Shown here: positions 1 through 64,000 of the stretch, piece after piece
How the letters are laid out: every line of letters begins with the position of its first letter
How positions within the stretch are numbered: the first letter of the stretch is position 1
Assembly: GCF_030651915.1 (NCBI RefSeq)
Contig: NZ_JAUSBV010000005.1
Coordinates: forward strand, 124,001-188,000
Length of the DNA stretch: 64,000 nt
Direction: 5' to 3'
DNA from: Parvibaculum sp.
GTDB lineage: Bacteria > Pseudomonadota > Alphaproteobacteria > Parvibaculales > Parvibaculaceae
The notes under the pieces: model-generated
What the model was told of the DNA's origin: nothing
What the model saw: only the letters and a program-made list of their open reading frames with translations
The model's database searches: none
Made by a program: the position numbers and the translations under genes

Positions 1-1
1 G

Positions 2-175
2 CATGACATGGCGAGCGTCAGGAAGATCGCCGACCGGGTGGCGATGATCTACAAGGGCAAGATCATCTGGGACGGGCTGCGCGCCGATATCGACAAGAGC
101 GGCAACGATTATGTCGACCAGTTCATTCACGGCCGCGCCGAAGGGCCGATCGGCATGGATGTGCTGAAGCCCTGA
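2..175 (+). CDS. ABC transporter ATP-binding protein, C-terminal end (partial)
   Basis: Only the last 57 codons are in the window. They begin HDMASVRKIADRVAMIYKGK, which is the switch histidine (HD) and following strand of an ABC ATPase. The wording resembles the MlaF/Ttg2A-type ATPases that power phospholipid or organic-solvent transport across the envelope. That subfamily assignment is an inference from a short tail. The Walker and signature motifs lie outside the window. The frame ends in TGA, and the gene is followed by a palindromic repeat and radA. Confidence 0.75.
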   Translation, partial: HDMASVRKIADRVAMIYKGKIIWDGLRADIDKSGNDYVDQFIHGRAEGPIGMDVLKP

Positions 176-193
176 GGGGTCTCCCTCCACGGT

Positions 194-295
194 CGTCATT
201 GCGAGCGACCGTCAGGGAGCGAAGCAATCCACAAGCGGCAAGTTCCGAGCGTGCGGCTTCTGGATTGCTTCGTCGCTTCGCTCCTCGCAATGACG
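194..295. repeat. imperfect palindromic intergenic repeat
   Basis: The outer arms are cgtcattgcgagcg at 194-207 and its near-complement cctcgcaatgacg at 283-295. The inner arms are gaagcaatcca at 221-231 and tggattgcttc at 261-271, exact inverted copies. The arrangement matches the GTCATTGCGAGCGA...TCGCAATGAC class of dispersed palindromic elements seen in many bacterial genomes. It fills the gap between the ABC ATPase and radA. The transcript would fold into a long interrupted stem. Confidence 0.75.
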
Positions 296-333
296 TTTTG
301 TTTCTGATTTTGTAGGGCATTCGGAAATCCCCC

Positions 334-1743
334 ATGGCCAAGGCATCGCGCAATTTCGTCTGCCAGTCCTGCGGCGCGGCCTCGCCGCGCTGGTCGGGAC
401 GCTGCGAGGCCTGCGGCGAGTGGAACACCATCGTCGAGGAAGCCGGCGCGAGCGCCGGCATCGGCGCCGGGCCGGCCAAGGCCGGCGGCCGGGCCAAGGG
501 ACGGCGGATCGAACTCGTCGAAATGAGCGGCGAGACGGCAGACCCGCCGCGCCACATCACCGGCATGGCCGAATTCGACCGGGTGACCGGCGGCGGGCTG
601 GTGCCGGGATCGGCGGTGCTGATCGGCGGCGATCCGGGGATCGGCAAGTCGACGCTGCTGCTGCAGGCGATGGCGGCGCTGGCGGTCAAGGGTGGGCGCG
701 CGATCTATATTTCCGGCGAAGAGGCGATCGCGCAGGTCAGGATGCGGGCGCGGCGGCTGGGGCTTGGGGAAGCGCCGGTACAGCTCGGCGCCGAGACCAA
801 CCTCAAGGACATTCTCGGCACGCTGGAAAGCGGGACGCCGCCCGATGTGGTCGTCATCGATTCGATCCAGACCATGTGGACCGAAGCGCTCGATTCGGCG
901 CCGGGCACGGTGGCGCAGGTGCGCGCCTCGGCGCAGGAGCTGGTGCGCTTCGCCAAGCGGCACGGAACGGCGGTGATCCTGGTCGGCCATGTGACCAAGG
1001 AAGGGCAGATCGCCGGGCCGCGCGTCGTCGAGCATATGGTCGATGCAGTGATCTATTTTGAGGGCGAGCGCGGGCACCAGTTCCGCATTCTCCGGGCGGT
1101 CAAGAACCGCTTCGGGCCGGCCAACGAGATCGGCGTTTTCGAGATGGGCGAAAAGGGTCTGGCCGAAGTGCCCAATCCGTCTGCCCTCTTTCTCGGCGAG
1201 CGCGACGGGGAGACCAGCGGTTCGGCGGTCTTTGCCGGGATCGAGGGGACACGGCCGGTGCTGGTCGAAATCCAGGCGCTGGTCGGCAAAAGCGCATTGG
1301 GGACGCCGCGCCGGGCCGTGGTGGGCTGGGATGGCGGCCGGCTGTCGATGGTGCTGGCGGTGCTGGAGGCCCGTTGCGGGCTGACGCTGGGGGGGCAGGA
1401 TGTTTACCTCAATGTGGCCGGCGGCCTCCGGATCAACGAGCCGGCGGCCGATCTGGCCGTGGCGGCGGCACTGATTTCGTCGGTTACCGGCCAGCCGCTG
1501 CCTTCCGATTGCGTGATTTTCGGCGAAATCAGCCTTTCCGGCGCCGTCCGGCCGGTCAACCAGATGGAAACGCGGCTGAAAGAGGCGGAAAAGCTCGGGT
1601 TTTTGCGCGCCATCCTGCCCGCCATGGCGGCCAGGTCGCGGCCCGGGACCGGGCTCGCCTTCACCGAAATTTCGGACCTTCAGGGTCTAATTGCCCATCT
1701 GGCGACCAAATCCGGCGCCAAACGGCGCGGCGGCGAAATGTGA
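334..1743 (+). CDS. radA: DNA repair protein RadA
   Basis: RadA (Sms) is a RecA-like ATPase that drives branch migration during recombinational repair. The 469-aa protein has the usual full length. It starts with a C4 zinc finger (C10, C13, C24, C27), followed by a Walker A motif GGDPGIGKST near residue 98. The RadA-specific KNRFG motif begins near residue 257, and the last third is the Lon-protease-like domain. The start at ATG 334 places the zinc finger at the very N-terminus, as in the family. Downstream, cvpA follows after 28 bp on the same strand, so the two are probably co-transcribed. Confidence 0.96.
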   Translation: MAKASRNFVCQSCGAASPRWSGRCEACGEWNTIVEEAGASAGIGAGPAKAGGRAKGRRIELVEMSGETADPPRHITGMAEFDRVTGGGLVPGSAVLIGGDPGIGKSTLLLQAMAALAVKGGRAIYISGEEAIAQVRMRARRLGLGEAPVQLGAETNLKDILGTLESGTPPDVVVIDSIQTMWTEALDSAPGTVAQVRASAQELVRFAKRHGTAVILVGHVTKEGQIAGPRVVEHMVDAVIYFEGERGHQFRILRAVKNRFGPANEIGVFEMGEKGLAEVPNPSALFLGERDGETSGSAVFAGIEGTRPVLVEIQALVGKSALGTPRRAVVGWDGGRLSMVLAVLEARCGLTLGGQDVYLNVAGGLRINEPAADLAVAAALISSVTGQPLPSDCVIFGEISLSGAVRPVNQMETRLKEAEKLGFLRAILPAMAARSRPGTGLAFTEISDLQGLIAHLATKSGAKRRGGEM

Positions 1744-1771
1744 TAGGCTGCGGCTGTTATGGGAGAGTGAT

Positions 1772-2428
1772 TTGACGCTGTTCGACGGTATCGTCATTGC
1801 GGTTCTGCTGATTTCGAGTGTGCTGGCGCTGCTGCGCGGTTTCACCAACGAAATGCTGTCGATCGTGGCCTGGGTGGCCGGGGCGCTGGCGGCGCTGTGG
1901 CTCTTCCCCTATGTCGCACCCTATTTCGCCAAATTCATCACCTCGCCCTGGCTCGCCGCCGTGGTGGCGGCGCTGGTCGTGTTCCTGGCCGGCTACCTGC
2001 TGGTGGCGGCGCTGACGGCGCGCTGGTCGGACGCGCTGATGGATATTCACGACCGGGCCTCGCTGATGGACCGGACGCTGGGCCTTCTGTTCGGGCTGGC
2101 GCGGGGCCTTCTGATTGTCACCGTCGCCTATCTGTTTTTCGTCTGGCTGGTGCCGAATCCGGACGATCACCCGGACTGGATCCGCGACGCGCGGTTCAAA
2201 CCGACGGTCGAAAGCACGGCCAGCCTGCTGTTTTCGCTGGCACCGACCAGCGAAAACCGGCCGGTCGAGACAGCGCCAGCGCGCGCGCCGGCGCCGATAC
2301 CGCAGGCGGAGCCCGCGCCCCGCGACGGACCTGTCAATTCAGGCGCTGACAGGGCAAATGGGCCGGGGTATAACCCGACCGAACGGAGGGGGCTCGATCG
2401 ACTTTTCGAGAACACGACCGGGGAGTGA
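1772..2428 (+). CDS. cvpA: CvpA family membrane protein
   Basis: CvpA is a small inner-membrane protein linked to colicin V production and envelope homeostasis; its molecular role is poorly known. The chosen start is TTG at 1772, giving MTLFDGIVIAVLLISSVLAL as the first helix, with gggagag at 1761-1767 as ribosome binding site. An upstream ATG in the same frame (1691) would overlap radA and add residues unlike the family. About 218 aa are encoded: four hydrophobic segments, then a soluble proline/alanine-rich tail. The stop overlaps a GTG in the purF frame (2425-2428), and cvpA-purF adjacency is widespread in proteobacteria. Confidence 0.88.
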   Translation: MTLFDGIVIAVLLISSVLALLRGFTNEMLSIVAWVAGALAALWLFPYVAPYFAKFITSPWLAAVVAALVVFLAGYLLVAALTARWSDALMDIHDRASLMDRTLGLLFGLARGLLIVTVAYLFFVWLVPNPDDHPDWIRDARFKPTVESTASLLFSLAPTSENRPVETAPARAPAPIPQAEPAPRDGPVNSGADRANGPGYNPTERRGLDRLFENTTGE

Positions 2429-2502
2429 ATGCCGACCCGTTGGGTGGCCCGATGTCGTTCGGGCGGCCCGTTTCCTCCGGAGGCCAGCGCGGAGTCCCGT
2501 CG

Positions 2503-4026
2503 ATGCCCGAGCAGTTGCAGCTCCCCTTTTCGTTTCCTACGCCTGAATCCATGCCGCCACGCGTGTCCCGCTTCATCACCGATGACGATCTGGCGGATGA
2601 CCGTCCCCGCGAGGAGTGTGGCGTGTTTGGGGTGTTCGGCCATCCCGACTCGGCCGCGCTGACGGCTCTCGGCCTGCACGCGCTGCAGCATCGCGGCCAG
2701 GAAGCGGCCGGTATCGTCGCCTATGATGGTGAGCATTTTCATTCGGAGCGGCGGATCGGCCTTGTCGGCGATCATTTTTCCTCGGCCAAGGTCATCGATC
2801 GCCTCAAGGGCGACATGGCCATCGGCCATGTGCGCTATTCGACGACCGGCGAGACGGTGCTGCGCAATGTGCAGCCGCTTTTCGCCGATCTCTATGGCGG
2901 CGGTTTCGCGGTGGCGCATAACGGCAATCTGACCAACGCCATCACGCTTCGCAACGAGCTGGTGCGCGGGGGCGCGATCTTCCAGTCGACGTCGGACACC
3001 GAAACCATCCTGCAATTGGTGGCACAAAGCCGGAAACCGCGTGTGATGGAACGCTTCGTCGATGCGCTGGCGCAGATCGAGGGCGCCTATGCGCTGGTGG
3101 TGCTGACCAACAAGAAGCTGATCGGGGCGCGCGACCCGCTCGGCATCCGGCCGCTCATTCTGGGGCAGCTTGCCGGCGCGCCGATCCTCTGTTCGGAAAC
3201 GGTGGCGCTCGACATTATCGGCGCCGAGTTCGTGCGCGAGATCGAGCCCGGCGAGATCGTGGTGGCGACCAAGGACGGCATCGAATCCATCCGCCCCTTC
3301 CCGCCGCAGCAGGTACGGCCTTGCGTTTTCGAGTACATCTATTTCGCGCGGCCCGACAGCATTGTCGGCGGCAAGAGCGTCTACAATGTGCGCAAGCGGC
3401 TCGGCCAGGAACTGGCGATCGAATCCGCCGTCGATGCGGATGTCGTCATCCCGGTGCCGGATTCGGGCGTGCCGGCGGCGATCGGCTTTGCCGCACAGTC
3501 GGGCATCCCGTTCGAGCTCGGCATTATCCGCAACCATTATGTGGGGCGGACCTTCATCGAGCCGACGCAGCATATCCGCCAGCTCGGCGTCAAACTCAAA
3601 CACAATGCCAATCGCGCGATTGTCGAAGGCAAACGCATTGTGCTCGTCGACGACAGCGTGGTGCGCGGCACGACGTCGGTCAAGATCGTCAAGATGATGT
3701 ACGAGGCGGGCGCGCGCGAGGTGCATATGCGCATCGCCAGTCCGCCGATCACGCATCCGGATTTCTACGGCATCGACACGCCGGAGCGGCAGCAGCTTCT
3801 GGCCGCCAACTACGATCTCGAAGGCATGCGCGCCTATATCGGGGTCGACAGCCTCGCCTTCATCTCCGTCGACGGGCTCTATCGCGCCATGGGCTTTGCC
3901 CATCGCGACCAGGACCACCCGCAATTGACGGATCATTGTTTCACCGGCGACTATCCGACGCCGCTTCTCGACCGAGACGGCGAGCAGCGGACAACGCAAT
4001 TGTCGTTGCTCGCCGAAATAGCCTGA
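2503..4026 (+). CDS. purF: amidophosphoribosyltransferase
   Basis: PurF makes 5-phosphoribosylamine from PRPP and glutamine, the first committed step of purine synthesis. The catalytic N-terminal nucleophile is C39 in ECGVFGVFG, exposed after propeptide removal. The PRPP-binding loop IVLVDDSVVRGTTS lies near residue 380. ATG 2503 is preferred because ggag sits 8 nt upstream; a GTG at 2425 overlapping cvpA is in frame and would lengthen the propeptide by 26 residues. The protein is of the Bacillus-like class by sequence, yet it reads HPDFYGID where the Bacillus enzyme has a cluster-binding cysteine (HPCFYGID), and only one Cys remains before FTGDYPT. The 4Fe-4S cluster is therefore probably absent. 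Confidence 0.95.
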   Translation: MPEQLQLPFSFPTPESMPPRVSRFITDDDLADDRPREECGVFGVFGHPDSAALTALGLHALQHRGQEAAGIVAYDGEHFHSERRIGLVGDHFSSAKVIDRLKGDMAIGHVRYSTTGETVLRNVQPLFADLYGGGFAVAHNGNLTNAITLRNELVRGGAIFQSTSDTETILQLVAQSRKPRVMERFVDALAQIEGAYALVVLTNKKLIGARDPLGIRPLILGQLAGAPILCSETVALDIIGAEFVREIEPGEIVVATKDGIESIRPFPPQQVRPCVFEYIYFARPDSIVGGKSVYNVRKRLGQELAIESAVDADVVIPVPDSGVPAAIGFAAQSGIPFELGIIRNHYVGRTFIEPTQHIRQLGVKLKHNANRAIVEGKRIVLVDDSVVRGTTSVKIVKMMYEAGAREVHMRIASPPITHPDFYGIDTPERQQLLAANYDLEGMRAYIGVDSLAFISVDGLYRAMGFAHRDQDHPQLTDHCFTGDYPTPLLDRDGEQRTTQLSLLAEIA

Positions 4027-4039
4027 GTATTCAAAGATC

Positions 4040-4753
4040 ATGAGTGGACGTTTGCAGGACCGCCTGGCGGTGATCACCGGCGCATCGCGCGGCATCGGAC
4101 GCGCGGTGGCGCTGGGTATGGCGGCGGAGGGCGCGCATGTCGTGCTCGTTGCGCGCACGGTGGGCGGGCTCGAGGAGGTCGACGACGAAATCCGGAAAGT
4201 CGGCGGCAAGGCCACGCTGGTGCCGCTCGATCTGACCGATCTTGCCGGCATCGACCGGTTGGGGGCGACGATCTTCGAGCGCTGGGGCAAGCTCGACATC
4301 CTGATCGGAAATGCCGGTTCGCTCGGTACGCTGACACCGCTTTCGCATTTGGATCCCAAGGAGTGGGACAAGACGCTCGCCATCAATGTGACCGCCAACT
4401 ACCGGATGATCCGTTCGTTCGAACCGCTGCTGAAACGCTCCGATGCGGGGCGCGCCGTTTTTGTGACTTCCGGCGCGGCGCAGAAATGCCAGCCCTATTG
4501 GGGCGCCTATTCGGTGACCAAGGCGGCGCTCGACGCGATGGTCAAGACATGGGCGGCGGAACTGGAAAAGACGACGGTGCGCGCCAACCTGCTGTCGCCC
4601 GGCCCGACACGCACCGCGATGCGCAAGAAGGCGATGCCCGGCGAGGATCCGACCACGCTGACCCGGCCTGCCGACCTCGTGCCGCTGTTCATCGAAATGT
4701 CGACGCCGGCCTATACGAAGAATGGCGAGATCGTGCGGTATGAGAAGGCGTAG
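4040..4753 (+). CDS. short-chain dehydrogenase/reductase
   Basis: This is a classical SDR of 237 aa with the NAD(P)-binding motif TGASRGIG (residues 14-21), the NAG structural motif, and the catalytic Y157-x3-K161 pair in YSVTK. It uses a nucleotide cofactor to oxidise or reduce a substrate that cannot be predicted from sequence. It starts 13 bp after purF and may ride on the same transcript. The C-terminus ends TKNGEIVRYEKA, without the usual VDGG tail, so it is somewhat unlike the FabG group. It converges on der. Confidence 0.9.
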   Translation: MSGRLQDRLAVITGASRGIGRAVALGMAAEGAHVVLVARTVGGLEEVDDEIRKVGGKATLVPLDLTDLAGIDRLGATIFERWGKLDILIGNAGSLGTLTPLSHLDPKEWDKTLAINVTANYRMIRSFEPLLKRSDAGRAVFVTSGAAQKCQPYWGAYSVTKAALDAMVKTWAAELEKTTVRANLLSPGPTRTAMRKKAMPGEDPTTLTRPADLVPLFIEMSTPAYTKNGEIVRYEKA

Positions 4754-4775
4754 GGTTGACGCTCCGACGCGACCG

Positions 4776-6182
4776 CTACTTCTTCTTTGCGTAGGGGTTC
4801 TTGCCCTTGCGCATGAAGAGACGGATCGGAACACCCGGAAGGTCGAAGGTTTCGCGCAAGGCGTTGACCAGGTAGCGGCGGTAGGAGGTGGGCACTTCGT
4901 CGGCGCGGCTTGAAAAGACCGCAAAAGTCGGCGGGCGCGACTTCACCTGCGACATGTATTTCAGATTGACCGGGCGGCCCTTGGCGGCCGGTGGCTGGTG
5001 GCGGGAGACGGTTTCCTCCAGCCAGCGGTTGAGCTTCGCCGTCGAGACGCGCGCATTCCAGAAGGTGTGTACGCGTTCAACCGCCGGCATCAGCTTTTCG
5101 GCGCCGCGGCCTGTCAGCGCCGAAAGCGTGACGATCGGCACGCCACGGATCTGCGGCAGCAGACGCTCCAACTCTTCTTTCAACATGCGCAGCGTTGCCT
5201 GCGTGTCGGTCACCGTGTCCCATTTGTTGACGGCAATGAGGAGGCCGCGGCCTTCCTGTTCAACCAGATCGGCGATGTGCAGATCCTGACGCTCGAAGGG
5301 CTGGCTGGCGTCGAGAACGATGACAACGACCTCGGCAAAGCGGATGGCGCGCAGCGTGTCGGCGACCGACAGCTTTTCGAGCTTGGCGACGACGCGGGCG
5401 CGGCGGCGCATGCCGGCGGTGTCCCAGAGTTTGACGCGGCGGCCGCGCCAGAGCCATTCGATGCCGATGCTGTCGCGGGTGATGCCGGCTTCCGGCCCGG
5501 TCAGCATCCGGTCTTCGCCAAGGAGATGATTGACCAATGTCGACTTGCCGACATTGGGGCGGCCGACCATGGCGATGCGCAAGGGCGCTTCGAGATCGGC
5601 CTCATAGGGTGCATCTGGATCGAAGCCCTCGGCTTCGTCCTCGGCCAGCGCATCCTCCAGCGCCTGTTCCTCGTCGTTCTCGGCAAAGCCATCGGCGAAA
5701 GCGGCCAGCGCGTCGTAAAGATCGCTCAGACCCTCGCCATGCTCGGCCGAGAGCGGCAGCGGCGCGCCAAGGCCAAGTTCGAAGGCCTCCATGCGTCCGG
5801 CCTGTCCTGCCCCGCCTTCGCATTTGTTGGCAGCGAGAATGACGGGCGTCGGCGACTTGCGAAGAATTTGCACGAAGCGCTTGTCGAGCGGCGTGACCCC
5901 GGCGCGGGCGTCGATCAGCAGCAGGCAGACATCGGCTTCGGCAATCGCCTGATCGGTCTGGCGGCGCATGCGCGCCTCGAGACTGTCGTCGGTCGCCTCT
6001 TCGAGGCCCGCCGTATCGACAACCTTGAAGGAGAGGTCGCCGAGCTGCGCGTCGCCTTCACGCCGGTCGCGCGTGACGCCGGGCGTGTCGTCCACCAATG
6101 CAAGCTTCTTGCCCACCAGCCGGTTGAACAGCGTGGACTTGCCGACATTGGGCCGACCAACAATGGCGACCGTGAATGACAC
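4776..6182 (-). CDS. der: ribosome-associated GTPase Der
   Basis: Der (EngA) is an essential double GTPase needed for 50S ribosome assembly. The 468-aa protein has two complete G domains. The first has GRPNVGKST at residues 9-17 and DTPG at 32-35; the second has [18 protein letters not shown] near residue 207 and its own NKWD base-recognition motif. The basic KH-like C-terminal domain ends KNPYAKKK. An acidic linker, [15 protein letters not shown], separates the G domains. It is the last gene of the yfgM-bamB-der group, 63 bp after bamB, a common proteobacterial order. Confidence 0.97.
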
Positions 6183-6245
6183 GTCAATCAGCCTTTCTCA
6201 CGGCCGGCGCCTGCCGTCCGGACCTCGCCCGCACCAGAGCGGGCA

Positions 6246-7634
6246 TTAACGCAGGGCGATCAACGACGCGCTGTCCGTCAGGACATAGACCGTGCCGTCG
6301 GCGACGATCGGCGGGATCAGCGAACCACCCGACAGCGAAATACGGTTGTCGATTTCACCTGTCAACGGTGACACCACCAAGGCCGCGCCATCCGAGGAAA
6401 CAAGGAACAGGCGTTCGCTGATCAGGATCGGGCCGCTCCATTCGATGTTGCCGGTGCGTTTTTCGGGGTTCTTGTAACGCGGCAGCGCCGATATCCAGCG
6501 GATGCGGCCGTCGCGACGCGAAATCGCCAGCAGCTCCTGCGACGTGGTGACGACGAAAATAAACTCGCCGGCAACCCAGGGCGTCTGTACGCCGCCGATG
6601 TCGCGCGTCCAGACGCGCTCGCCGGTGCGCAGATCGATCGACACCATTCGACCCGAATGGCTGATGGCGATAACGCGATCACCATCGATGACGGGGCGGC
6701 CGGCGATGTCATTGAGTTCGCTCAAGGAGGTGACGTTGCCGGTGCGGGTCAGTGAATCGGTCCAGACCGGCGTTCCGTTTTCGACACGCAGCGCCACAAG
6801 TTCGCCCGAGGAATAGGGCGCGATGGCAACCGCACCCGAGACGGCAGGGCTGGTCGAGGTCAGGATGCCGGCACTTTCAACGATGCCCCGATGACGCCAC
6901 AAGACGTCGCCGCTCTCCTGCGAGAGGCAGATCATCTGATTGTCGGCCGTGACGGCGAAAACACGCCCGTCGGTCGCCGTGGGCGCGGCGCGGAACGGAT
7001 CGCCGATCGGCTGCACCCAGAGCTCGGCGCCACTGGCCGCGTCAAGCGCGTGGACGTTGCCAAAGCCGGTGGTCACGAAAAGCTTGCCATTGTCCCAGGC
7101 GACACCACCACCGCGCGCTTCGGCAGCATTCTCTTTTTCTGGGACCAGCGATGCGGTCCAGACCGATTTGCCGGACTGCCGCTCGAAGGCGCGGACACTG
7201 CCACGCGCGTCGAGCACGAAGATTCTGTCGGCGGCGATAACCGGGACGGCCACCAGCCGTGCGGCGCCCGATGAGCCGGAACCGGCATTGACCGACCAGA
7301 TCCGCTCCAGTGAACCCGGTGCCACGAGATGGGACGGTGCGTTGTCCGGTAATCCGCCTGGCTGCGGCCAGTCCGTGTTGGCACGCGCCGAAGGCAGAAA
7401 TACCGGTGCATCGGCAACCGCCGGATCGACTTCCAGCATGGCGCCAAGTTCCATCACCGAAAGACGCTCACCCGGCAGCACGGCCTTGTCGTCGGACGAG
7501 AAGATTCCCGTCACGGTGTCGCAGCCCGCCAGACCGGCCATCGCAAGGCCCAGCATCGCGAACCGAAGCGCCTTGCGGCGCACGGCCCCAAAGCGATGCA
7601 CATTCGAGCCGGCCAACATGAATTCCGCCGTCAT
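6246..7634 (-). CDS. bamB: outer membrane assembly lipoprotein BamB
   Basis: BamB is the beta-propeller lipoprotein of the BAM complex, which inserts beta-barrel proteins into the outer membrane. A basic stretch (RRK), a hydrophobic helix and the lipobox LAGC mark a lipoprotein signal with acylation at C38. The rest carries repeated PQQ-like propeller blades, for example SGAELWVQPIGDPF, TGERVWTRDIGGVQ and DGRIRWISALPR. Its position between a YfgM-like gene (6 bp away) and der supports the assignment. An in-frame ATG five codons downstream is an alternative start. Confidence 0.93.
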   Translation of the reverse strand: MTAEFMLAGSNVHRFGAVRRKALRFAMLGLAMAGLAGCDTVTGIFSSDDKAVLPGERLSVMELGAMLEVDPAVADAPVFLPSARANTDWPQPGGLPDNAPSHLVAPGSLERIWSVNAGSGSSGAARLVAVPVIAADRIFVLDARGSVRAFERQSGKSVWTASLVPEKENAAEARGGGVAWDNGKLFVTTGFGNVHALDAASGAELWVQPIGDPFRAAPTATDGRVFAVTADNQMICLSQESGDVLWRHRGIVESAGILTSTSPAVSGAVAIAPYSSGELVALRVENGTPVWTDSLTRTGNVTSLSELNDIAGRPVIDGDRVIAISHSGRMVSIDLRTGERVWTRDIGGVQTPWVAGEFIFVVTTSQELLAISRRDGRIRWISALPRYKNPEKRTGNIEWSGPILISERLFLVSSDGAALVVSPLTGEIDNRISLSGGSLIPPIVADGTVYVLTDSASLIALR

Positions 7635-7640
7635 CTCCGA

Positions 7641-8396
7641 TTACTCCGTCTCTTGCTGAGCGTCCGGCCCTGGTTCGACCGTTTCTGCTTGCGCCGGCTG
7701 CGCTGCTTCTTCTTCCGGCACGGGCGCGGCCTGTTCGCCGGCGCGCGGCAAATAAGGCGCCGCCAGCGCCTGCATCACATGGGCGCGGTCGCGAAGCCCC
7801 GGTGGCGTCGCCGGATTGTCGATGATCGACTGCGCGTTCGTGTTGACGTCCTGCCACACGCCCGCCTTCGCTGCCGACAAGGCCAGCAGCTCCAGCGCAT
7901 TCTCGCGCCAGGGCGAAGACGAAGCCAGCAGGGGCTGCAGACGCGCCTTCATGTCGTCATAGCTGGCCTCATCGACCAGGATGAAAGCCGCCTTGATGCG
8001 CGCCATGCCGCGCATGATCGCCGGGGCATCGGACTGAGCGGCCACACGCTCGTAAGCCGCCAGCGCCGCAGCGCGATCGCCGGCTTCGAGCAAGGCTGCG
8101 GCTTCCCGCAGCCGCGCCAGTGTTTCATAGCCGCCTGTTGTCCCGGCCGCCAATTCGCCGAACAGCAACGCCGCCTCGTCGGGCGCGGCACGCTCGGCCT
8201 GCCTTGCCACCTCGTCAAAGCGTGCCGAAAACTCAACCTTTTGCGCATGTGACCAAGCGCGCCAGCCGATAATTGCTGCCGCGATCAATACAATGCCGGC
8301 GGCGACAGCAATGAGATGAAGGCCGTATTTGTCCCAAAGCTTGCTGAATTGTTCGCGGCGAAGGTCTTCTTCGACTTCGCGAAAGAGATCGGTCAA
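7641..8396 (-). CDS. YfgM-like tetratricopeptide membrane protein
   Basis: The 251-aa protein has a short cytoplasmic N-terminus (MTDLFREVEEDLRREQ), one membrane helix at about residues 26-46, and a periplasmic TPR-like region that includes GDRAAALAAYERVAAQSDAP. This is the YfgM architecture, an ancillary subunit of the SecYEG translocon that hands secreted proteins to periplasmic chaperones. The last 35 or so residues are rich in Glu, Ala, Pro and Gln and look disordered. It is the first gene of the unit with bamB and der. Confidence 0.88.
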   Translation of the reverse strand: MTDLFREVEEDLRREQFSKLWDKYGLHLIAVAAGIVLIAAAIIGWRAWSHAQKVEFSARFDEVARQAERAAPDEAALLFGELAAGTTGGYETLARLREAAALLEAGDRAAALAAYERVAAQSDAPAIMRGMARIKAAFILVDEASYDDMKARLQPLLASSSPWRENALELLALSAAKAGVWQDVNTNAQSIIDNPATPPGLRDRAHVMQALAAPYLPRAGEQAAPVPEEEAAQPAQAETVEPGPDAQQETE

Positions 8397-8473
8397 AACA
8401 TTACTCCGCGGAGAGAATTCGGTGGGCGTGGGAGCAAAGCCTCATGCCCGGCACCTGCCCCCTTGCAGGCCGC

Positions 8474-8552
8474 GTAAAATAGCCCGGCAAACCGCCAATG
8501 GCAAACCGCCCGGCAAGCCGCCCATATCCCGCAACAGATTGAGCTATTTTAC
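8474..8552. repeat. inverted repeat spanning the panB stop codon
   Basis: gtaaaatagc at 8474-8483 is the exact inverse of gctattttac at 8543-8552. The second copy contains the final codons and stop of panB. Between them, ggcaaaccgcc occurs twice with a third near-copy, ggcaagccgcc. The transcript could fold into a 10-bp stem closing a 59-nt loop. No T-tract follows, so a classical terminator is unlikely. Confidence 0.45.
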
Positions 8553-9368
8553 CTTTTTCATGCTGTAGGTGTTTTCGACGCCGGGGAAGCTGCGGTCGCG
8601 GACGGCGCGGGCATAGGCCTCGGCGGCACCCGCGATCTGGGCCCCGAGCGTGGCGAATTCGCGGACGAATTTCGGCGGCTTCGGCGACAGGCCCAACATG
8701 TCCTCCAGCACCAGAATCTGGCCGTCGCAATGGGGCGAGGCGCCGATGCCGATGGTCGGGATGTCGATCTGGCCGGTGATGCGGGCGGCCAGCGGCTCGG
8801 CCATGCCCTCAAGCACGACCGCAAAAGCGCCCGCTTCGGCGACGGCGGCGGCATCGGCCTCGATGGCGGCCCATTCGCCCTCCTCGCGGCCTTGCGTCTT
8901 GAAGCCGCCCATCACCTGGATGTTCTGCGGCGTCAGGCCGATATGGGCCATGACCGGGATGCCGCGCAGGCTCAAATAACGGATCGTTTCGGCGATGCGG
9001 GTGCCGCCTTCAAGCTTTACGGCCGTGCAGCCGGTTTCCTTGATGACGCGGCAAGCATTGCGGAACGCGATTTCAGGGCTTTCCTCGTAGGAGCCGAAGG
9101 GCATGTCGACCACGACCAGCGCGCGCTCGGTGCCGCGCACCACCGCCGCGCCATGGGCGATCATCATGTCGAGGGTGACGCCCAGCGTCGTCTCCATGCC
9201 GTACATGACCATGCCGAGGCTGTCGCCCACCAGCAGGAAGTCGACATAGGGGTCGATGTAGCGGGCCGTATGGGCGTGATAGGCGGTCAGCGAAACGATG
9301 GGCTCGGTGCCCTTGCGGGCGCGGATTTCCGGCACGGTTATGCGCTTGATCTTCGACTGTACGGACAT
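8544..9368 (-). CDS. panB: 3-methyl-2-oxobutanoate hydroxymethyltransferase
   Basis: PanB transfers a hydroxymethyl group from 5,10-methylene-tetrahydrofolate to 2-oxoisovalerate, the first step of pantothenate synthesis. The 274-aa protein carries the family signatures [31 protein letters not shown] and MAHIGLTPQ, and has typical length. The start at 9368 (MSVQSKIKR) has AAAGGG about 9 nt upstream; an ATG three codons earlier abuts that site, and further in-frame codons upstream are not needed. It stands alone, without panC beside it. Confidence 0.96.
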
Positions 9369-9549
9369 TCGGATCATCCCTTTACGCGTGGCCACGGACT
9401 TTGCCCATACATGAGGCTGCCCGCGGGGAATTGCGACGGCGGCCGGATGCCGCTGCGAAAAAGGCTTACAGAACAAGCCCTTAGATGCCTCCCGGCATCT
9501 TTCCTGATCCTTCTGAGCGGACCATACAAAGAATGGGCCTGAAGCGCAA

Positions 9550-10497
9550 TCAGGCGGCCGGGAACGGTTCCGGCGCGCCTTCAGCTGGCACTTCGCCTGG
9601 CAGGCTGATGATCTCGCGGTAGGCGACGGAGAGCATGGTGACCTGGAGCATCAGGAGGTAGGCGTATAGGGCGGCGACATAAGTTGTGCCAGCGACCAAT
9701 GAAATAGTCAGCATCGCGCCGCCGATCGAAGCCAACGCCCCCAGAATCACACTAACTACCAAAGTGGTGATGAAGGCGAAGGCCGCACTCGCAAGAAAAA
9801 CGAGCACAACATAACTGAGTATGCGCCAACTATTTCCCCGCGTTTCTCGCAACGCGGAAGCAATGCCCATCCTGCTTACTGCTGCGCCCGGCAGCGCCAG
9901 CGCCATACGAAAAATTAAGGCGATCGCAAGGGCTCCCGACGACAAGATGAACAATGCCAACAAGGCCGTGAACCCTACAGTCGCCGTATCTCGCAGAATG
10001 GTCTCTTCTGCAGTGAGGCCAATGATCTGAGGCGCAAGGTGGCCAAACCCCAGAAAAGCTGCAAATCCCACCAGCGCAAATGCCGCAATAACGATTGCGG
10101 CCAGGACAGCCACCTTTATAGACGCCCAGATGTAACGAAAATCTTCGGAACGCAGCAGCATCGAGCGGGACTCGCCGAGAAGAACGAAGCGGTGCCAGCG
10201 AACGGCCATTGCCGCCGACGCCAGCAGGTTCATTGCCAACACGCCAAACAAACCAGGGATGGAAAACGCAATTGCGAATGCAGCATATGCCTCCGCCAAC
10301 TGTTCCTGCGTAGGATTGCTTTGCGTTAATTCGATCAGAGTCGAATATCCGGCTCTTTCCAGCAACCAATAGAGAATTGCAAAACCGGCAGCCAGAAGAA
10401 CGAGTGCCGGCCAGGCAACGAAGAGGAGCTGGAAATAGTGACGGGTGACACCTGCAAAAACTTCCCTCACAGAACGGAAAACCCGCAGCTTTCTCAT
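9550..10497 (-). CDS. membrane protein of unknown function (paralogue A)
   Basis: I do not recognise a named family. The 315-aa protein has about six hydrophobic helices and a cytoplasmic-looking N-terminus ([20 protein letters not shown]). It shares WHRFVLLGE after the second or third helix and LSVAYREII near the C-terminus with the next gene upstream, where the same places read WHRFILIGD and LSVVYRELV. The two are thus tandem paralogues. Codon choice looks less G+C-biased than in the neighbours, which may mean a faster-evolving or acquired copy. The tail is proline/glutamate-rich. Confidence 0.75.
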
Positions 10498-10575
10498 GAA
10501 CTCCCCCCGAAGCCAAAGAATGACGGTTTCAGTCTATGGCACAGGAGGCGGGGCCGCTATGGCAAATCGCAGGGA

Positions 10576-11349
10576 TCAATAATCGTCATCGTCCGTGACC
10601 GGAGCTTGTGTGCCGGGCGGGCCGACCAGCTCCCGATAGACGACTGAGAGGACTGCGACATTGACGACGGCAAAGAAGATCGAGATGAGCGCGAAAGCGG
10701 CCGCAACCAGTATAGAAAGCGCCGGGATGCTCTGTGCCAATGCCCCGAGAAGCAAGAGGCAGACAACAATGGGCAGCACCACCAGTGCGAACACGGCGAC
10801 CATCCGCCAGAAGTTGCCACGGGTGCGCTCCAGCACGAGGCCCGCGTCGATGCGATCGTCCACGGCCGCGGCCGGAAGGAGAAGCGACAGGCGCACAAAG
10901 AAGTAGAGAGCCACCAGAATCAGCATCATGCCGACAAAGCCCAGCAGCGAGCCCGTTGTGGATTGCGGGTGTTCTTCCGCAAGGGCTGTGCCGGCGATCG
11001 CCATCAGCATTCCCGGCAGAAGCAACAGGAAGAGGAAAATCGAGATCATCAGAAAGCGTGCTTCGCGGCGTCCGAAATGCAGATGGAACCGGCCGGCGGG
11101 TGCATCGCCGATGAGGATGAAGCGGTGCCAGGTGACGGCGATGATCGGCCAGAGGAAGAGCGCCACGACATTCAGCAGCAACGACAAAAGAAGCTGCTCT
11201 CGCGGGTCGATATATGTCGCGACAATGGATGTGCCCATATAGAGCAGGCCCGGCAACCAGATCAGCCGCAGCATCTCTCCGATATGGGCCCAAGCGCCGC
11301 CATAGGCTTCGCGAACCGTCCGAATGATGTCGAGCTTCAACGGGGTCAT
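10576..11349 (-). CDS. membrane protein of unknown function (paralogue B)
   Basis: The 257-aa protein has about six membrane helices and no recognised catalytic motif. It shares the WHRF(V/I)L(L/I)G and LSV(A/V)YRE(I/L) blocks with the downstream gene, so both descend from one ancestor. Its ATG overlaps the stop of the upstream TPR gene as ATGA (11346-11349), so translation is probably coupled. The C-terminus is strongly acidic (TDDDDY). The function cannot be read from sequence. Confidence 0.75.
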   Translation of the reverse strand: MTPLKLDIIRTVREAYGGAWAHIGEMLRLIWLPGLLYMGTSIVATYIDPREQLLLSLLLNVVALFLWPIIAVTWHRFILIGDAPAGRFHLHFGRREARFLMISIFLFLLLLPGMLMAIAGTALAEEHPQSTTGSLLGFVGMMLILVALYFFVRLSLLLPAAAVDDRIDAGLVLERTRGNFWRMVAVFALVVLPIVVCLLLLGALAQSIPALSILVAAAFALISIFFAVVNVAVLSVVYRELVGPPGTQAPVTDDDDY

Positions 11350-11876
11350 CGATTCAACCCGAGGAATTTGTCCTTGTAGGCGTCGTTCTCCGGATCGAGA
11401 TTGAGCGCCGTGCGATAGTCGTCGCGGGCGGCGTCGCGGTCGCCGCGCGCTTCGTTGATGGCGCCGCGGACATACCAGGCGCCGGCGCGTTCCGGGTCGA
11501 TTCCGATCGACTGTTCGACATCGGCAAGCGCGGCATCGAGATTGCCCATCTCACGCAACGCATTGGCGCGGTTCTGGTAGAGCAGCGCGTCACGCGGCGC
11601 CATGCCGAGGGCCCGCGTGTAGTCGCTCACGGCGGCGGCAAGGTCGCCGACATTCTTGTAGGCGACACCGCGATTGATCAGGGCGGCGATCAGATCGGGA
11701 TCGTCGAGATCGCCCGATGCGATGGCGCTACTGCAATAGGCGATCGCCGCCTTGTTGTCGCCGGTGCTGAACTGGGCATAACAGAGATTGCTGTCGGCAA
11801 TCGCATCCGCCCGGACTGAGACCGGTGCGGCGATCAATATAGCCGTCGCCACCAAAAGAACTGGCCAGTTCGTCAT
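11346..11876 (-). CDS. exported tetratricopeptide repeat protein
   Basis: The 176-aa protein opens with a signal peptide (MTNWPVLLVATAILIAAPVS) that probably cleaves after VRA. It then carries three or more TPR units, such as AALINRGVAYKNVGDLAAAV, DALLYQNRANALREMGNLD and AGAWYVRGAINEARGD. TPR proteins act as periplasmic scaffolds, so this one may assist the two membrane paralogues it is coupled to through an ATGA overlap. Cysteines C32 and C48 in the mature part could form a disulphide. The partner is unknown. Confidence 0.8.
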   Translation of the reverse strand: MTNWPVLLVATAILIAAPVSVRADAIADSNLCYAQFSTGDNKAAIAYCSSAIASGDLDDPDLIAALINRGVAYKNVGDLAAAVSDYTRALGMAPRDALLYQNRANALREMGNLDAALADVEQSIGIDPERAGAWYVRGAINEARGDRDAARDDYRTALNLDPENDAYKDKFLGLNR

Positions 11877-11930
11877 CCGATTTTCCCTCTCGGCCCACCC
11901 CGCGCGAAGAGAGACTATCCGTTTCGGCTC

Positions 11931-12338
11931 TCAAGAGAAAGCGGCGACCGCAACGGCGGTATTCATGAAATCGCGGAACCGGAGCCACTTTTCGTCCTGC
12001 AGGGTGATCACATGGACGAAGTCGGAGTCGATTGTCCGGCCGGTCGAACGGGCCGTGAGATTGAGATGGCCGGTCACGATGACCTTGTCGCGCTCGGCGA
12101 TGAACTCCTCCGCGTCGAATTGATGGATGTCGACCGAGGAGAGGACTGTCTCGAAGAAGCGACGGCTTTCGTTCAGACCGCGATAGGTGCCGGCATAGGG
12201 GATCGCCGACGGGCCATAGAACTCGATCACGATGTCGGGATGGAGCCAGATCATGATGGCGGGGATGTCCTTCGCACCGAAAGCGGCGAAGAGCGATTGC
12301 GTCGCGGCAATGTTGCGCGCGGTTTCGGTGGCGGTCAT
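11931..12338 (-). CDS. NTF2-like / SnoaL-type protein
   Basis: A 135-aa single-domain protein of the NTF2-like fold (SnoaL/limonene-epoxide-hydrolase group). Features are an N-terminal helix, [21 protein letters not shown], and the closing strands [19 protein letters not shown] and [15 protein letters not shown]. Members act as small isomerases or hydrolases or bind hydrophobic ligands. Its ATG overlaps the P450 stop as ATGA (12335-12338), so the two are co-translated. It probably handles the P450 substrate or product; which one is unknown. Confidence 0.8.
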
Positions 12339-13609
12339 TCGGCGGCCTCCTTGCGGGCTGGCGTGAAACGGAGGGTCAGGCTGTCGAATCCGTGATTGAG
12401 GAGGCTCGCGCGCTGCGGCACCGGCGGCGCATCGCCGAGACGTATTTCGGACATGCGCGCCAGCATGGCCTCGACAAGCGCCCGGCCTTCCATACGCGCC
12501 AGAGCGGAACCTAGACAGTGGTGGATGCCGACGCCGAAGGTGAGCTGTTTGTTGAGGTTCGGCCGCGTGATGTCGAAGCGACCCGGATCCGGGAACACGG
12601 CCGGATCGTGATTGGCGGCGGCAAAGAAGAGCGCCACCCAATCTCCCTCCGCGATGTATCGGCCGCCGATCTCGACGTCCCGCGTCGCAACGCGGAACAG
12701 GCGTTGCGGCGGGCCGCTGTGGCGCAAGCTCTCATCGATGAAGGCGCCGACAAGCTTGCGGTCGGCAGCGAGTTGCGCGCGGACTTCCGGCATGGCGGCC
12801 AGGTTGTGAAGCAGGTTGCCGAGCAGGAAGGTCGTGGTTTCGGAGCCCGCCACCACCAGCGTGATGCAGAAGCGGATCACTTCATCGAGGGTCAGCTTCT
12901 CGCCGCCGGCATCCGCCTCAAGTAGGGCGACGATCAGGCTGTCCGGCAGCGCACCCCCTGCCCGCAGCGCGCGGTCGTGTTCGGTGACGACGCCAACGAA
13001 ATATTCGACCAGTTCGCGGTTGCTCGCCTCGCGTTCGACCGGCGAAAGATCGGCTGAAAGCATGAAGGCGGTTGCCCAGTCGCGGAAGCGATCGACGACG
13101 CTTTCGGGGAGGCCGAGCAGGCCGACCATGATGCGCGCCGGAATGCGCGCCGAGAGCGCCTCCATGACCTCGACGTCGCCATCGCCCAGTTCGGCAACCA
13201 TGCCGTCGACAATTTCTCGCACCCAGGGGTCGAGCGCCTCGACGCGTGGGCGGGAGAAGGCCAGATTGACGATGCCGCGCAAACGGTCATGTTCGGGGTT
13301 GTCGTGATTGACCAGCATCAGGGTCGGCGCGGAGGACTGTTCCTGCAGCGGGTCGCGCGACGAGAACAGGCGATGATCGCGAGCCGCAGCGGAAACCTGG
13401 TCGTAGTCCAGCAACACCCAGGCCATGACCGGCTCATCGGCGTCCGGCACCGTGCCGGGCGGATAGTCGCGATAGCCATAGACCGGCGCGTGGGGCCGCA
13501 GCCTGTCATAGAGCGCGTAAGGCGCGGCGATGGTGTCGCCGGTCGGGAGCGCGGCAACCAGCGCCTCCAGGTCGACCTCTCCGGCATCGGCAATCCGGCT
13601 GTTTGGCAT
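12335..13609 (-). CDS. cytochrome P450
   Basis: A soluble bacterial P450 monooxygenase. The haem-binding motif [10 protein letters not shown] lies near residue 365. The K-helix ExxR is in DESLRHSG, and the I-helix oxygen-activating segment is AGSETTTF. The start at 13609 ([10 protein letters not shown]) is preferred because a strong ribosome site, gggagg, lies 4-10 nt upstream; in-frame ATGs up to 13660 lack one. From that start the protein is 424 aa, normal for the class. No ferredoxin or reductase is encoded nearby, so electrons must come from elsewhere. It is divergent from a MarR-type gene, a likely regulator. Confidence 0.95.
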
Positions 13610-13669
13610 TCTTCCCTCCCCGATTTCATCCATGGCCGGTTCCGGCATCCGGCTATTCATTCATTTCAT

Positions 13670-13694
13670 AAACTGTTTCTTTTGTAAATTGTTT
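13670..13694. promoter_or_regulatory. putative operator between P450 and MarR-type gene
   Basis: aaactgttt (13670-13678) and aaattgttt (13686-13694) form a direct repeat with a 16-bp period in the divergent intergenic region. The first copy is itself a near-perfect dyad (AAAC-N-GTTT). Its A+T content stands out sharply from the surrounding G+C-rich DNA. It may bind the divergently encoded MarR-type regulator. The role is inferred from position only. Confidence 0.4.
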
Positions 13695-13777
13695 ATACGA
13701 CCGGGGCGGCGGTGTCCGCGCTAGGATGCGCCGAAGGAATCGCGCGCCTTCGGGCCGCGCAGCGAAAGGACGAATGT

Positions 13778-14299
13778 GTGGCGACCAAGAAGGCCGGGAG
13801 CGGAAAGCCGGGCGGCAAGGCCGCATCGCAGATCCCCGACGCAGCGCTGCGGTTTCTCGAATATTACTATCCCATTCACTACAAGGCCGGCATCGGCGTG
13901 GAGGACGCGCTGCGCGGCGGGCAACTCGGCCGCCATCAGGTGGCAATGCTCTGGCTGATCCATTCGGAGGGCAAGGGCGGCCGGGAGATGAACCGCAAGG
14001 CCATCGAGCGGTCGCTCGAAACCTGGTTCGAGATTTCCGGCGCCGCCATTACCAAGGCGCTGCGGGCGATGGCCCAGCCGCCGCTGGAGCTGGTGCGGCT
14101 GGTCGAGGACCCGAAGTCGGGGCGGGAGAAGATCGTCATCCTGACGCCCAAGGGCGAGGCGCATATGAAGAAGATGATCGCCGGCGGCGAGGCCTATGTG
14201 CAGCGGATCATCGACCATATGTCGGACGAGGAAATCGAGCGGGGCCTGCATTTTTTCAAACGGATATCGGAGATCGTCGAGGGCTTCAGGCAGGACTGA
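13778..14299 (+). CDS. MarR-type winged-helix transcriptional regulator
   Basis: The protein of about 173 aa starts at GTG 13778, seven bases after gaaagga; an in-frame ATG at 13712 would add an unsupported 22 residues. Its core resembles the MarR winged helix: ISGAAITKALRAMAQPPLEL as recognition helix, REKIVILTPKGEAHMKKMI as the wing and following helix. MarR proteins usually repress neighbours and are released by small aromatic or lipophilic ligands. Its divergent position makes the P450/NTF2-like pair the probable target. The N-terminus is Lys/Gly-rich and probably disordered. Confidence 0.82.
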   Translation: MATKKAGSGKPGGKAASQIPDAALRFLEYYYPIHYKAGIGVEDALRGGQLGRHQVAMLWLIHSEGKGGREMNRKAIERSLETWFEISGAAITKALRAMAQPPLELVRLVEDPKSGREKIVILTPKGEAHMKKMIAGGEAYVQRIIDHMSDEEIERGLHFFKRISEIVEGFRQD

Positions 14300-14397
14300 G
14301 CCGCGCGCCTCCGCCCCTTGCAGGCGCCGCGCGGCACTGTTATAGGCACGGCGCAAATTCAGAGGGCCGGTGTGCGGCCCGATCCGGAGCGTGACCC

Positions 14398-15414
14398 ATG
14401 ATTTCGAACCCCGTCGTCGCCATTGCGGGTGCGACCGGCGCCGTTGGCGTCGAGATGATCCGCTGCCTTGAGGAACGCAACTTCCCGGTGAAGGCGCTGA
14501 AGCTGCTCGCCTCGGCGCGCTCGGCCGGCAAGACCATGAAATTCCGGGGTCAGGGCATCGTCGTCGAGGAACTGACGGAAGCGAGTTTCGCGGGCGTCGA
14601 CATCGCCTTCTTTTCGGCGGGGGGCGGCATATCGCGGCAATTCGTCAAGGCGGCGAAGGACGCGGGCGCGGTGATGATCGACAATTCGTCGGCCTTCCGC
14701 ATGGACGCCGACGTGCCGCTAGTGATCCCCGAGATCAATCCGGAGGCGGCGCTCAAGCATAATGGCGTCATCGCCAATCCGAACTGCTCGACCATCATTG
14801 CGATCACGCCGCTGTGGCCGATCCACAAGGTCAACCGTGTGAAGCGCATCGTCGCCGCGACCTATCAGGCGGCGTCGGGCGCGGGTGCGGCGGCGATGGA
14901 GGAACTCGAAGAAGCGACGCGTGCTTTCCTCAAGGGCGAGCCCTTTGAGCAGAAGATCATTCCACATCCCTACCCCTTCAACGTCTTCAGCCACAACTCG
15001 AAGGTCGACCCGGAGACGGGCTACAACGAGGAAGAGATGAAGATGGTGAAAGAGACCAAGAAGATTTTCGGCGACAACGATATTCGCGTGACGGCGACCT
15101 GCGTGCGCGTGCCGGTGCTGCGCGCGCATTCCGAAGCCATCGACTTCGAATGCGAGCGGCCGATCACGCCGGCTCAGGTGCGCGAGATTCTTTCCACTGC
15201 GCCGGGCATCAAGATTGTCGATGATGTGGCGGGAAACTATTTCCCGATGCCGAAGGATGCGTCCGGCCAGGACGACATTCTGGTCGGCCGCATCCGGCAG
15301 GATATTTCCGATCCGAGCGGGCGCTCGATCGCGATGTTCGTCGCCGGCGACCAGTTGCTGAAGGGCGCGGCGCTCAACGCGGTGCAGATCGGCGAGATTC
15401 TCGTCAGGGGCTGA
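14398..15414 (+). CDS. asd: aspartate-semialdehyde dehydrogenase
   Basis: Asd reduces aspartyl phosphate to aspartate semialdehyde, feeding lysine/diaminopimelate, threonine and methionine synthesis. The NADP site GATGAVGVEM is at the N-terminus. The catalytic cysteine is C130 in NPNCSTI, and the later YQAASGAGAAAM and RVPVLRAHSEA segments form the substrate pocket with its histidine. Its 338 aa match the family. Its stop is 6 bp from the convergent end of guaA. Confidence 0.97.
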   Translation: MISNPVVAIAGATGAVGVEMIRCLEERNFPVKALKLLASARSAGKTMKFRGQGIVVEELTEASFAGVDIAFFSAGGGISRQFVKAAKDAGAVMIDNSSAFRMDADVPLVIPEINPEAALKHNGVIANPNCSTIIAITPLWPIHKVNRVKRIVAATYQAASGAGAAAMEELEEATRAFLKGEPFEQKIIPHPYPFNVFSHNSKVDPETGYNEEEMKMVKETKKIFGDNDIRVTATCVRVPVLRAHSEAIDFECERPITPAQVREILSTAPGIKIVDDVAGNYFPMPKDASGQDDILVGRIRQDISDPSGRSIAMFVAGDQLLKGAALNAVQIGEILVRG

Positions 15415-15420
15415 GCGGGA

Positions 15421-16971
15421 TCACTCCCACTCGATCGTTCCCGGCGGCTTCGACGTCACGTCGTAGACGACGCGGTTGATGCCGCGGACTTCGTTGATGA
15501 TGCGGGTCGAGACGTGGCCCAGGAAATCGTGGCTGAAGGGATAGTAATCCGCCGTCATGCCGTCGATCGAGGTGACGGCGCGCAACGCGCAGACATAGTC
15601 GTAGGTGCGTTCGTCACCCATGACGCCGACGGTGCGCACCGGCAGCAGCACCGCAAAGGCCTGCCAGATCGTATCGTAGAGGCCGGCCCTGCGAATTTCG
15701 TCGAGATAGATGACGTCGGCCTTACGCAGGATTTCGAGCTTCTCGCGGGTGATTTCGCCGGGAACGCGGATGGCGAGGCCCGGGCCGGGGAACGGGTGGC
15801 GGCCGACGAATTCTTCCGGCAGGCCGAGTTCACGGCCGAGGATTCGCACCTCATCCTTGAAGAGTTCGCGCAGCGGCTCCACGAGCTTCATGTTCATGCG
15901 CTCGGGCAGACCGCCGACATTGTGGTGGCTCTTGATCGTGACCGATGGACCGCCAGCGAAGGAAACGCTTTCGATCACGTCCGGATAGAGCGTGCCTTGC
16001 GCCAGGAAGTCGGCGCCACCGATCTTCTTCGCCTCCTCCTCGAAGACGTCGATGAAGGTGGCGCCGATGATCTTGCGCTTTTTTTCCGGATCGGAAACAC
16101 CGTCGAGCTTGCCGAGGAAGAGGTCCGTCGCGTCGCGGTTGACCAGCGGGATGTTGTAGTGGTGGCGGAAGAGATTGACGACCTGATCGGCCTCGCCGGC
16201 GCGCATCATGCCGGTGTCGACGAAAACGCATTGAAGCTGGTCGCCGATGGCCTCGTGCAGCAGCACCGCAACCACGGATGAATCAACGCCGCCCGAAAGG
16301 CCACAAATCACCTTGCCCTTGCCGACCTGGGCGCGGACCTTGGCGATCTCTGTTTCCCTGAAGGCTGCCATCGTCCAGCCGCCCTTGCAGCCGGCAATCC
16401 TGTGCGTGAAGTTCTTCAGCATCGCGGCGCCGCGCGGCGTGTGCATCACTTCGGGATGGAACTGCACGCCATAGAAGCGGCGGCTTTCATCCGCTATGGC
16501 GGCAAAGGGCGCATTGCGGCTGACCGCGATGGTCTTGAAGCCCGGCGGCAGCGCGACCACACGATCGCCATGACTCATCCAGACCGGTTCGCTCTCACCG
16601 GCCTGCAGCAGACCCTCGAAGAGCGGGCTGTCATCGAGAACCTCGATGATGGCGCGGCCGAATTCCCGTTCGTCGGAGCTCTCGACCTTGCCGCCGAGCT
16701 GGGCGCACATGGTCTGTTCGCCGTAGCAGATGCCAAGGACGGGCACGCCCGCCTTGAACACCCATTCGGGCGCACGCGGCGTGCCGATGCCGGTGACGCT
16801 GGCCGGTCCCCCCGAAAGAATGACCGCCTTGGGCGCGAAGCTCTTGTCGAGCCCCTCAGCCTTGTTGAAGGGAACAATCTCCGAATAAATACCGCTTTCG
16901 CGCACACGCCGCGCGATCAATTGCGTTACCTGGCTGCCAAAATCGATAATGAGGATGCGGTCTTCGGTCAT
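15421..16971 (-). CDS. guaA: GMP synthase (glutamine-hydrolysing)
   Basis: GuaA aminates XMP to GMP using glutamine and ATP. The amidotransferase domain has its nucleophile C82 in GICYGEQ, then a His-x-Glu pair in GVQFHPEV. The ATP-pyrophosphatase P-loop SGGVDSS is near residue 226, and the C-terminal dimerisation domain ends KPPGTIEWE. The start at 16971 ([12 protein letters not shown]) has GAAGGAC just upstream. The gene lies at the end of a same-strand series guaB-rsmB-TPR-guaA, so both GMP-specific enzymes may share a transcript. Confidence 0.97.
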
Positions 16972-16987
16972 CGTCCTTCTACCAGGT

Positions 16988-17464
16988 TCATGGGGCACCG
17001 GGCCCGGATTCGAGCATGCGGGCAATATCCCGCGTCTGTTCACAAGATTCACAATGGATGCGAAGGACGCGGAGCCTCTCTGCCGCCGCCTCGCGATTGC
17101 CCTCGGCGATGTCGAGACGCGCGAGGCCGCTCAAGGCATCCAGCTCAGTCGGATCGATGGAGAGCGCGATGCCAAAATACTTGCGGGCAAGGCGCACATC
17201 GCCCGTCGCATGGTGCACAGCGCCGAGATGGGCGTAGGCAGGCGCATTGGCCGGGTTTGCCACAATGGCGCGTTCGAACAGTCTCTGCGCGCCAGCGAGG
17301 TCGCCACGCGCAACCGCCTCAATGCCGCGCTCACCGAGCACAATCGATATGCGGGCCGATGCATCGTCAACCGCCATCGCCACGCCCGGCAACAGCGCCA
17401 GCAGGAGCGCCAGCGCGGGCGGGCAAACCATTCGGAGCCGGTTTCGGAGAGAGGCAGCGGGCAT
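16988..17464 (-). CDS. exported tetratricopeptide repeat protein
   Basis: A protein of about 158 aa with a signal peptide ([20 protein letters not shown], then cleavage near AMA) and TPR units [20 protein letters not shown] and [19 protein letters not shown]. Two cysteines near the C-terminus (HCESC) form a CxxC-like pair. The start at 17464 is chosen because it begins the signal peptide; the frame is open further upstream. It sits between rsmB and guaA, 16 bp before guaA. The partner is unknown. Confidence 0.72.
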
Positions 17465-17547
17465 GTGTCCATGCTTTCGGGGGATGCTTGGTCCGATAGA
17501 CCACCCTTGCCGAAATCCGTCAAGCCTCACACTGCAGCGCAACATTC

Positions 17548-18846
17548 TCAGCCCTCCCGCCGCAGAACGGCAATGAAAAAGCCGTCCGTTTCTGTGCTGG
17601 CGGGCGTCAGCCGGAGGAAGGGATCATCGCCGATACCGGGCGGAGGCGGAAAATCGGCGGGCCAGATCAGGCGCCATGATAACGCCGCGAACCCGCGGTC
17701 GGCTGTCAGAAACGCGGCAACCTGTTGATCGTTTTCCGACGGCAGCAGCGAGCATGTGACATAGACAAGACGGCCGCCTGGCCTGACCAACCGTGCCGCG
17801 CGCGCCAGCACCTCGGTTTGCGCGGCGTGGTAGCCGGCGAGAATTTCCGGTGTCAGGCGCCAGCGCGCATCGGGATTGCGGCGCCACGCGCCGGTACCGC
17901 TGCAGGGTGCGTCGACCAACACACAGTCCATGCGGGCCTCGAGGTCGGCCAGGTCCGCATCCGGTGCATCGGGCGCGAAGACACCGAGCGCGCGGGTCTG
18001 GATGTTGCGGATGCCGGCGCGCTGGGCACGCGGCATCAGCTTGTCGAGGCGGCGGCTATCGTTGTCGCAGGCATGGACCTGGCCGCGATTGCGCATCATC
18101 GCGGCCAGCGCCAGCGACTTGCCACCGCCGCCGGCGCAGAGGTCGACCACCTGCTCGCCGGGTTTTACACCGGTGGCCAGGCATGCCAGTTGCGAGCCCT
18201 CATCCTGCAATTCGACCAGTCCGTCGCGAAAGCTCGGGAGGCCCAGAATGTTGGCCCGCCCTGCCAGTCGCAACCCCCAAGGCGAGAGTGGCGTCGGTTC
18301 AGTCGCTACATTCTCATCGGCGAGCACCGACTTGGCGTGGTCGCGAGACCCTTTCAGCGCGTTGACGCGCAAATCGGTCGGCGCACGCTCCATCAGCGCT
18401 GCCATTTCGCGTTCGAGCCTCGCGCCAAGCGCCAATTCAAACGCGGGATGCAGCCATTCAGGATAGTTGAGTCTGACCCATGACGGTGCATCCGGTCCGG
18501 GCAAGGCAGCTTCGCAGAGCGCGGCATTCTCTTCGATGGTCAGGGGCGCGGGTGCGTGGGGTGTTCCATCGGCGCGTGCCGCGGCAGCTTCCGCGCCCTC
18601 CCCTTGCAACAATGCGATGGCCGCGAAAGCGAGCAGGCGTGGTGCGTCCGAGCCGGTGGCGGCCACAAGCTGCGCACGGTGACGGAGCACAGAAAAGACA
18701 AGTTCACTGACGGCCCCACGGTCCTTCGAACCGGCAAACCGGCTCGACCGCGACCATGTGTCGAAGGCCCGGTCGGCCGGCTGCCGCGTTTCGAAAATGC
18801 CGGTCAGAATATCGATTGCCGATTGCAGACGTGCCCCGGGCGTCAT
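17548..18846 (-). CDS. rsmB: RsmB/NOP family 16S rRNA m5C methyltransferase
   Basis: The protein methylates a cytosine at C5 in rRNA using S-adenosylmethionine; E. coli RsmB targets 16S C967. The 432-aa protein has an N-terminal NusB-like helical domain and a SAM-binding core GEQVVDLCAGGGGKSLALAA. The two signature cysteines are in DAPCSGTGAWRRNPD and VYVTCSLLPSEN, the second being the nucleophile. It follows guaB after 28 bp. The exact rRNA site in this organism is not shown, so rsmB is a family-level symbol. Confidence 0.88.
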   Translation of the reverse strand: MTPGARLQSAIDILTGIFETRQPADRAFDTWSRSSRFAGSKDRGAVSELVFSVLRHRAQLVAATGSDAPRLLAFAAIALLQGEGAEAAAARADGTPHAPAPLTIEENAALCEAALPGPDAPSWVRLNYPEWLHPAFELALGARLEREMAALMERAPTDLRVNALKGSRDHAKSVLADENVATEPTPLSPWGLRLAGRANILGLPSFRDGLVELQDEGSQLACLATGVKPGEQVVDLCAGGGGKSLALAAMMRNRGQVHACDNDSRRLDKLMPRAQRAGIRNIQTRALGVFAPDAPDADLADLEARMDCVLVDAPCSGTGAWRRNPDARWRLTPEILAGYHAAQTEVLARAARLVRPGGRLVYVTCSLLPSENDQQVAAFLTADRGFAALSWRLIWPADFPPPPGIGDDPFLRLTPASTETDGFFIAVLRREG

Positions 18847-18874
18847 TTGAAGCTCCCGGTGTCGCTATACGCGA

Positions 18875-20398
<1,524 letters not shown>

Positions 20399-20439
20399 TT
20401 AACATCTATATCGGGGAATGCAAAGGCAGTTTTGGGGCG

Positions 20440-21186
20440 TTATTCGGTGTCTACCGAATCGCTTGCGGAACGGCCCTTAAAGCCTTGGGCCAGCACATAC
20501 ATCTCGGCCGAATCGGCGCGGCTCGCCTTGGGTTTGACGTGGCGGACGGTCTGGAAGTGGCGCTTCAGGAGGACCAGCAGTTCGTTTTCGGTGCCGCCGC
20601 GCAGCACCTTGGCGAGGAAGGTGCCGCCGGGCGCCAGCACTTCGACCGCGAACTGCGCCGCGATCTCGCAGAGCGACATAATGCGCATGTGGTCAGTCTG
20701 TTTGTGGCCGGTGGTCGGCGCTGCCATGTCCGACAAAACGACATCGGCCTCGCCCGCCAACAACTCTTTCACGCGTGTATCGGCACCTTCGTCAAGGAAG
20801 TCGAGCTGCAGGATGGTGGCGCCGGGCACCGGGTCCATTTCGAGGTAATCGAGGCCGATGACGCTGCCCTGCTTGTTGCCGGCCGTACCTTGCGCATTGA
20901 CGCGGGCGACGGCGACCTGGGTCCAGCCGCCCGGCGCGCAGCCAAGATCGACCACCCGGCCGCCGGGCTTCAGGAAGCGATATTTGTCGTCGATCTCAGT
21001 CAGCTTGAAGGCGGCGCGCGAGCGATAGCCTTCGCGTTTTGCCGCATGGACATAGGGATCGTTCAACTGCCGCTGTAGCCAGCGTGTCGACGAGTTGCTG
21101 CGCTTGCGGGCGGTCTTGACGCGCACTTTCAGCGCACGGGCACCGCCGCCAACGCCTTTGCCACCGCTTTTGTCGCCTGTGGCCAT
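20440..21186 (-). CDS. rlmE: 23S rRNA 2'-O-ribose methyltransferase RlmE
   Basis: RlmE (FtsJ/RrmJ) methylates the 2'-OH of U2552 in 23S rRNA, a late step of large-subunit assembly. The SAM site [15 protein letters not shown] and the segments [28 protein letters not shown] and [11 protein letters not shown] supply the conserved K-D-K-E catalytic set. The family core is preceded by about 28 basic, Gly/Lys-rich residues that probably bind rRNA. It starts one base after the Ppx/GppA stop, so the two are co-transcribed. Confidence 0.94.
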
Positions 21187-21187
21187 C

Positions 21188-22564
21188 TCACTTCACCTGA
21201 ACCGGTTGTGCTATTGCTCCGTCGAACCGCTTTGCATTACGGCGGCGCCTTCGGCGCCGACGGCGACCGCGTCGCGCATCTCTTTCGATCAAGGACATCA
21301 GTATTCCCTCGCGCAAACCGCGATCGGCCACCCGCAGCCGTTCGGCCGGCCAGGCACGCGCAATCGCCTCGAAAATTGCGCAGCCAGCGAGCACAAGGTC
21401 GGCGCGCTCGTCACCTACACAGGGATGTGCAGCGCGCATGCTGTGACTCATTGCGAGGAGCGACTGCGTGACGCGGTGAACGTCGACGGGGGAAATCCAG
21501 ATACCGTCCACACGCGTTCGATCATAGCGATCGAGGCCGAGATGAACGCCAGCGATTGTGGTAACGGTGCCGGATGTGCCGAGCAGATGGAAGCCGCCCT
21601 GCCCTGCATCCAATTCACGTACGCGTTCCAGAAATGGCTCAAGCCGTTCACCGACTTCGGCGACCATTCGGTCATAGAGCGCGACCGGTACGTCAACACC
21701 ACCGTGGTGCTCGGCCAGCGTGACAACGCCACAAGGCAATGAGATCCAGTCACCTATCACCGGGCGGTGCCGCGTATCTCCATCCGGCATCCTGACCCAG
21801 ATCAGCTCTGTCGAACCGCCGCCGATGTCGAATACCAGCGCGGAGGAACAGCCCGGATCGAGGAGCGGCGCACATCCGGCGACCGCCAGGCGCGCCTCGT
21901 CTTCGGTTGAGACAATCTCAAGGGAAAGGCCCGTTTCCTTCTTGACCCGTTCGACAAAGATGTCGCTGTTAGATGCCGTTCGGCAGGCTGCGGTGGCGAT
22001 GGTCCGGGTACGAACAACGCCGCGTCGCGCCATCTTGTCGGCGCAAATTTTCAGCGCTTCGATGGCGCGGGTCATTGCCGCCTCGCTCAGCGCGCCTGTG
22101 CGGCCAAGCCCTTCGCCCAAACGTACGATTCGGGAGTAGGCGTCGACAACCTTGAAGCCGTCATTGTTTCGACGGGCGATCAGCAAGCGGCAATTATTGG
22201 TACCGAGATCAAGCGCCGCATAGAGAATGTCAGCCGCCGCTCGCACGGTATGCGTCTTTTGCTGACGCAGAGCGACGGGTTGCTTTGGCTGGTCGGCGCG
22301 CTCAGCCTGACGCCCGCCCCGACGGCCACGACGGCGGCGTTTCGGGCGAGGTTCGTCATGGCCCGTCGGCTGTTCGTTCCCGGCATGCCCATGCATTGCC
22401 CCCGACGCATCGGTGGCTTGGCTGGCGGCCTCGGCAACGCCCTCCCCGGAGGGCTGGTGCGGCGCGGAAAGGCCCTTTTCAGCGACGGCGGCCAAATCGA
22501 GGCCGCCGGAACCGCCGTCGGTTTCTGGGCGCACGGCTCTCAGACCCGGGAAGCGGCGAGGCAT
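21188..22564 (-). CDS. Ppx/GppA family exopolyphosphatase/pppGpp phosphatase
   Basis: The core from about residue 112 has the actin-fold phosphate loop [18 protein letters not shown], a second loop [15 protein letters not shown] and [12 protein letters not shown]. These are typical of enzymes that hydrolyse inorganic polyphosphate or pppGpp. Both ends are unusual: a 110-residue disordered N-terminus containing [11 protein letters not shown], and a C-terminus with a run of nine or more arginines ([13 protein letters not shown]). Such tails suggest binding to RNA or polyphosphate. It overlaps no neighbour but lies one base from rlmE. Ppx and GppA cannot be told apart here. Confidence 0.88.
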
Positions 22565-22705
22565 CGCTTTACGCGCACCGCGCTTCCGACCGGATTCCCT
22601 GTTCTTTCAGTTGGAGGCAGTCTAGCAGCTTGGAACGCGGGGTAAAGCGCGTGGGGTGACGCGATTGGGAATCGGATATGCCTGCATTGCATGTCCGCCT
22701 CCGCT

Positions 22706-22729
22706 AAAACGCCGGCGGGACAGCCGGCG
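22706..22729 (-). terminator. rho-independent terminator after tRNA-Gln
   Basis: Reading the minus strand, CGCCGGC (22729-22723) pairs with GCCGGCG (22716-22710) around TGTCCC and is followed by TTTT (22709-22706). It lies about 44 nt past the tRNA 3' end. A second G+C-rich stem (22746-22776) lies between them and may aid 3' processing. Confidence 0.7.
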
Positions 22730-22772
22730 CCCATTCACGGCTTGCCCAGCCGAAGCCCGCTCGGGCGAAGGC

Positions 22773-22846
22773 TGGCTGGGGGACTAGGATTCGAACCTAG
22801 ATAGGCAGAGTCAGAGTCTGCAGTCCTACCGTTAGACGATCCCCCA
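22773..22846 (-). tRNA. tRNA-Gln (anticodon CTG)
   Basis: The 74-nt minus-strand gene folds into a standard cloverleaf. The acceptor arms are TGGGGGA and TCCCCCA, the D arm GTCT/GGAC, the anticodon stem GCAGA/TCTGC around loop CTCTGAC, and the T arm CTAGG-TTCGAAT-CCTAG. The anticodon CTG (complement of 22812-22814) reads the CAG codon. The discriminator base and CCA are encoded (GCCA-3'). A terminator follows downstream. Confidence 0.96.
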
Positions 22847-23033
22847 AGATGCCGATTCTGCCCGGCTCTCCGCCATTAAGGCGGTGCGGCCCGGGCACGG
22901 CGCAGCTCGGTTGCGCGCGGCGAACCTATTCGCCACTGCCTCAGCCGTCAACACCTTGCCGTCGCTCACCAATTGCCCCGCAGGGGCGCCGCGCATTTCA
23001 TGCCCGGCACCCCCAAAACCTTTCCCCTCAACC

Positions 23034-24836
23034 TCACTGCACCATGAGACCCGGAAGGTCGCCCTTATCCCGCCAGTCTTCGAGGATCTTGATAAAAGCG
23101 ACCGAACCGCCCCCGTAGAAGCCGTTGCGAATGGCGAGTTCCGAGGGCTTGCCCTCGTTATTGTAGTAGCCGGGCGTGCATTCTTCGAGGAAGCGGCGGT
23201 TGAAGGCCGACGCCTTGATGACGGCGTCCACCCATTCCTTTTCGGCGTCTTCCGCCACTTCGACGACACGCGCCTGACGGTCGATGCATTCCCTGACGAT
23301 GTAGGCAAGATGCTTCGACTGCTCGTTGAGCATGTGCGGGAAGTTGGCGGTGAAGCCAGATTGCGAATTGCTGACGATGAAGCAGTTGGGGAAGCCGCGC
23401 GTGTGCATGCCGTGCAGCGTCGAGACGCCGTCCTGCCACTTCTCGGTAAGCGAAAGACCCTCACGGCCGCAGATCTCGAAGCCGGCACGGCGCGTGTAGC
23501 TGGTGCCGACTTCGAAGCCGGTCGCGTAGATCAGGCAGTCGATCTCGAATTCCCAACCATTGGCGACAATCGAGTGCTCGCCGATGCGCTCGACGCCGCG
23601 CCCTTGTGTGTCGATCAAGTGGACGTTCGAGCGATTGAAGGTGTCGAGATATTCGTCGTGGAAGCAGGGGCGCTTGCAGAACTGGTTGTACCAGGGCTTC
23701 AACGCCTCAGCCTTGGCCGGGTCCGTGACCACGGTTTCGACGCGCTTGCGGATCGATTCCATTTTCTGAAAGTCGGCAAGCTGAACCATCTCGGCCATGT
23801 CGGCCGGCGAGCGGTCGCCGGTGTTCTTGCGCGCCATCATCAGGAGATTGCCAATGATGTCGGTCCAGCCGTCGTTGACGAGGTCTTCTTCCTGATAGCC
23901 GCCAGAGACCAGCGTGTTGAAATTGTCCATACGGTGCTGCTGCCAGCCGGCCGGCAGGCCTTTCGCCCAATCGGAATCGGTCGGGCGGTTGTTGCGCACG
24001 TCGATGGATGAGGGCGTGCGCTGGAAGACGAAGAGCTCCTTCGCCCAGGCGCCGAGATGCGGCACGCATTGCACCGCCGTCGCGCCGGTGCCGATGATGC
24101 CAACGCGCTTGTCCTTCAGGCCGTCGAGGCCGCCGTTACAATCGCCGCCGGTATATTCGTAGTCCCAGCGACTGGTGTGAAAGGAATGCCCCTTGAAGCT
24201 CGCGATTCCAGGGATGCCTGGCAGCTTCGGCCGATGGAGCGGGCCGCTCGCCGTCACCACGAAGCGCGCCTTGATGGCGTCGCCGCGATTGGTGCGCACG
24301 ATCCAGCGCGCGATGCCGTCGTCCCAGCGAAGTTCAGTCGCTTCGGTCTGAAAGAGTGCGTCGCGATAGAGATCGAAATGCCGGCCGATGGCGCGGCTGT
24401 GTTCGAGAATTTCGGCCGCCTTCGCGTACTTCTCCACCGGCATGTAGCCGACTTCTTCGAGGAGCGGCAGATAGATGTAGGATTCGATGTCGCAGGCTGC
24501 GCCCGGATAGCGGTTCCAGTACCAGGTACCACCGAAATCGCCGCCCTTCTCGATCATGCGGACGCTTTCGACGCCGGCCTCGCGCAGTCGCGCGCCGGCG
24601 AGCAAGCCACCAAAGCCGCCACCGACGACCACGACATCGACTTCATCCGTCAGCGGCGCGCGTGCGAAGCCCGGTTCGACATAGGGGTCGTCGAGGTAGT
24701 GCGCGAACTTGCCCTTGATCTCGACATATTGCTCGTTGGCGTCGGCGCGGAGGCGCTTGTCGCGCTCGGCACGATATTTTTCCTTCAGGGCCGTCGGATC
24801 GAATCCGAGTTCGGCATTGCCTGTTGTGTCAGCCAT
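23034..24836 (-). CDS. flavin-containing monooxygenase, Baeyer-Villiger type
   Basis: The 600-aa protein has an FAD-binding GGGFGG at residues 72-77 followed by EKGGDFGGTWYWNRYPG and AACDIESYIYLPLLEE, typical of Baeyer-Villiger monooxygenases. It also has the fingerprint FKGHSFHTSRWD near residue 212 and a NADPH-binding loop VGIIGTGATAVQ. These enzymes insert oxygen next to a ketone to make an ester or lactone. The fingerprint ends in D where the classical FxGxxxHxxxW(P/D) allows P or D. A good promoter lies just upstream. Its neighbour is a TRAP transporter, which may import a related substrate. Confidence 0.92.
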   Translation of the reverse strand: MADTTGNAELGFDPTALKEKYRAERDKRLRADANEQYVEIKGKFAHYLDDPYVEPGFARAPLTDEVDVVVVGGGFGGLLAGARLREAGVESVRMIEKGGDFGGTWYWNRYPGAACDIESYIYLPLLEEVGYMPVEKYAKAAEILEHSRAIGRHFDLYRDALFQTEATELRWDDGIARWIVRTNRGDAIKARFVVTASGPLHRPKLPGIPGIASFKGHSFHTSRWDYEYTGGDCNGGLDGLKDKRVGIIGTGATAVQCVPHLGAWAKELFVFQRTPSSIDVRNNRPTDSDWAKGLPAGWQQHRMDNFNTLVSGGYQEEDLVNDGWTDIIGNLLMMARKNTGDRSPADMAEMVQLADFQKMESIRKRVETVVTDPAKAEALKPWYNQFCKRPCFHDEYLDTFNRSNVHLIDTQGRGVERIGEHSIVANGWEFEIDCLIYATGFEVGTSYTRRAGFEICGREGLSLTEKWQDGVSTLHGMHTRGFPNCFIVSNSQSGFTANFPHMLNEQSKHLAYIVRECIDRQARVVEVAEDAEKEWVDAVIKASAFNRRFLEECTPGYYNNEGKPSELAIRNGFYGGGSVAFIKILEDWRDKGDLPGLMVQ

Positions 24837-24879
24837 TCGGCCTGCTCCATCCCTTGCGTGTCACGATTTCTTTGGTCAA

Positions 24880-24907
24880 ATGATAAAATTTAATTACTAC
24901 ATGTCAA
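24880..24907 (-). promoter_or_regulatory. sigma70-type promoter of the monooxygenase gene
   Basis: On the minus strand, TTGACA (24907-24902) and TATCAT (24885-24880) are separated by exactly 16 bp of A+T-rich sequence. The -35 box is a perfect match and the -10 box matches five of six positions. Transcription would begin about 37 nt before the monooxygenase ATG. The spacer is strikingly A+T-rich for this genome. Confidence 0.6.
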
Positions 24908-25001
24908 AGGGTTCGGGATTCATCCCGGTTTCGCGACGTCAGATAGCGATCGGGCCCCGTCTTTCGACGGAGCCCGAAGCTGTCGGCGCTGGCGCGAGCG
25001 C

Positions 25002-26069
25002 CTAGCCGTAGCGGTAGGGCGCGCCCGCCTTGCGCATCGTGTCGGCGTAGTTCTTCAGGATTTGCACGATCTTGGCGTTGCGCGGGCTCTTCTGGGCGAT
25101 CTCATCCCAGAATTTGAGCGCCTCGTCCTCGACCGTCTTCCACTCCGCTTCAGGAATGGTCGTCAGTTCGAGCTTGCCGCCGGTCGTGCGGTAATGCGCC
25201 TCGCCCCACCAGTACCAGTGCTGACGATAGTAGTGAGAGCTGTCCATGGAGAGCTTGAAGAGCGTCTTCAGGTGCTCGGGCAGCGCGTTCCACTTGTCGG
25301 TGTTGGCGATGTAGGAACCCGCCCAGGCACCGGAGATGTTGTTGGTGAGGTAGTACTTGGTGATGTCGGCCCAACCGACCGTATAGGTCTCGGTCGCGCC
25401 GCACCAGGCGACGCCGTCGAGCTCGCCGGTCTGGATCGCCACTTCGATGTCTTCCCATGGCAGCGTCACCGGCACGACGCCGAAGCGCTGCAGGAAGGTG
25501 CCGCCTGTCGGGAAGGTGAAGACGCGCAAGCCCTTCAGATCTTCAAGCGAACGGATCGGTTTGTTGGTGACGAAGTTGCACGGGTCCCATGCGCCGGCGC
25601 TGAGCCAGGTGACGCCCGGCACTTCGGCATAGGCTTCTTCCCAGAGTTCGCGCAGGCCGTACCATTCCCACAGCACCGGCACGTCGAGGCCGTAGCGCGA
25701 AGCGAAGGGGAAGTAGGCGCCGAAGACCGAAACGTCCACGGGCGAGGCCATGCTGTCGTCGTCGCTTTGTGCGGCGTCGATGGTGCCGTTCTGCACGGCG
25801 CGGAAAAGTTCGCCCTGCGGCACCAACTGGTCGGCATAGAAGAGTTCGATTTCCATTTCGCCGTTGGCGGCCTTGTTGAACTCATCGATCGACGGCTTGA
25901 TGACGTGTTCGGCAAGCGAGGCACCTGCATAGGTCTGCATGCGCCACTTGATCGGGCTCTGCGCCTTCACGTAAGGCGCGGCCAGGGTTGTTGCGCCGAC
26001 GGCGGCAACCGATGCCACGCCGGCCTTTTTCAGAAAGTCGCGTTTGTTCAGTTTCGTGCGGTCGTTCAT
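25002..26069 (-). CDS. dctP: TRAP transporter substrate-binding protein (DctP family)
   Basis: The 355-aa protein binds an organic acid or similar solute in the periplasm and delivers it to the DctQM permease. An export signal with a Tat-like KRDFLKKAG motif and hydrophobic core precedes cleavage near VKAQ. The mature part shows the family features FRAVQNGTIDAAQSDDDS, LEDLKGLRVF and TLPWEDIEVAIQTGELDG. The wording is closest to the mannitol/chloroaromatic or keto-acid TRAP group, a weak inference. It is separated from dctM by 156 bp containing a hairpin. Confidence 0.93.
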   Translation of the reverse strand: MNDRTKLNKRDFLKKAGVASVAAVGATTLAAPYVKAQSPIKWRMQTYAGASLAEHVIKPSIDEFNKAANGEMEIELFYADQLVPQGELFRAVQNGTIDAAQSDDDSMASPVDVSVFGAYFPFASRYGLDVPVLWEWYGLRELWEEAYAEVPGVTWLSAGAWDPCNFVTNKPIRSLEDLKGLRVFTFPTGGTFLQRFGVVPVTLPWEDIEVAIQTGELDGVAWCGATETYTVGWADITKYYLTNNISGAWAGSYIANTDKWNALPEHLKTLFKLSMDSSHYYRQHWYWWGEAHYRTTGGKLELTTIPEAEWKTVEDEALKFWDEIAQKSPRNAKIVQILKNYADTMRKAGAPYRYG

Positions 26070-26105
26070 CTCGATTGGTCCCTATCCACTGGAATGTTCC
26101 GGGTT

Positions 26106-26127
26106 GCGCCCGATGGACAACGGGCGC
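26106..26127. other. hairpin between dctM and dctP
   Basis: gcgcccg (26106-26112) and cgggcgc (26121-26127) form a perfect 7-bp stem with an 8-nt loop in the dctM-dctP gap. No T-tract follows on the minus strand. It may stabilise a processed dctP transcript, which is often needed in greater amount than the permease. That role is an inference. Confidence 0.35.
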
Positions 26128-26225
26128 CAATCCGCTCGAATGAAGAAGTCCGTTCGCGGTCTTAACGTCGATCCCCTTTTTTCAGGCCCCGGATGACCGC
26201 TGAAATCCGGCGCTGATCGTCCCAC

Positions 26226-27548
26226 TCATCGTCCTGCGTACAAATCAGGCAGCCAAAGGGCCAGCTGAGGAAATGCCATCACGATACCGATTGTGAACAG
26301 CATAATGAATACAAACGGTACGATTGACCGGTAGATGTCGACAAGCGTTATCTCCGGGGGCGCCATCGCCCTCATCAGAAACAAATTATAGCCAAAAGGC
26401 GGGGTGATGTAGGCCACCTGGCAGGTCATCACGTAGAGCACACCGAACCAGATTGGATTGAACCCGAGACTGATGATCAGCGGGACGTAGAGCGGCGCGA
26501 CGATGACCAGCATTGCAGTATCGTCGAGGAACATGCCGAGAATGACGAAAGAGACCATCATCATAATGAGGATTTCCCACGGGGTGAGGTCCCATGTTTC
26601 GAGAAACAGCGCCGAGATAGCACGCTTGGCACCGAGGCCGTCATAGACGGCGCCGAAACAAAGCGCCGCAAGAATGATCCACATGAACATGCAGGTGATG
26701 CTGAGCGTCTTGCGCATCGTTTCGTCGAGCACATGCCCGGTGAGACGGCGCTTGAACAGAGCCACCAGCGTCGCCGCCGCAGCGCCGACCGCCGCACTTT
26801 CGACGAGGCTCGTCACGCCCATCAGGAAAAGCCCCATCATCGCGAAAAATATCGCCAGCGGCGCGATGCCGGCGCGCAGCAGCAGGAGCTTTTCCTTCAA
26901 ACCGACATCAAGATCCTCGGGCGGCAAAGTGGGTGCGAGCGCAGGGTTGCGACGGCAGCGGATGTAGATGTAGATGGCGAAGAAGGTCGCCATGATCAGT
27001 CCGGGCACGACGCCGGCAAGCCAGAGTTGCAGCACCGGCTGTCGCGCGATCATCGCGTAGAGGACAAGCACAACACTGGGCGGGATGAGGATACCGAGCG
27101 AACTGCCGGCCTGGATGACGCCCGTCACCATGACCTTGTCATAACCGCGCCGCAACAGCTCCGGCAGCGCGATGCTGGCACCGATTGCCATGCCGGCGAC
27201 GCTCAATCCGTTCATGGCCGAGATCACGACCATCAGACCGACCGTACCGATCGCCAAGCCTCCGCTGAGCGGGCCCATCCAGACGTGAAATGCCTTGTAG
27301 AGATCGTTAGCGATGCCGGATTCCGACAGCATGTAGCCCATGTAGATGAAGAGCGGCAGCGTCAGTAGCGGATACCAGTTGAGGACGATGAAGCTGGCGT
27401 TGAACGGCATTTCAGAGCCGCCATCGCCCCAGAGCAGCAGTGCTGCGGCCGCGGCGACGAAACCGATCGCGCCGAAGACGCGCTGGCCGGTGAGCAGCAG
27501 CAGCATCAGCGACGAGAACATCAGCAGCGTGATCAGCTGGTAGCTCAT
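26226..27548 (-). CDS. dctM: TRAP transporter large permease (DctM family)
   Basis: DctM is the membrane subunit that couples sodium influx to solute uptake. The 440-aa protein has about 12 to 13 hydrophobic segments and the family motifs GMAIGASIALPELLRRGYDK and QAGSSLGILIPPSVVLVLYA. It also has QVAYITPPFGYNLFLMRA near the C-terminus. Its ATG overlaps the dctQ stop as ATGA (27545-27548), as expected for subunits made in fixed ratio. Confidence 0.95.
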   Translation of the reverse strand: MSYQLITLLMFSSLMLLLLTGQRVFGAIGFVAAAAALLLWGDGGSEMPFNASFIVLNWYPLLTLPLFIYMGYMLSESGIANDLYKAFHVWMGPLSGGLAIGTVGLMVVISAMNGLSVAGMAIGASIALPELLRRGYDKVMVTGVIQAGSSLGILIPPSVVLVLYAMIARQPVLQLWLAGVVPGLIMATFFAIYIYIRCRRNPALAPTLPPEDLDVGLKEKLLLLRAGIAPLAIFFAMMGLFLMGVTSLVESAAVGAAAATLVALFKRRLTGHVLDETMRKTLSITCMFMWIILAALCFGAVYDGLGAKRAISALFLETWDLTPWEILIMMMVSFVILGMFLDDTAMLVIVAPLYVPLIISLGFNPIWFGVLYVMTCQVAYITPPFGYNLFLMRAMAPPEITLVDIYRSIVPFVFIMLFTIGIVMAFPQLALWLPDLYAGR

Positions 27549-28102
27549 TCGAGTTCCTCACCGCGAACGCGCGCAAGGTCCCGGAAAAAGATCGCGACTG
27601 CCTGCAACAGCATCAGGCCGATGCCGATGGTCATAATGATCTTGATGGGCGCCAGCGGCGGGCCCCAGGCGGTGTAATTTTTCTGGCCGTAGGTGAGCGC
27701 ATATTCGGTGCTCGATATGCCACCCATCAGCAGCACCACGAGGTAGAAGATCAGGAAGAAGGCGGTGATGGTGTCGGTGAAGGCCTTCTTGCGCGGTGAC
27801 AGCCGGCCATAGAGAAGGTCCATCCGGACGTGACCGTCGATCTGCATGGCGTAAGCGCCGCCCAGAAGATAATAGGCGGCCAGCAGAAACTGGCCCATCT
27901 CCATCACCCAGACGATGGGCACGTTGTAGACGGTTCGCGAAAAGGAGGAATAGAGCAGGATGCCGATCATCACAAAGATCAAATACATGGCGAGCCGTCC
28001 GACCACGCGGTTCACGGCCTCGACATATCTGACATAAATCCTTACAGCCCCAGGCAAATGCAGCACCCCAAACCGACACGACGCCCCGACTGACGCACCC
28101 AT
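27545..28102 (-). CDS. dctQ: TRAP transporter small permease (DctQ family)
   Basis: DctQ is the four-helix partner of DctM. Helices are visible in LAMYLIFVMIGILLYSSF, MGQFLLAAYYLLGG, ITAFFLIFYLVVLLMGG and IIMTIGIGLMLLQAVAIFF, with the family W in VPIVWVMEMGQFL. The start is uncertain: ATG 28102 is given, GTG 28066 is also possible, and the frame stays open to 28237. The true protein begins somewhere before YVRYVEAVNRVVGR. It overlaps dctM by 4 bp. Confidence 0.82.
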   Translation of the reverse strand: MGASVGASCRFGVLHLPGAVRIYVRYVEAVNRVVGRLAMYLIFVMIGILLYSSFSRTVYNVPIVWVMEMGQFLLAAYYLLGGAYAMQIDGHVRMDLLYGRLSPRKKAFTDTITAFFLIFYLVVLLMGGISSTEYALTYGQKNYTAWGPPLAPIKIIMTIGIGLMLLQAVAIFFRDLARVRGEELE

Positions 28103-28237
28103 CCCCGGGCGCGCCAAGTCAACAGGCTGCACCGGCTGGCGCAAAGAGGCAAGATTTTCAGATATGGCGCGCGCCGGAATTGCGCCGCCCGAAGCCGCAG
28201 CGCAACAGTCCACTTCCCGGCATTCACCGCGCAGCAA

Positions 28238-28684
28238 TCAACGCGCCGGCAGGGCCTTTGCAAAGGTCAGGCCGCCAATGGCGCCGGCCGCCATCTGGGC
28301 GAGGAAGCCGAGCGTCGAGCGGGCGCCGGCTATCGCTGTGATTTCGAAAATAAAGTTCATCACCAGAAGCGTCACACCAAGAGAAACCGCGCCTGCCACA
28401 GTGTAGATCAATGTGCGCTGAACCCCGGCCAGTTTGAAGACCAGTGCGCCGGCCGAAAGCGCGACAATGAAGCCCGCACCGACGATCGCGCCGAAGAGTG
28501 GCGCCATGCCGACGATGTCGTGCAGCGTCGTCGACAGCCGCTCGCCGAGCGATATATCGACACCGAGGCCGGTAAGGCGCGCCAGAACAAACTGCGTATG
28601 CGCGACCGCGCCCAGCACCGTGGCAACGACAACCGCCAGAACATAGGCCAGCACGACCCTCAAGACCCACATATTCGTCCCCAT
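28238..28684 (-). CDS. small integral membrane protein of unknown function
   Basis: A 148-aa protein starting MGTNMWVLRVVLAYVLAVVV, with about four membrane helices and short loops. The residues HDIVGMAPLFGAIVGAGFIV and FVLARLTGLGVDIS are not known to me as a named family. Start 28684 is preferred to the more upstream ATG 28762, because the extra 26 residues look non-coding. It is divergent from the sugar dehydrogenase and precedes dctQ on the same strand, so it may belong to that transcript. Confidence 0.65.
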   Translation of the reverse strand: MGTNMWVLRVVLAYVLAVVVATVLGAVAHTQFVLARLTGLGVDISLGERLSTTLHDIVGMAPLFGAIVGAGFIVALSAGALVFKLAGVQRTLIYTVAGAVSLGVTLLVMNFIFEITAIAGARSTLGFLAQMAAGAIGGLTFAKALPAR

Positions 28685-28754
28685 GATTTCTTTCTGCCCC
28701 GATCTCACGCTAGGATTGCACAGAATGGAAGCACAGGGGACGGGAATCGGGCAA

Positions 28755-29885
28755 ATGAGCAAACGGATATTGATGGGCCTTGCGCTGACGATTTCTCTTT
28801 CTACGGCCGCCGCGGGGGTGGCCCTCGCCCAGGAAGCGGCGCCTACGAGCGCCGACTACCGCCTCGTGCCTGTGGCCGAGGGCCTCGACCACCCCTGGAG
28901 CCTGACCTTTCTGCCCGACGGGTCGATGCTCATCGTCGAGTTGAGCGGCCAGATCAGGTCGATCAAGGACGGCGCGCTGTCGCCCGATCCGGTGGCCGGT
29001 GTGCCGCCTGTGTTCTTCCGCAGCCAGGGCGGTCTCTTCGACGCCGTCCTCCATCCCGACTTTGCGACCAACGGTCTGCTCTATCTTTCCTACGCGCACG
29101 GCACCGCAGATGCCAATGCGCTGCGCGTCGCCCGGGCGCGGTTCGACGGCGCTTCGCTGCACGATCTCGAGGTGATCTTCGAGGTCGAGCCACTGAAGGA
29201 CACGCCCGTTCACTATGGTGGCAGGCTCCTTTTCCTGCCGGATAGCACGCTGCTGGTGACAACGGGCGATGGTTTCGACTATCGCGAGCACGCGCAAATG
29301 CTCGGCAACCATCTCGGCAAGATCATCCGCATCAACGACGACGGCAGCGTGCCGGCGGACAATCCGTTTGTTGGGCGCGAGGGCGCGCTGCCGCAGATAT
29401 GGACCTACGGCCACCGCAACGTGCAAGGTATTCTCCGCGATGATGCATCGGGCCGGGTCTACGCGCACGAACACGGCGCGCAAGGCGGCGACGAAATCAA
29501 CATCATCGAGCCCGGCAAGAACTACGGTTGGCCGGTCATCACGCACGGCATCGATTATTCGGGCGCACGCGTTTCTCCGTTTGTCGAATATGAAGGCATG
29601 GAACAGCCTTTCCTGCACTGGACGCCGTCTATCGCACCTGCGGGCTTCACTCTCTATCGGGGCGACAAATTCCCGCAATGGCAGGGCGATCTCTTTGTCG
29701 GTGCGCTGGCGGGGCAGCACGTCCGCCGCATCCACCTGGTCGATGGAGCCGTCGCCGGTCAAGAAGAATTGTTTGGCGAGCTCGGCCAGCGTATCCGCGA
29801 AGTGCGCACGGGACCCGACGGCTATCTGTATCTGCTGACCGACAAGGAGAACGGCAGCCTGCTGCGTGTCGAGCCGGCGAGGTGA
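28755..29885 (+). CDS. PQQ-dependent aldose sugar dehydrogenase-like protein
   Basis: A periplasmic six-bladed beta-propeller of the soluble glucose dehydrogenase / YliI group, which oxidises sugars or alcohols with PQQ. The signal peptide MSKRILMGLALTISLSTAAA is followed by typical blades: DHPWSLTFLPDGSMLIVE, GGLFDAVLHPDFATNGLLYL, TGDGFDYREHAQMLGNHLGK and WTYGHRNVQGILRD. AHEHGAQGGDEINIIEPGKN contains the PQQ/calcium-site region. The start at 28755 begins the signal peptide; the frame is open from 28683. The protein is 376 aa. No PQQ synthesis genes are in the window. Confidence 0.92.
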   Translation: MSKRILMGLALTISLSTAAAGVALAQEAAPTSADYRLVPVAEGLDHPWSLTFLPDGSMLIVELSGQIRSIKDGALSPDPVAGVPPVFFRSQGGLFDAVLHPDFATNGLLYLSYAHGTADANALRVARARFDGASLHDLEVIFEVEPLKDTPVHYGGRLLFLPDSTLLVTTGDGFDYREHAQMLGNHLGKIIRINDDGSVPADNPFVGREGALPQIWTYGHRNVQGILRDDASGRVYAHEHGAQGGDEINIIEPGKNYGWPVITHGIDYSGARVSPFVEYEGMEQPFLHWTPSIAPAGFTLYRGDKFPQWQGDLFVGALAGQHVRRIHLVDGAVAGQEELFGELGQRIREVRTGPDGYLYLLTDKENGSLLRVEPAR

Positions 29886-29894
29886 GAATAAAGA

Positions 29895-30290
29895 CTATAT
29901 GCCCAGTCGACGGGGCGCATGGATGGTCAGATAGCGATCACAGGCCGACCGGTCGTTGACCATCATCGTGTGACTACCCCTGACCTGTTTGACCTGTTCA
30001 AGGCGGGTGATGCGGGTGGTCTGGATGTTGTGGGCATGAACATGCGTCCATGACCCGTAAGGGTGCTTTCCGTCCATCACGACCGTATCGCCCTTGTGGT
30101 CGAACGAGACCATAACAAATGGCAACAATGTGCGCGCGTCGAACCAGATCTGTTTCCTGCCGACCGGCGCGCGCGGAAACATCACCGGCGCAGCCTCGAC
30201 GACAAGCGCTTCCGGCACGAGCTGCACTTTCGTGTCCCAGAAGCTGTCGCCAGACGCGGTTGGTGGCGTCGAGCGACAAATAGAGGCTGC
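29895..30290 (-). pseudogene. C-terminal gene fragment, possibly DUF1329-like
   Basis: The minus-strand frame reads ASGDSFWDTKVQLVPEALVV, later RKQIWFDARTLLPFVMVSFD and ends CDRYLTIHAPRRLGI. This looks like the tail of an exported protein, perhaps DUF1329-like, as a complete member is at 37495. There is no start region: upstream the frame is interrupted and the DNA instead encodes, one frame over, the N-terminal part of a different enzyme. The fragment is therefore gene debris. Family assignment is tentative. Confidence 0.5.
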
Positions 30291-30372
30291 GGACCAGCAG
30301 CTCGCCCTCGCCGGGCGCTTTCAGGCATCCGATCCTCCCCCGATGGCGCGGGATGCGCGGATTTTCTTCCAC
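30226..30372 (-). pseudogene. N-terminal fragment of a zinc-independent MDR oxidoreductase
   Basis: The minus-strand frame encodes LKAPGEGELLVRSLYLSLDA followed by TNRVW. This closely resembles the start of NADP-dependent medium-chain oxidoreductases (PxPGxGEVLVRxLYLSLDPTNRGWM). The match stops abruptly at about 30255, where the downstream DNA switches frame to the fragment listed at 29895. No cofactor domain follows. It seems to be a remnant fused to other debris by deletion. Confidence 0.45.
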
Positions 30373-30468
30373 GAATCCAGTTACTTACCGATTTCAGCAC
30401 CCGACCCTCCCCGGTGGCCACGCCGATGGCGCCTTGTTGTTGAGGGGATGCTGAACCGGATTGCCCCT

Positions 30469-30498
30469 CCCATACCCACCCGAAAGGGTGGGTATGGG
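30469..30498. repeat. perfect 13-bp hairpin with GAAA/TTTC loop
   Basis: cccatacccaccc (30469-30481) and gggtgggtatggg (30486-30498) are perfect inverse copies separated by gaaa. On the plus strand this gives a GNRA tetraloop, a very stable fold. It lies just past the stop of the TonB-family gene (minus strand). There is no T-tract, so it may block 3' exonucleases, act as a factor-assisted terminator or be a small dispersed repeat. Confidence 0.6.
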
Positions 30499-30535
30499 CA
30501 TGGCACAAAGCGAATCTCAACGGGCAGGTTTGACG

Positions 30536-31306
30536 CTAATTTTCCGGTTCCGCAGCGGTGAGGGTCAGTTCCAAGGGCACGACGTCTGCCGGATAGCCAG
30601 TCGGAAAAGGAAGAAGCTGCCGGCTCTGCCGGATTGCCTCGATGAAAGCGCCATCAAGCCGGGGATTGCCGCTGGATCGAACCATCTTCGCATCGAGCAA
30701 CACGCCGGATCTGTGCACAAGCAGCATGAAATCCGCCGTGCCCCTCAAGCCCGTGATTTCATTCAGATCGACCTTGCTCGTGATCAGTGCTTTCAGCTTA
30801 TTGAGATAGGCGTCGCCACCGCTGGCGCTGCTGGTCGTGGTGGATGGCGCGGGCGCCGAATAGCTGCGCTCCACGGTGCGGGCCCAGTCCGGGATGTCCA
30901 ATCTGCCGGTTTCTTCTTTCCTTTCAACGGGTTGTGGTTCGGGCTCCGGTTCGGCGGGCGGGGCTTCGTCGGTCTCGTCAGGGCCGGGGACTGTTTCGGC
31001 CTCGCCGCCCGAACGCGTAAAGGTCCGTGGCTGCAAGGGTTTTTCCTCCTCGGCCGGGGCCTCTTCCGGCGCCGGCGGCGGCGGGGCCTCTTCCTCGGTG
31101 ACCAGCTCGACGGTGATGGCGGGCGGATCGGCGGCCGGGTTCGGCGCCGGATTTGTCAATAAAAACGGGAGGATAAGGGCAAGGTTCAAGAGCAGCGCCA
31201 GGGCCAGCGCGATGACGAATTCGCTCCAGCGGCGCGGGCGCGGCGGCGGCGGCGGCACGACATGGAAGCTCGCGGCCGGGCTTGTGCTCATCGTGGTTAC
31301 AACCAT
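30536..31306 (-). CDS. TonB-family protein
   Basis: The 256-aa protein has a short basic N-terminus with PPPPPRPRR, one membrane helix (FVIALALALLLNLALILPFL), and a long periplasmic stretch rich in Pro, Glu and Ala. The C-terminal TonB-like domain contains VHRSGVLLDAKMVRSSGNPR and LDGAFIEAIRQSRQLLPFPT. Such proteins relay inner-membrane energy to outer-membrane receptors, but no ExbB/ExbD or receptor is nearby. ATG 31291 (MSTSPAAS) is an alternative start. Confidence 0.85.
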   Translation of the reverse strand: MVVTTMSTSPAASFHVVPPPPPRPRRWSEFVIALALALLLNLALILPFLLTNPAPNPAADPPAITVELVTEEEAPPPPAPEEAPAEEEKPLQPRTFTRSGGEAETVPGPDETDEAPPAEPEPEPQPVERKEETGRLDIPDWARTVERSYSAPAPSTTTSSASGGDAYLNKLKALITSKVDLNEITGLRGTADFMLLVHRSGVLLDAKMVRSSGNPRLDGAFIEAIRQSRQLLPFPTGYPADVVPLELTLTAAEPEN

Positions 31307-31339
31307 TTCCGGCCGGTTTTCCGCTCTTTTTTTACCTCA

Positions 31340-31366
31340 CCCGCCGGCACACATGACGCCGGCGGG
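31340..31366. repeat. 9-bp inverted repeat
   Basis: cccgccggc (31340-31348) and gccggcggg (31358-31366) form a perfect stem around a 9-nt loop. The adjacent T-run at 31326-31333 lies on the wrong side for a terminator of either flanking minus-strand gene. Its role is unknown. Confidence 0.4.
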
Positions 31367-31417
31367 AGCGGGCGAGCATAACAAGGCACAGCAGCAAAGA
31401 CAGCCGTACCCCCCCCT

Positions 31418-31450
31418 CTGTCACGGAACTGTCAAAAAACTGTCACAAAT
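31418..31450 (+). promoter_or_regulatory. pho-box-like triple CTGTCA repeat
   Basis: Three units start at 31418, 31429 and 31440, each beginning CTGTCA and exactly 11 bp apart: CTGTCACGGAA, CTGTCAAAAAA, CTGTCACAAAT. That spacing and core match the PhoB-binding pho box (CTGTCAT repeats every 11 bp). It overlaps the region just past the carbamate kinase stop, 112 bp before the TonB-family start. On the plus strand it points away from that gene, so the regulated promoter is not obvious. Binding is an inference. Confidence 0.55.
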
Positions 31451-31455
31451 GACGA

Positions 31456-32367
31456 TCAGGGGTCGATGCGCGTGCCCGCTTCGCCGGCCAGCACGGCGCC
31501 GGCATCGTCGAGATTGCCGATCAGGGCCGGGTGGCCGGTCTCGAGCGCGAAGCGTCGGACGGCCTCGATCTTCGGCCGCATCGAACCCGCCGCGAAATCC
31601 GCGGGGTCGAGGGTGCGGGCCGACACGGAACTCAGCCGGCGCTGGGTGGGCCTGCCCCAATCGGCCTGGACGCCGTCGACATCGGTCAGGATCAGCAGAC
31701 GCTCGGCGCCGAGTTCGATGGCCAGCAGACAGGCGGCGAGGTCCTTGTCGATGACGGCCTCGACGCCCTCGGGCGCGCCGCCGGCGCCGGCTTTGACCGG
31801 GATGCCGCCGCCGCCGGCGCAGATCACCAGACAGTTCCACTCAATCAGTCTACGGATGGTTTCGATCTCGACAATGCCGTGAGGTGCCGGCGAGGCGACG
31901 ACGCGGCGCCAGACTTTTCCATTTGGGCCGTCGGGCGCCACCGTCCAGCCACGTTCGGCGGCCAGCGCCTTGGCGGTCGCCTCGTCATAGAGCGGGCCGA
32001 TCGGTTTCGACGGCGCGGCAAAGGCAGGGTCTGCCGGATCGACCAGGGTCTGGGTCAGGAGCGTCGCGATTTCCCTTTCCGGCAGGGCACGGCGCATCGC
32101 CTCCTCGATCACATAGCCGATCATGCCCTGCGATTCCGCGCCCAGCACGTCGAGCGGATAAGGCGGCGCCTCCTTGTAGGCATCGGCTTCGAGCGCCAGC
32201 AGGCCGACCTGCGGGCCGTTGCCGTGCACCAGCACCATTTCGTGTTCGCGGGCGATGGCGGCCAGCGCCTCGGCGGCCTTCCCGATGTTGCGGCGCTGAT
32301 TGGCGATGCTCAGCGCCTCGCCGCGTTTCAGCAGGGCGTTTCCGCCAATGGCGACCAGCACGCGCAT
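31456..32367 (-). CDS. arcC: carbamate kinase
   Basis: The enzyme transfers the phosphate of carbamoyl phosphate to ADP, yielding ATP, ammonia and CO2. The 303-aa protein has MRVLVAIGGNALLKRGE at the start, VLVHGNGPQVGLLALEADAY, VICAGGGGIPVKAGAGG and ERLLILTDVDGV, all family signatures. It begins 4 bp after agmatine deiminase. With the carbamoyltransferase and transporter it forms an agmatine deiminase pathway that makes ATP (the role called AguC). It ends beside the pho-box-like repeat. Confidence 0.95.
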   Translation of the reverse strand: MRVLVAIGGNALLKRGEALSIANQRRNIGKAAEALAAIAREHEMVLVHGNGPQVGLLALEADAYKEAPPYPLDVLGAESQGMIGYVIEEAMRRALPEREIATLLTQTLVDPADPAFAAPSKPIGPLYDEATAKALAAERGWTVAPDGPNGKVWRRVVASPAPHGIVEIETIRRLIEWNCLVICAGGGGIPVKAGAGGAPEGVEAVIDKDLAACLLAIELGAERLLILTDVDGVQADWGRPTQRRLSSVSARTLDPADFAAGSMRPKIEAVRRFALETGHPALIGNLDDAGAVLAGEAGTRIDP

Positions 32368-32371
32368 CGGA

Positions 32372-33481
32372 TCAGGCCCTCGACATCCGCGGCGCGGGCT
32401 GCTGCTGGGTGATGCAATGGATGTTGCCGCCCCCCAGCAGGATTTCGCGCGCCGGGACCGGCAGCACCTTGCGGTCCGGAAAGAGGGTTTCCAGCTTCGC
32501 CGCCGCCTCGCCGTCGCGCGGATCGCCGAAGGCCGGCATCGCGATCACGCCATTGGCGATGTAGAAATTGACATAGGAGGCAGCCAGACGCGCACCGGCG
32601 CGGCGCGGCTGCGTGCCCTCGACCGCATCGACGCCGCGACTTTCCTCTTCGGAGATGTACAAGGGGCCCGGCTGGTGCAGCTTGTGAATCTCGAAGCGGC
32701 GGCCGCGCGCATCGGTGGCGGCGGAGAGGCGCTCGAAGGCGTCGCGGGAGATTTCGTATTGCGGATCGCTCTTGTCGTCGGTCCATGTCAGGGCGACGAC
32801 GCCCGGCCGCACGAAACAGCAGAGATTGTCGATATGGCCGCTGGTTTCATCATCGACCACGCCGAGGCCGAGCCAGACCGTTTTCTCGACGGCGAGATAG
32901 CCGGCGAGCGCATGTTCGATTTCCTCGCGGGCGAGACCGGGATTGCGGTTCGGGTTGAGCAGGCATTCCTCGGTGGTCAGCAGCGTACCTTCGCCATCGA
33001 CATGAATGGAGCCGCCTTCAAGCACGATCGGCGCGCGGTAACGGTCGACGCGCTCGATCTCGGCGACCTTGGACGCCACCAGGTCGTCCTGGTCCCAGGG
33101 GAAATAGAGGCCGCCATCGAGCCCGCCCCAGGCATTGAAGATCCAGTCGACGGCGCGCAGCGCGCCGCCTTCATCGACAACAAAGGTCGGACCGCAATCG
33201 CGCATCCAGGCGTCGTTGTTCGACAGTTCGACGACGCGGACCTGCGGCGTAAGCATGGCACGCGCATTGGCGAATTGCCGCGGCGAGGCGCCGACCGTGA
33301 CCGGCTCGCCCTGCGCGATGGCCGCGGCCACGGCCACAAAGGCGTGCTGCGCCGGTTTCGCGCCGAGACGCCAGTTGTCCGGCCTTTCGGGCCAGAGCAT
33401 CCATGTACCGGCATGGGGCTCGAATTCAGCGGGCATGCGAAAGCCATCCGCCTTCGGCGTTGTCGTCAGCAATCGCACCAT
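32372..33481 (-). CDS. aguA: agmatine deiminase
   Basis: AguA hydrolyses agmatine to N-carbamoylputrescine and ammonia. The 369-aa protein opens with [20 protein letters not shown], contains [20 protein letters not shown] (substrate Asp), and [20 protein letters not shown]-type text read here as [20 protein letters not shown]. The nucleophile C356 lies in [13 protein letters not shown] at the C-terminus. The start 33481 has ggagag upstream. It lies between the APC transporter and carbamate kinase, so the genes work together on agmatine. Confidence 0.96.
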
Positions 33482-33535
33482 CACACTCTCCAGCAAGGGT
33501 ATGGACGGCGGCATGCTGGGCCGCCGCCCGTCCGG

Positions 33536-34936
33536 TCAGCCCTGCGCGCCGCCCCGGCCCGCAAGACGGACCAGGATTTCGCCGATCAGCAACGTAATGG
33601 CAACGCCGATCACGATCGAGACCGCATAGGTCGGATCGAATTCCCCGGGCGTGTAGATGAAGAAGACGATCGCCTGGACAATGAAGGCCATGCAGAGCCC
33701 GACAAAGACCAGCGCCCCGCCCTTGCCGCCCGGCACCCGATAGGGACGCGGCCGATCCGCGTCGATGCTGCGCAGTTTCAGGAAGGCCATGAACATCGCC
33801 AGATAGGGCAGCAGGAAGATGATCGAGGAGAAGGCGAAGAGCGTCCAGAAGAGGTCTTCGGCATCGACCGCCAGCAGACCGTAGATGACGATCACCACGG
33901 TTGTGACGATGCCCGTCACGATGGCCGCATTGGCCGGCGTCCGGTGCTCGGGATGAAGGCGCGCAAACATCGACGGCAGGTTGCCGTCGAGGGCCGCTTC
34001 GGCGGCCGAGCGGTTGGCGCCCATCGTCCATGTGACCATGTTGGCGACGAAGGAATAAAGCGCCATCAGGCCCAGCAGAATGACGAATGTGCCGGCCATG
34101 CCACCTTCGCCCAGCAGTACGCGCAGCGTGTCGACAATGCCGCTGACAAGATTGATGTCGTCGAGCGGGAGCGCGATCAGGATGCCGATGGTGGCGAAGA
34201 GATAGAAGGCCGCAATCAGGATACCGGAGACGGCAATCGTCAGCGGCACGTCGCGGGCCGGATTTTTCATCTCGGCGCTCGCCCCCGACATCAGTTCGAA
34301 GCCCATGAAGTTGTAGACAATGACCGGCAGGAAGGCGAGCGTGACACCCCAGCTCGGCGTCATGCTGGCGAAGGTCAACTCGTTGGCAACGCCGTGATTG
34401 CTCGCATAGACGAAGCCGCCGATGCCGATGACCAGCATGATGGCGACCTTGAAGATGGCGCCGATATTGGGCACCCATTTGCCGACATCGAGGCGGACAA
34501 TGTTGATCCAGACCGTCAGCCATGTCAGCGCGACAGCAATGGCGATCTGTGTCCAGAGGCCGAGATCGGGCATGAAGAGGGCGGCGAAAATGCCGGCGAA
34601 GAGGATAAAGACCGATGGCTGCCAGAGCGCAACGTTGATCCACCAGAGCCAGGCCGTGCGGCCGCCCCAGCGCGCGCCATAGGCGCGCCGGACCCAGGCA
34701 TAGATACCGCCCTGATCGGGGTAGGTGCTGCCCAGTTCGGCCGTAATGAGGCCGTAGGGCACAAAGAAGAAGATCATCGTGAAGATCCACCAGAAGACGG
34801 CCTGCGGGCCGATGGCGGCAGATGCCGCCAGCTGGTCGATCACGAGAATGGCGCAGACCGTGAACAACGTCAGGTCCAATCCCCGCATGACTTTCTTGTA
34901 GCCGCGCGGATTTGCGGCTGCCGATGTATCGGTCAT
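33536..34936 (-). CDS. APC-family amino acid/polyamine transporter (probable agmatine-putrescine antiporter)
   Basis: A 466-aa integral membrane protein with about 12 helices. It has the APC-superfamily sequence ELGSTYPDQGGIYAWVRRAY near helix 2, and FMGFELMSGASAEMKNPARD near helix 6, where substrate specificity is set. Because it lies between the carbamoyltransferase and agmatine deiminase genes, exchange of agmatine for putrescine (AguD role) is the likely job. Glutamate or another amino acid cannot be excluded. It belongs to the minus-strand operon of four agmatine genes. Confidence 0.88.
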   Translation of the reverse strand: MTDTSAAANPRGYKKVMRGLDLTLFTVCAILVIDQLAASAAIGPQAVFWWIFTMIFFFVPYGLITAELGSTYPDQGGIYAWVRRAYGARWGGRTAWLWWINVALWQPSVFILFAGIFAALFMPDLGLWTQIAIAVALTWLTVWINIVRLDVGKWVPNIGAIFKVAIMLVIGIGGFVYASNHGVANELTFASMTPSWGVTLAFLPVIVYNFMGFELMSGASAEMKNPARDVPLTIAVSGILIAAFYLFATIGILIALPLDDINLVSGIVDTLRVLLGEGGMAGTFVILLGLMALYSFVANMVTWTMGANRSAAEAALDGNLPSMFARLHPEHRTPANAAIVTGIVTTVVIVIYGLLAVDAEDLFWTLFAFSSIIFLLPYLAMFMAFLKLRSIDADRPRPYRVPGGKGGALVFVGLCMAFIVQAIVFFIYTPGEFDPTYAVSIVIGVAITLLIGEILVRLAGRGGAQG

Positions 34937-35004
34937 CTGTATTCTCCCCGGTTGAGTAAAACCCGTTACTCACGGCAAGAGACGCGCCGCGCCATCACGC
35001 AAGG

Positions 35005-36015
35005 TCACATGAAATCCGACAGAAAATCCTCCGCAATGCCCCGATGGCGCGCCAGCAACGCGTCCGACGGCCGTTTCAGACGCGGATAGACGAACCAGAC
35101 CAGCAGCGCCTTTTCGGTGTGCAGGCGGTTTTCGGACTGGTCGAGAATGATCGATTGCGGACCGTCCATGACTTCGTCGGTCGCCTCGACGCCACGCGAC
35201 GCAGGCAAGCAGTGCATGAAGCGCGCGGCCGGCGGCGCCTTCGCCATCAGTGCCGCATTGACCTGGAATTTCGGCATGAAAGCCACGCGGCGCTCCGGCA
35301 CCTCGTCTTCCTGCCCGATCCACCACCAGAGGTCGGTGTAGATGAAATCGGCATCGGCGACGGCGGCAGTCGGATCCTCGGTGAAGGCGATGGCGCCGCC
35401 CGACTCGGCGCAAGCTTCGCGGGCGGCGGCGCGATTGGCTTCCGATATCTGGTATTTCGCCGGTGCGGCCTGCGTGAACGACATGCCGAGCCGGGCGCAG
35501 ATGAACATCAGCGAGCTGCAGACATTGGTCGCGTCGCCGACAAAGACCAGCTTCAGGTCTTCAAGCTTCTTCCCCTTCGGCGCATGCTCGGTCATCGTGA
35601 AGGCGTCGCAGAGCACCTGGGTCGGGTGATTGAAATCCGTCAGGCCGTTGATGACGGGGACAGTCGCGTATTTCGCCAGATCAAGCACGGTCTGATGTTT
35701 CAGGGTGCGCGCCTCGATGACATCGACCATGCGCGAGACGACACGGGCGGTATCGGCGATCGACTCGCGGGCACCAAGATGGATTTCTCCGGGACGGAGG
35801 TAAAGCGCATGGCCGCCCAGCTTGGTCATGGCCACCTCGAAGGACACGCGCGTGCGGGTGGACGGCTCCTCGAAGATCATGCCAAGCGAGGCGCCCTGCA
35901 AAAGCCGCGGACATGCCCCATCCTTGTCGGCTCGCTTCAGCATGGCCGTCAGTTCCATCATCCGAAGGAGCTCTTCCTTCGGGAAATCGAGGATATGAAC
36001 GAAATGACGCAACAT
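35005..36015 (-). CDS. ptcA: putrescine carbamoyltransferase
   Basis: The enzyme phosphorolyses N-carbamoylputrescine to putrescine and carbamoyl phosphate. The 336-aa protein has the carbamoyl-phosphate motif STRTR (52-56), HPTQ (130-133) and HCLPA (C269). Text such as GKKLEDLKLVFVGDATNVC and LPASRGVEATDEVMDG follows the putrescine enzyme of Enterococcus closely. The ornithine-binding SMG of ornithine transcarbamylases (DxWxSMG) is replaced by WWWIG at 230-234 after D228, which argues against ornithine. Location beside aguA and arcC supports putrescine. It is the first gene of the operon, divergent from aguB. Confidence 0.86.
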   Translation of the reverse strand: MLRHFVHILDFPKEELLRMMELTAMLKRADKDGACPRLLQGASLGMIFEEPSTRTRVSFEVAMTKLGGHALYLRPGEIHLGARESIADTARVVSRMVDVIEARTLKHQTVLDLAKYATVPVINGLTDFNHPTQVLCDAFTMTEHAPKGKKLEDLKLVFVGDATNVCSSLMFICARLGMSFTQAAPAKYQISEANRAAAREACAESGGAIAFTEDPTAAVADADFIYTDLWWWIGQEDEVPERRVAFMPKFQVNAALMAKAPPAARFMHCLPASRGVEATDEVMDGPQSIILDQSENRLHTEKALLVWFVYPRLKRPSDALLARHRGIAEDFLSDFM

Positions 36016-36246
36016 TGGCCAAGCCCCCCTTTACCCGCCATCCTTTCGGCAGGAATATCGCCTCAAGCCCGCAACGAGTTCGCCTAAGGTGATTAGAAGC
36101 CTCGTGGCACCCCGGTTCAAGAGCCGGCGAGGTGGCAAATCGAAGCGAGACGAACAAAACGCCGTCCTTGCGCCATCATGGCACAAGATCACCGACCCCG
36201 CCCACCTGCGGTTCATCGTAACGACACCAATTGCCGGAGTTTCCGT

Positions 36247-37119
36247 ATGACCGAGATCACCGTTGCCGCCACGCAAATGGCCTGCGGCACCGACCGCGAC
36301 GAGAACATCGCGCGGGCCGAAAAGCTGGTGCGGGCGGCGGCCGAAAAAGGCGCACAGGTGATCCTGCTGCAGGAGCTTTTCGAGACACCTTATTTCTGCA
36401 AGGACACCGAACCGGAGCTGATGCATCTGGCGACACCTGTCGCCGACAATCCGGCCGTGCATCATTTTCGCGCGCTGTCGGCGCAATACAAGGCGGTCCT
36501 TCCCATCTCGATCTATGAGCGCGCCAACAACGCACAATATAATTCACTGGTGATGATCGATAGCGGCGAAATTCTCGGTATCTATCGCAAGTCGCACATT
36601 CCCGACGGGCCGGGCTATCGCGAGAAATATTATTTCAGCCCGGGCGATACCGGTTTTCACGTCTGGAACACCAGCGCCGGTCGCATTGGTGCGGCGATCT
36701 GCTGGGACCAGTGGTTTCCCGAGACCGCGCGTGTTCTCGCCCTCAAGGGCGCCGACGTCATTCTATATCCGACCGCCATCGGTTCGGAGCCGCATGACGA
36801 GACGATCCATTCGCGCGACCACTGGCAACGCACGATGCAGGGGCATTCGGCGGCCAATCTGGTGCCGGTCGTTGCCTCGAACCGGGTGGGCCGCGAGGAA
36901 GGAACGAGCTGCGCCATCACCTTCTACGGCTCGTCCTTCATCACCGATGCGACGGGAGAGAAAGTCGCCGAAGCGGACGAGCGGGACGAGGCCGTTCTCA
37001 CCGCCACATTCGACATCGAGAAGAACCGCCGGCAACGCGTCAACTGGGGCGTCTTCCGCGACCGGCGGCCGGAGCTTTACAGCGATATTCTGACTCTGGA
37101 CGGGACGCCGCGACGGTAG
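36247..37119 (+). CDS. aguB: N-carbamoylputrescine amidase
   Basis: A nitrilase-superfamily hydrolase that converts N-carbamoylputrescine to putrescine, CO2 and ammonia. The 290-aa protein has the catalytic triad E43 (QELFETPYF), K115 (YRKSHIPDG) and C152 (ICWDQWFPE). The strings ICWDQWFPETARVLALKGAD and PTAIGSEPHDE are specific to AguB. The start is ATG 36247, after ccggag. It faces away from ptcA across a 231-bp region that must hold both promoters. The same substrate is also used by PtcA, an unusual redundancy. Confidence 0.95.
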   Translation: MTEITVAATQMACGTDRDENIARAEKLVRAAAEKGAQVILLQELFETPYFCKDTEPELMHLATPVADNPAVHHFRALSAQYKAVLPISIYERANNAQYNSLVMIDSGEILGIYRKSHIPDGPGYREKYYFSPGDTGFHVWNTSAGRIGAAICWDQWFPETARVLALKGADVILYPTAIGSEPHDETIHSRDHWQRTMQGHSAANLVPVVASNRVGREEGTSCAITFYGSSFITDATGEKVAEADERDEAVLTATFDIEKNRRQRVNWGVFRDRRPELYSDILTLDGTPRR

Positions 37120-37180
37120 GGCCGGTGCGCATGAAAACCGCTGCGCCGTTGCCATTCGCGAGGGAGAACGGTGCAAAGAC

Positions 37181-37303
37181 CTACTGCGCCGCGCAGCCGC
37201 CATCGACGGCCAGCGCATGGCTGGCGGCCGAAGCCGGCCTTGCACAGACGGCCTCCGAGACGGCGCCTGGCATGTCATCGGCAGCGCTCAAGGACCCGAA
37301 AAG
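37181..37303 (-). pseudogene. possible SDR C-terminal remnant
   Basis: In the 375-bp gap before the DUF1329 gene, one minus-strand frame ends SHALAVDGGCAAQ and a stop. That is how many short-chain dehydrogenases end (GxALAVDGGxxAQ). The preceding 25 codons resemble the family only loosely and no Rossmann fold or active-site segment is present. It is either a decayed fragment or chance. The rest of 37120-37494 shows nothing I can support. Confidence 0.28.
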
Positions 37304-37494
37304 CAATTCCAAAACATGCGGCGTGCCGAGATCACCCCCGATATAGACGCAATTTGCAGGCAAGTTGACAATTGCGGCTTTGTCGCTTGCCGGGGCAGAC
37401 GATACGCTTCGTGCAACTGACCAATTGTCATTACAGGCAATCGGCAAAAAACTCGCCGCAGCGAAACCGACGGCGGGAACAGGGAGAAAGCAGC

Positions 37495-38850
37495 ATGAAG
37501 ACCAACAAGGCATCGTGCCTCGTCCTTGCCATGACATTTTCCGCCCTGATGGCGGGCGCCACCAGTGCCGACCCGGCGCGGCTCGGGGCCGATCTGACGC
37601 CGATGGGCGCCGAACGCGCCGGCAATGCGGCCGGCACGATCCCCGAATGGACGGGCGGCATCGCGACGCCGCCAGCCGGCTATGTGGCCGGGCAGAAGCA
37701 TGTCGATCCCTTCGCCGGCGATGCGGTCCTCTACACGGTGGATGCGGGCAACATGGAACAGCATGCCGCCCATCTGACCGAGGGCCAGAAGGCGATGATG
37801 CGGGCGCATGCGACCTACAAGCTAAACGTCTATCCGGCCCGGCGCTCTTGCGCCTATCCGCAGGCCGTTTACGACGCGGTGAAGCACAATGCCGCCAACG
37901 CGCAGCTTGTCGCCGACGGCAACAGCGTCGAGGGCGCGCGAATGGCCTCGCCCTTCCCTGTTCCGACCGAGGCCAAACAAATCATCTGGAACCACATTCT
38001 CGGCTATCGCGGGCACAAGAGCACGATGCATGTGGCGGCGGCCGCGCCAAGCAGCGGCGGCAACTACACGATCGTTCAGAGCTTCGACCGGCGCATCGTC
38101 AGCTACACCGATCCGGCGCTCGGCGATATCGGCGAGCTCAACAACGTCGAATCGAAGTGGATCCGCGTCAACTCCGCGCCGGCGCAACTGGCCGGGGCGG
38201 CCTTCCTGTTTCACAACACAATCAACCAGAAGCAGCAGGAACGTTTCGGCTGGCTCTACAGCCCGCAGAACCGCCGGGTCGTCGCGGCCAGCCGCAGCGC
38301 TTATGACAGCCCCATTCCGGGTACGGACAATTTGCGCTTCAGCGACATGCAGTTCATGTATAACGGCGCGCCCGACCTTTACGACTGGACGCTCAAGGGC
38401 AAGCGCGAAATCCTGACGCCCTACAACACCTACAAGCTGAGTTCGGGCGACTTCAGTTATGCTGATATCCTGCAGGCGGGCCACCTCAATCCGGAAGCGG
38501 TGCGCTATGAACTGCATCGCGTGTGGGTGCTCGATGGACGGCTGAAGGACGGGCAGCGCCACGCCTTCCACCGGCGGACACTCTATGTCGATGAAGACAC
38601 GTGGATGATCGTGCAGACCGACCTCTACGGCGCCGACGGCGCGGTGACGCGGGCGCAGGAAGCCCATGTGCAGAACTATTACGAGGTGCCGTTCTGCGCG
38701 ATGGATACCGAGATCGCCTATGATTTCGCCAGTGGGCGCTATCATGTGCAGGGGTTGAAGGCGCAAGAAGCCGCGCCTGACTATCATGCCGATACGCTGA
38801 AGGACGACGACTTCACACCCGCCGGGCTTCGACGCCTGGTGGTGCGCTAG
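37495..38850 (+). CDS. DUF1329 domain-containing exported protein
   Basis: The 451-aa protein has a signal peptide (MKTNKASCLVLAMTFSALMA, cleavage near TSA). It then has the typical DUF1329 opening ARLGADLTPMGAERAGNAAGTIPEWTGG (read in two parts) and a later YNTYKLSSGDFSYADILQAG. DUF1329 proteins have a LolB-like lipid-binding fold and are often found with RND exporters or hydrocarbon-use genes. The start at 37495 follows agggagaaag. The gene is convergent with, and overlaps by a few bases, the formylglycine-generating enzyme gene. Confidence 0.88.
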   Translation: MKTNKASCLVLAMTFSALMAGATSADPARLGADLTPMGAERAGNAAGTIPEWTGGIATPPAGYVAGQKHVDPFAGDAVLYTVDAGNMEQHAAHLTEGQKAMMRAHATYKLNVYPARRSCAYPQAVYDAVKHNAANAQLVADGNSVEGARMASPFPVPTEAKQIIWNHILGYRGHKSTMHVAAAAPSSGGNYTIVQSFDRRIVSYTDPALGDIGELNNVESKWIRVNSAPAQLAGAAFLFHNTINQKQQERFGWLYSPQNRRVVAASRSAYDSPIPGTDNLRFSDMQFMYNGAPDLYDWTLKGKREILTPYNTYKLSSGDFSYADILQAGHLNPEAVRYELHRVWVLDGRLKDGQRHAFHRRTLYVDEDTWMIVQTDLYGADGAVTRAQEAHVQNYYEVPFCAMDTEIAYDFASGRYHVQGLKAQEAAPDYHADTLKDDDFTPAGLRRLVVR

Positions 38851-39830
38851 GGTTCGAGTTCGGGCAGCGGCGCGTTGCGCACGGTGCGAAAGCCGAGATG
38901 GGAGGTGGCAAGATCCATCTCCTGCGGCTGGCGCGCGCCGGGCCTGTAGCGCATGCAATAGTTCGGCGCGCAGAGATAGGAACCGCCCTTGATGACATGG
39001 GCGTCGCGGCGGCCGTCCCATGCGTCGGCCGTCCATTCCCATAGATTGCCGATCATGTCGTGGAGGCCGAGCGCGTTGGCCTCGAAACAACCGACCGGCG
39101 CGACACCGACGAAGCCGTCCTCGGCGGTGTTGACGACCGGAAAGAGGCCCTGCCAGGTGTTGGCCTCCTTCGGGCGTTCATGCGCCGGGCGCGCGTCGGG
39201 ATCGGCGGCGCGGGCGGCCCATTCCCATTCCGCTTCGGTTGGCAGGCGATGGTCCTTCCAGCGCGCATAGGCGCGGGCATCCTCGAGCGCGACGGCGGTG
39301 ACCGGAAAATCGTCGCGGCCGTCGATCGAGGTTTTCGGGCCGCCGGGATGGCGCCAGTCGGCGCCGGGGATGTATTGCCACCATTGCGAAATATCGCCCA
39401 TGCCGTCGACGTCGTTGGGCATGATGAAGACGACGGCGCCGGGCTCTTGCATTTCCGGCGGCAGGTGCGGATGCAGCGTTGCATCGACCGGGCGCTCGGC
39501 GACCGTCACATAGCCGGTGGCGGCGACGAAAGCCGCGAAGTCGCGATTGGTGACCTCGGTGCGGTCGATCCAGAAGCCATCGACCGCGACCGTGCGCAGC
39601 GGTCCTTCTTCGGGATAGACCGTATCGCCCATCGCAAAAGTTCCGGGGGGCACCCAGACCATGCCGGGATGCGGGCCCTTGTCGGGCAAAGGTGCGAGAC
39701 AGCGCGACGGCTCGGCGGCGGCCATGCGCGCGGTCTTCGATCCGCCCAGCAGCCACAGCGCCGTCGCCGCGGCGGCCGCGACAAGCACGGCCGCCAGCAG
39801 AGACAGGGCGACGGTTCTAGAGACGTTCAT
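38847..39830 (-). CDS. formylglycine-generating enzyme (sulfatase maturase)
   Basis: The enzyme oxidises a cysteine in sulfatases to formylglycine. The 327-aa protein has an N-terminal membrane anchor or signal (VALSLLAAVLVAAAAATALW), the FGE domain with MVWVPPGTFAMGD and RLPTEAEWEWAARAAD, and both catalytic cysteines C287 and C292 in GGSYLCAPNYCMRYRPGAR. Having both cysteines marks a true FGE rather than a related non-catalytic protein. It lies directly after a Cys-type arylsulfatase on the same strand, an obvious partner. The start codon at 39828-39830 lies inside an inverted repeat of a dispersed element, so an alternative start is possible. Confidence 0.9.
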   Translation of the reverse strand: MNVSRTVALSLLAAVLVAAAAATALWLLGGSKTARMAAAEPSRCLAPLPDKGPHPGMVWVPPGTFAMGDTVYPEEGPLRTVAVDGFWIDRTEVTNRDFAAFVAATGYVTVAERPVDATLHPHLPPEMQEPGAVVFIMPNDVDGMGDISQWWQYIPGADWRHPGGPKTSIDGRDDFPVTAVALEDARAYARWKDHRLPTEAEWEWAARAADPDARPAHERPKEANTWQGLFPVVNTAEDGFVGVAPVGCFEANALGLHDMIGNLWEWTADAWDGRRDAHVIKGGSYLCAPNYCMRYRPGARQPQEMDLATSHLGFRTVRNAPLPELEP

Positions 39831-39921
39831 CGTTTCACGGAAACGATGAACGTCTCCAAGTCTTTGTTTTGTCGCGTTTCCGGACGGTGAACCGGCTTCC
39901 ACTTCACCTGGAAACGCTCTA
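39820..39921. repeat. palindromic intergenic element (Hyphomicrobiales-type)
   Basis: gagacgttcatcgtttc (39820-39836) and gaaacgatgaacgtctc (39840-39856) are perfect 17-bp inverse copies with a 3-nt loop. A second nested dyad pairs gcgtttcc (39874-39881) with ggaaacgc (39910-39917), enclosing ggtgaa/ttcacc. The minus-strand text CTAGAGCGTTTCCAGGTGAA resembles mosaic repeats scattered in rhizobial and related genomes. The element contains both the sulfatase stop and the FGE start codon. Confidence 0.7.
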
Positions 39922-41574
39922 GTTCGCCCAGTAGACATATTCGTCGTCCGGTCCACGCGGCGCGCCGCCCAGCGGCCGGTCGATCATCACCGGCGCCTCG
40001 ATCAGCGATGGCCAGATCGGCTCGGATTGTTCGCTATCGATTTCGTTCAGAGCTGCGATCATTTCGGCGAGTTTGGCGGGTTCCGCTTCGGAAAGATCGT
40101 TCTTCTCGGTCGGATCGACGGCGAGATTGAAGAGCCATGTGCGCGCCGGCCGCTCGGAGACCTGCAGCTTCCAGCCGCCGCTCAGCAAGGCCTTGTAGTG
40201 ACCCGAGCGCCAGAAGAGCGGGCGATCCGGCACCGGCGCCTCGCCAAGCGCCAGCTTCACCAGATCGACACCATCGACGATGCGGTCGGTGCGCGGGCTG
40301 ACGCCGGCCGCCGCCGCTGCGGTGGTGAAGATGTCGACATGCGCGGCCGGGCCGTCATAGAGGGTGCCGGCCGGAATGCGCGCCGGCCATTGCATGAAAT
40401 AGGGCACGTGAATGCCGCCCTCGAAGAAGGTGATCTTCCAGCCGCGATAGGGCTTGTTGAGATCGGGAAGGCCGACATAGTTGGCGCCGCCATTGTCGCT
40501 GGTGAAGATGATGATGGTGTTTTCCTCCAGCCCGTTTTCGCGCAGGGCTTCCGTCACCTTCTTCACGCCGCGGTCGAGGGCGACGATCATGGCCGCATAG
40601 ACGCGCTCGGTGTGGTTTTCGATGTGGGACAGCGCGTCGTAGTCGGACTTCAGCGCCTGCAGCGGCGTGTGCGGCGCGTTGTAGGAGAGATACATGAAGA
40701 AGGGGCGGTTGCGGTTGGCATGGATCGCCTTGACCGCCTCGTCGGTCAGATAGTCGGTCATGTAGTGCGACGGCGCGAAGCGCTGCGAACCGTTGAACTG
40801 CACGGCGAAGGGCAGATTGGCCCAGAGGAACTGGTCGATCGGGTCGAAGTCCTGCTTCGAGTTGACGACGTTGGGATCGTTGACCGGCAGGAACAAGGCC
40901 GCGCCGGGCATGAAGCCCAGCGCCTCGTCGAAGCCGCGCTTGTCGGGCCGCGAGGTTTCGGTGCCACCCAGATGCCATTTGCCGAGCATCAAGGTGCGGT
41001 AGCCGGCGCCCTGCAAGGCTTCGGCGATGGTGATTTCGTCGGCCGGCAAGGTCATCGCATCGGGTTCGGGCACCAGCGGCTCGCGGTCGGCGAAATAAAC
41101 CGCGCCGGCATCGCGATTGAAGCGCGCAATGTTTTTGGCGAAAGCCTTGGGGGCGGGCGTGAACTCGAAGCCGAAGCGGGTGGCGAAGCGGCCGGTCATG
41201 ATGGCGGCGCGCGACGGCGCACAGGTGGCGTTGCCGGCATAGCCGTTGGTGAAGGTAACGCCGTTCCTTGCGATGGCGTCGATATGCGGCGTCGGCACGG
41301 TGCCGCCGGCCAGGCCGCCATGGAGCGACAATTCGTTGAAGCCCATGTCGTCGACCAGAATGACGACGATGTTGGGGGCGCGCTCCGACGGAGCTTGCAC
41401 GGGTTCGACCGGACCTTCCTGCCAGGCAATTTCAACGTTCGGTCCGATCGGGCTGCGCCAGGTGTCGATCAGGCCCGGAATGTAGATCCAGTAGCGGCTC
41501 AGCAGTACGCCCGCAACGACGACGACAACCGCCAGACCGGCCAGAACGCCGATGCCACGCTTTCCGATGCTCAT
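39919..41574 (-). CDS. arylsulfatase (Cys-type, formylglycine-dependent)
   Basis: The 551-aa enzyme hydrolyses sulfate esters. After a basic start and an N-terminal membrane segment (VLAGLAVVVVVAGVLLS) come the metal-binding NIVVILVDDMGFNELSLHGG and the sulfatase signature CAPSRAAIMTGR, where C118 is the residue modified to formylglycine. Later sections HLGGTETSRPDKRGFDEALG and FTSDNGGANYVG complete the site. The start 41574 is preferred; upstream ATGs at 41628 and 41658 lack ribosome sites. Its final codon and stop lie within the palindromic element, and the FGE gene follows, so both are matched for maturation. Confidence 0.93.
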   Translation of the reverse strand: MSIGKRGIGVLAGLAVVVVVAGVLLSRYWIYIPGLIDTWRSPIGPNVEIAWQEGPVEPVQAPSERAPNIVVILVDDMGFNELSLHGGLAGGTVPTPHIDAIARNGVTFTNGYAGNATCAPSRAAIMTGRFATRFGFEFTPAPKAFAKNIARFNRDAGAVYFADREPLVPEPDAMTLPADEITIAEALQGAGYRTLMLGKWHLGGTETSRPDKRGFDEALGFMPGAALFLPVNDPNVVNSKQDFDPIDQFLWANLPFAVQFNGSQRFAPSHYMTDYLTDEAVKAIHANRNRPFFMYLSYNAPHTPLQALKSDYDALSHIENHTERVYAAMIVALDRGVKKVTEALRENGLEENTIIIFTSDNGGANYVGLPDLNKPYRGWKITFFEGGIHVPYFMQWPARIPAGTLYDGPAAHVDIFTTAAAAAGVSPRTDRIVDGVDLVKLALGEAPVPDRPLFWRSGHYKALLSGGWKLQVSERPARTWLFNLAVDPTEKNDLSEAEPAKLAEMIAALNEIDSEQSEPIWPSLIEAPVMIDRPLGGAPRGPDDEYVYWAN

Positions 41575-41706
41575 GCCCCTCTTCCCCCCTGTGCCGGCAC
41601 CCCGTCCGGATGATTTAATGTCTTTCATTAATATAGATGCCGCCGGTCCGAATGACAAGCGGGCCCCGAAGGGCCCGCCGTCATCGTGTCGAACCGAAGA
41701 ACCGCC

Positions 41707-42600
41707 TCAATCGGCCATCTTGACGGCGAAGGGAGCGGCCGCGCTAGACGCGGCTCTGCGCGGCCTGGCGGCGAAAGGGCGCGGTTGTGGCGCCTCGTCG
41801 AGGAAATCGCGGATCAGCGGAATTACTTCGCTGGCGCGCGAGACCAGGAAGAGATGACCGCCCTTGACGATTTCGAGGCGGGCGCCGGGAATGATCTGCG
41901 CCAGAAAGCGGCCATTGATCAGCGGCACGATCTGGTCGTTGTCGCCGGCCAGCACCAGCGTCGGCTGCTTCAGGAAGGGCAGAAAAGGAACGCTGGTCCA
42001 GCCGATGCCGGCCAGCAGCTGGTAGAAATAGCCGCGCATGGTCGGCGCGCGCAGGCGGCTCGAATGGTCCGGCGCCTCGGCCGTCTCGTCGCCATAAAGC
42101 ATCTCGAAATGCTTCATCAGATAAGCGGGATCCATATAGCGGCGCGGATGGGCGAGCTTCATCAGCGCCTTGGGATTGCCCGGCACCATCAAGGAACCGG
42201 CGGAGGTCGCGCAGAGAATGAGCCGGTGGACTCGCGCGCCGAACTGGAAGGCGAATTGTTGCGCCATCGCGCCGCCCCAGGAGACGCCCATCACATCGAC
42301 TTCGTCGTAGCCGAGCTCATCGAGAATGGCCGCCGCCATGCGCGCCAGATGCCAGGGACGATAAGGAATGCCCGCCGCCGCCGAACCACCGACGCCGGGC
42401 GCGTCGAAAGCAATGATGTCGCGGTCGGTCAGCGCTTCGGCCAATGGCGCGATCAGTTCGATATTGGCGCCGATGCCGTTGAAGAAGAGGAGCGGACGGG
42501 CCGTTGCCTTGCCCTTTCCCTCGCCATGCCACACTGCGGTGCGCAGGATGTTCGATCCCGCTCTGACGTCTCGGTAACGAGGCTTTCTTTCTGTCATCAC
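41707..42600 (-). CDS. phaZ: poly(3-hydroxyalkanoate) depolymerase (medium-chain type)
   Basis: This alpha/beta hydrolase mobilises stored polyhydroxyalkanoate. The 297-aa protein matches Pseudomonas PhaZ closely in wording: PLLFFNGIGANIELI, IIAFDAPGVGGS, the nucleophile S107 in GVSWGGAMAQQFA, LAGIGWTSVPFLP, TLVLAGDNDQIVPLINGRFL and the histidine in GGHLFLVSRA. It directly follows the synthase gene phaC on the same strand, the pseudomonad order. A second ATG lies immediately after the first. Confidence 0.92.
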   Translation of the reverse strand: MMTERKPRYRDVRAGSNILRTAVWHGEGKGKATARPLLFFNGIGANIELIAPLAEALTDRDIIAFDAPGVGGSAAAGIPYRPWHLARMAAAILDELGYDEVDVMGVSWGGAMAQQFAFQFGARVHRLILCATSAGSLMVPGNPKALMKLAHPRRYMDPAYLMKHFEMLYGDETAEAPDHSSRLRAPTMRGYFYQLLAGIGWTSVPFLPFLKQPTLVLAGDNDQIVPLINGRFLAQIIPGARLEIVKGGHLFLVSRASEVIPLIRDFLDEAPQPRPFAARPRRAASSAAAPFAVKMAD

Positions 42601-42687
42601 AGCTCCGGCTGGAGGGCTTCACGCCCGTTGCCCACTCCACGGGGCGACTCAACAATGAGCATTCAGTCTAATACAAAGTATGAACGC

Positions 42688-44379
42688 CTAGCCCAATACA
42701 TAGGTGCCCGGCGCGGCTTCCATAGGCTTGTATTTGCGATTCCCCAGTTTTTTCGGCACGGGAATCGTCTCGCCCGAGCGCTCACCCAGCCATGTTGCCC
42801 AGCGTTCCCACCAGGAACCGTGGACTTCCGAGGCGCTCGCCGCCCATTCGTCGGCGGTGTCCGGCAATTTATCGTTAACGAAATATTTCGCCTTCGGGTT
42901 GCCGGGCGGATTGAGGATCGCCTGGATGTGGCCGCTGTTCGACAGCACGAACTCCCTCTTGCCGCCCAGCATTCTTGTTGTGCGGTAACAGGCCTTCCAG
43001 GGCGTGATGTGGTCGGTGACGCCGCCGACGATGAAGGCGTCGATGTCGACCTTTCCGAGGTCGATCGGGTTCCCCAGGATTTCCTCCTTGCCCGGATTGG
43101 CGAAGGGCTGCGTTTCGTAAAGCGAAAGATAGTCCGAGTGCAGGCCGGCGGTGAGGTTGGTCGAATCGTTGTTCCAGAAGAGCACGTCGAAGGCCGGCGG
43201 CTTCTGGCCGTGCAGGTAATTGTTGACGACGTAGTTCCAGATCAGATCGTTGGGCCGCAACCAGGCAAAGACGCGCGACAGATCGGAGCCCGCCAGCACG
43301 CCTTTTTTCGCCGAGCGTTTTCGCGCCATTTCGATGCCGCGCCTGGTGACCAGCACACCGACATCGCTGTCCTCCATGCGCGGATCGAGGACACAGACCC
43401 AGAAGGTGACCGAGTTGACGCGCGTGTCGCCGATGGCCGCGAGATGACTGAGCAGCGTCGCCGTGGTGATGCCGCCGGAACAGCCGCCCGAGATGTTGAG
43501 CTTTTCGGAATCGGTGATCGAGCAGACGACGCCAATCACCTCGACCAGCGCCGTGACGTAATCCGCCAGGCCCCAGTCACGATGTTCCGGACCCGGATTG
43601 CGCCAGCTGACGACGAAGACCTGATAGCCTTGACGCACCAGATATTGCGACATGCTCTTTTCGGGCGTCAGATCGAGAACATAGTACTTGTTGATCTGCG
43701 GCGGCACGAAGAGCAGCGGCACCGCATGGACGGTTTCGGTTTTCGGCGTGTATTGCAGCAGCTCCAGCATTTCGGTGCGATAGACGACCGCGCCTTCGGT
43801 GGTGGCCAGATTGCCGCCGACCTTGAATGGCGACTTGTCGACCTGCGAGGGCATGCCGTGATTGTTGCGCAAATCGTCGATGGCGTTGCGGAAGCCCTGC
43901 ACAAGCGACGAACCGCCGGTGTCGAGGGCGAGCTTCACGGCGGAGGGATTTCCGACGAGGGTATTGGTTGGCGCGACGGCATCGATCATGATGTCGGCGA
44001 CCAGCATGGCGCGGCCGTGTTCGACCGGGTCGAGATCGAGCGAGCGGATGAAACCGTGCACCTCCGTCTGGAAGGCCAGCCAGCCCTGCATCATGCGGCG
44101 ATAGACCGGACTTTTCTGCCAGGCCTGATCGACGAAGCGGCGATCCTTGGGCTGGGGCGCGAATTTGCCCTCACCGGCCACAATGTCGACCACGTTGCGA
44201 CCGAAGGAGCCGATATGCTGCATGACGGTGAAGGGCTGACGCGCCGCGCCGCCCAGGATTGATCCGATGGCCGCGAACACATCCTCGCGGCTTATGCCGA
44301 CAATCGGACTCAGAACATTCGGCGTTTCGGCGGCTTCCTCGCCGATGCCCGCACCAATATCGTCGCGACGCTTCGACAT
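42688..44379 (-). CDS. phaC: class II poly(3-hydroxyalkanoate) synthase
   Basis: PhaC polymerises (R)-3-hydroxyacyl-CoA into storage granules. The 563-aa protein resembles the Pseudomonas medium-chain enzymes: YQVFVVSWRNPGPEHRDWGL, the lipase-like box GGCSGG with nucleophile C300, WLRPNDLIWNYVVNNYL, catalytic Asp in DHITPWKACYRTTRML, and His in NSGHIQAILNPPGNPKAKYF. The start at 44379 follows a strong ggggaggtgg. Class II synthases prefer 6-14 carbon monomers, a known property of the family. It is divergent from the sulfotransferase island. Confidence 0.94.
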   Translation of the reverse strand: MSKRRDDIGAGIGEEAAETPNVLSPIVGISREDVFAAIGSILGGAARQPFTVMQHIGSFGRNVVDIVAGEGKFAPQPKDRRFVDQAWQKSPVYRRMMQGWLAFQTEVHGFIRSLDLDPVEHGRAMLVADIMIDAVAPTNTLVGNPSAVKLALDTGGSSLVQGFRNAIDDLRNNHGMPSQVDKSPFKVGGNLATTEGAVVYRTEMLELLQYTPKTETVHAVPLLFVPPQINKYYVLDLTPEKSMSQYLVRQGYQVFVVSWRNPGPEHRDWGLADYVTALVEVIGVVCSITDSEKLNISGGCSGGITTATLLSHLAAIGDTRVNSVTFWVCVLDPRMEDSDVGVLVTRRGIEMARKRSAKKGVLAGSDLSRVFAWLRPNDLIWNYVVNNYLHGQKPPAFDVLFWNNDSTNLTAGLHSDYLSLYETQPFANPGKEEILGNPIDLGKVDIDAFIVGGVTDHITPWKACYRTTRMLGGKREFVLSNSGHIQAILNPPGNPKAKYFVNDKLPDTADEWAASASEVHGSWWERWATWLGERSGETIPVPKKLGNRKYKPMEAAPGTYVLG

Positions 44380-44627
44380 GCATCCACCTCCCCGTTTGAC
44401 TTTTCTTGCCGGCCCGCCTCCCCTCCCCGAGAGGCCGCTCGATGGACCGGCATTCTCGTTGCGCGTGTGCAACAGCGATATATGATGCGCCGCCGACGGG
44501 GGCACGGCAAGGGGTTCATGGCGCAGCCATTGGCCGGAATCGGCGAATTTTCGTATTCTCCCGACCTCCGGACGGGCGCGCGATGCGGGTGCCGCCGAGC
44601 GCGTATGGTGCAATGCAGGGGCACGAT

Positions 44628-45647
44628 GTGGACAGACGACGGAAAATCATTCTTCACATCGGCGCCGGCAAGACCGGCAGCTCGGCCATCCAGAATTTCC
44701 TCGACCTCAATGTCGATGCCCTGCGCCGGGAAGGCATTGTCGTTCCGGACAACGATCTCAATCTCAGCGGGCGCATATATGGCAATCACGTCCGGGTGTT
44801 TCGCGAGTGGAACGACGATCCGGCCGCCGGCCGCCAAGCGCTCGAGGCCGCCATCGCGGCGCTGTTCGAGAAGGCGGGCGATGCATCAACGATCGTGATC
44901 AGCGCCGAGAACCTGGCCTCCTATGGCGCAGGTCCCTCGCTGTTCGAGGGATTGGTCAAAGATCACGATATCGAAGCGATCCTCTATATCCGGCGGCAGG
45001 ACGAATTCATCCTGTCGGCCTGGCAGCAGTGGAACGCCAAGGTGCAGGAGGATTTGCTGGCGTGGCTCATCGCTGTGGTCGGCGCGCTTGGCAACTGGCA
45101 GGCCTATCTGGTCAACTGGGAGAAAGTCATCCCGCGCGCCAATATCAGGGTACGGATATTCGATCGTGCGCAGCTCAAGGACGGCGACGTCATTGCCGAT
45201 TTTTTCGATCTGCTGGGTCTTGCCGCCCCATTCGACTCATTCGCCTATCCGGAACGGCAAGCCAATCCGAGCTTCGCGGAAGCCATCATGGAAATGGTCA
45301 AGGGCAACAAGCGGATTTTCAGAGATGCCCATGACAACCGGTTTCAGGAATTCGTGCATGACATCACGGGAGACCGGTACGTCAAGAACAGCAAGGAGTC
45401 GATGCTGACATCCGCGCAACGGCGCGCGATCGTCGCAAAATACACTTCGTCCAATCTCTGGGTGCAGAAAGTTTACTTTGCAGAAAAGAAAGACAGCTTG
45501 TTCGCGCCGATCAAGGACGATGCCTACTTCCTGCCCGACGCGAGGACGATGATACGCCAGCAACTGGGATTCCTCGTCGCCATTGTCCTTGGCTTGTACC
45601 AGTGGCGAAAAAATCCAAAAAAGGGCCGTGGCAGGAAACGATCCTGA
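44628..45647 (+). CDS. sulfotransferase-like protein
   Basis: The 339-aa protein begins MDRRRKIILHIGAGKTGSSA, whose loop HIGAGKTGSSA is the 5'-phosphosulfate-binding motif for PAPS. A later IEAILYIRRQDEFILSAW carries the 3'-phosphate-binding Arg/Ser region. Substrate is probably a surface saccharide, given the neighbours. Start GTG 44628 follows aggggcacgat; ATGs upstream at 44583 and 44613 are possible. The C-terminus is strongly basic (RKNPKKGRGRKRS). It overlaps no gene and is followed at once by a second sulfotransferase. Confidence 0.78.
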   Translation: MDRRRKIILHIGAGKTGSSAIQNFLDLNVDALRREGIVVPDNDLNLSGRIYGNHVRVFREWNDDPAAGRQALEAAIAALFEKAGDASTIVISAENLASYGAGPSLFEGLVKDHDIEAILYIRRQDEFILSAWQQWNAKVQEDLLAWLIAVVGALGNWQAYLVNWEKVIPRANIRVRIFDRAQLKDGDVIADFFDLLGLAAPFDSFAYPERQANPSFAEAIMEMVKGNKRIFRDAHDNRFQEFVHDITGDRYVKNSKESMLTSAQRRAIVAKYTSSNLWVQKVYFAEKKDSLFAPIKDDAYFLPDARTMIRQQLGFLVAIVLGLYQWRKNPKKGRGRKRS

Positions 45648-45715
45648 ATGCCGCTCGACCGACAGCGCTCAAATCCGGCACCGCGGATCACCTGCTATCG
45701 ACCAGAGACATAACG

Positions 45716-46786
45716 ATGCGCCAAAAACTGTTCATTCATATCGGCCCGCACAAAACGGGCACTTCGTCGTTGCAGAGATTTCTCTTCAACAACCAGAAAG
45801 CACTGCTGAAGCGCGGCGTCTTCTATCCGATCGCGCATCTAAGCGACTTCGACGCACAGCACCGCCTTGCTTTTGCGATCCTAGGAAAGACCGATCCAAA
45901 TGACCGGCAGATACCGTCGCGCGAGGCCGATATCGTACCGATTCTCAACGAGATTAAATCCTCCCGTGCTGACACGGCGATCATTTCGAGCGAGGCATTC
46001 TTTCCTGCAGACACGACGGCGATCCAGTTCCTGCACGACCAGCTCCATGAATTCACGCCAGTCGTCGTGTTTTATGCACGGCGGCAGGACGAAGGATATG
46101 TGTCGACATATACGCAGCGTGCGAAGAGCCCGCGCCATCGCTATGCCCAGCCGATCCATACCCACCTCGATCACCCTGTTAGCATGAGCCGCGACCTCGA
46201 CATATACCAGCAGGTGTCCAACTGGGCGCGGGTCTTCGGCAAGGAAAACGTGGCGGCGCGCCTCTATAACCGGGAGATCACCGTACCCGCGGATTTCCTA
46301 CGTTGCGTCGACGAACGACGCACGGAGAGCCCTCCCCTTGCCTCTATGATGGATCGGTTCAAGGCGAGCAAGGATATCAACAAGAGTCCCTCGCTCGAGG
46401 CAACCGAGCTGATGCGCCTTTCCAAATCTCAATGCGACGATCCAGAAGTCCGCCAGATAACTATCGATTTACTGCAGAAGCAATTCGAAAGCGGACGCTC
46501 TGCGGCAAAACTACTGTCGACGGCAGATCGTCGCGCCATTCTAGAGTTCTTCCGGCCGTCCAACGACAAGCTGTTTCGCGAATATTTTTCCTGCGAGAAT
46601 AAATTTGCGCCGGAACTGTTGCTAACGGGCGAGGAAACTGGCCGCGAGACCCTGACGATCGGAGAAGCGGCAAAGATGATTGTGGAGCTGGTAGAGGGGA
46701 CGCCCTATGCGCGCGCGCGACGTGTCATTGCAGCGGCATCTCGGTGGCAACGAGTTCGATGGCGAAAATCGAAGATGGAATTCTGA
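45716..46786 (+). CDS. sulfotransferase-like protein (second)
   Basis: The 356-aa protein begins MRQKLFIHIGPHKTGTSSLQ, again the PAPS 5'-phosphosulfate loop (GPHKTGTSS). VVVFYARRQDEGYVSTYTQR is the matching 3'-phosphate region. It is a relative of the gene before it but not a close copy. Codon use is less G+C-biased than in the core genes around it. The ORF is open from 45602 but ATG 45716 starts the domain. It may sulfate the same glycan as its neighbour at a different position. Confidence 0.78.
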   Translation: MRQKLFIHIGPHKTGTSSLQRFLFNNQKALLKRGVFYPIAHLSDFDAQHRLAFAILGKTDPNDRQIPSREADIVPILNEIKSSRADTAIISSEAFFPADTTAIQFLHDQLHEFTPVVVFYARRQDEGYVSTYTQRAKSPRHRYAQPIHTHLDHPVSMSRDLDIYQQVSNWARVFGKENVAARLYNREITVPADFLRCVDERRTESPPLASMMDRFKASKDINKSPSLEATELMRLSKSQCDDPEVRQITIDLLQKQFESGRSAAKLLSTADRRAILEFFRPSNDKLFREYFSCENKFAPELLLTGEETGRETLTIGEAAKMIVELVEGTPYARARRVIAAASRWQRVRWRKSKMEF

Positions 46787-46901
46787 CAAATGTTTAAGAT
46801 TTCCCGATGCGATAGAAAGCTTCATATCGACCCGTACATGACCGACACACCCTCATTGCAGCGCATCTCTATAGCAATCTCGAGACCACCGCAGAACGTC
46901 G

Positions 46902-48203
46902 ATGTCGACCATTCGCGTGACGTCTCTCCAAGCACGATGCCTGAGATTTTCAGGGTCTCCTCGCTCTAACCTGTTGCAACACCCGGTGGGACCGGCTCAA
47001 ATATTTGCAAGAACTCTCATTCCAGATGAACGAGAGTTGGGGCTCATGACGCTCAGGTTACTTCTTCCGGCGAGGGGGCGAATGGAGTCATATCCTATCG
47101 AAACAGCGAGATGGCCAAGGCCATCCACGCCCGACGTCCGTCATGGCGTTCTGATCCTCCCCTATTTCCGCGCGTGGGTTGGAGGCCCGGACCACAGTGT
47201 AATTCCGGAACATGGACGCATCATGCGGCATGGCCGGGTGCGCGACAGGTTCCCGAGTGAGCTGCCTCTGGTTCAGTCCTCACCACTCAAGGGCACCTAT
47301 CTCTATGGGGGTCCGCTCAAAGTCCACTTCGGGCACGTCATAGTTGACAGTATCATCCGCCTATGGGCGTTTGATCGACGGCGCCACAAAGGCGTCGTCT
47401 TTGCATTTTTTCCGCGCCCTGTTGATGTGGTTCCGAATTGGTTCTTCGATGTTGTCTCGCTATTCGGGGTAATGCGAGACGATGTTTACATCATCCGCGA
47501 GCCAACTATTGTGGAGACTTTGGAGTTCTTCGAACCAGGTAGCCGACTTGGAAGTACGCCGCACAATTGGTATCTGCACTATCTCGAAAGCCTTCCAATC
47601 GTCAAAACCTCACGCACACCAAAGAACATATATTTCGGACGAACACATATCCTCCATAGGGGGGCGATGCTCGGCGAAAGATACTTCGGTCGCCTCCTTG
47701 AAGAATCCGGTTTTCAGTACGTGAAGCCGGAACATCACGACATTCATACACAGGTTTCTATGATTGAAAATGCGGACCGCATTGTCTTTGCCGAGGGTAG
47801 CAGCATTTACAGTGCTGAATTGTTGCCTAGAACAAAGGCCCGAATTTTCATGATTCCCCGCAGAAAAACCGGAGAGAAGATTTTTGCGTCTACGCTACGT
47901 CCTCGCGGTTCTTTTACGGTTTTGGGCAAGCCGGATACTCTTATTGACGGACTAAATAGACGCGGCCTGAATCATGCAGACTGTCCTAGTTACATAAGGG
48001 ATCCTGAGGCGCTACATGCTGACATGGTTCAACATGGCTTAATTGACGGTCGGCCATTTTCAGATCAGGCATTCAGAGAGGCCGAGCGGATTGATTTTTT
48101 GACCTACTACAAAGACATCGACCAATCTTACGCTCGAAATTTCAGCAAACTGAGCGGGTGGGTGGAATATGTACGGAATCTATTTCAGCGGAAAAAGACA
48201 TAG
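46902..48203 (+). CDS. GT61-like glycosyltransferase
   Basis: The 433-aa protein has the GT61/DUF563 layout: a variable N-terminus, a central YLYGGPLKVHFGHVIVDSII, and a C-terminal NIYFGRTHILHRGAMLGERY followed by VSMIENADRIVFAEGSSIYS. In the family the last segment corresponds to the nucleotide-sugar-binding loop, though here it lacks the usual GAGLTN text. It probably adds a sugar to a surface polysaccharide. Visibly lower G+C than flanking genes points to recent acquisition. ATG 46902 is used; ATG 47046 is an alternative. Confidence 0.72.
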   Translation: MSTIRVTSLQARCLRFSGSPRSNLLQHPVGPAQIFARTLIPDERELGLMTLRLLLPARGRMESYPIETARWPRPSTPDVRHGVLILPYFRAWVGGPDHSVIPEHGRIMRHGRVRDRFPSELPLVQSSPLKGTYLYGGPLKVHFGHVIVDSIIRLWAFDRRRHKGVVFAFFPRPVDVVPNWFFDVVSLFGVMRDDVYIIREPTIVETLEFFEPGSRLGSTPHNWYLHYLESLPIVKTSRTPKNIYFGRTHILHRGAMLGERYFGRLLEESGFQYVKPEHHDIHTQVSMIENADRIVFAEGSSIYSAELLPRTKARIFMIPRRKTGEKIFASTLRPRGSFTVLGKPDTLIDGLNRRGLNHADCPSYIRDPEALHADMVQHGLIDGRPFSDQAFREAERIDFLTYYKDIDQSYARNFSKLSGWVEYVRNLFQRKKT

Positions 48204-48212
48204 ACAACCCCG

Positions 48213-48635
48213 TCACCCGCGCCGCACACCTATATCGAGCTGGCTGGGAATACCCTCCTCGCGATGGATGTCAATGGCCTTGTATTCGGGTGACTCGGTC
48301 ATGCTGCGGAAGGCCGCGAGGGATGGATATTCGATCAGGGAAACCCTGTCCCACATTTCCTCGACATCGCCTGCCAGTATACCGTCGTTTCAGCCGAACC
48401 AGATGAAATCGCCACCCAGCACCGCAGTCAGATTCGCCACTTCGTGGCCATAGCGCACACATGCCTTCCCGCCGCTCACATGAGCGTCGCGTCATAAGGG
48501 ATGATGGCATTGGGGACGAAACTTAAGGAGATTGAGCAGCGCAACCGGGCCATTTGCAACCGCGCCGGCTTTTGCGAAGTATTTGTCCACCTGGTCTGCG
48601 GTTGCAGCGGATTGACCGCCGTATCCACCCGCCAT
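48213..48635 (-). pseudogene. DUF1330 family pseudogene with two in-frame TGA stops
   Basis: A single minus-strand frame of 141 codons reads DUF1330-like text: GPVALLNLLKF, then RDAHVSGGKACVRYGHEVAN, EEMWDRVSLIEYPSLAAFRS and TESPEYKAIDIHREEG. It is broken by TGA at 48492-48494 (where the family usually has Gly before RDA) and TGA at 48390-48392 (where a Glu is usual after FG). Each needs a single base change. No frameshift is needed. The family is small and dimeric, of uncertain function. It is divergent from the DUF2855 gene. Confidence 0.78.
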
Positions 48636-48664
48636 ATATTGACACTATAATTGCCAATATATGG
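48632..48664. promoter_or_regulatory. A+T-rich inverted repeat upstream of the DUF2855-GST pair
   Basis: ccatatattg (48632-48641) and caatatatgg (48655-48664) are perfect inverse copies separated by 13 bp that include tataat (48646-48651) and a ttgaca overlapping the left arm (48639-48644). This is the look of an operator overlaid on a promoter. It lies between the DUF1330 pseudogene start and the DUF2855 gene, and the TetR gene at 50950 could supply the regulator. This pairing is an inference. Confidence 0.45.
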
Positions 48665-48802
48665 GCTTTCGCCATGCCGGCGCGCCGCCATGCCATATGG
48701 ACATTTCTGCGCAGCCATGTGTGCGCGGACGGCGCTGGAGGCCCTGCGGCGCAAGTGACATCATCTGCGTTATCGCCATACTCGACGCCGAAAGGACAGC
48801 AA

Positions 48803-49900
48803 ATGACCGCAGCGACACAGGATTTCATCGTCAACCGTGCCGATCTTGCCCAGACCAAATGGGTCAGCGGCCCCGCACCGGCCGAGGTTGCCCTCGATGA
48901 AGGTCAGGTGCTGGCCGAGATCGAAAAATTCGCCTTCACCGCCAACAACATCACCTATGCGGTGGCGGGCGACATGCTGAACTACTGGTCGTTCTTTCCG
49001 GCCGAGGCCGGCTGGGGCCGGATTCCGGTCTGGGGTTACGCAACGGTGGTGCGCTCACGCTCGAATGAGATTGTTGAGGGCGAGCGCCTTTATGGCTATT
49101 TCCCGATGTCGTCGCATCTCGTGATGCAGCCCGAGAAGGTGACGCCCGGGTCGTTTCTCGATCTCTACAAGCAGCGGCGCGAACTGCACCCGGTCTACAA
49201 CACCTATACGCGGCTGAAGACGGACAAGGCCGCGCCGCCGGCCCTCGACGACCTCAGGCCGATCCTCAATCCGCTCTATACGACTTCATTCCTGATCGAC
49301 GACTGGCTTGCCGACAATAATTTCTTCGGCGCCAAACAGGCGCTGCTGCTGAGCGCATCGTCCAAGACCGGGTTCGGGCTCGCCTTCGGACTTTCACAGC
49401 GGCGGCCGCAGGGACCGGAAGTCGTCGGGCTGACGTCCGCCGGAAACCTTGCCTTCGTCGAAAGCCTCGGTTGCTACGACCGCGCGCTGACCTACGACAA
49501 GATCGCGATGCTGGATGCGAGCAAACCGGCGCTGGTGGTCGATTTTGCCGGCAATGGCGAGGTGCTGGCCGCCGCTCACAATCATTTCGGCGACAAGCTC
49601 GTGGAGAGCACACAGGTGGGGCTGTCGCATTGGGATGCGCCGCGCGTCTCCGGCGCTTTGCCAGGCGCCAAGCCGCATCTCTTTTTTGCGCCCGACCAGG
49701 CGCGCAAGCGGATGGAAGACTGGGGACAAAAGGGTTTCGACGCGAAGCTCGGCGAGAGCTGGCGCGCCTTTGCCGCCAAGGCCCAGACTTGGGTCAAGCT
49801 CGAACGCGGCAAGGGTCCGGACGCCATAAGCCAGGTCTATTCCGAAACGCTGGCCGGAAAGATCGACCCGGCGGCCGGAAACATTCTCTCGCTCCGATAA
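48803..49900 (+). CDS. DUF2855 family protein
   Basis: The 365-aa protein matches DUF2855 in wording: KFAFTANNITYAVAGDMLNY, WSFFPAEAGWGRIPVWGYAT and LLSASSKTGFGLAFGLSQRR. The domain resembles the medium-chain dehydrogenase fold (an ASSKTGFG turn), but no clear NADP motif is visible. Function is not established. The start at 48803 follows aaaggac. It is 24 bp before the GST-like gene and both look co-transcribed from the inverted-repeat promoter. Confidence 0.85.
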   Translation: MTAATQDFIVNRADLAQTKWVSGPAPAEVALDEGQVLAEIEKFAFTANNITYAVAGDMLNYWSFFPAEAGWGRIPVWGYATVVRSRSNEIVEGERLYGYFPMSSHLVMQPEKVTPGSFLDLYKQRRELHPVYNTYTRLKTDKAAPPALDDLRPILNPLYTTSFLIDDWLADNNFFGAKQALLLSASSKTGFGLAFGLSQRRPQGPEVVGLTSAGNLAFVESLGCYDRALTYDKIAMLDASKPALVVDFAGNGEVLAAAHNHFGDKLVESTQVGLSHWDAPRVSGALPGAKPHLFFAPDQARKRMEDWGQKGFDAKLGESWRAFAAKAQTWVKLERGKGPDAISQVYSETLAGKIDPAAGNILSLR

Positions 49901-49924
49901 AATCAACAGGGACAGGAAACGAAC

Positions 49925-50953
49925 ATGACGCTCGCAACACCTCTGCTTCTGAGCGGCGCGCCCGGCTCGCCCTATACGCGCAAGATGCTTTCGGTGTTGC
50001 GCTATCGTCATATCCCCTATCGTTTTCTGCTGACCGGACACAACGTGCCGGAGAACCTGCCAAAGCCGAAGGTGGCGCTGCTGCCGACTTTCTATCTGAA
50101 GGAAGGCGACGGCGCTTACGAAGCAGCGGTCGATTCGACGCCACTGATCCGGCGCTTCGAAAAGGCGTTTGCGGGGCGCAATGTCGTGCCAGCCGACCCG
50201 GTCGTCGAATTCATCGACTACCTCCTCGAAGACTATGCCGACGAGTGGCTGACCAAGGCGATGTTCCACTATCGCTGGCACTACAAGGCCGACATCGACC
50301 GGGCGGCGGCCATTCTGCCGATGTGGCGCGGCATCACCGCACCGAAGGACGAGCTTGCGAAATTGAGCAAGCTCTTTTCCGAACGACAGATATCACGGCT
50401 CTATGTCGTCGGCTCGAACGAGACGACCGCGCCGGTGATCGAGGCGAGCTACCAGCGCTTTCTCGATGCACTGTCCGCGCATCTCGAAGTGCAACCTTTC
50501 CTGATGGGCGGACGACCGGGCGGCAGCGACTTCGGCGTGTTCGGCCAGTTGACGCAGCTCACGCATTTCGATCCGACTCCGATGGCGGAAACGCTCGCGC
50601 GGAGCCCGCGCGTTTTTGCCTGGGTCGACATCATGGAAGACCTGTCGGGACTTGAGCCGACCGATGGCGACTGGATGAAACACGACGCGATCCCCGAAAC
50701 GATACGCGGGCTGCTCACAGAGGTCGGGCGTGTCTACGCCCCTGCTCTCATCGCCAATGCAAAAGCGCTGGCGGCCGGCGCCGAGACCGTCGAAACCGAG
50801 ATCGACGGAAAGCGCTGGACGCAACAGCCCTTCCCCTATCAAGGCAAGTGCCTGCAATGGCTGCGCGAAAAGCGCGAGGCATTGTCGACCGCGGACCGGA
50901 AGACGGTGAATGACGTGCTGGCGGGAACGGGCGTGGAAGCGCTGTTCGGCTAA
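49925..50953 (+). CDS. glutathione S-transferase-like protein
   Basis: The 342-aa protein has an N-terminal thioredoxin-like domain LSGAPGSPYTRKMLSVLRYR with the GST-type Ser-Pro-Tyr, and VALLPTFYLKEGDGAYEAAV with the cis-Pro. A helical C-terminal half contains FLMGGRPGGSDFGVFGQLTQ, the GST N-capping box region. It is larger than a standard GST (about 200-220 aa). It probably detoxifies or isomerises a lipophilic electrophile. Its stop overlaps that of the convergent TetR gene. Confidence 0.82.
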   Translation: MTLATPLLLSGAPGSPYTRKMLSVLRYRHIPYRFLLTGHNVPENLPKPKVALLPTFYLKEGDGAYEAAVDSTPLIRRFEKAFAGRNVVPADPVVEFIDYLLEDYADEWLTKAMFHYRWHYKADIDRAAAILPMWRGITAPKDELAKLSKLFSERQISRLYVVGSNETTAPVIEASYQRFLDALSAHLEVQPFLMGGRPGGSDFGVFGQLTQLTHFDPTPMAETLARSPRVFAWVDIMEDLSGLEPTDGDWMKHDAIPETIRGLLTEVGRVYAPALIANAKALAAGAETVETEIDGKRWTQQPFPYQGKCLQWLREKREALSTADRKTVNDVLAGTGVEALFG

Positions 50954-51549
50954 CGCGGCGGCGCAGCGGCCAGCGCTTTCGCCGTCTTCTCCATTACACG
51001 TTTGGCTTGCGCCACCGACAGCCCCTGATCTTCCCGCAGGCGATGCCAGAACTCGAAGCTCATCGTCGCATCCAATGCGTCGAACAAGGTGCGGTCTCTG
51101 GTCAGCGCCGCTGGCAGCGATCCGCGCAAGATGCCCCGGAGGGCCTCGTTCATCCAATGCCGGTCTTCACGCAGGAAGGGCGACGTGTGACTGTGCACAT
51201 CGGCCGCAATTCGCAGCGGCATGATTTTTTCGAACAATTTCGCGCGGCGGGCGACGAGTTGTTCCAACAAATCGGGCGCATCGGTTGGTGGTTGCTGCTC
51301 GGCCAGAACGGGACGCAGTTCGGTACGCATCAGCGCCGCGATTTCGCGATAGAGACTTTCCATGTCGTCGAAATGCCGGAAGACACTGCGCAGGCCGACA
51401 TCGGCGCGGGCGGCCACATCTTCGGCGCGCGGCGCGACCTGGCCTTCGCGAATCAGATCGCGCATGGCCTCCACAATACGAAGCCTGCTCGCCTCGCTGC
51501 GGAGGCGGCGGCCATCCTTCGACTTCGGTTCTGTCTTGGCGGGGGACAT
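50950..51549 (-). CDS. TetR family transcriptional regulator
   Basis: The 199-aa protein has the TetR DNA-binding helix-turn-helix (EAMRDLIREGQVAPRAEDVA and ARADVGLRSVFRHFDDMESL). A ligand-binding helical C-terminal domain follows. The N-terminus is Lys-rich (MSPAKTEPKSKDGRRLRSEA). The start at 51549 has aaggg five bases upstream; the ORF is open from 51741. It converges on the GST-like gene and is the nearest candidate to control the DUF2855-GST pair. Confidence 0.87.
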   Translation of the reverse strand: MSPAKTEPKSKDGRRLRSEASRLRIVEAMRDLIREGQVAPRAEDVAARADVGLRSVFRHFDDMESLYREIAALMRTELRPVLAEQQPPTDAPDLLEQLVARRAKLFEKIMPLRIAADVHSHTSPFLREDRHWMNEALRGILRGSLPAALTRDRTLFDALDATMSFEFWHRLREDQGLSVAQAKRVMEKTAKALAAAPPR

Positions 51550-51833
51550 TGAGCCCTTCGGGGGAAATACATCGATTTTAGCGGATGATTTTGCCGCTCC
51601 ATCATCCCAAAGGCGGCCCACAAAAGCCATAAGCAGCGGCGCGATTTGTGTCAAAAAGCGGTGACAAGCCGTCGGATATGCGGTTAACTGCTTTCGACGG
51701 GGTACGTCAGCGATCAATCGGGCTTCAGCTGCCAGCGACACGGTGGAGAGGCCCAGGGGCGCAAGGAAGAGAAGCCATTGAGGCTCTCCTTGCCACCTTC
51801 AAAATTGATCGCCGTTGGCGAGGCCCCGGTTCC

Positions 51834-53201
51834 ATGTACGCCCCCCTTTCGCATCCCGTTCGACGGATGCATCCGCGATTCGCGATGATGCTTGCCGTCG
51901 TTGCCGCATTGACGCTGTGGATGTCCACCGCGACGCCCGCCAGTGCCGGCTATTATCCACCGGCCCATTCCGATGCCGCCTATTTCCACGATTCGCTTGC
52001 GCCTTATGGCACATGGACGCATCACGCGAGCTATGGCGCGGTCTGGTATCCACGCGGCATGTCGCATGGCTGGCGGCCCTATACGCAGGGCCGCTGGGTC
52101 TGGGACGACGGCTATGGCTGGACCTGGGCATCGGGCTTCGCATGGGGCTGGGCCCCTTTCCATTACGGCAGCTGGATATGGGACGCCGCCTTCGGTTGGA
52201 TCTGGGTGCCCGGTCGTGTGTGGGCACCGGCCTGGGTGACGTGGCGCTACAGCGACAGCTATATCGGCTGGGCGCCCATCGGCTACGGCGTCAGCTGGCG
52301 ATCCTACAATCCGGGCTGGAGCTATGGCGGATGGAACTATGTCCATCGGCAGCATTTCGGCGCGCCGGTCGTCCATCAGCACATCATCGTCGTCAATAAC
52401 TACAAGACGATCTATCACAACACCCATCACTGGGCGCCGCCGCGCAACAAGCACAACCGTGTCGAACATCGCGGCTTCGATCGGGGTTTTGTCGAACGCG
52501 GCAGCCGCTACAAGATCGACCGCGTGCATGCGCGGCCCGAGCACTGGCAGCGAAACGACCATCGGCAAGGACCGGCTGGCAGGGACGACTGGCGCAACAA
52601 CAGACAAGACGGCGTGCGCTATGTTGCGCCAGAGCGGAGAGTCGAGGGACGGCCGGACAGCCAGCGCGACCCGCAGTGGAGCGAGCGACAGGACGGGCAG
52701 CACGTCCGTCCTGTCGATAATCGACGTGATTCCCGGCAGCCGGACCGTCAGCAGCACATGCAGGAATGGCAGCAGATACAGCAACAGCAAAGGCTGCCGC
52801 ATCAGGGGCAAGTTCCACAACGTCAGGCGCAACAGCCGCAGCGGCAAGAACAGCAACGGTCGCGGCAGGCCATGGACCAGCAGCGCCAACAACAGATGCA
52901 GCAACAGCAAAGGCTGCCGCATCAGGGGCAAGTTCCACAACGTCAGGCGCAACAGCCGCAGCGGCAAGAACAGCAACGGTCACGGCAAGCCATGGGCCAA
53001 CAGATGGAGCAACAGCAAAGTCGGCCGCCGCAGGGGCAAGTGCCACAACGTCAGGCACAACAGCCGCAGCGGCAGCCGCAGGTACAAGAGCAGCGCGCAC
53101 CAGAAGCGCAACGCCAACCGCAACAACGCTATGAGCAGCGTGTCGAGCGCCGCGACGAAAGCCGCGATGGGGGTCGCGACGGTGGTCGAACCTGGCGCTG
53201 A
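51834..53201 (+). CDS. DUF6600/YXWGXW-repeat exported protein with Gln-rich tail
   Basis: The protein of about 455 aa has a signal peptide (MHPRFAMMLAVVAALTLWMS, cleavage near ASA), then tryptophan-rich repeats WRPYTQGRWVWDDGYGWTWA, FHYGSWIWDAAFGWIWVPGR and WVTWRYSDSYIGWAPIGYGV. The C-terminal 200 residues are Gln/Arg/Pro-rich with a 40-residue unit RLPHQGQVPQRQAQQPQRQ... present twice almost identically and a third time in part. The likely setting is the cell envelope. Start ATG 51834 or 51867. The function is unknown. Confidence 0.82.
   Translation: MYAPLSHPVRRMHPRFAMMLAVVAALTLWMSTATPASAGYYPPAHSDAAYFHDSLAPYGTWTHHASYGAVWYPRGMSHGWRPYTQGRWVWDDGYGWTWASGFAWGWAPFHYGSWIWDAAFGWIWVPGRVWAPAWVTWRYSDSYIGWAPIGYGVSWRSYNPGWSYGGWNYVHRQHFGAPVVHQHIIVVNNYKTIYHNTHHWAPPRNKHNRVEHRGFDRGFVERGSRYKIDRVHARPEHWQRNDHRQGPAGRDDWRNNRQDGVRYVAPERRVEGRPDSQRDPQWSERQDGQHVRPVDNRRDSRQPDRQQHMQEWQQIQQQQRLPHQGQVPQRQAQQPQRQEQQRSRQAMDQQRQQQMQQQQRLPHQGQVPQRQAQQPQRQEQQRSRQAMGQQMEQQQSRPPQGQVPQRQAQQPQRQPQVQEQRAPEAQRQPQQRYEQRVERRDESRDGGRDGGRTWR
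52780..52981 (+). repeat. tandem 120-bp direct repeat within the Gln-rich tail
   Basis: The DNA from 52780 to 52861 is repeated exactly from 52900 to 52981, an offset of 120 bp (40 codons). A third, diverged copy begins 108 bp further on. Exact identity at synonymous positions shows recent duplication or conversion. Copy number may vary between strains. Confidence 0.75.
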
Positions 53202-53206
53202 CCGGG

Positions 53207-53238
53207 GCATGGTCCGGTGCGATCGGATCGGACCATGC
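53207..53238. terminator. possible bidirectional terminator hairpin
   Basis: gcatggtccg (53207-53216) pairs perfectly with cggaccatgc (53229-53238) over a 12-nt loop, between two convergent genes. A second stem, ggcgcg/cgcgcc, follows at 53243-53268. No long T-tract is present, so rho help or a processing role is possible. Confidence 0.4.
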
Positions 53239-53294
53239 TTCCGGCGCGCTCGGCTGGCCGACGCGCCGGAGGATCTTCAGGCTCAAAAAGAGCG

Positions 53295-54896
53295 TTACTC
53301 CGACTTCTCCTCCAAAGCTCGGCGCATTCGGCGAATAACGACCTTGCGCGCACGGTCGTCGGCCGCTGTTTCGAGTTGTTCGCTTATGTCGAGCCATAGT
53401 TTCGACAGATCATTGTGCCAGTCCATCCGCCCGACGAGTTCGGGCTGCAAACGGCGTGGCGCGGGCCGCCGCCGCGCTTCAGGCGCCTCGACGAGCAGAT
53501 CGAACACCTCATCGAGGTCGGGGGCGAAAATGCGTTCGCCATCGAGTCCGAGATCGGTGAGGCGTGCATGGAGGCCCGACAACCCTTCCTGTTCGCCATG
53601 CACCAGTATCGTCCCTCGCATGACCGGGCCGCGCTCTTCAACCCAACGGGCCAGCGCCGGTCCGTCGGCATGACCGGAATAGACATCCAAGGTTCTGATG
53701 CGTGCGCGCACCTTGATTTCCTCGCCCTGGATGCGAACGGCCTTGGCACCCGACAGCAATATGCGGCCGAGCGTCGCTTCCGCCTGATAGCCAACCATGA
53801 TGACCGTCGTGTTCTCGCGCCACAGCCGGTTCTTCAGATGGTGGCGGATGCGGCCGGCGTCGCACATACCGCTGGCGGCGACGATGATGTGACTGCCATC
53901 CATACGTTCGATCATCATGCTTTCGGCGACGGTTTCGGTTGTGCGCACGCCGTGTGCACGCATGGCACGACGAAACTCATCTCCGTTCTCCAGGCTGTCA
54001 GCATGATCGAGAAAGATTTCGGTGGCGCGGATCGCCAGTGGTGAATCGAGAAAGATCGGCACATCACGCACCCGCTTCCCGGCGACCAAAGACAGCAGAT
54101 CGGCAAGCAACTCCTGTGTGCGCTCAACGGCGAAGGTCGGGAAAATCAGGACACCGTTCTTGTTCAGCGCCGCATTGACTTCGTTTGCCAGAAGATCACG
54201 GCGCGCTTCGAGTGTCATCGGCTCGCGCTCGCGAGAGCCATAGGTCGCTTCACAGATCAGATAGTCGAGGTTCTCCGGCGACTCCGGCGCTGGATGAAAG
54301 CTCTTCACTTCCGGGCCAATGTCACCCGAGAATAACAATCTCAGCTTGCGCGGCGTTTTCAGATCGGTATCGATCTCGATTTCAATCGAGGCCGAACCGA
54401 GAATGTGGCCCGCATTCCAGAAGCGGGCGCGAACGCCTTCCGCCGGCTCAATCCATGTGTCATAGGCAACAGGATTGAATGCGCGAAGCGATGCGTCTGC
54501 ATCGGCCACTGTGTAGATTGGCGTTACCCTGGGCCGCCCACGCTGAGCGTTGCGACGGTTGAGCTGTTCGACTTCGAACTCCTGGATATGACCGGCGTCC
54601 GGAAGCATGCAGGACAGAAGATCAATGGTTCCGTGGGTCGCATAGATCGGCCCCGTAAAGCCATGCTTCACAAGTTTCGGGATGAGGCCCGAATGATCGA
54701 TATGGGCATGCGTAAGCAGCACGAAGTCGATCTTTCCCGGATCGAAGGGAAAGTCGGCATAGTTCAGCGCCTTCAACGTTTTCGCGCCCTGGAACATGCC
54801 ACAATCGACGAGAAAACGCGTCTTTTCAGTCTGCAAAAGATAGCAGGAGCCGGTGACGGTGTGGGCCGCGCCGTGAACGCTCAGCGTGATCGACAT
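53295..54896 (-). CDS. beta-CASP metallo-beta-lactamase-fold RNase
   Basis: A 533-aa hydrolase of the MBL/beta-CASP group that cuts or trims RNA. Metal-binding motifs: LLTHAHIDHSGLIPKLVKHG (HxHxDH), NAGHILGSASIEIEI and LFSGDIG. The beta-CASP part has IFPTFAVERTQELL and IIVAASGMCDAGRIRHHLKN, and the closing motif VYSGHADGPALARWV. The start 54896 (MSITLSVHG) has cggaag upstream. Its ATG overlaps the stop of the PRPP synthetase gene by one base (TAATG), so translation is coupled. It ends the five-gene operon. Confidence 0.9.
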   Translation of the reverse strand: MSITLSVHGAAHTVTGSCYLLQTEKTRFLVDCGMFQGAKTLKALNYADFPFDPGKIDFVLLTHAHIDHSGLIPKLVKHGFTGPIYATHGTIDLLSCMLPDAGHIQEFEVEQLNRRNAQRGRPRVTPIYTVADADASLRAFNPVAYDTWIEPAEGVRARFWNAGHILGSASIEIEIDTDLKTPRKLRLLFSGDIGPEVKSFHPAPESPENLDYLICEATYGSREREPMTLEARRDLLANEVNAALNKNGVLIFPTFAVERTQELLADLLSLVAGKRVRDVPIFLDSPLAIRATEIFLDHADSLENGDEFRRAMRAHGVRTTETVAESMMIERMDGSHIIVAASGMCDAGRIRHHLKNRLWRENTTVIMVGYQAEATLGRILLSGAKAVRIQGEEIKVRARIRTLDVYSGHADGPALARWVEERGPVMRGTILVHGEQEGLSGLHARLTDLGLDGERIFAPDLDEVFDLLVEAPEARRRPAPRRLQPELVGRMDWHNDLSKLWLDISEQLETAADDRARKVVIRRMRRALEEKSE

Positions 54897-55801
54897 TACT
54901 TCCGTTTCTCTTCTGTTGTTTCGTCGCGAAGTGCGTGCGCCAGAAGTCCGGCCAGCGGGATCGCATTGGTCGGGTGCGGCACCGAGTCTGCCGACCATAT
55001 CGCGCGCGCGCCCGCTGCGCGAATGTTCGCTTCAATCTTCGCGTCAAAGAGCGCATGCGTGACAGCAACGACGATATCGGCGGCGCCCGCCTGTTTCAGA
55101 CTTTCGACAGCCACGGTCACCGTGCCGCCGCTCGAGACGATGTCATCGGCGACGAGGATTCTGCGTCCGGCGATTTTCGCTGCGGGAAAGGCAATTCGAA
55201 CTTCGCGGTCACCCAGCCGCTCCTTCTTGCCGGTAATCGCCTCGGCATCGAGGGCGCCCGCGATACGGGATACCCATTGAATCGACTCCGCGTCCGGCCC
55301 GGCAATGAGCGTGGACTGCGTGAGGCCCTGCCCGCGGGCGAAATCGGCGATGACTTCGGCCGCAGTGAGATTTTGTGCCTCGACGCCGGGAAAGACGTCG
55401 CGGATATCGGCGACCCGATGGAGATGGGCATCGACCGTCACGATGCGATCGAACATGGTGCCGAGCCAGCCACCGATGACCTTCTGGCTGATTGCCTCGC
55501 CCGCGTGAAAGACCTTGTCCTGACGCATGTAGCAGAGATAGGGTGCGACCAGAACAAGACGCGCAGCGCCGCCGCGCCTGAGTGCCTCGACGGCCAGCGC
55601 CAGTTCGACAAGCTTTCCATTCGGCCGGTCGAGCGGACAATAGAGAATTGTCACCGGCGCCGGCGTCATGATTGTCACACGCGACTCGCCATCAGGAAAA
55701 GTGTGAACCGCGATTTCCCCGAACGGCACACCCAGCGCCTCCGCCATCGCATGCGCGTGGTCGCTTCCGTGGGCAAAGGACTGCACCGCTACGGCGGTCA
55801 C
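54896..55801 (-). CDS. ribose-phosphate pyrophosphokinase, archaeal-type
   Basis: PRPP synthetase-like, 301 aa. The catalytic loop [20 protein letters not shown] matches the archaeal form (YxRQDKxFxxGEAIS) rather than the long bacterial one (RKxRxRxPI). The PRPP loop is [12 protein letters not shown], and [14 protein letters not shown] is the region before it. Start GTG 55801 overlaps the stop of the upstream gene as GTGA and has cggag upstream; a longer frame exists but is not supported. The typical bacterial prs gene is not in this window, so this is probably a second, specialised enzyme. Confidence 0.86.
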
Positions 55802-57312
55802 TTTCCGGCTCCGTTGACACTGAGACCGCCCAGAGCATAGCCATTCGTCTCCCGAGCCGCTTCGATTGCGAAATCGAAATGGGACTGCCCGGCCGAATAG
55901 ATCCGGTAGAGCGGCTCGCCGGCCTCGACCTGGTCGCCGACCCGCTTCAGCAGATCGAGCCCGGCGCCGCGGTCCAGTGGCGCGCCAGCAAGGCGCGCCA
56001 GCTGCGCGATGCGAAAACAATCGATCGAGGCAACAACCCCGTCCGCCGGCGACAGGACGTCCGTCGTCAGGGCCCCAAGCGGGGGACCTGGCGGTGCGTG
56101 CCCCTGAGTATCGATGATGCGATGCATCCGTCTTGCCGCCTCGCCACTGTCGAGCAGTTCGCGCGCACGGGCATAGCCGCCGCCGCCCCTCATCGCCGGA
56201 TCGCCCTCAATGATGCGGCCCGCGAGACGCAACGACTTTTCGCGAAGATCGGTGGGCGCATGCGCTTCGTTGTTCAGCACGGCCATCACGTCGCGCGCCT
56301 CGAGCACGGGCCCTATCCCGCGGCCGACGGGCTGGGCGCCGTCCGTCACCATGACATCGACATGCAACCCCACCTGATCGGCTACATATTCGAAGAGCTT
56401 GCGCAGACGCATCGCCTCATGCGCGTCGCGTACCTTGGCGGTTGGACCGACAGGAATGTCGATCACGAGATGTGTCGATCCCGCGGCCATCTTCTTGGAC
56501 ATGATGGACGCCACCATCTGCTCGCGCGTGTCGAGATTGAGCGGCCGCTCCACGCCGATCAGAATGTCGTCAGCCGGCGAAAGATTGACATGACCGCCCC
56601 AGACGAGACAGCCGTTGCACTCGCCGACCACGGTACGCATCTCCTCGATCGTCAAGTCGACACGGGCAAGAACCTCCATCGTGTCGGCCGTGCCGGCCGG
56701 CGAGGTGATGGCACGCGAGGACGTCTTCGGGATCGTCAATCCATGCGCGGCGACGATCGGCACCACGACCATCGAGGTCCGGTTTCCGGGAATGCCGCCG
56801 ATACAATGCTTGTCGACAACCATCGGCGACGACCATGCCAGGGTGTTGCCGGCGCCGGCCATGGCGCGCGTGAGCTCGAGAAGTTCGCCGGTGGTGAGGA
56901 AGCCTGCGCACGCGACGAGGAAAGCGGCGATTTCCATGTCGGAGTAGCGATAGCCGACAATGTCGCGGATGATCGCCTCGATCTGATGCGCGTTCAGCGT
57001 TTCTCCGATGATCTTGGTGCGCACATATTCGAGACTCTGCGGGCGGCGCGCCGGCGCGATCGTGACCGACGTGCCTTCGGGCAGGCCCATACGTCGAAAA
57101 GCCGGTTCGGCAAGGCCAATCTCCTCCGGACCGACGACCGAAAGGTCATGGCAGATATCAAGGCTCGCAATGATCGAGTGACCGTCATGGACGATTTCCA
57201 GCCGCTTGAAGGCCTGAAAAGCTTCCGGTCGCAACGCCGCGCAGTTCGACGCCAGAACGGCGACGTTCTCGCGCAGTGTGTCGAGCGGTATACGGCGAAT
57301 CTTCAGCTGCAT
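55798..57312 (-). CDS. AMP phosphorylase / archaeal-type thymidine phosphorylase
   Basis: The 504-aa protein belongs to the archaeal DeoA group, known to phosphorolyse AMP (also CMP, UMP) to the base and ribose-1,5-bisphosphate. Signatures: [40 protein letters not shown] and [19 protein letters not shown]. The classical bacterial thymidine phosphorylase has different text there (GGxGD, SGRGLGHTGGT). The N-terminal extension of about 85 residues is also the archaeal form. The stop overlaps the PRPP synthetase start. It lies 29 bp after the amidohydrolase. Confidence 0.87.
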
Positions 57313-57341
57313 GGTGTCCGGAAATCACTCTCTTGCGCCGG

Positions 57342-59225
57342 TCAGGCGGCGTAGATGGTTTCGCCCCGCTTGATCGTCTCGACGATCGTGAGTTCGCGCA
57401 GAGCGGACGGATCGATCACTTCGGGGTCTTCGGCCATAATCACAAAATCGGCCAGCTTGCCTTCCTCGATCGACCCCTTGATGTCGTCTTCGAAATGCTG
57501 ATAGGCCGCATCGATGGTGATACCGCGCAAGGCATCGTAGGCGCTTATGCGCTGATCTTCTCCCAATACCTGGCCGCTGCGCGTGCGCCTGTTGGTCGCA
57601 GACCAGAGCAGCATGCGGCAATCGGAGGGAGCCACCGGCGAATCATTGTGCAGCGTGTAACGCATGCCGCGGTCGACGGTCGAACGCACCGGACTGATGC
57701 GCGCCGCGCGTGCCGGACCCAACACCGAATCGCGGTGCCAATCGCCCCAATAGAATGTATGCGTGACAAAGTAGGACGGCATTACGCCGAGTTTTTCCAT
57801 TCGATCAAGCTGGTCCTCGCGCAAGGTCTGGGCGTGGATGACTGTTGGTCGCCGATCACCGAGACCGTACTTCGCCGTCGCCTTTTCGATGGCGGCGATG
57901 AACTGGTCGGCGGCCGCGTCGCCGTTGCAATGGGCGTATACCTGCCAGCCACGGGCGAAGGACTCATCAACATAGTTGGCCGCCGTCAGGTCGTCGACGA
58001 TCCGATATCCGCGATAGTCCGGCTTGAAACCCGGCGGCACGACTTCATAGGGTTCGGTGAGCCAGGCCGTCTTGGCTTGCGGCGAACCATCGAGCATCAG
58101 CTTGATGCCACCGATCTTGAAGCCGTTGTAATCCTTTCGCACCTCGACATCGCCGCGCGCGAGATCGTCGATGTGGGTAAAGAAGGGATAACCGATCACG
58201 TCGATTTTCAAGCGATCACGCTCGGCCGCGAGCGTCAGCAGGTCGTAGTCGGGGCGCCGCGTCGCGCCGTCCTGCGCAGTCGTGATGCCCCAGGCGGCGT
58301 ATTGATCCTGCACCTTGTCGAGCAGATCGAGCAACTCATCCTTCGACGCCTCCGGCAGGCGCGGCAGGGCGAGCGAAATGGCGCCTTCCTCAAGAATGCC
58401 GTTCGGTTCTCTGGTACCGGGCCAGCGGCGGATGACACCGCCGGCGGGATCGGGCGTATCGGCCGTGATGCCGAGCAGGTTCAGCGCATATGAATTCACG
58501 ACTACGACATGGAGCGAAGCGTGATAAGCGAGCACCGGTTGCTCGGTCGACACTTCGTCGAGATCGGTGCGGGTGATGGCGCGCTTTTCAGCCAATAACG
58601 AGTCGTCGTAGTTCGCGCCGAGAATCCAGCCGCCGCGTCCGCCACCGGTTTTCTCGCGATATTTCAACAACTCGTTCCTGATGTCGGCGATGCTCCCGAC
58701 AGGGCCTGCCGGGATCGGCGCGAGGTTCTGGAAGCCCATCAGCAACGCCGTCAGGGAAACATGGCCGTGGCAGTCGATGAAACCGGGCAACATTGTCTTG
58801 CCGCCGAGATCGACGATGCGGGCGCCGCTGCCCGCACGCGACGCAACGTCCGCCTCTCGGCCGACCGCGAGAATGCGTCCTCCCTTGACAGCGACCGCTT
58901 CGGCGACCGGCAGGGCCGCATTCATCGTGCGAATGGTGCCGCCGCGATAGATCGTGGCGCCGCTGGACGCTGCGCGGGCGCGCCGCGTCGACCCGCCGGC
59001 GATGGCGGGCGCGGTGAAGGCGAGCGCCACGGCAGCGCCTGCAAGCACGTCGCCGCCGGCACGCGAGACGCCGAGCGCCGTCAGCATGCCGGCCGTCAAC
59101 GCCGCGCCGGCGCCAAAAAAGCCGCGGCGGCTCAGATGTTCGCGTTTCGGCGGATAGGCGCCCCAGACATAGGGTGTGCAGCAGGGACAGTTTCCACGAT
59201 GGGTCTTCGGATCGTCGTATGACAT
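57342..59225 (-). CDS. Tat-exported amidohydrolase (YtcJ-like)
   Basis: A 627-aa metal-dependent hydrolase of the YtcJ/NfdA type, which removes N- or O-acyl groups from small molecules. A cysteine-rich N-terminus (GNCPCCTPYVWGAYPP) comes before a twin-arginine motif SRRGFFGAG (R33, R34) and hydrophobic stretch. The metal site begins GGKTMLPGFIDCHGHV, and ends with LHNDSPVAP and the closing strand GKLADFVIMAEDPEVIDP. Start 59225 follows gaggtatcg. It lies 22 bp after the enoyl-CoA hydratase gene. Confidence 0.9.
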   Translation of the reverse strand: MSYDDPKTHRGNCPCCTPYVWGAYPPKREHLSRRGFFGAGAALTAGMLTALGVSRAGGDVLAGAAVALAFTAPAIAGGSTRRARAASSGATIYRGGTIRTMNAALPVAEAVAVKGGRILAVGREADVASRAGSGARIVDLGGKTMLPGFIDCHGHVSLTALLMGFQNLAPIPAGPVGSIADIRNELLKYREKTGGGRGGWILGANYDDSLLAEKRAITRTDLDEVSTEQPVLAYHASLHVVVVNSYALNLLGITADTPDPAGGVIRRWPGTREPNGILEEGAISLALPRLPEASKDELLDLLDKVQDQYAAWGITTAQDGATRRPDYDLLTLAAERDRLKIDVIGYPFFTHIDDLARGDVEVRKDYNGFKIGGIKLMLDGSPQAKTAWLTEPYEVVPPGFKPDYRGYRIVDDLTAANYVDESFARGWQVYAHCNGDAAADQFIAAIEKATAKYGLGDRRPTVIHAQTLREDQLDRMEKLGVMPSYFVTHTFYWGDWHRDSVLGPARAARISPVRSTVDRGMRYTLHNDSPVAPSDCRMLLWSATNRRTRSGQVLGEDQRISAYDALRGITIDAAYQHFEDDIKGSIEEGKLADFVIMAEDPEVIDPSALRELTIVETIKRGETIYAA

Positions 59226-59247
59226 CGATACCTCGGATAGCGGCGTC

Positions 59248-60054
59248 TCAGCGCCCGGTGAAATTCGGCGACCGCTTCTCAAGGAAGGCCGCGATGGCTT
59301 CGCGGCTGTCTTCGCCGGTGGCGGCGAGCGCAAACTGGTCGGCATCCATGAAGGTCACAGCAGCGTTGAGCGCCGTCGCCGCCTGCGTGATGCCACGCTT
59401 TGCCATACGCACCGAGACCGGCGGCAGAGCGGCGACCTTTTCGGCCCAGCGGTGGGCGCTCTCGAGCGCCTTGCCATCGTCGCAGATTTCGTCGATGAGG
59501 CCCCATTGTTCGGCTTGCTCTGCGCCGACCCGTTCGCCGAAGATGGTAAGTTGCTTGGCGCGAGAGGGCCCTATCAAGTTCACCATACGCGGCTGCGTGT
59601 GCCAGCTCATGTTCATGCCGAGCGGGATTTCCGGGAGACGGAAATGTGCGCCGCGTCCGGCAATGCGGAAATCGCAAGCAACCGATAATGCGACGCCTCC
59701 GCCGATACAGAAACCTTCGATGGCGACAATCGTGACCTGGTCAAGCGCTTCCCAAGCGTCACACATATCGGGGCCGGCACGCAGCATTTCGCGCCGCTCC
59801 AGAAGCGATGCCGAAGCGCGTTTTACCATTTCGGGATCGGCGAGATCAGCGCCCCCGGTAAAAGCCTTCCCGCCGGTCAGGATAACGGCGCTTGTTGTCA
59901 CATCATCGCGCAACAGGCGTGCGGTCGCGGTGAGATCGCGCAGCAGGCGGGCCGAAAGCGCATTGACGCGATCGCCGCGGTCGAAGCGGACGGTGGCCAC
60001 GCGGCCGGCGCGCTCAATCGTAATGAACTCGCCGACTTTTTCGCTCTGCACCAT
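59248..60054 (-). CDS. enoyl-CoA hydratase/isomerase family protein
   Basis: A 268-aa crotonase-fold protein. It has the CoA-binding turn AVILTGGKAFTGGADLADPE and the oxyanion-hole EGFCIGGGVALSVACDFRIA, and a later LPEIPLGMNMSWHTQPRMVN. The usual catalytic Glu pair is at EIPLG. It could hydrate enoyl-CoA or shift a double bond. Start 60054 follows agggggtggt. It is the first gene of the operon that carries the nucleotide module, and its own upstream region is separated from the next gene by a terminator. Confidence 0.9.
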   Translation of the reverse strand: MVQSEKVGEFITIERAGRVATVRFDRGDRVNALSARLLRDLTATARLLRDDVTTSAVILTGGKAFTGGADLADPEMVKRASASLLERREMLRAGPDMCDAWEALDQVTIVAIEGFCIGGGVALSVACDFRIAGRGAHFRLPEIPLGMNMSWHTQPRMVNLIGPSRAKQLTIFGERVGAEQAEQWGLIDEICDDGKALESAHRWAEKVAALPPVSVRMAKRGITQAATALNAAVTFMDADQFALAATGEDSREAIAAFLEKRSPNFTGR

Positions 60055-60161
60055 ACCACCCCCTTGTTTCTTGCGGCCGCGCGCAGACCGCGGGGCGTTT
60101 CTTGGGCGCAATGATGGCGCGGCTACCGCCCGCTGCAAAGGGTTTTCCGGTTTGGCGGCGT

Positions 60162-60198
60162 AAAAAGAAGAGGGGCGGCGCCGAGGAGTGCGCCGCCC
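60162..60198 (-). terminator. rho-independent terminator of the glycine-zipper gene
   Basis: On the minus strand GGGCGGCGC (60198-60190) and GCGCCGCCC (60181-60173) form a perfect 9-bp stem with an 8-nt loop, followed by a T-rich CTCTTCTTTTT. It isolates the enoyl-CoA hydratase operon from the gene before it. Confidence 0.75.
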
Positions 60199-60236
60199 GC
60201 TCCCGTCCGGCCCGCCAGGACCGGACACCCCTCAAC

Positions 60237-61118
60237 TCAGGAGTTGACGATCTCCCATGAGCCGTCGGGCTGACGGCAGGCCTTACCGTAAGCATCCTCG
60301 GCGCGACCACCGATGGTGATGACGGTCTGATACTCGCGGCAATAGTGACCGGGATGGGGCTCATAGGTGCGGACCGGCGTGACCTCGTAGCCATATCCAG
60401 AGCGGATGTCTTGCCAGGAAACCGGATGGTGGTTCGGTGCATATTCGAGCACATCGCCGACACAGGCCCAGTTGCTGGCATCGACGGCATGACCGAGCGC
60501 GCCGCCAAGGACAGCACCGATCAGGGCGCCGCCAATCACCGGCCCGGCACCCCTGCCCTGGTCGGCACCGATCACGCCGCCAAGGATAGCGCCGATGACG
60601 GTGCCAACGGCCTGGCTGTTACAGGCGGAATAGCGATAGCCGTATCCATGGCTGCCATAGGACGCATCATAGTAACCCGCTGGCGGGCGCATATAGACCT
60701 GCTGCGGGACCGTCACATAATGATAGGTGTTGCGATAGACGACGGTCGTGCTGGTTCGGGGCGCCGCGCCGGTGCGTGGTCCGTAGTGTCCGTACCAGGG
60801 TCGGTCCACATAAACCGGACGATATGTCTGCCGCGTTGCTCCCGGCAGGTGACGCTGCTGAATCTGCTGTTGACGAACCTGCTGCCGGTGCTGCCACAGC
60901 GGATCGGCTTGCGTGCGCGATGGATGTCGTGTCTCGACCGGATGGTCCTGGCGGTGGCGCATTTCGCCGCGTTGACCATATCGGTCGTCCACATGACCTG
61001 CCAACCAGACGTCACGCTCCATGCGCTCGACCGGCGCCGCCAGCGCTGCGCCGCCAAAGCCGACGCATAGCAGGGCAGCGATGGCCGCGCTCGCCAAATT
61101 TCCAGTTTGTCGCACCAT
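60237..61118 (-). CDS. glycine-zipper surface protein
   Basis: The 293-aa exported protein has a signal peptide (NLASAAIAALLCVGFGGAAL, cleavage near LAA), a Gln/His/Arg-rich middle, and a glycine-zipper (GTVIGAILGGVIGADQGRG and VIGGALIGAVLGGALG). The C-terminal domain PHPGHYCREYQTVITIGGRA matches the 17-kDa surface-antigen-like group. It is probably in the outer membrane. Start 61118 follows ggaggcgcacc. Function is not established; such proteins stiffen the envelope. Confidence 0.82.
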   Translation of the reverse strand: MVRQTGNLASAAIAALLCVGFGGAALAAPVERMERDVWLAGHVDDRYGQRGEMRHRQDHPVETRHPSRTQADPLWQHRQQVRQQQIQQRHLPGATRQTYRPVYVDRPWYGHYGPRTGAAPRTSTTVVYRNTYHYVTVPQQVYMRPPAGYYDASYGSHGYGYRYSACNSQAVGTVIGAILGGVIGADQGRGAGPVIGGALIGAVLGGALGHAVDASNWACVGDVLEYAPNHHPVSWQDIRSGYGYEVTPVRTYEPHPGHYCREYQTVITIGGRAEDAYGKACRQPDGSWEIVNS

Positions 61119-61327
61119 GGTGCGCCTCCGTTCCAAGGACGGAAATCCACTTCCGCCAACATCGACAGATTTTCATCGGGCGCCTGAACGGTCCCTGAAC
61201 TGGCCGTTAATCTTCAGGTCGGCATTGCGACAGGCCACCGCAGTTGAATTCGCCGGCCGTTTCCTCTCGAATCCCCCATGTCGGGATTGCCGCGATCTTC
61301 CCCCCCCCAAAAAACCCTGGAGATTCG

Positions 61328-62569
61328 ATGTCCAACACACACGCAACGCCTACGTCCTACGAGATTTCCGTTGGGGCGGCCTGCAAACGGTTGGGGTACG
61401 GTCCGACGATCGAATCACTGCTTTCGCTCGCGGCGCTCGAGCTCAAAGTCGAGATTCCGATCGTGCGCGACAATGGAGAACTTGCGATTTTCACCGGTTA
61501 CCGCGTCCAACATCAAAATGTGCGCGGACCTTGCAAGGGCGGACTCCGCTACCATCCGGACGTCGACATCCAAGAAGTGCGCGAACTCGCGGCGTTGATG
61601 ACCATGAAGACGGCGCTCGTCAATATTCCGCTTGGCGGCGGCAAAGGCGGTATCGCCTGCAATCCGCATGAAATGAGTCAACGCGAACTGGAAGTTCTGA
61701 CGCGGAAATTCGTCAAGCGCATTCATCGCGAGATCGGCCCAAACTCCGACATCATGGCACCAGATGTGGGAACCAATGCCCAGACGATGGGCTGGATTCA
61801 TAGCGAATATTCCGCCATCTACGGGCACTCGCCGGCGGCCGTCACCGGAAAGCCGCTTGCCCTTGGCGGTTCGCCAGGCCGTAACACCGCGACGGGGCAT
61901 GGGATCGCGATCGTCGTTGCCGAGTATGCCAGGCACCACCGGATGCCGCTGAAGGGTTCGACAGCGGTCGTTCAGGGTTTTGGCAATGTCGGATTTCACG
62001 CAGCTCAGGCACTGGCAGCACTGGGCATAAAGGTCGTCGCAATCTCCGACTCGCGCAGCGCTGTTTACCGTGACGGGGGGATCGACCTTGCAGCATTGTC
62101 GGATCAGAAGCACGCGCGGGGTTCGCTCAAAGACACGGAAGGTCACGATTCACTGGAGCCGGATGCTTTGTTCGAGATACCATGCGACTTTCTGGTTCCC
62201 GCCGCGCTCGGCGATGCCATTCATGCGGGAAATGTCGCTCGCCTCGCATGCCGCATCATCGTCGAGGGCGCCAATGCGCCGGTTACCGCCGAGGCGGATC
62301 TGACGCTCCGGGAGCGCGGCATAGCCGTCATTCCCGACATTCTCGCGAATGCGGGCGGCGTGATTGTCAGCTATTTCGAATGGGTGCAGAACCTTCAACG
62401 ACAGGTATGGGCGCTGGAGACAGTCGATGCCGAGCTCGAACGCCTTCTTGGCAATGCAACCCGCGAGGTGCTGGCACACGCTGCTGGAGCCGATCTCGAC
62501 CTTCGATCCGCAGCCTTCGACATTGCCGTGAGACGGGTCAAGGAAGCGCTGGAGGCCACCGGACTCTGA
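61328..62569 (+). CDS. glutamate dehydrogenase (Glu/Leu/Phe/Val family)
   Basis: A 413-aa oxidoreductase interconverting glutamate and 2-oxoglutarate plus ammonia. Substrate-binding GPCKGGLRYHPDVDIQEV, catalytic lysine in PLGGGKGGIACNP, and MAPDVGTNAQTMGW are intact. The nucleotide loop VVQGFGNVGFHAAQALAALG follows, with AISDSRSAV after it. Start 61328 follows tggagattcg. It is divergent from the glycine-zipper gene. Confidence 0.93.
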   Translation: MSNTHATPTSYEISVGAACKRLGYGPTIESLLSLAALELKVEIPIVRDNGELAIFTGYRVQHQNVRGPCKGGLRYHPDVDIQEVRELAALMTMKTALVNIPLGGGKGGIACNPHEMSQRELEVLTRKFVKRIHREIGPNSDIMAPDVGTNAQTMGWIHSEYSAIYGHSPAAVTGKPLALGGSPGRNTATGHGIAIVVAEYARHHRMPLKGSTAVVQGFGNVGFHAAQALAALGIKVVAISDSRSAVYRDGGIDLAALSDQKHARGSLKDTEGHDSLEPDALFEIPCDFLVPAALGDAIHAGNVARLACRIIVEGANAPVTAEADLTLRERGIAVIPDILANAGGVIVSYFEWVQNLQRQVWALETVDAELERLLGNATREVLAHAAGADLDLRSAAFDIAVRRVKEALEATGL

Positions 62570-62661
62570 GCCCTCATCTCTCTGACATAAGGTTCATGTA
62601 ACGCTTGGCATGTTAGGCTCTAGCGGAATCAGTCCCCCCGCAGCGCAGGAACGCCCGCGAC

Positions 62662-63465
62662 ATGCCAGAGACCAGTTTTCTGCAGGCCCTGTTTCTCGGC
62701 ATCATCGAGGGGGTAACCGAATTTCTGCCGGTTTCGTCGACCGGACATCTCATTATTGCCGGCGAGCTGATCGGTTTCGACAGCGTGCCCGGCGAGGTCT
62801 TCGAGACCACAGTTCAGATCGGCGCCATTCTGGCGATATGCACCCTCTATCGGGAGCGGTTGACGTCCGTTACGCGAGGCCTCCTCAACGGCGACGCCGC
62901 AGCGCGCTCCTTTCTAACGAGCATTCTCATCGCCACGCTACCGATGGTCATTCTGGGCGCGCTCTTTTACGACTTTATCGTCGGCGTCCTGTTTTCGCCC
63001 TATGTGGTCAGCGTGGCATTCATTGTGGGCGGCATCGCGATCATTGTGATCGAACGGCTGAATATCGACCAGCGTATCGAGTCGATCGAAGCTATCGCGC
63101 CTTTTACTGCCGTGAAGATCGGGATTTTCCAGTGTCTTGCGCTCATTCCAGGGATGTCGCGCGCGGGCGCAACCATCATTGGATCGCTGCTGGTTGGTGT
63201 CGAGCGGAAGACGGCGGCTGAATTTTCCTTCTTCCTGGCAATTCCTGTCATTGTCGGCGCCACTATCGTTGACCTTTGGGGCAATCGCGCATTGCTCGAC
63301 GGTGCGCATGTTCCGGTTCTGGCGGTCGGCTTTGTCGCAGCGTTCCTGTCGGCGCTGGTCGTCGTAAGGTGGTTTGTCGGCTTTGTCAGCCGTCACGGCT
63401 TCTCAGCCTTCGGATGGTACCGAATCGCCCTCGGCAGCCTGTTGCTCGTCTATTTCCTGATGTGA
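62662..63465 (+). CDS. uppP: undecaprenyl-diphosphatase
   Basis: UppP (BacA) recycles undecaprenyl pyrophosphate for peptidoglycan and O-antigen synthesis. The 267-aa protein has about eight helices and the family motifs GIIEGVTEFLPVSSTGHLII and LIPGMSRAGATIIGSLLVGV, plus AAEFSFFLAIPVIVGATIVD. It starts 92 bp after glutamate dehydrogenase and converges on the desaturase gene. Confidence 0.96.
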   Translation: MPETSFLQALFLGIIEGVTEFLPVSSTGHLIIAGELIGFDSVPGEVFETTVQIGAILAICTLYRERLTSVTRGLLNGDAAARSFLTSILIATLPMVILGALFYDFIVGVLFSPYVVSVAFIVGGIAIIVIERLNIDQRIESIEAIAPFTAVKIGIFQCLALIPGMSRAGATIIGSLLVGVERKTAAEFSFFLAIPVIVGATIVDLWGNRALLDGAHVPVLAVGFVAAFLSALVVVRWFVGFVSRHGFSAFGWYRIALGSLLLVYFLM

Positions 63466-63480
63466 GCCTGAGAACGCGCC

Positions 63481-64000
63481 CTACTCGGCAGGCGGTTCGC
63501 CGCCGGCGCGGCGCTGCCCACCGGCGTCCTCCGACGGCCGGGCGACGCGGCCAGAGCGGCGCGGAACCTGACGCGGACCCGCCGCCGGTTGCAATGGACG
63601 GGCGACGCGCAAATCCTTCGGCATGTCGCGGCCATGTGCATCGAGATCAATCGGCGGCGCTGTCGGCCGGCCATCGAAATCGATCCACTGCTTGCGGTCA
63701 TAGTCGAACAGCTTGCACGCGCGGACAATCTTCAGATATTCGCCGAGGGACAGCCGGTAGCGGACGACATCGTCGCCATAGGCTTCAATCAGCTTTGCCT
63801 GCGCGTCAGTCAACTTGTAGCCTGGTATCGAAGGCAGCGCGTGATGCGCGTGATGCAGCATCACCCATTTGAACAGCGGCAGGAAGTCGAACGGCAGATC
63901 GACATGCGCTGTGCCGCGTATATTGCCACCGTAAAACGTCCATTCTTTCGGGTCGTCGAACCAGGGCACGGCCGGATGGTTGTGCTGCAGGAATATCGAC
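63481..64000 (-). CDS. fatty acid desaturase (C-terminal part)
   Basis: The window ends within this gene, so the N-terminus and first His boxes lie beyond it. Visible are FLQHNHPAVPWFDD, IRGTAHVDLP and the last histidine box HHAHHALPSIPGYKLTDAQA. These are the final two His clusters of a membrane di-iron desaturase that adds a double bond to acyl chains. After KLFDYDRKQWIDFDG the last 60 residues are Pro/Arg/Gly-rich and probably disordered. Confidence 0.8.
   Translation of the reverse strand, partial: SIFLQHNHPAVPWFDDPKEWTFYGGNIRGTAHVDLPFDFLPLFKWVMLHHAHHALPSIPGYKLTDAQAKLIEAYGDDVVRYRLSLGEYLKIVRACKLFDYDRKQWIDFDGRPTAPPIDLDAHGRDMPKDLRVARPLQPAAGPRQVPRRSGRVARPSEDAGGQRRAGGEPPAE

Follow-up and report, generated by a model that had tools for sequence, protein, structure and literature searches.

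A conserved bacterial pair of an NMP phosphorylase-type gene and a PRPP-synthetase paralogue, and its possible role in recovering ribose from RNA

Here, we analyse three genes of Parvibaculum sp. within a stretch of 64,000 nucleotides (the window) that encode an NMP phosphorylase-type protein, a paralogue of PRPP synthetase (PRS′) and a beta-CASP nuclease. The first two form a pair that recurs across the phylum, and the bacterial trio probably degrades RNA and recovers its sugar. The reading that we favour, with some reserve, runs from RNA via nucleoside monophosphates (NMPs) and ribose-1,5-bisphosphate (R15P) to ribose-5-phosphate (R5P), with PRS′ carrying out the last step. It is built on gene identity, conservation, co-occurrence, linkage and retained active-site residues, and the enzyme activities are predicted from these.

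Organization of the gene cluster

The three overlapping genes lie on the minus strand and span positions 57312–53295 of the window. The phosphorylase-type gene (55798..57312, minus strand) encodes 504 amino acids and belongs to the NF003338/TIGR02645 family of NMP (AMP) phosphorylases. The PRS′ gene (54896..55801, minus strand) has a GTG start and encodes a 301-amino-acid member of the NF005537 subfamily, and the third gene (53295..54896, minus strand) encodes a metallo-beta-lactamase/beta-CASP/RMMBL nuclease of 533 amino acids. The phosphorylase stop and the PRS′ start share four bases in GTGA (55798..55801, minus strand), and the PRS′ stop and the beta-CASP start share a single base (54896) in TAATG (54894..54898, minus strand). 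The three genes and the 4- and 1-bp overlaps described in the first-pass annotation, which did not give the strand, are thereby confirmed. Judging from the gene overlaps alone, the three products may be made together. In the records examined, bacterial members of the phosphorylase family are annotated as thymidine phosphorylase, and the PRS proteins paired with them simply as PRPP synthase.

The phosphorylase and its conserved partner

Gene 1 passes both broad family models, with 694 bits against NF003338 (cut-off 434) and 655 bits against TIGR02645 (cut-off 434.6), and scores 500 bits against the AMP-phosphorylase equivalog TIGR03327, under the cut-off of 535. On these profile scores it is a member of the broad NMP-phosphorylase family, outside NCBI's AMP-phosphorylase equivalog. 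Thymidine phosphorylase (DeoA) was rejected as an identity for gene 1 (TIGR02643, 139 bits versus a cut-off of 570.7). Eleven positions that contact AMP in the Thermococcus kodakarensis enzyme are all identical in the window phosphorylase (11/11), and across 50 loci every one of them is kept in 49 or more. By comparison, a pyrimidine phosphorylase is identical at 4 of the 11 and differs at 7. There are 34 signature columns at which the window protein agrees with T. kodakarensis and the pyrimidine phosphorylase differs. The AMP-phosphorylase signatures noted earlier are thus upheld by family scores and signature columns, but do not extend to the TIGR03327 equivalog. The phosphorylase of the archaeal NMP shunt in T. 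kodakarensis belongs to the same broad family and has the same signature columns, and the predicted product of both enzymes is R15P plus a free base.

In a phylum sample of 299 genomes, the phosphorylase occurs in 36 and PRS′ in 34, all of which (34/34) also have the phosphorylase; at 36 of 38 phosphorylase loci, PRS′ lies nearby on the same strand. PRS′ is likewise found with the phosphorylase in 21/21 cases in a sample of the window's family. The neighbourhood is therefore conserved across both samples, and the one-off arrangement that would have refuted the earlier reading is ruled out. The two proteins have also diverged in step with each other (Mantel r 0.885, 0/999 permutations, 47 loci). 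Long open frames containing PRS′ are found at three loci (L062, L072 and L075); a phosphorylase–PRS fusion at L062 was rejected, since a frame offset makes it an overlapping frame instead. These neighbourhood counts leave out L033, whose contig has no phosphorylase, and L039 (26% PRS) was not used.

The phosphorylase occurs without PRS′ in two genomes of the phylum sample (G249 and G255) and in Niveispirillum, which we count against the favoured reading. Azospirillum oryzae speaks in its favour: there is no PRS′ beside the phosphorylase, but one with nearly all subfamily residues is carried on another plasmid. On the negative side, plasmids of Azospirillum lipoferum 4B and Azospirillum sp. B510 carry PRS′, and neither strain is named among the best 60 phosphorylase matches listed, from a collection that does not hold their chromosomes. 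Two apparent counter-examples were discarded: a second PRS (130 bits) in a genome with no phosphorylase (G312) is missing the PRS′ residues, and a second PRS match, in G318, proved to be a fragment of the housekeeping prs.

The PRPP-synthetase paralogue

Gene 2 scores 340 bits against NF005537 (cut-off 322) and contains the motif RQDKxFxxGEAIS at R93–S105. Over aligned positions, PRS′ is 28% identical to the Methanocaldococcus jannaschii enzyme, 27% to Escherichia coli prs and 27% to the housekeeping prs of its own genome; for M. jannaschii and E. coli, sequences of less than full length were compared. The archaeal-type loop reported earlier is present, but the archaeal label reaches no further than the loop, given identities of 27–28% to all sequences compared. 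The predicted fold is that of the PRPP synthetases (class I and archaeal class III), and the best 50 Foldseek matches listed are all PRPP synthetases. Nearly all of the active-site residues checked are retained, including the K-x-R loop, and 13 active-site positions are invariant in 47 aligned PRS′ members (counts for F35, D37 and E39 refer to the 45 of 47 members with letters there). Most residues that bind ATP, Mg and R5P in PRPP synthetases are common to PRS′ (residue roles as given in the available part of PMC9232217). PRS′ nevertheless differs from PRPP synthetases in forming a separate subfamily, confined to phosphorylase genomes in both samples, with invariant residues of its own beside the catalytic motifs: HR after the catalytic His, GPDxE and KxRxxD. 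The position of E. coli R99 is K or R in 21/47 members and has lost this character in 26/47.

Because nearly all active-site residues are kept, PRS′ may be an ordinary PRPP synthase (R5P + ATP → PRPP + AMP) that serves the salvage of bases from NMPs, as in the RNA-to-PRPP module of the first-pass annotation, with another enzyme turning R15P into R5P. The predicted fold and the NF005537 family name agree with this alternative, which we consider possible but rather doubtful. There is already a housekeeping prs, distinct from PRS′, in the window genome, and ordinary synthesis explains neither the restriction of PRS′ to phosphorylase genomes, nor its specific residues beside the catalytic motifs, nor the loss of K/R at the R99 position. 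The substrate and direction assigned to PRS′ in the favoured reading are putative, and the first-pass annotation rightly kept the caveat that the enzyme may use a substrate other than R5P.

Phosphoketolase and acetate kinase linkage

At 8/63 loci the pair has a phosphoketolase gene, of one of two classes, in its vicinity, and at 7/63 an acetate kinase match. The order PRS′–phosphoketolase–beta-CASP–phosphorylase is found at four loci (L068, L070, L100 and L101), the last two of which are from the window's own genus. Of the eight linked phosphoketolases, six belong to a divergent class. The two of these that were scanned fall far below the NCBIfam phosphoketolase cut-offs (L080, 141 versus 777 bits; L070, 131 versus 962 bits), so that the activity of this class is less sure and the favoured reading deserves less trust. 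At the genome level, phosphoketolase is weakly associated with the pair (11/36 versus 37/263; p 0.026, uncorrected for phylogeny). In the window genome neither phosphoketolase nor acetate kinase reaches its cut-off, and a universal phosphoketolase link was accordingly rejected.

The repeated linkage points to ribose catabolism and not to the making of PRPP. Together with the separate housekeeping prs, it leaves the PRPP-forming step of the RNA-to-PRPP module proposed earlier unsupported. Ordinary PRPP synthesis by PRS′ would leave the linkage unexplained, and phosphoketolase would compete with it for R5P.

Fate of ribose-1,5-bisphosphate

The archaeal NMP shunt, or pentose bisphosphate pathway, of T. 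kodakarensis comprises NMP phosphorylase, R15P isomerase and RuBisCO (PMC9700705, in the part available). The window genome differs in having neither RuBisCO nor R15P isomerase above cut-off, and the usual partner of the phosphorylase is instead the PRPP-synthetase paralogue. There are 0 PF00016 matches in the whole assembly (5/14 control genomes are positive), and a RuBisCO route was dropped for this genome; the absence earlier remarked for the window therefore holds throughout the assembly. A survey of the same assembly for R15P isomerase yields a sole match at 138 of 314 bits, which passes MtnA models and was rejected.

PhnN would share with PRS′ the role of R15P consumer, and the two families are unrelated. 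The sole PhnN match in the window genome scores 50 bits against a TIGR02322 cut-off of 156, passes the guanylate kinase model and was likewise rejected. In E. coli, PhnN is a ribose-1,5-bisphosphate phosphokinase (available part of PMC9700705). PRS′ could take its place by phosphorylating R15P directly (R15P + ATP → PRPP + ADP), which would suit both the lack of PhnN and the tie of PRS′ to a predicted R15P producer. We regard this as improbable: the gamma phosphate would be transferred to a phosphate, unlike the diphosphoryl transfer that the retained residues appear to suit, and PRPP as the product leaves the phosphoketolase linkage unexplained.

The beta-CASP nuclease

In gene 3 the Pfam domains Lactamase_B, Beta-Casp and RMMBL all score above their cut-offs, and all 7 motifs looked for are present, including HxHxDH, the downstream His/Asp and the beta-CASP motifs; the fold proposed earlier is borne out. 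Among adjacent homologues, HxHxDH is kept in 28/28 and the remaining motifs in 12–27 of 28. A beta-CASP gene lies adjacent to the pair at 28/50 loci and does not at 22/50, and an adjacent nuclease was rejected as a requirement of the system. The MBL, beta-CASP and RMMBL parts are common to gene 3, aCPSF1-type beta-CASP ribonucleases and the type VII CRISPR MBL protein Cas14, but gene 3 lies under both curated cut-offs (237 versus 580 bits and 326 versus 800 bits).

Gene context and regulation

In Bradyrhizobium diazoefficiens, bll3117-bll3116-bll3115 form a predicted operon whose products and order match the window trio. The operon is induced in microoxia in a FixK2-dependent manner, with expression lowered in fixK2 mutants, and the same expression table lists a phosphoketolase–acetate kinase operon (PMC9104804, PMC6515984). 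In the available parts of these two papers it appears in expression tables only, with no function proposed, and bll3115 is named once in that of PMC5017801. In the literature within scope, which takes in few subscription journals, no function is proposed for the bacterial pair in the available parts of PMC6515984, PMC9104804, PMC9700705, PMC9232217 and PMC6332680.

Unlike the Bradyrhizobium operon, the window trio has no comparable FixK2-type box, and none stands out upstream of it or its close relatives. The best site at the window matches 6/8 core bases, a score reached in 57/100 mononucleotide shuffles, so FixK/FNR control is unsupported here and was rejected. Elsewhere, the FixK/FNR core is matched at 8/8 at three loci (L061, L066 and L080, the last with its site 3 bases from the start) and at 7/8 at L053, L054, L078, L079 and others; the site at L078 is the published Bradyrhizobium box, whose 7/8 score is reached by 6/100 shuffles. 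A stress or dormancy module that removes AMP or other NMPs, or makes free bases, at low energy and with the sugar as an incidental product is a further improbable reading. In its favour, several plasmid loci lie among genes for universal stress proteins, metal transport or an alternate F1F0 ATPase; against it, neither the near-constant PRS′ partner nor the phosphoketolase–acetate kinase linkage is explained by it.

Proposed pathway and its implications

The route from RNA to R5P that we favour would constitute a dedicated bacterial module for removing ribose phosphate from RNA-derived nucleotides. Its fold and motifs suggest that the beta-CASP nuclease, adjacent at about half of the loci, would cut RNA to 5′-NMPs. 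The phosphorylase, by family membership and signature columns, would then convert NMP and phosphate into free base and R15P. PRS′ would act on R15P and release R5P for use in central metabolism. The likeliest mechanism is transfer of the C1 phosphate to AMP or ADP (R15P + AMP → R5P + ADP), which would amount to a reversed PRPP-synthetase reaction with one phosphate fewer per partner. Energetically, AMP is a somewhat unfavourable acceptor for the phosphate of a sugar-1-phosphate, which speaks against this step. At loci where the pair has phosphoketolase and acetate kinase as neighbours, R5P would pass via xylulose-5-phosphate to acetyl-phosphate and ATP. As the window organism is without both, its R5P would be fed into the usual pentose phosphate pathway.

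It is conceivable, though on balance unlikely, that PRS′ is a new enzyme, an R15P:AMP (or ADP) phosphotransferase, regaining the phosphate that NMP phosphorolysis adds to ribose and, with phosphoketolase and acetate kinase, yielding ATP from fermenting the ribose of the cell's own RNA at low oxygen. If the pair handles R15P, many Pseudomonadota would possess an equivalent of the archaeal NMP shunt that does without RuBisCO. This would explain the fate of the ribose of RNA in cells under stress or short of oxygen, and the PRPP-synthetase fold would gain a new reaction.

Organization of the locus

Three overlapping genes on the minus strand encode an NMP-phosphorylase-type protein (57312–55798; NF003338/TIGR02645), a PRPP-synthetase-like protein (55801–54896; GTG start; NF005537) and a beta-CASP nuclease (54896–53295; Lactamase_B, Beta-Casp and RMMBL domains). 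The first-pass annotation had placed this trio correctly and had read its overlaps correctly, GTGA between the first and second genes and TAATG between the second and third. The next gene upstream, on the same strand, encodes an Amidohydro_3 amidohydrolase (57342–59345) and ends 29 bases from the phosphorylase start; judged from the sequence, it may share a transcript with the trio. The amidohydrolase has, by eye, a twin-arginine-like N-terminus, and a homologue also lies upstream in four of the loci compared (L031, L032, L034 and L036). A DUF6600 protein (51648–53201, plus strand) has a long tail rich in Q, R and P and built of near-identical repeats.

The three proteins

The phosphorylase exceeds the cut-offs of NF003338 (694 bits) and TIGR02645 (655 bits). 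The archaeal AMP-phosphorylase signatures previously ascribed to it are borne out by these models and by conserved columns, but not by the AMP-phosphorylase equivalog TIGR03327, which it misses (500 bits, cut-off 535). Assignment as a thymidine phosphorylase was rejected (TIGR02643, 139 bits against a cut-off of 570.7). The closest solved structures, 4ga5 and 4ga4, belong to the Thermococcus kodakarensis AMP phosphorylase, although their records bear the title 'Putative thymidine phosphorylase'. Across 50 loci, 34 columns are common to the T. kodakarensis protein and at least 95% of the lettered sequences, and differ in a Thermus pyrimidine phosphorylase; of eleven positions that contact AMP in the archaeal enzyme, all are kept in the window protein and seven differ in the Thermus enzyme. 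No other member of this phosphorylase family is present in the window genome, where the next NF003338 match scores 28 bits.

The second protein passes NF005537 (340 bits, cut-off 322), and the structure predicted for it with six sequences (mean pLDDT 87.8) matches class I and archaeal PRPP synthetases, with pLDDT below 50 at residues 92–103, which include the RQD motif. By sequence it belongs to a distinct subfamily, here termed PRS′. Ten residues are invariant in 47 aligned members (R93, Q94, D95, H126, D170, K193, R195, D219, D220 and T227), as are F35, D37 and E39 in all 45 members with letters there; the matching E. coli residues F35, D37, H131, D170, D220, D221 and T228 contact ADP, Mg or ribose-5-phosphate (R5P) according to PMC9232217. 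The same paper reports beta phosphate binding by E. coli R99; at this position 21 of the 47 PRS′ members have K or R (K in the window), and the other 26 have T, I, A, M, V, Q or C. Next to the catalytic residues stand others found only in PRS′: H128 and R129 (47/47), E172 (47), S173 (44) and W176 (46), with D198 (47), H276 (40) and N279 (41) in addition. At all these positions the E. coli, Methanocaldococcus jannaschii and own housekeeping enzymes differ. The window protein is 28% identical to the M. jannaschii enzyme and 27% identical to each of the E. coli and housekeeping enzymes, so the earlier label 'archaeal-type' holds for the resemblance of the loop only.

The beta-CASP fold proposed for the third protein is upheld by its domains and by all seven of the motifs searched for; all 28 adjacent beta-CASP homologues have HxHxDH. 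The top NCBIfam model for the window protein is the MBL protein Cas14 of type VII CRISPR (326 bits, cut-off 800).

Conservation of the pair

Among 299 Pseudomonadota genomes, the phosphorylase was above cut-off in 35, with genome G255 adding a copy at 428 bits that has an internal stop. PRS′, defined by a threshold of 260 bits or more (next separate match 168), occurred in 34, every one within these 36 (Fisher p = 9e-43, uncorrected for phylogeny). As no more than four (phosphorylase) or seven (PRS′) candidate stretches per genome were scored, a few copies may be missed. At 38 phosphorylase loci, PRS′ lies directly downstream on the same strand in 34 (G236 by way of a second fragment) and in two, again on the same strand, some 4 kb upstream; it is missing from two, in G255 and in G249, where the phosphorylase match does not cover the first 84 positions. 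The neighbourhood of the pair is thus conserved at 36 of 38 loci. Pairwise distances of the two proteins are correlated across 47 loci (r = 0.885; 0 of 999 permutations as high).

Within the family (40 genomes), the phosphorylase was above cut-off in 23, comprising 23/27 Parvibaculum and 0/13 others. PRS′ was found in 21, all within those 23; in 20 it exceeds the cut-off, and in the other it is divided by a contig end. The loci of the two exceptions, G325 and G330, reach contig ends. The phosphorylase occurs at two loci in each of the genomes G310 and G318. A second PRS match in G312, a genome without the phosphorylase, was rejected as an unpaired PRS′, since it lacks E172, D198 and R129. This other paralogue (L107, about 2247–3092) shares 32% identity with the housekeeping enzyme and, in the alignment, also lacks the catalytic-motif residues Q94, K193 and R195.

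Neighbouring genes and plasmid copies

In a set of 50 loci (49 plus the window), full-length PRS′ lies within 7 kb of the phosphorylase in 47 and a beta-CASP gene is present in 28, downstream of the phosphorylase in 15 and upstream in 13; these varying orders favour a functional tie between beta-CASP and the pair. Phosphoketolase genes lie near the pair at eight of 63 phosphorylase loci (L057, L068, L069, L070, L080 and, in the window's own genus, L100, L101 and L102). The 63 comprise 56 plus seven from the window's family (L100–L106) picked after the family results, three of them for upstream PRS′, so this is not an unbiased rate; the phylum sample alone gives 5/38. By genome the association is weak (11/36 against 37/263, p = 0.026). 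The L057 phosphoketolase exceeds NCBIfam cut-offs and the L102 copy is 79% identical to it. The other six form a divergent class, in which L069 is above the Pfam XFP and XFP_N cut-offs and L068, L070 and L080 above that of XFP_N; L070 and L080 fall far under NCBIfam phosphoketolase cut-offs (at best 131 bits where 962 are required for L070, and 141 where 777 are required for L080).

Acetate kinase matches occur at seven of the 63 loci (L055, L068, L069, L070, L071, L100 and L102), separated from the phosphorylase by 1.6 to 10 kb. The L070 match scores 333 bits against a curated model (cut-off 293) and the other six come from tblastn, those at L071 and L100 being truncated at the stretch edge and that at L055 32% identical. 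At L102 a full-length match sits beside PRS′, beta-CASP, phosphorylase and phosphoketolase. The order PRS′–phosphoketolase–beta-CASP–phosphorylase recurs at L068, L070, L100 and L101, and L051, L057 and L063 have a beta gene of an alternate F1F0 ATPase close to the pair. The window genome has neither phosphoketolase nor acetate kinase.

The pair or trio is also found on plasmids of Bradyrhizobium, Novosphingobium, Variovorax, Legionella, Phenylobacterium, Methylophaga, Acidovorax, Sphingobium, Leisingera and Pontibacter (Bacteroidota); two more plasmid records are unannotated. On two Cupriavidus plasmids the two genes are separated by about 18 kb and 40 kb, respectively. In Azospirillum oryzae and Niveispirillum, phosphorylase–MBL occurs without adjoining PRS′. 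A different plasmid of the same A. oryzae strain carries PRS′ alone, with the subfamily residues kept except W176; no Niveispirillum PRS′ is among the matches listed in the plasmid collection. Plasmids of A. lipoferum 4B and Azospirillum sp. B510 carry PRS′, with no phosphorylase among the matches listed in a collection that excludes their chromosomes. Lone Azospirillum copies lie at L098 6983–7894 and L099 6902–7828. Genes for metal P-type ATPases, for LemA/TPM or universal stress proteins, or for catalase are found close to the plasmid copies L050, L054, L092, L093 and L094.

Regulation

The trio matches, in products and order, bll3117, bll3116 and bll3115 of Bradyrhizobium diazoefficiens; their orthology rests on names, order, the B. 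septentrionale locus L048 (same order) and the sequence upstream of L078, identical to the published FixK2 box. All three are among the microoxia-induced proteins listed in PMC6515984, with no FixK2-target mark and no bacteroid value. PMC9104804 tabulates them as a predicted operon whose FixK2 box is at −74, bll3117 and bll3115 being lowered in two fixK2 mutants, and lists a phosphoketolase–acetate kinase operon in the same table. No FixK2-type box stands out upstream of the trio in the window or its Parvibaculum relatives, and low-oxygen control is therefore not transferable to the window.

A possible route from RNA to ribose-5-phosphate

The families are already known and the operon is present in published expression tables; in the parts of the literature found, no function is proposed for the bacterial pair. 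New here are the strict co-occurrence, the PRS′ subfamily residues and the phosphoketolase link.

The T. kodakarensis phosphorylase converts AMP, CMP and UMP to ribose-1,5-bisphosphate (R15P), which passes to an isomerase and then RuBisCO (PMC9700705). The window genome has no RuBisCO, R15P isomerase or PhnN above cut-off, extending the earlier observation that the window holds no RuBisCO. PRS′, as the partner found only with the phosphorylase, is the best candidate for the R15P-consuming step. When the PRPP-synthetase reaction is reversed, the phosphorus at C1 of PRPP is attacked by AMP and the products are R5P and ATP. R15P is PRPP without the outer phosphate, so the same geometry would yield R5P and ADP.

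The main rival, which we consider less likely, is that PRS′ is an ordinary PRPP synthase. PRS′ keeps almost every residue needed for PRPP synthesis, which also counts against the conversion of R15P to R5P, as does the somewhat uphill nature of that transfer. PRPP as the product does not agree with the phosphoketolase–acetate kinase linkage and leaves it unexplained. R5P as the product fits that linkage, and we tentatively favour, as a possibility, a module in which RNA would be degraded to NMPs, these converted to R15P, and R15P to R5P by PRS′.
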